Shown one piece after another: positions 1 through 10,329 of a stretch of DNA of 10,329 nucleotides. This DNA is from Thermoproteota archaeon (lineage in GTDB: Archaea > Korarchaeota > Korarchaeia > Korarchaeales > Korarchaeaceae): positions 1-10,329 of the forward strand of contig QMVU01000016.1 of NCBI GenBank assembly GCA_003661265.1. The letters run 5' to 3'. A program made the position numbers and the translations under genes. The notes under the pieces are model-generated. The model was given only the letters and a program-made list of their open reading frames with translations, was not told the origin of the DNA and ran no database searches. The stretch's first letter is position 1. The number at the start of each line of letters is the position of its first letter.

Positions 1-255
1 AGCTTCTTCAGGCTTTAAAATAAGTGTTTTTGTCTCACCTTCTTTCATTTCAGCTATGGCTTTTTCTATTGAAGGAAGAAGTCTTTTCTCCCCAATAATC
101 ACAAGCATCGGGAAGAATTGATCTCTTCCTGTAAATTTCTTTTCTTCAGCGACTTTCTCTATAGTTGTATCTATGAGATTCCCTGTTTCAGCGTCTTCCA
201 CACTATAATCAACTAAGACGAATGAGCCCTCTGAAATCTTGCTTCCTGATGCCAT
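1..255 (-). CDS. FKBP-type peptidyl-prolyl isomerase (SlyD-like), N-terminal part
   Basis: Only the first 85 codons are in the window; the gene continues past position 1. The translation starts MASGSKISEGSFVLVDYSVE, has the family pattern G-x-FVLVDY followed by a 'G-x-L-I-D-T-T' strand near residues 25-31, then a P-x-L-V-I-I-G-x-x-R-L-L-P-S-I-E segment and 'M-K-E-G-E-T-K-T' near residue 75, ending in P-E-E-A just where FKBPs carry 'PEEAYG'. This matches archaeal FKBPs of the SlyD kind, cytosolic prolyl cis-trans isomerases and chaperones. The ATG at 255-253 follows a GGGG Shine-Dalgarno with 7-nt spacing, and lies 4 nt after the rtcB stop, so it is probably the second gene of an rtcB operon. 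Whether the usual inserted chaperone flap is present cannot be seen. Confidence 0.85.
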   Translation of the reverse strand, partial: MASGSKISEGSFVLVDYSVEDAETGNLIDTTIEKVAEEKKFTGRDQFFPMLVIIGEKRLLPSIEKAIAEMKEGETKTLILKPEEA

Positions 256-259
256 TAAA

Positions 260-1711
260 TTACCCCTTGACAACGCCTATCGGAACCATTCTCACAGCCA
301 GTCTTGCAATGCCAGCCTTGTGCGTCGAAATGGCCACTTCATCAATATCCTTGTAAGCTCCGGGAGCTTCTTCGGCAGCTACTTTTAGCGAAGCTGGTTT
401 CACAATTATTCCCCTTTGGGCCAACTTGGATACTACATCGCTTCCTCTCCACCTTCTAACCGCTGCGTTCCTGCTTAATACCCTTCCAGCGCCATGAGCG
501 GCAGAGCCAAAAGATTCCTCCATCGCTTTCTTTGTGCCAAACATTAGGTAAGATGCTGTTCCCTGAGATCCAGGAAGAAGGACCGGCTGACCTGTCTCAC
601 TATAGTCTTTCGGGATATATGGGCTACCAGGAGGGAATGCACGAGTTGCTCCTTTTCTATGCACAAAAACTTCTACTTCTTTTCCGTCTACTGTATGTCT
701 CTCACGCTTCGCAATGTTATGAGCGACATCATATACTAGTTTCATCCCAAGTTCCTCAGGAGAAGTTCCGAAAACCTGGGCAAAGGCCTCTCTAACCCAG
801 TGTGTTATCATCTGTCTGTTAGCCCAAGCGTAATTTGCGGCGCCCTTCATAGCTGAGAAGTACTGCATAGCCAGTTTTGATGTGGTGTAGGCGCATATAA
901 GCTGCCTATCGGGCAAACTAAAGTCTAGTTTATTGAGATTCCCCATCATAAGTTTTAGATAATCGCTCGCTACCTGATGTCCAAAGCCCCTGCTTCCGGT
1001 ATGAACCATGACAGTAACTTGACCTTCATGGGTTATGCCAGCTGCTTTTGCAAGCCTCTCATCATAGATCTTGTCCACTATTTGAACTTCTAAGAAGTGA
1101 TTTCCACCCCCTCATGTTCCAAGCTGTGGTCTTTGCCTCTCCTTTGCTCTTGAGCTAATTACTGATGGATCTGCGCCCTCCATTCCTCCCCTCTCCTCAG
1201 TATGCTCAAGATCCTCCTCCCAGCCATATCCGTTTTCTACGGCCCACTTTGCTCCCATAGATATGACGTCATTCAACTCAGCGGCACTTAGCCTTAACTT
1301 CCTAGCCCTGCTCCCTAGACCAGAAGGAACTTTTTGAAATAGTGTGTTTACCAGTTCTTTTAACTTCGGTCTTACGTCTTTCTCGCTTAAATTCGTTCTT
1401 AATAGCCTAACTCCACAATTAATATCAAAACCAACCCCTCCTGGGCTTATTACTCCGTCATGAGCGTCAAAAGCAGCTACTCCACCTATAGGAAATCCAT
1501 AACCCCAATGGATATCTGGCATAGCTATGGAGTACTTGTATATTCCTGGAAGCATGGCTACATTAGCAACCTGATCAATTGCACCTCTCTCTATTTGGCT
1601 AATGATCTTTTGAGTACCAATTATAAGTCCTGGAACGCGCATTCCCCTCTTATAGTCCTTAGGTAGAAGCCAGTGTACTTCATCTATCTTCTTTAGAAGT
1701 CGCATCACCAT
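260..1711 (-). CDS. rtcB: RtcB, tRNA-splicing RNA ligase, interrupted by one in-frame TGA
   Basis: RtcB joins 2',3'-cyclic phosphate (or 3'-phosphate) and 5'-OH RNA ends using GTP and Mn2+, and seals tRNA exons after intron removal in archaea. Read through position 1114-1112 (TGA, residue 200), the frame gives 483 residues, the family's usual length (about 481). Catalytic residues are all visible: D96 and C99 in [10 protein letters not shown]204 and H205 in GGGNHFLE, H237 in [10 protein letters not shown]331 in [10 protein letters not shown]406 (guanylylated His) in GSAAHGAGR, and K482 in the terminal VVKG. The N-terminal piece is 1112-1711 (199 residues) and the C-terminal open frame resumes after the TGA in the same phase. 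The ATG at 1711 has a good GGTGAT Shine-Dalgarno (1718-1723). No intein is present. The TGA could be a real nonsense mutation, a recoding event or a sequencing error; see findings. Confidence 0.92.
1112..1114 (-). other. In-frame TGA codon within rtcB (residue 200)
   Basis: Reading the minus strand, the codons are CTT GGA ACA TGA GGG GGT GGA AAT CAC. This is the conserved Gly-Thr-Leu-Gly-(Ser/Gly)-Gly-Asn-His segment of RtcB, with TGA where the family has Leu. There is no frameshift: the two halves are in the same phase. No ATG, GTG or TTG lies in frame between the TGA and the GTG at 1078, so re-initiation would give a C-terminal fragment lacking the Asn-His metal/GTP ligands. Confidence 0.95.
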
Positions 1712-1744
1712 TTATTCATCACCTTATGTAGAGTTGGATGGAAG

Positions 1745-1753
1745 GTAATTAAA
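1745..1753 (-). promoter_or_regulatory. Candidate TATA box for rtcB
   Basis: On the minus strand the 44-nt gap between the divergent rtcB and rsmA genes contains TTTAATTA, about 36 nt upstream of the rtcB ATG. A start site some 26 nt downstream would leave a leader of about 10 nt that just includes the Shine-Dalgarno. It overlaps the rsmA leader, so the two genes would share a compact divergent control region. The match is modest. Confidence 0.35.
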
Positions 1754-1755
1754 GG

Positions 1756-2631
1756 TTGGGTGGGGAGTACTCTACGTCTAATGATCTTAGAAGGAGGGCT
1801 CTTGAGTTTATAAGATCGAGAGGTTTCCGTTCTGTAAAAGAACACGATCAGTATTTCATGGTAGACAGGAAAGAGCTTAAAAGCATTGTTGATGTTGCGG
1901 AGATCTCAAAAGAGGATGTGGTGCTTGAGATAGGAGCAGGACTTGGTTTTCTCACGGAAGAAATCGCTTCAAAGGGTCCAAAGGCGATTTATGCCGTTGA
2001 GAAAGATCCTGAGCTTGCATCTATGTTGTTAGAGAGATTTAAAAGAGAACCTAGGATTAGGGTTATCTGTGAAGATGTTCTAAAACTACTGCCCTTCAAA
2101 GGAAATTATACGAAGGTAGTAGCTAACCCTCCTTTCTCCATATCCTCTAGGATTCTATTAGGACTTCTTGATAGCGAATTTAAGTCTGCTTCCATCACAT
2201 TTCAGTATGAATTCGTGGAGAGACTTACAGCAGAAGTCGGATCTAGATCTTATGGAAGCCTCACGGTACTTACTTGGCTCAAGTTCGATGCAACAGTCGT
2301 AAAGCGCATAGATAGGAGTTCTTTCATTCCTAAACCAGACGTTGACGTAGTTCTAATTAAGATAGAGCCTAGAAAGCGAGGGTTGATGATGGATCCTATG
2401 GAATGGGCTTTCCTTAAACAGATGCTACCCTTCCTCTTTGAAAGAAGAAAAAGAAAGTTGAGAAATGCTTTGGAAAATTTCCTCACTAATTCTTATAGAA
2501 TTAGAAGAGCCGAAGCTAAAAGATTAGCAAGGGAGCTCGTTACTACAGATATTAGGGTTTACAGAACCTCTCCATTGGAATTTGTAGAGTTAGCTAGAAA
2601 TATCAGACATTCCCTCTTAAAGCCCTCATAG
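1756..2631 (+). CDS. rsmA: rRNA adenine N6,N6-dimethyltransferase (Dim1/KsgA/RsmA)
   Basis: This S-adenosylmethionine-dependent enzyme dimethylates two adjacent adenines in the 3'-terminal hairpin of 16S rRNA late in small-subunit assembly. The 291-residue product shows the order expected of the family: an N-terminal HDQYFMVD segment (residues 30-37, the counterpart of G-Q-H-F-L), SAM motif I EIGAGLGFLT (58-67), acidic ribose-binding E82 in AVEKD, D107 in CEDVLK, motif IV NPPF (124-127), then the C-terminal helical domain with SFIPKPDVDVVLIKI. Motif IV is unusual: Dim1/KsgA normally has N-(L/I)-P-(Y/F). The TTG at 1756 is chosen because GGAAGGT lies about 9 nt before it and the known family start follows. 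The gene is divergent from rtcB, and its last 29 nt overlap the convergent small zinc-motif gene. Confidence 0.92.
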   Translation: MGGEYSTSNDLRRRALEFIRSRGFRSVKEHDQYFMVDRKELKSIVDVAEISKEDVVLEIGAGLGFLTEEIASKGPKAIYAVEKDPELASMLLERFKREPRIRVICEDVLKLLPFKGNYTKVVANPPFSISSRILLGLLDSEFKSASITFQYEFVERLTAEVGSRSYGSLTVLTWLKFDATVVKRIDRSSFIPKPDVDVVLIKIEPRKRGLMMDPMEWAFLKQMLPFLFERRKRKLRNALENFLTNSYRIRRAEAKRLARELVTTDIRVYRTSPLEFVELARNIRHSLLKPS

Positions 2632-2794
2632 CATCTCTGATCATCTTATAATGTCTCTTACAGAGATGTAGCTCCTTAGCGTTTGGAAAGTCGATTTTTA
2701 AGTTTAAGCCCTGAAGCACTCTCTTGTAGCTCTTATTTAGAGTTTTCTCTGCTTTCTCATTGCATCCCGTTATCATACATATATCCTGCTCCAC
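2603..2794 (-). CDS. Small zinc-motif protein of unknown function, downstream of tRNA-Arg
   Basis: The 63-residue product begins with C6-x4-C11 and ends with a C45-x2-H48 pair inside LCKRHYK, a spacing expected for a single treble-clef or ribbon-like zinc site, with a basic, helix-prone linker. I do not recognise a named family and assign no function. The coding call rests on the very good Shine-Dalgarno GGAGGT (2802-2807 on the plus strand) exactly 7 nt before the GTG start, and on the paired metal ligands. The start lies only 15 nt after the encoded CCA end of tRNA-Arg, so the message probably comes from the tRNA transcript. The last 29 nt overlap the end of rsmA on the other strand. It ends in TGA. 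Confidence 0.75.
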   Translation of the reverse strand: MEQDICMITGCNEKAEKTLNKSYKRVLQGLNLKIDFPNAKELHLCKRHYKMIRDAMRALRGNV

Positions 2795-2809
2795 TTTGAT
2801 TACCTCCCA

Positions 2810-2887
2810 TGGCGGGCCCGGCGGGACTTGAACCCGCGACCCCCGGCTCCGGAGGCCGGTGCTCTGATCCTCCTGAGCTACGGGCCC
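2810..2887 (-). tRNA. tRNA-Arg (anticodon CCG)
   Basis: The minus strand folds as a full cloverleaf: acceptor GGGCCCG/CGGGCCC, D stem GCTC/GAGC, anticodon stem CCGGC/GCCGG around the loop CTCCGGA (anticodon CCG, reading CGG), a 5-nt variable loop GGGTC, T stem GCGGG/CCCGC with loop TTCAAGT, discriminator G and an encoded CCA (2812-2810). The mature body without CCA is 75 nt, with no intron. It lies 49 nt after rps27ae and 15 nt before a protein gene on the same strand. The encoded CCA contrasts with tRNA-Ile in this window, which lacks it. Confidence 0.96.
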
Positions 2888-2908
2888 AACATAAGGACAA
2901 CCTGCTCC

Positions 2909-2916
2909 ATTTAACG
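2909..2916 (-). promoter_or_regulatory. Candidate TATA box for tRNA-Arg
   Basis: CGTTAAAT on the minus strand is centred about 26 nt upstream of the tRNA-Arg 5' end, the spacing expected for an archaeal TATA element. The match is weak, and read-through from rps27ae 49 nt upstream could also supply the transcript. Confidence 0.4.
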
Positions 2917-2936
2917 TTAGCTGTTCGGTGTATCTC

Positions 2937-3098
2937 TCAAGATGTAAATTCCGTGTACCCGCATTTGCCGCAAGTATATCTATTTACATGTTTAGCCATG
3001 AAGGAACCACATCTTGGACATTTTCTGGCTTTTCTTATGAGTTTACCATCTTTTATCTCATAGAGGTTTGATATTAGGACATTTTTATGCTTAGGCAT
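2937..3098 (-). CDS. rps27ae: 30S ribosomal protein S27ae
   Basis: A 53-residue zinc-ribbon protein of the archaeal/eukaryotic small ribosomal subunit, located near the head/beak. Four cysteines form the site: C27-x2-C30 in CPRC and C43-x2-C46 in CGKC, within a lysine/arginine-rich body. The ATG at 3098 is chosen over an ATG 7 codons upstream because GGGGAGG sits 6-7 nt before it and archaeal S27ae proteins are about this short. The start lies 1 nt beyond the rps24e stop codon, so the two are translationally coupled in one operon. It ends in TGA. Confidence 0.93.
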
Positions 3099-3099
3099 A

Positions 3100-3387
3100 T
3101 CATCCCTCCCCCTTCTCATGTCTAGCGATTATATGTTTTGGCTCTATTTCTCTTGCCCTTTCAGGAGTATCATAGACCATTGCCAAAACCTTGGCTTCGG
3201 TCATTCCATAATCTTGTGAAATGTTCCTGACTATTACTCTATCCTCCTTAACCCCTAAAAACTTAGCAACGGCCTCTCTTACCTCTCTTCTACTGGGAGT
3301 TGGTCCTTGGAATCTTAATCTCAAGAGCACTTCCTCTCTAAACAGTAAAGGATTCCTCCTTCGTTCTATGATCTCCAAGTCAGGCAT
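3100..3387 (-). CDS. rps24e: 30S ribosomal protein S24e
   Basis: A 95-residue archaeal/eukaryotic small-subunit ribosomal protein. The product begins [19 protein letters not shown], the family's N-terminal strand with R-x-N-P-L-L-x-R-x-E, followed by [11 protein letters not shown] and the D-R-V-I-V-R-N segment. A longer frame opens at TTG 3414, but a TATA box at 3419-3428 puts the transcription start near 3395, downstream of that TTG. The ATG at 3387, preceded by GAAGTGATT, is therefore the likely start. It is followed by rps27ae with 1-nt spacing. In many archaea this pair lies next to spt4 and rpoE', as here. It ends in TGA. Confidence 0.92.
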
Positions 3388-3418
3388 TGGAATCACTTCA
3401 TTCTTCGAGTACAATGGT

Positions 3419-3428
3419 GTTTATAAAT
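3419..3428 (-). promoter_or_regulatory. TATA promoter of rps24e-rps27ae
   Basis: The minus strand reads GAGATTTATAAACACC, a near-ideal archaeal TATA box (TTTATAAA) with a purine-rich upstream flank. Its centre is about 36 nt before the rps24e ATG, giving a leader of roughly 8-12 nt that can carry the Shine-Dalgarno. It separates the ribosomal-protein pair from the upstream rpoE'-spt4 genes as an independent transcription unit or an internal promoter. Confidence 0.75.
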
Positions 3429-3471
3429 CTCAGCTCTTTAGTAACGCTCCCTAACACATATAGGCAGTCCT

Positions 3472-3660
3472 TCAGAGAACCCTTAAAGCGTATATTCCTG
3501 ACCTATTAATCCCTAACTTCTTAGCAAGAGCTGAACGGGTCGGATCTATAATTACCACAACTCCTTCCCAGTTAACAGTAAGGTCTTTCGACCCGCACAA
3601 GGGACATTCATCGTTTTCAGTCAATGCTTTGCACGAACGGCATGCTTTAAGTTTTGGCAC
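3472..3660 (-). CDS. spt4: Transcription elongation factor Spt4 (RpoE'')
   Basis: Spt4 binds the NGN domain of Spt5, and the complex clamps RNA polymerase for processive elongation. The 62-residue product carries the four zinc-binding cysteines C7-x2-C10 (CRSC) and C19-x2-C22 (CPLC), then N-W-E-G-V-V-V-I-I-D-P, the conserved strand ending in the acidic residue used for Spt5 contact, and S-A-L-A-K-K-L-G-I-N-R-S-G. The GTG start at 3660 overlaps the last 14 nt of rpoE', with a G-rich GGAGGGGG Shine-Dalgarno 7 nt upstream, so the genes are translationally coupled. Length and layout match archaeal Spt4. It ends in TGA. Confidence 0.95.
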   Translation of the reverse strand: MPKLKACRSCKALTENDECPLCGSKDLTVNWEGVVVIIDPTRSALAKKLGINRSGIYALRVL

Positions 3661-4210
3661 TTTCTTCCCCCTCCTTCTCCTCTATTTTACCTAAACCAGG
3701 CTGTCTACATGAAAGAGCTATCCTTATGATTGGTTCTCCCCTCTTGGGGGCAGTAGGATCCGGTTTGCTCACAGCAGTGATCCTGGCCCTTATTCTATCT
3801 CCAGGTCTGTAGGTTATCTTGGTCTTCCTCCCCTGAAGAACCCCTCCCCTTTGAATGAAGACATCATCTCCTAGCTGAGAAATGTGAATGAAACCATCAA
3901 CCGGCCCTACTCTTACAATGGCTCCGTGTGTGACTATCTTATCGATCTCCCCTTCGATGATCTCCTGAACTTTTGGTAGGAAAGAAAGAGCTTTAAACTT
4001 CGCTTTAAAGTATACTGCTGGGCTAGAAATGAAGATTTTGCCCAAACTAATGTCTTCTATATTAACTATGTCAACAATCAGTCCTGCGCCAGAAACAAAC
4101 TTCCCTAAATACTTGCTCCTTAAATACTCCTCAGCTATCTTTTTTGGATCTTCTCCTATCTTATCCGGGGGGACAAAGGCAATATCAGTCAGAGTGACTA
4201 AATAATACAT
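3647..4210 (-). CDS. rpoE1: DNA-directed RNA polymerase subunit E' (Rpo7, Rpb7 homologue)
   Basis: Rpo7 pairs with Rpo4 (subunit F) to form the polymerase stalk, which helps open promoters and binds emerging RNA. The 187-residue product has the N-terminal tip domain (about residues 1-80, starting MYYLVTLTDIAFVPP) and a C-terminal S1/OB RNA-binding domain (about 81-165) with GEIDKIVTHGAIVRVGPVDG followed by F-I-H-I-S-Q-L, and a charged tail. The ATG at 4210 has an AGGAGGG Shine-Dalgarno 7 nt upstream that overlaps the stop codon of the PIN gene. The 3' end overlaps spt4. PIN-rpoE'-spt4 reads as one operon. Confidence 0.96.
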   Translation of the reverse strand: MYYLVTLTDIAFVPPDKIGEDPKKIAEEYLRSKYLGKFVSGAGLIVDIVNIEDISLGKIFISSPAVYFKAKFKALSFLPKVQEIIEGEIDKIVTHGAIVRVGPVDGFIHISQLGDDVFIQRGGVLQGRKTKITYRPGDRIRARITAVSKPDPTAPKRGEPIIRIALSCRQPGLGKIEEKEGEESAKT

Positions 4211-4221
4211 AACTAACCCTC

Positions 4222-4623
4222 CTAGACTTTGGGCACCTCTAAAATCGGCCTTTTACCTGCTCTAAGGTATATCACACCTACGCCCTTTGCAAGCAGCTTA
4301 CTCTTTAATTCGTTGTCTAACGTAGCTACGACCACGTTCTCTCTCCCGCTGCAATAAGATGTTATGGCCTCATCACAAATTTCCGACTTGGCTTCCTCTA
4401 TCTCTAGTCCAAGCTTCTCTATCATGTTGATTATGCTTCTAGCAATAGATTTCTCCCGAGGTGAACCTGATAACATCTTCCGCTCTATCTCCCTCAGACA
4501 TGAGGTCAAGATAACTGTTCTGCTTGGATGCACTAGGTCGATAATGGTAGATAGATCTATCGGTACGTCCTTCTCAAATATTGCAAAAAGCACAGAAGAA
4601 TCAACCACAAGCTCTCTAGACAT
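4222..4623 (-). CDS. PIN-domain ribonuclease-like protein (archaeal Fcf1/Utp24-like)
   Basis: The 133-residue product is a single PIN domain. The expected acidic metal ligands are visible: D8 in VVDSSVL, E45 in LREIERK, D84 in ICDEAI and D103 in ATLDNEL, followed by the C-terminal strand G-V-G-V-I-Y-L-R-A-G-K. PIN proteins cut RNA with Mg2+/Mn2+. A PIN gene of the Fcf1/Utp24 type next to rpoE' is a common archaeal arrangement, which points to pre-rRNA or other RNA processing rather than to a toxin; no antitoxin gene lies beside it. The ATG at 4623 has only a weak Shine-Dalgarno, and lies 23 nt after tRNA-Ile, so its mRNA probably starts at the tRNA promoter. Cellular role is inferred. Confidence 0.85.
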   Translation of the reverse strand: MSRELVVDSSVLFAIFEKDVPIDLSTIIDLVHPSRTVILTSCLREIERKMLSGSPREKSIARSIINMIEKLGLEIEEAKSEICDEAITSYCSGRENVVVATLDNELKSKLLAKGVGVIYLRAGKRPILEVPKV

Positions 4624-4646
4624 CTTGGACTCATCTATAGAATTAG

Positions 4647-4742
4647 TGGGCCCGCCGGGACTTGAACCCGGGACCTCCCGGTTATCAGCCGGGCGCTCTT
4701 GACGCTACATATTATCGCTCTGCCAGGCTGAGCCACGGGCCC
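4647..4742 (-). tRNA. tRNA-Ile (anticodon GAT) with a 22-nt non-canonical intron
   Basis: The minus strand gives acceptor GGGCCCG/CGGGCCC with discriminator A, D stem GCTC/GAGC with a 9-nt loop AGCCTGGCA, anticodon stem CCCGG/CCGGG around CTGATAA (anticodon GAT at 4686-4684), variable loop AGGTC and T stem CCGGG/CCCGG with TTCAAGT. The gene is 96 nt long, and removing 22 nt between the D arm and the anticodon arm gives a standard 74-nt tRNA. CCA is not encoded. A strong TATA box lies 27 nt upstream, and the PIN gene follows after 23 nt. Confidence 0.95.
4698..4719 (-). other. Predicted 22-nt intron in tRNA-Ile, near the D-stem 3' strand
   Basis: The pentamer GAGCG occurs at both ends of the insertion (4720-4716 and 4698-4694), so the cut sites are ambiguous by up to 5 nt. 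The phase given here produces the best relaxed bulge-helix-bulge: GCG pairs with CGC, with identical 3-nt AGA bulges on both strands and a short outer helix CTGG/CCGG with one extra base. Excision within AG|A at both sites yields a normal tRNA. The central helix has three good pairs plus an A-G mismatch, so the exact boundaries are inferred. Confidence 0.6.
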
Positions 4743-4764
4743 GCCTTCTAAAAAGAGTCTTGAG

Positions 4765-4777
4765 CTTATATAATTTA
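4765..4777 (-). promoter_or_regulatory. TATA promoter of tRNA-Ile and the PIN-rpoE'-spt4 operon
   Basis: The minus strand reads TAAATTATATAAG, preceded by an A-rich BRE-like stretch (GATAAAG). Its centre is about 27 nt upstream of the tRNA 5' end, so transcription should start at or very near the first tRNA base. No other TATA-like sequence lies between the tRNA and the PIN start. Confidence 0.8.
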
Positions 4778-4804
4778 CTTTATCGAGGGAAAACTCCGGC
4801 CGAT

Positions 4805-5923
4805 TCAGCGCTTTTCAGTTCGCTTATTGGATAAAACGTTTGAGAGCCTCTTGAGCAGCTGTCTCTTCTCGTCTGGTTTTATTTCTAACCACGAGACTAT
4901 GTCACTCAAGAAGGATATGGCCTCGTCCATTCTTCTCAGATTAACAGGATACGGCACGCCGTCTTTTCCACCAAACGCAAACGAATACCTTGCAGGATCT
5001 TTTCTTGAAACCTCAACTCCCTCTATTAGTTCAGCCAACAAAGCCAGTGCTCTTATCGTTGCTGGGCCAAATCCTCTTATTTCAACGAGATCTTGATAAT
5101 CAGAGACGCCCATCTCATAAGCCTTTTCTACAGCCTTCCAATCCAGTCTCTTAGGGAACTCCACATACTTCGGGAGGGGTTTTTCCTCTAAGTATTTTGA
5201 TAGGGGGCCTCTTGTCGCTTCCTTCAGCATTCTCTTTATCCTATTTGGACCTTCAGCTATGAGGTCTAGAGAAGCCCTTCTCACCGGATCGCTTGAACAA
5301 GCAGTCAAATCAAAGACTAAATCTTCTATTCTTTCAGAAATAAGCCCAGAATGTGGTTCATCAACAAAGGAAGTTATTTTTTCTCCAAGCCAATGATATC
5401 TTCTCGCCAGACGAACTTTAGGGTTCATTCCTTGCTGAACAACAGCCCAATAGCCCTCCTCTGTAACAAAGAACGCATGGTGGTATAGCCTGTATCCGTC
5501 CTGTAAAACAGCGTTATCAACTTTAGCGCTAAGTTTACTTGCCCTTATTAGGTCCTCAAGCTTTTGCTGGGACAGTTCGTATCTAACAGCTAGTTTCACT
5601 AGTTCTTCTGGAACTTTTCTCGAAGCCTTACCTTTCCCCCCAAGAACTGCCACTCCAAGATCCTTCTCCATTAGGGCTTCCCTCAAGGCCGCAGTAAGGA
5701 CAGTAGTAAGTCCTGAGGAGTGCCAATCATAACCCAGGGCACAACCCATTGCTTGAAACCAAATTGGATCGCTAATCCTTCTCAGGAACTCCTTTCTCCC
5801 GTACTCCACAATTATTGCTTCCGTAATTAAGGATGACAGCTTCTTCATCCTCTCGAATAGCCAAGGAGGCGCCCTCCCCAGATGTAGGGGGAGGCTTGCT
5901 ATTCCGGTTCTTCGTCCAGCCAT
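4805..5923 (-). CDS. DUF763 protein, function unknown
   Basis: The 372-residue product matches DUF763 strongly: [20 protein letters not shown] (residues 5-24), [20 protein letters not shown] (51-70), GGKGKASRK (95-103), [19 protein letters not shown] (134-152), WAVVQQGM (159-166), RRYHWLG and FVDEPH, then a helix-hairpin-helix-like segment [20 protein letters not shown] (279-298) and [17 protein letters not shown] near 312-328. The invariant Asp, His, Lys and Gln residues look like an enzyme active site, and the HhH-like part suggests nucleic-acid contact, but no reaction is established to my knowledge. The frame is open to TTG 5980; the ATG at 5923 is chosen because family members begin just before R-T-G-I-A and a TATA-like element lies at 5950-5962. 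There is no clear Shine-Dalgarno. It ends in TGA. Confidence 0.88.
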
Positions 5924-5949
5924 TGTTCTATGAGATATCTCCATTATAT

Positions 5950-5962
5950 CATAAAAAAGAAC
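5950..5962 (-). promoter_or_regulatory. Candidate TATA box for the DUF763 gene
   Basis: The minus strand reads TTCTTTTTTATGATATAATG. The T/A-rich core is centred about 33 nt before the ATG at 5923, so the transcript would have a leader of only about 6 nt, in line with the missing Shine-Dalgarno. The exact TATA register is uncertain. Confidence 0.4.
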
Positions 5963-5967
5963 TCGTA

Positions 5968-5992
5968 TTGAAATTTTCAAAATGGTTGAAAA
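5968..5992. repeat. Overlapping dyads upstream of DUF763 (possible operator)
   Basis: TTGAAATTTTCAA (5968-5980) is a perfect odd-centred palindrome. It overlaps TTTTCAA (5974-5980), which is mirrored by TTGAAAA (5986-5992) across the 5-nt spacer AATGG. Three TTGAA/TTCAA half-sites are thus stacked immediately upstream of the DUF763 TATA region, as a dimeric regulator's binding site might be. AT-rich sequence makes chance dyads fairly common. Confidence 0.4.
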
Positions 5993-6002
5993 GATTAAAA
6001 GT

Positions 6003-6066
6003 GAAGGGTATCTTTCGGTCGCGGTGTAGGGAGTGACCTACTGCCAATTTACTTAACCCGAGCTTC
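6003..6066. other. Hairpin-capable segment in the DUF763-pheS intergenic region
   Basis: A compact hairpin, GCGGTG / TACTGC with inner GG / CC around the loop GAGTGA (6021-6044), is enclosed by outer pairs GAA-GGGT (6003-6009) and ACCC...TTC (6056-6066), leaving a symmetrical 11 x 11 nt internal loop. A TATA-like ATTAAAAG at about 5993-6000 would place a plus-strand start near 6021. This could be a small RNA or chance pairing; no known RNA family is recognised. Confidence 0.3.
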
Positions 6067-6095
6067 AGTGATAACCAGCTTACTTGTTAGCATCT

Positions 6096-6104
6096 TTGTA
6101 TTAT
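6096..6104 (+). promoter_or_regulatory. Candidate TATA box for pheST
   Basis: TTGTATTAT is the most plausible TATA element far enough upstream of the pheS start to leave a leader containing its Shine-Dalgarno (start site near 6125). A second AT-rich stretch, TTTAGAATATTTAG at 6157-6170, is too close, since initiation from it would fall past the start codon. Confidence 0.3.
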
Positions 6105-6136
6105 CCCATCTGGGTGCTCGGTGCTGCCATGGGATA
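6102..6136. repeat. Perfect 8-bp inverted repeat in the pheS upstream region
   Basis: TATCCCAT (6102-6109) is mirrored by ATGGGATA (6129-6136). The 19-nt interval contains a tandem direct repeat GGTGCT-C-GGTGCT (6113-6125). It overlaps the end of the candidate TATA box and the expected start site, 48 nt before the pheS start codon. It could be an operator or a leader hairpin. Confidence 0.6.
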
Positions 6137-6183
6137 GGTTCTTCCGTTCTTTCTGCTTTAGAATATTTAGGAGGGATTAGTAA

Positions 6184-7692
6184 TTGAGGAGTATCTCTCT
6201 GAGCGAAGGTGAGATACGACTTCTAGAGTTGTTGGCTCCGAAGGAGGGTGTGGTAAAAATAAACGAGATTTCCATGGAAAAGAGCTCAGCTATAGCATTA
6301 GCGCATCTCTTAGCGCAAAAGGGCATCCTTGAGGTAATAAAACGCCCAGAAATTGTCGTTAAACTTACAGAGAGAGGTATTCGCTGTGTAACGCTAGGCT
6401 TACCAGAGGAACGATTGGTTAAAGCTCTAGAAAAAAGAGGAGGAAAAATCCCCCTTAAGGAACTCTTCAAAACGGGGTTATTTGAGAGTAATATGGAGAT
6501 TAATGTGGCCATAGGTGAGGCAAGGAAGTTAGGCTTAATTGAATTGAGAAAATCAGATGGAGAGACCTTGGTCAATCTCATAAAGCCTCCGGAAAAACTT
6601 CCGCTGAAAGAGGTTCTAACAAGAGTTCATCGATCGAAAGTTAGGGTTGATGAGGTAGACCCAAAAACCCTTTCTCTTCTTAAGAAGAGAGGACTTGTCA
6701 AAGAAGAGAAACACGTGGAGTTAGGAGTAAAGTTAACTGATCTTGGAAGAAGAATTTTAGCTGGAGAGGTCAAGATAAAAAGAGAGATCTCGGCTCTAAC
6801 GAAGGAATTGATTGAAAGCGGTATGTGGAAAGAGGCGACGTTAAAGAGGTATGACATCAAAGCGAAACCTCCTAAAGTTTACCCTGGGAAACTGCAGATG
6901 TATGCAGAATTCTTAGATGAAGTAAGGGAAATCCTCATAGGGCTAGGATTTGAAGAGGTCAAGGGTCCCTTTGTCGAGGCAGAATTCTGGAATTTTGATG
7001 CCCTGTTCCAGCCACAAGACCACCCAGCTAGGGAGATTCACAGCTCCTACATCCTCGAGTACCCGAAGGAAGCAAACCTAAGGGATCTAGAGCTCGTGGA
7101 GAGGGTAAGAAGGGTTCACGAGGATGGTTGGATAACCGGTTCTACGGGCTGGGGATATAAGTGGTCCTTTGATATAGCGAGGAGGTTGGTTCTAAGAACG
7201 CAAACTACTGCCGTCTCTGCAAGGACAATAGCCTCCAGAAAGGAGCTACCGCTTAAGATATTTTCAATAGATCACGTTTTCAGGCCAGATGTTCTAGATA
7301 GAACCCATTCTATGGACTTTCATCAATGCGAGGGGGTCGTCATGGATAGGGGACTTAATGTAAAACATTTGCTTGGTTTCTTAGCAACGTTAGCGATGGA
7401 ACTAGGCTTTAAGAGGGATGAGATCCGTTTTAAGCCGGATTACTTCCCGTTTACTGAACCTAGTGTCGAAACATTGGTAAAACATGAGAGACTCGGGTGG
7501 ATAGAAGTTTTAGGTGCAGGTTTGTTCAGACCTGAAGTTTTAGCACCTTTAGGAATCGATTCTAAAGAGGTAGGCGCATTGGCTTGGGGAATAGGAATCG
7601 GAAGGCTTGCGATGGCACGGTTAGGCATCGAAGACATTAGGGATCTCCACTCCAGGGATCTAACTTTCTTAAGGGAATTTGGAGGGAGGTGA
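6184..7692 (+). CDS. pheS: Phenylalanyl-tRNA synthetase alpha subunit
   Basis: PheS carries the class II catalytic core that activates phenylalanine and charges tRNA-Phe as part of an alpha2-beta2 enzyme. The 502-residue product has the long archaeal/eukaryotic N-terminal region of winged-helix repeats (about 1-220), then the catalytic domain with FQPQDHPARE (275-284), motif 2 LRTQTTAVSARTIA (337-350), H-V-F-R-P-D-V-L-D (364-372), the H-Q-C-E-G segment (380-384) and motif 3 WGIGIGRLAMARLGI (468-482). The TTG at 6184 is chosen because GGAGGG lies 7 nt before it. pheT follows after 4 nt. It ends in TGA, direct evidence that TGA is a functional stop here. Confidence 0.97.
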   Translation: MRSISLSEGEIRLLELLAPKEGVVKINEISMEKSSAIALAHLLAQKGILEVIKRPEIVVKLTERGIRCVTLGLPEERLVKALEKRGGKIPLKELFKTGLFESNMEINVAIGEARKLGLIELRKSDGETLVNLIKPPEKLPLKEVLTRVHRSKVRVDEVDPKTLSLLKKRGLVKEEKHVELGVKLTDLGRRILAGEVKIKREISALTKELIESGMWKEATLKRYDIKAKPPKVYPGKLQMYAEFLDEVREILIGLGFEEVKGPFVEAEFWNFDALFQPQDHPAREIHSSYILEYPKEANLRDLELVERVRRVHEDGWITGSTGWGYKWSFDIARRLVLRTQTTAVSARTIASRKELPLKIFSIDHVFRPDVLDRTHSMDFHQCEGVVMDRGLNVKHLLGFLATLAMELGFKRDEIRFKPDYFPFTEPSVETLVKHERLGWIEVLGAGLFRPEVLAPLGIDSKEVGALAWGIGIGRLAMARLGIEDIRDLHSRDLTFLREFGGR

Positions 7693-7696
7693 GAGG

Positions 7697-9364
7697 ATGC
7701 CTACCCTAACACTAAACCTTAGATATCTCTTCTCTCTCGTGGGAAGAGAACTAAGCAATTCCGAGCTCTCTGAACTGTTAGAAAAGTGTAAGATGAGCTT
7801 AGAACGTATTGAAGGCGATGAACTTGAGGTGGAAGTGACAACAGATAGACTGGACTTGCTCTCCGAGGAAGGTATAGCAAGGCACTTCAAGGGGCTGCTT
7901 AGGATTGAGGAGGGTCTTCCGAGATATAGCATATTTCAATCTGAAGTTGAAGGAATTGTGAAAGAAAGCGTCTTGAATGTGCGTCCAGGTTTCGCCCTAG
8001 GAGTTGTCTTTGGAGTCGACCTTGGAGAGGATGGTTTATTGTCTTTGATGCACTTGCAGGAAAAGATACACCAAACTTGGGGGAGGGGGAGGAGAAAGGT
8101 ATCCATAGGAATCCACGATTTCGACAAGCTGACACCTCCTATCACGTATGCTGGAGAGAGACCTGAAGAAATAAGGTTCGTGCCATTAGGGGAATCTGAG
8201 ATCATGAGTGCCCGGGAAATAATAAATAAGCACGAAAAAGGAATAGCATACGGACACATAATTGCAGATAAGCCCTTATATCCAGTACTCAGAGATAGTA
8301 GAGGAGAGGTTCTCTCACTTCCTCCAATAATAAACTCGGAGATGACAAGAGTTACCTCTGAAACTAAGAATCTGCTAATTGATGTTACTGGCACATCTCA
8401 GAGAGAAGTGGAGCAGGCTCTCATCGTTGTGGCAACCGCCCTCGCCGAAAAAGGAGGTAAGATCGGAACAGTCAGAATAAGGGGAGCTAAAGGGGAGTAT
8501 GTAACTCCAAACCTCTCTCCGAAGGAAATGAAATTAGAAGTCGAGTACTTTAAGCTAAAAACTGGTTTAGACCTATCTTCTCAAGAAATAGCAAGCTTAC
8601 TGAGGAAATCTAGGCTAGATGCTGTGGCTCAGGGGAATACGGTAAGAGCGCTTATACCTCCCTACAGAGTGGATTTCCTCCATCCGATTGATTTGGTGGA
8701 AGAGGCTCTGATAGTATATGGATACAACAGGCTGGAGTGGGAGATACCAAACGTGATGACAACTGGAAGAATTCATCCAACCGAGAAGCTATCGAGAAAG
8801 GTCAGGCTCCTCATGGTGGGTTTGGGATACCAGGAGATACTTAGTTACGTTATGACCAACGAAGAGGAGCTCTTCGATAAGGTTCTAAGGCCGAGAAAGC
8901 CCATTGTTAAGGTAGCTAATCCAGTTAGCGCAGCCTTCACTGTGCTGAGGGACTCCTTGATGCCTGGTTTGCTATCCTTCCTTTCAAATAATGTCCATGC
9001 ACCCTATCCCCAGAAGATATTTGAGGTAGGAGATGTTGTCGTTATAGATGAAAAAGAAGAGACGAAGGCTAGAAATGAAAGGAGAATTGCTGCTGCTTTA
9101 GCCGACGATGTTGTAAGTTTTGAGAGAATACAGGCGCATTTAGATGCTCTGTTGCGTAACTTAGGCGTAGAGTATGAACTAGAGGAGTTCGAGCATCCCA
9201 CCTTAATAAGTGGAAGGTCTGCTAAAATCTCCTATCTCCTTAACTCGGTTATAGAGGCAGGATATATAGGGGAAGTGAAACCAGAGGTCTTGGAGAATCT
9301 TGGTTTAAGGTGTCCCGTAGGTGTATTTGAGCTAAGTTTAGATCCCTTGATCGGTGAAGTCTAA
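7697..9364 (+). CDS. pheT: Phenylalanyl-tRNA synthetase beta subunit (archaeal type)
   Basis: PheT contributes the editing and tRNA-binding parts of PheRS. The product is 555 residues, the short archaeal form without the bacterial N-terminal tRNA-binding extension and C-terminal anticodon-binding domain. It begins MPTLTLNLRYLFSLVG and contains T-T-D-R-L-D-L-L-S-E-E-G-I-A-R near 50-60, a B3/B4 editing domain in the first half, the B5 domain with LIPPYRVDFLHPIDLVEEAL near 320-340 and Y-G-Y-N-R-L, and the catalytic-like domain with ANPVSAAFTVLRDSLMPGLL near 408-428. The ATG at 7697 is preferred over an in-frame TTG at 7679 because GGAGGT (7685-7690) sits 6 nt before it. Its stop codon TAA overlaps the ATG of the next small ORF. 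Confidence 0.96.
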   Translation: MPTLTLNLRYLFSLVGRELSNSELSELLEKCKMSLERIEGDELEVEVTTDRLDLLSEEGIARHFKGLLRIEEGLPRYSIFQSEVEGIVKESVLNVRPGFALGVVFGVDLGEDGLLSLMHLQEKIHQTWGRGRRKVSIGIHDFDKLTPPITYAGERPEEIRFVPLGESEIMSAREIINKHEKGIAYGHIIADKPLYPVLRDSRGEVLSLPPIINSEMTRVTSETKNLLIDVTGTSQREVEQALIVVATALAEKGGKIGTVRIRGAKGEYVTPNLSPKEMKLEVEYFKLKTGLDLSSQEIASLLRKSRLDAVAQGNTVRALIPPYRVDFLHPIDLVEEALIVYGYNRLEWEIPNVMTTGRIHPTEKLSRKVRLLMVGLGYQEILSYVMTNEEELFDKVLRPRKPIVKVANPVSAAFTVLRDSLMPGLLSFLSNNVHAPYPQKIFEVGDVVVIDEKEETKARNERRIAAALADDVVSFERIQAHLDALLRNLGVEYELEEFEHPTLISGRSAKISYLLNSVIEAGYIGEVKPEVLENLGLRCPVGVFELSLDPLIGEV

Positions 9365-9519
9365 TGAGTAGATTACGAGTAAAATTCGGGTCAATATGCA
9401 TAGGAGAGGTCACTTACAATTACGATATCATCATACATACGAATGGATCAAAAAAAATCTATGAGCGTCTCTGTGATGAGGGAAGAAAGGTTGCTACCAT
9501 CTTCCACGTCACCTGTTAA
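9364..9519 (+). CDS. Internally shortened Mth938-like (DUF498 family) small protein
   Basis: The 51-codon ORF starts at the ATG of TAATG, sharing one base with the pheT stop, with GGTGA 6 nt upstream, so it looks translationally coupled. Residues 8-28 (F-G-S-I-C-I-G-E, then Y-N-Y-D-I-I-I-H-T-N-G) match the N-terminal strands of Mth938-like proteins, and residues 31-51 (KIYERLCDEG followed by R-K-V-A-T-I-F-H-V-T-C) match their C-terminal helix and terminal H-x-T-C. Family members are about 110-120 residues long, so some 60-70 residues of the middle are absent, yet the ends are fused in frame. The biochemical role of the family is unsettled. It may be a decaying remnant, a natural minimal form, or the result of an assembly collapse. 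Confidence 0.65.
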   Translation: MSRLRVKFGSICIGEVTYNYDIIIHTNGSKKIYERLCDEGRKVATIFHVTC

Positions 9520-9556
9520 GTATGATCAGTGCCAAAGATCGGTCTTGATAGGGACA

Positions 9557-9567
9557 GATATTAAATT
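9557..9567 (+). promoter_or_regulatory. Candidate TATA promoter of enolase
   Basis: ACAGATATTAAATTC contains a TATA-like core centred near 9562. Initiation about 27 nt downstream (near 9589) would give a leader of about 9-18 nt before the TTG at 9598 or ATG at 9607. It suggests that eno is transcribed separately from pheST. Confidence 0.5.
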
Positions 9568-9597
9568 CTAGAGGAGGAGCTAGGAAGGGTGTGAGAT

Positions 9598-10329
9598 TTG
9601 AACTCTATGTTCAAGATTTCTAAGGTTAAAGCGCTAGAAGTGCTTGATTCCAGAGGCTATCCCACTGTTAAAGCATTTGTAAAAACAGAAGGAGGTCACA
9701 TAGGGAGTTTTTCGGTTCCAGCAGGAGCCTCGAAAGGTAAAGGAGAGGTTGTAGAGTTAAGGGATGGAGGAAAACAACTAAGAGGGAGAAGAGTTAGAAG
9801 GGCGGTGGCAACGATTCAGGAATTAATCGCACCTTTACTAATCGGAGTCGATGTAAGAAAACAAGAGGAAATTGATAGAATAATGATCGAAGCCGATGGC
9901 AGTCCTAATAAGTCCAATTTTGGCGGAAATTCCATATTGGCTGTTTCAATTGCTTGCGCTAAAGCAGCAGCAAAAGCCACATTTCAGCCCCTCTACAGAT
10001 ATATTGGAGGAGTATCCGCTAATCTCCTACCTGTTCCGTTATTAAATGTCATAAATGGTGGGCTCCATGCGGGCAACGAGCTCTCAATACAAGAATTCAT
10101 GATAATTCCTGCGGATTTCTCAGCTTTCAAAGAAGCCATTCTTGCTGCAGCAGAAATTTATCATAATTTGAGGGACTATCTGGTGTCAAAGTACGGAATT
10201 TCGGCAAAAAACGTTGGAGATGAGGGAGGATTTGCACCACCGATGTATAAAACCAGGGAGGCTTTAGATGCTCTCATTAAAGCCATAGAAGAAAGTGGAT
10301 ATAGTGGAAAAGTTTACTTAGGAATAGAT
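9598..10329 (+). CDS. eno: Enolase (phosphopyruvate hydratase), N-terminal 244 codons
   Basis: Enolase interconverts 2-phosphoglycerate and phosphoenolpyruvate in glycolysis and gluconeogenesis, with two Mg2+ ions. The window holds somewhat over half the gene. Visible are the start K-A-L-E-V-L-D-S-R-G-Y-P-T-V, the mobile catalytic loop P-A-G-A-S-K-G-K-G-E (41-50; Ser45 is the second-Mg ligand), G-S-P-N-K-S-N-F-G-G-N-S (101-112), VINGGLHAGNELSIQEFMII (151-170; His157, Glu166), VGDEGGFAPP (206-215; Glu209), and LGID (241-244), whose Asp is the first Mg ligand and the last codon here. The usual S-G-A-S-T loop reads A-G-A-S-K. The TTG at 9598 follows GGGTGTGA closely; ATG 9607, in frame, is the alternative start. 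The reading frame is open to the window end. Confidence 0.95.
   Translation, partial: MNSMFKISKVKALEVLDSRGYPTVKAFVKTEGGHIGSFSVPAGASKGKGEVVELRDGGKQLRGRRVRRAVATIQELIAPLLIGVDVRKQEEIDRIMIEADGSPNKSNFGGNSILAVSIACAKAAAKATFQPLYRYIGGVSANLLPVPLLNVINGGLHAGNELSIQEFMIIPADFSAFKEAILAAAEIYHNLRDYLVSKYGISAKNVGDEGGFAPPMYKTREALDALIKAIEESGYSGKVYLGID

Follow-up and report, generated by a model that had tools for sequence, protein, structure and literature searches.

An in-frame TGA in an archaeal rtcB gene, probably a local consensus error of the draft assembly

Introduction

How should a ligase gene be read whose frame continues intact past a single internal stop codon? This question is raised by rtcB, an RNA ligase gene (PF01139) of 483 codons at 260..1711 on the minus strand of the window, i.e., the whole stretch of DNA analysed here, which with its 10,329 bases is the entire contig C16 of a draft genome in 294 contigs and 71% complete. 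Draft metagenome assemblies are known to yield false pseudogenes. The archaeal recoding cases named in excerpts of two articles are selenocysteine, pyrrolysine and a −1 frameshift of alpha-L-fucosidase (PMC8211752, PMC8037382), and nothing on a TGA at this site of rtcB has been evident from the titles and abstract openings of the papers listed. A preliminary description of the locus had offered stop readthrough or recoding, a very recent nonsense mutation and a base-call error as explanations. The tests reported below lean to an error or a recent mutation, and recoding has gained no positive support from them.

The Interrupted Gene and Its Site

The TGA is codon 200 of rtcB (1112..1114, minus strand), and over all 483 codons the frame contains neither a frameshift nor any other stop, exactly as first described, so that the RtcB frame is interrupted at this one codon. 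With an X placed at the TGA, the translation spans profile positions 1-426 of 426 of Pfam PF01139, reaches 589.2 bits compared with 587.4 bits for the database relative P0002, and matches PDB 1uc2 with an E of 9e-197. In its full length and its catalytic residues it is like the RtcB tRNA ligase (PF01139; P. horikoshii PH1602, PDB 1uc2, 4dwq). D96, C99, N204, H205, H237, H331, H406 and K482 have all been kept, and the claim of intact catalytic residues, from which this list is taken, holds at all eight positions. The window copy differs from the known ligase by the in-frame TGA and by unusual residues at 193 and 202.

The site has been compared in 110 loci covering it, which correspond to 106 distinct sequences including the window, one source set being the best 80 of 368. 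Within this set, codon 200 is a sense codon in all 105 other distinct DNA-derived sequences (Leu in 102, Ile in two, Val in one), and no stop occurs at the site in the 109 other loci; the sister genome has a plain TTG. All 129 aligned proteins of 465-520 residues carry Leu at this position, and the TGA is thus found in place of a conserved Leu, as had been claimed.

Two nearby codons, absent from the preliminary description, are odd as well. Codon 193 (1133..1135, minus strand) is CAA and gives Gln for Gly, while codon 202 (1106..1108, minus strand) is GGT and gives Gly for Ser. In the same set, with its best 80 of 368, the 105 others have at 193 Gly in 103, Ala in one and Glu in one, and at 202 Ser or Ala in 104 and Gly in one. 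Regarding the 173 alignment columns that hold at most two kinds of residue in the 129 proteins, the window shows an unseen residue in no more than three, namely 193, 200 and 202. Three such columns drawn at random would fall within a ten-codon span with P ~0.002, by a test devised after the cluster had been noticed. When each of the 129 proteins has been left out in turn, the mean number of departures from invariant columns is 0.14, with none in 116 of 129 and a maximum of four in P0116. At columns conserved to at least 90%, the window deviates also at 136, 379, 456 and 472, all in common with the sister, and furthermore at column 138, where letters exist in three proteins only. Judging from these alignments, we regard the odd residues at 193, 200 and 202 as a patch and not as a stop alone.

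The nearest relative among those compared is the same-genus sister genome G001, whose RtcB is 91% identical; the nearest full-length RtcB relatives among the matches listed are 86-91% identical. Relative to the sister, 45 codons are changed in meaning (the stop counted) and 215 are synonymous changes, with a dN of 0.055 and a dS of ~3, which is near saturation. On the two sides of the stop dN is alike, at 0.056 and 0.054, and an old pseudogene has been rejected on this ground. Outside the patch, rtcB looks constrained by these substitution counts. The P0002 cluster contains 19 sequences, and an allele from the same population with a sense codon at 200 may be among them.

Quality of the Draft Assembly

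We consider it probable, reasoning from the sequence, that the TGA is a local consensus error in the draft metagenome assembly, because it occurs in one contig only, the rest of rtcB is constrained, the odd residues lie clustered around the stop, the draft contains further broken genes, and the recoding parts sought have not been found. The locus resembles the false pseudogenes of draft metagenomes in having a single lesion in a constrained gene on one contig, with other lesions elsewhere in the draft, and differs from them in the two unusual missense residues beside the stop. Following this reading, the living population would probably have an ordinary sense codon at 200 and would probably make normal full-length RtcB, and raw reads would be expected to show the sense codon.

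The other lesions have been counted by comparing ORFs of 60 of the 294 contigs (38% of the bases) with stretches of the sister genome. Among 207 matched ORFs, three have an internal stop (rtcB included) and four a frame break, one ORF having both; in the reverse direction, internal stops have been found in five and frame breaks in two of 209 ORFs of the sister. An earlier comparison with other thresholds gave three internal stops and three frame breaks in 223 matched ORFs. The draft of the window is thus not singular in its rate, the sister having about as many such ORFs, some of which, in the two drafts, are probably not genes; both points count against an error. A frameshift next to a run of T divides carS (CDP-archaeol synthase) in the draft of the window, at 100-550 of L149 (G000:C28). 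Contig C51 ends in a further piece of carS, so that carS may be present in more than the one broken copy, and this too weakens the case for an error. These comparisons show that broken genes are not rare in such assemblies, the rate being alike in the two drafts. Also counting against a consensus error, nothing indicates poor coverage of the contig, Gly at 202 has one precedent in the 105 sequences and 193 varies in two (the set again including the best 80 of 368), and P0116, departing at four invariant columns, demonstrates that such departures do occur.

Copy Number of rtcB and the Need for a Ligase

A genuine nonsense mutation of very recent origin in the strain, after which RtcB would be lost or replaced by an unassembled copy or another ligase, is unlikely, though worth taking seriously. 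A young lesion would leave the remainder of the gene undamaged, and apart from the TGA rtcB indeed has neither another stop nor a frameshift. One rtcB only is found in the draft genome and one contig only spans the TGA site; a second rtcB, the search for which had been proposed at the outset, and a second contig over the site have both been looked for in the draft and not found. With 71% completeness, the assembly could lack a second copy. Against this, the extra rtcB hits in genomes of the family look, from the table of hits only, like parts of a single gene divided by contig ends or a large insert, and a second copy would therefore be unusual. Moreover, several tRNAs in the draft have inserts resembling introns, so that a ligase is probably needed, and one mutation does not explain two more odd residues beside the stop.

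Some further observations concern rtcB in other genomes. In G016, G018, G019, G023, G047, G055 and G059, for example, RtcB frames of ~950-1000 codons are enlarged by a long insert at about profile position 50, perhaps an intein; inteins are known in RtcB. In G025, a relative of the same class, the rtcB match (G025:C181:2538-3718) consists of two pieces that overlap, a TGA being reported for each, and looks like a frameshift. In one archaeal genome, G029, which is 98% complete, no RtcB has been matched at E 0.001.

Regarding the tRNA genes, the window carries a tRNA-Ile(GAU)-like gene at 4647-4742 on the minus strand, which has been missed by ARAGORN and has an Rfam match at 4653-4709. An insert of ~22 bases, flanked by GAGCG repeats, separates the D arm from the anticodon stem and is probably an unusually placed intron; the ends, the tRNA identity and the intron itself are our own reading of the letters. 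Two tRNA-Leu(taa) genes of equal score on different contigs (G000:C74:1530-1614 and G000:C123:2998-3082) are possible strain duplicates in the draft.

Decoding of UGA

Very unlikely, in our estimate, is a programmed readthrough or recoding of the UGA that yields full-length RtcB, with the inserted residue being accommodated through the changes at 193 and 202. The frame continuing without other defect, the kept catalytic residues and the position of both odd residues near the site would be in line with it, and so would the statement, in an excerpt of a review on recoding, that most interrupted archaeal genes are functional (PMC8211752). With the archaeal recoding cases, as far as the excerpts describe them, rtcB shares a stop-interrupted coding frame; it differs by the Leu site, by Sec parts sought and not found, and by relatives without a stop at this site.

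UGA is a frequent terminator, which speaks against recoding, and a change of the genetic code has been rejected for the same reason: when ORFs of 100 aa or more whose stop is visible are taken from 60 contigs, TGA is the terminator in 224 of 535, a count of greedy ORFs of which some are perhaps not genes. Within the window it terminates the small zinc ORF, rps27ae, rps24e, spt4, the DUF763 gene and pheS, the six neighbours from which it had been concluded that UGA is not reassigned, and this conclusion stands.

Selenocysteine is without support. The preliminary description had suggested a search for Sec parts or a UGA suppressor tRNA, and none of the parts sought has been found, these absences being limited by the 71% completeness of the genome. 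SepSecS is absent from the window's genome and from 23 other genomes searched in the phylum, and present in three more distant archaea; a tRNA-Sec above the cut-off is absent from the window's genome. A UCA anticodon is absent from its 32 tRNA hits, among which four genes with an insert have been read at the first two anticodon bases only, each starting with G. Among 31 relatives, G025 is the sole one with a tRNA-Sec match above the cut-off, and ARAGORN reads it as tRNA-Ser(TGA). The UGA aligns not to Cys or Sec but to Leu in 102, Ile in two and Val in one of 105 homologues (set including the best 80 of 368), and that the replaced residue is Leu also speaks against selenocysteine. Further evidence against recoding comes from the RNA fold around the TGA, which is no better than in shuffles (z 0.80 and −0.10), and from the TTG of the sister. 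The release factor aRF1 has not been found in the 71% complete genome, while it has been matched in all 12 relatives searched, the sister having a contig-edge piece only, below the cut-off; we read its absence as incompleteness of the assembly. The narrower proposal, that a readthrough system lacking selenocysteine parts decodes one UGA in RtcB and that the residues beside it have adapted, is extremely improbable.

Truncated and Split Forms

A working RtcB in two pieces, one of residues 1-199 and the other restarted at GTG 1078, has next to no probability, since the restart drops Asn204 and His205 and no stop occurs at the site in the other 109 loci (set including the best 80 of 368), even though each piece still matches the RtcB family of Pfam strongly, with 189.6 and 349.5 bits. 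The first in-frame ATG, GTG or TTG past the TGA is the GTG of codon 212 (1078), and the restarted ORF of 272 aa (260..1078, minus strand) is therefore without N204 and H205. The ORF check agrees with the original statement that no start lies between the TGA and GTG 1078 and that a split form would lose the Asn-His pair, and the rejection of a split enzyme drawn from it is upheld. His205 aligns with His203 of P. horikoshii RtcB, which, according to an excerpt of a published study, binds one of two Mn2+ ions (PMC10630183). For the N-terminal part of 199 codons (1115..1711, minus strand), the only 100% match among those listed is the window's own entry and the next match is at 73%; among the best 120 of ~8,000 scored, this truncated form comes from no other contig, and the C-terminal part has nothing above 65%. 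In both searches, length limits hide full-length relatives.

Implications

If the UGA were read through, rtcB would represent archaeal recoding beyond selenocysteine, pyrrolysine and the −1 frameshift, the cases that the excerpted articles name (PMC8211752, PMC8037382). Under the preferred reading of a probable consensus error, the locus carries a caution: where an important gene in a fragmented draft shows a lone in-frame stop, the reads should be consulted before recoding is proposed.
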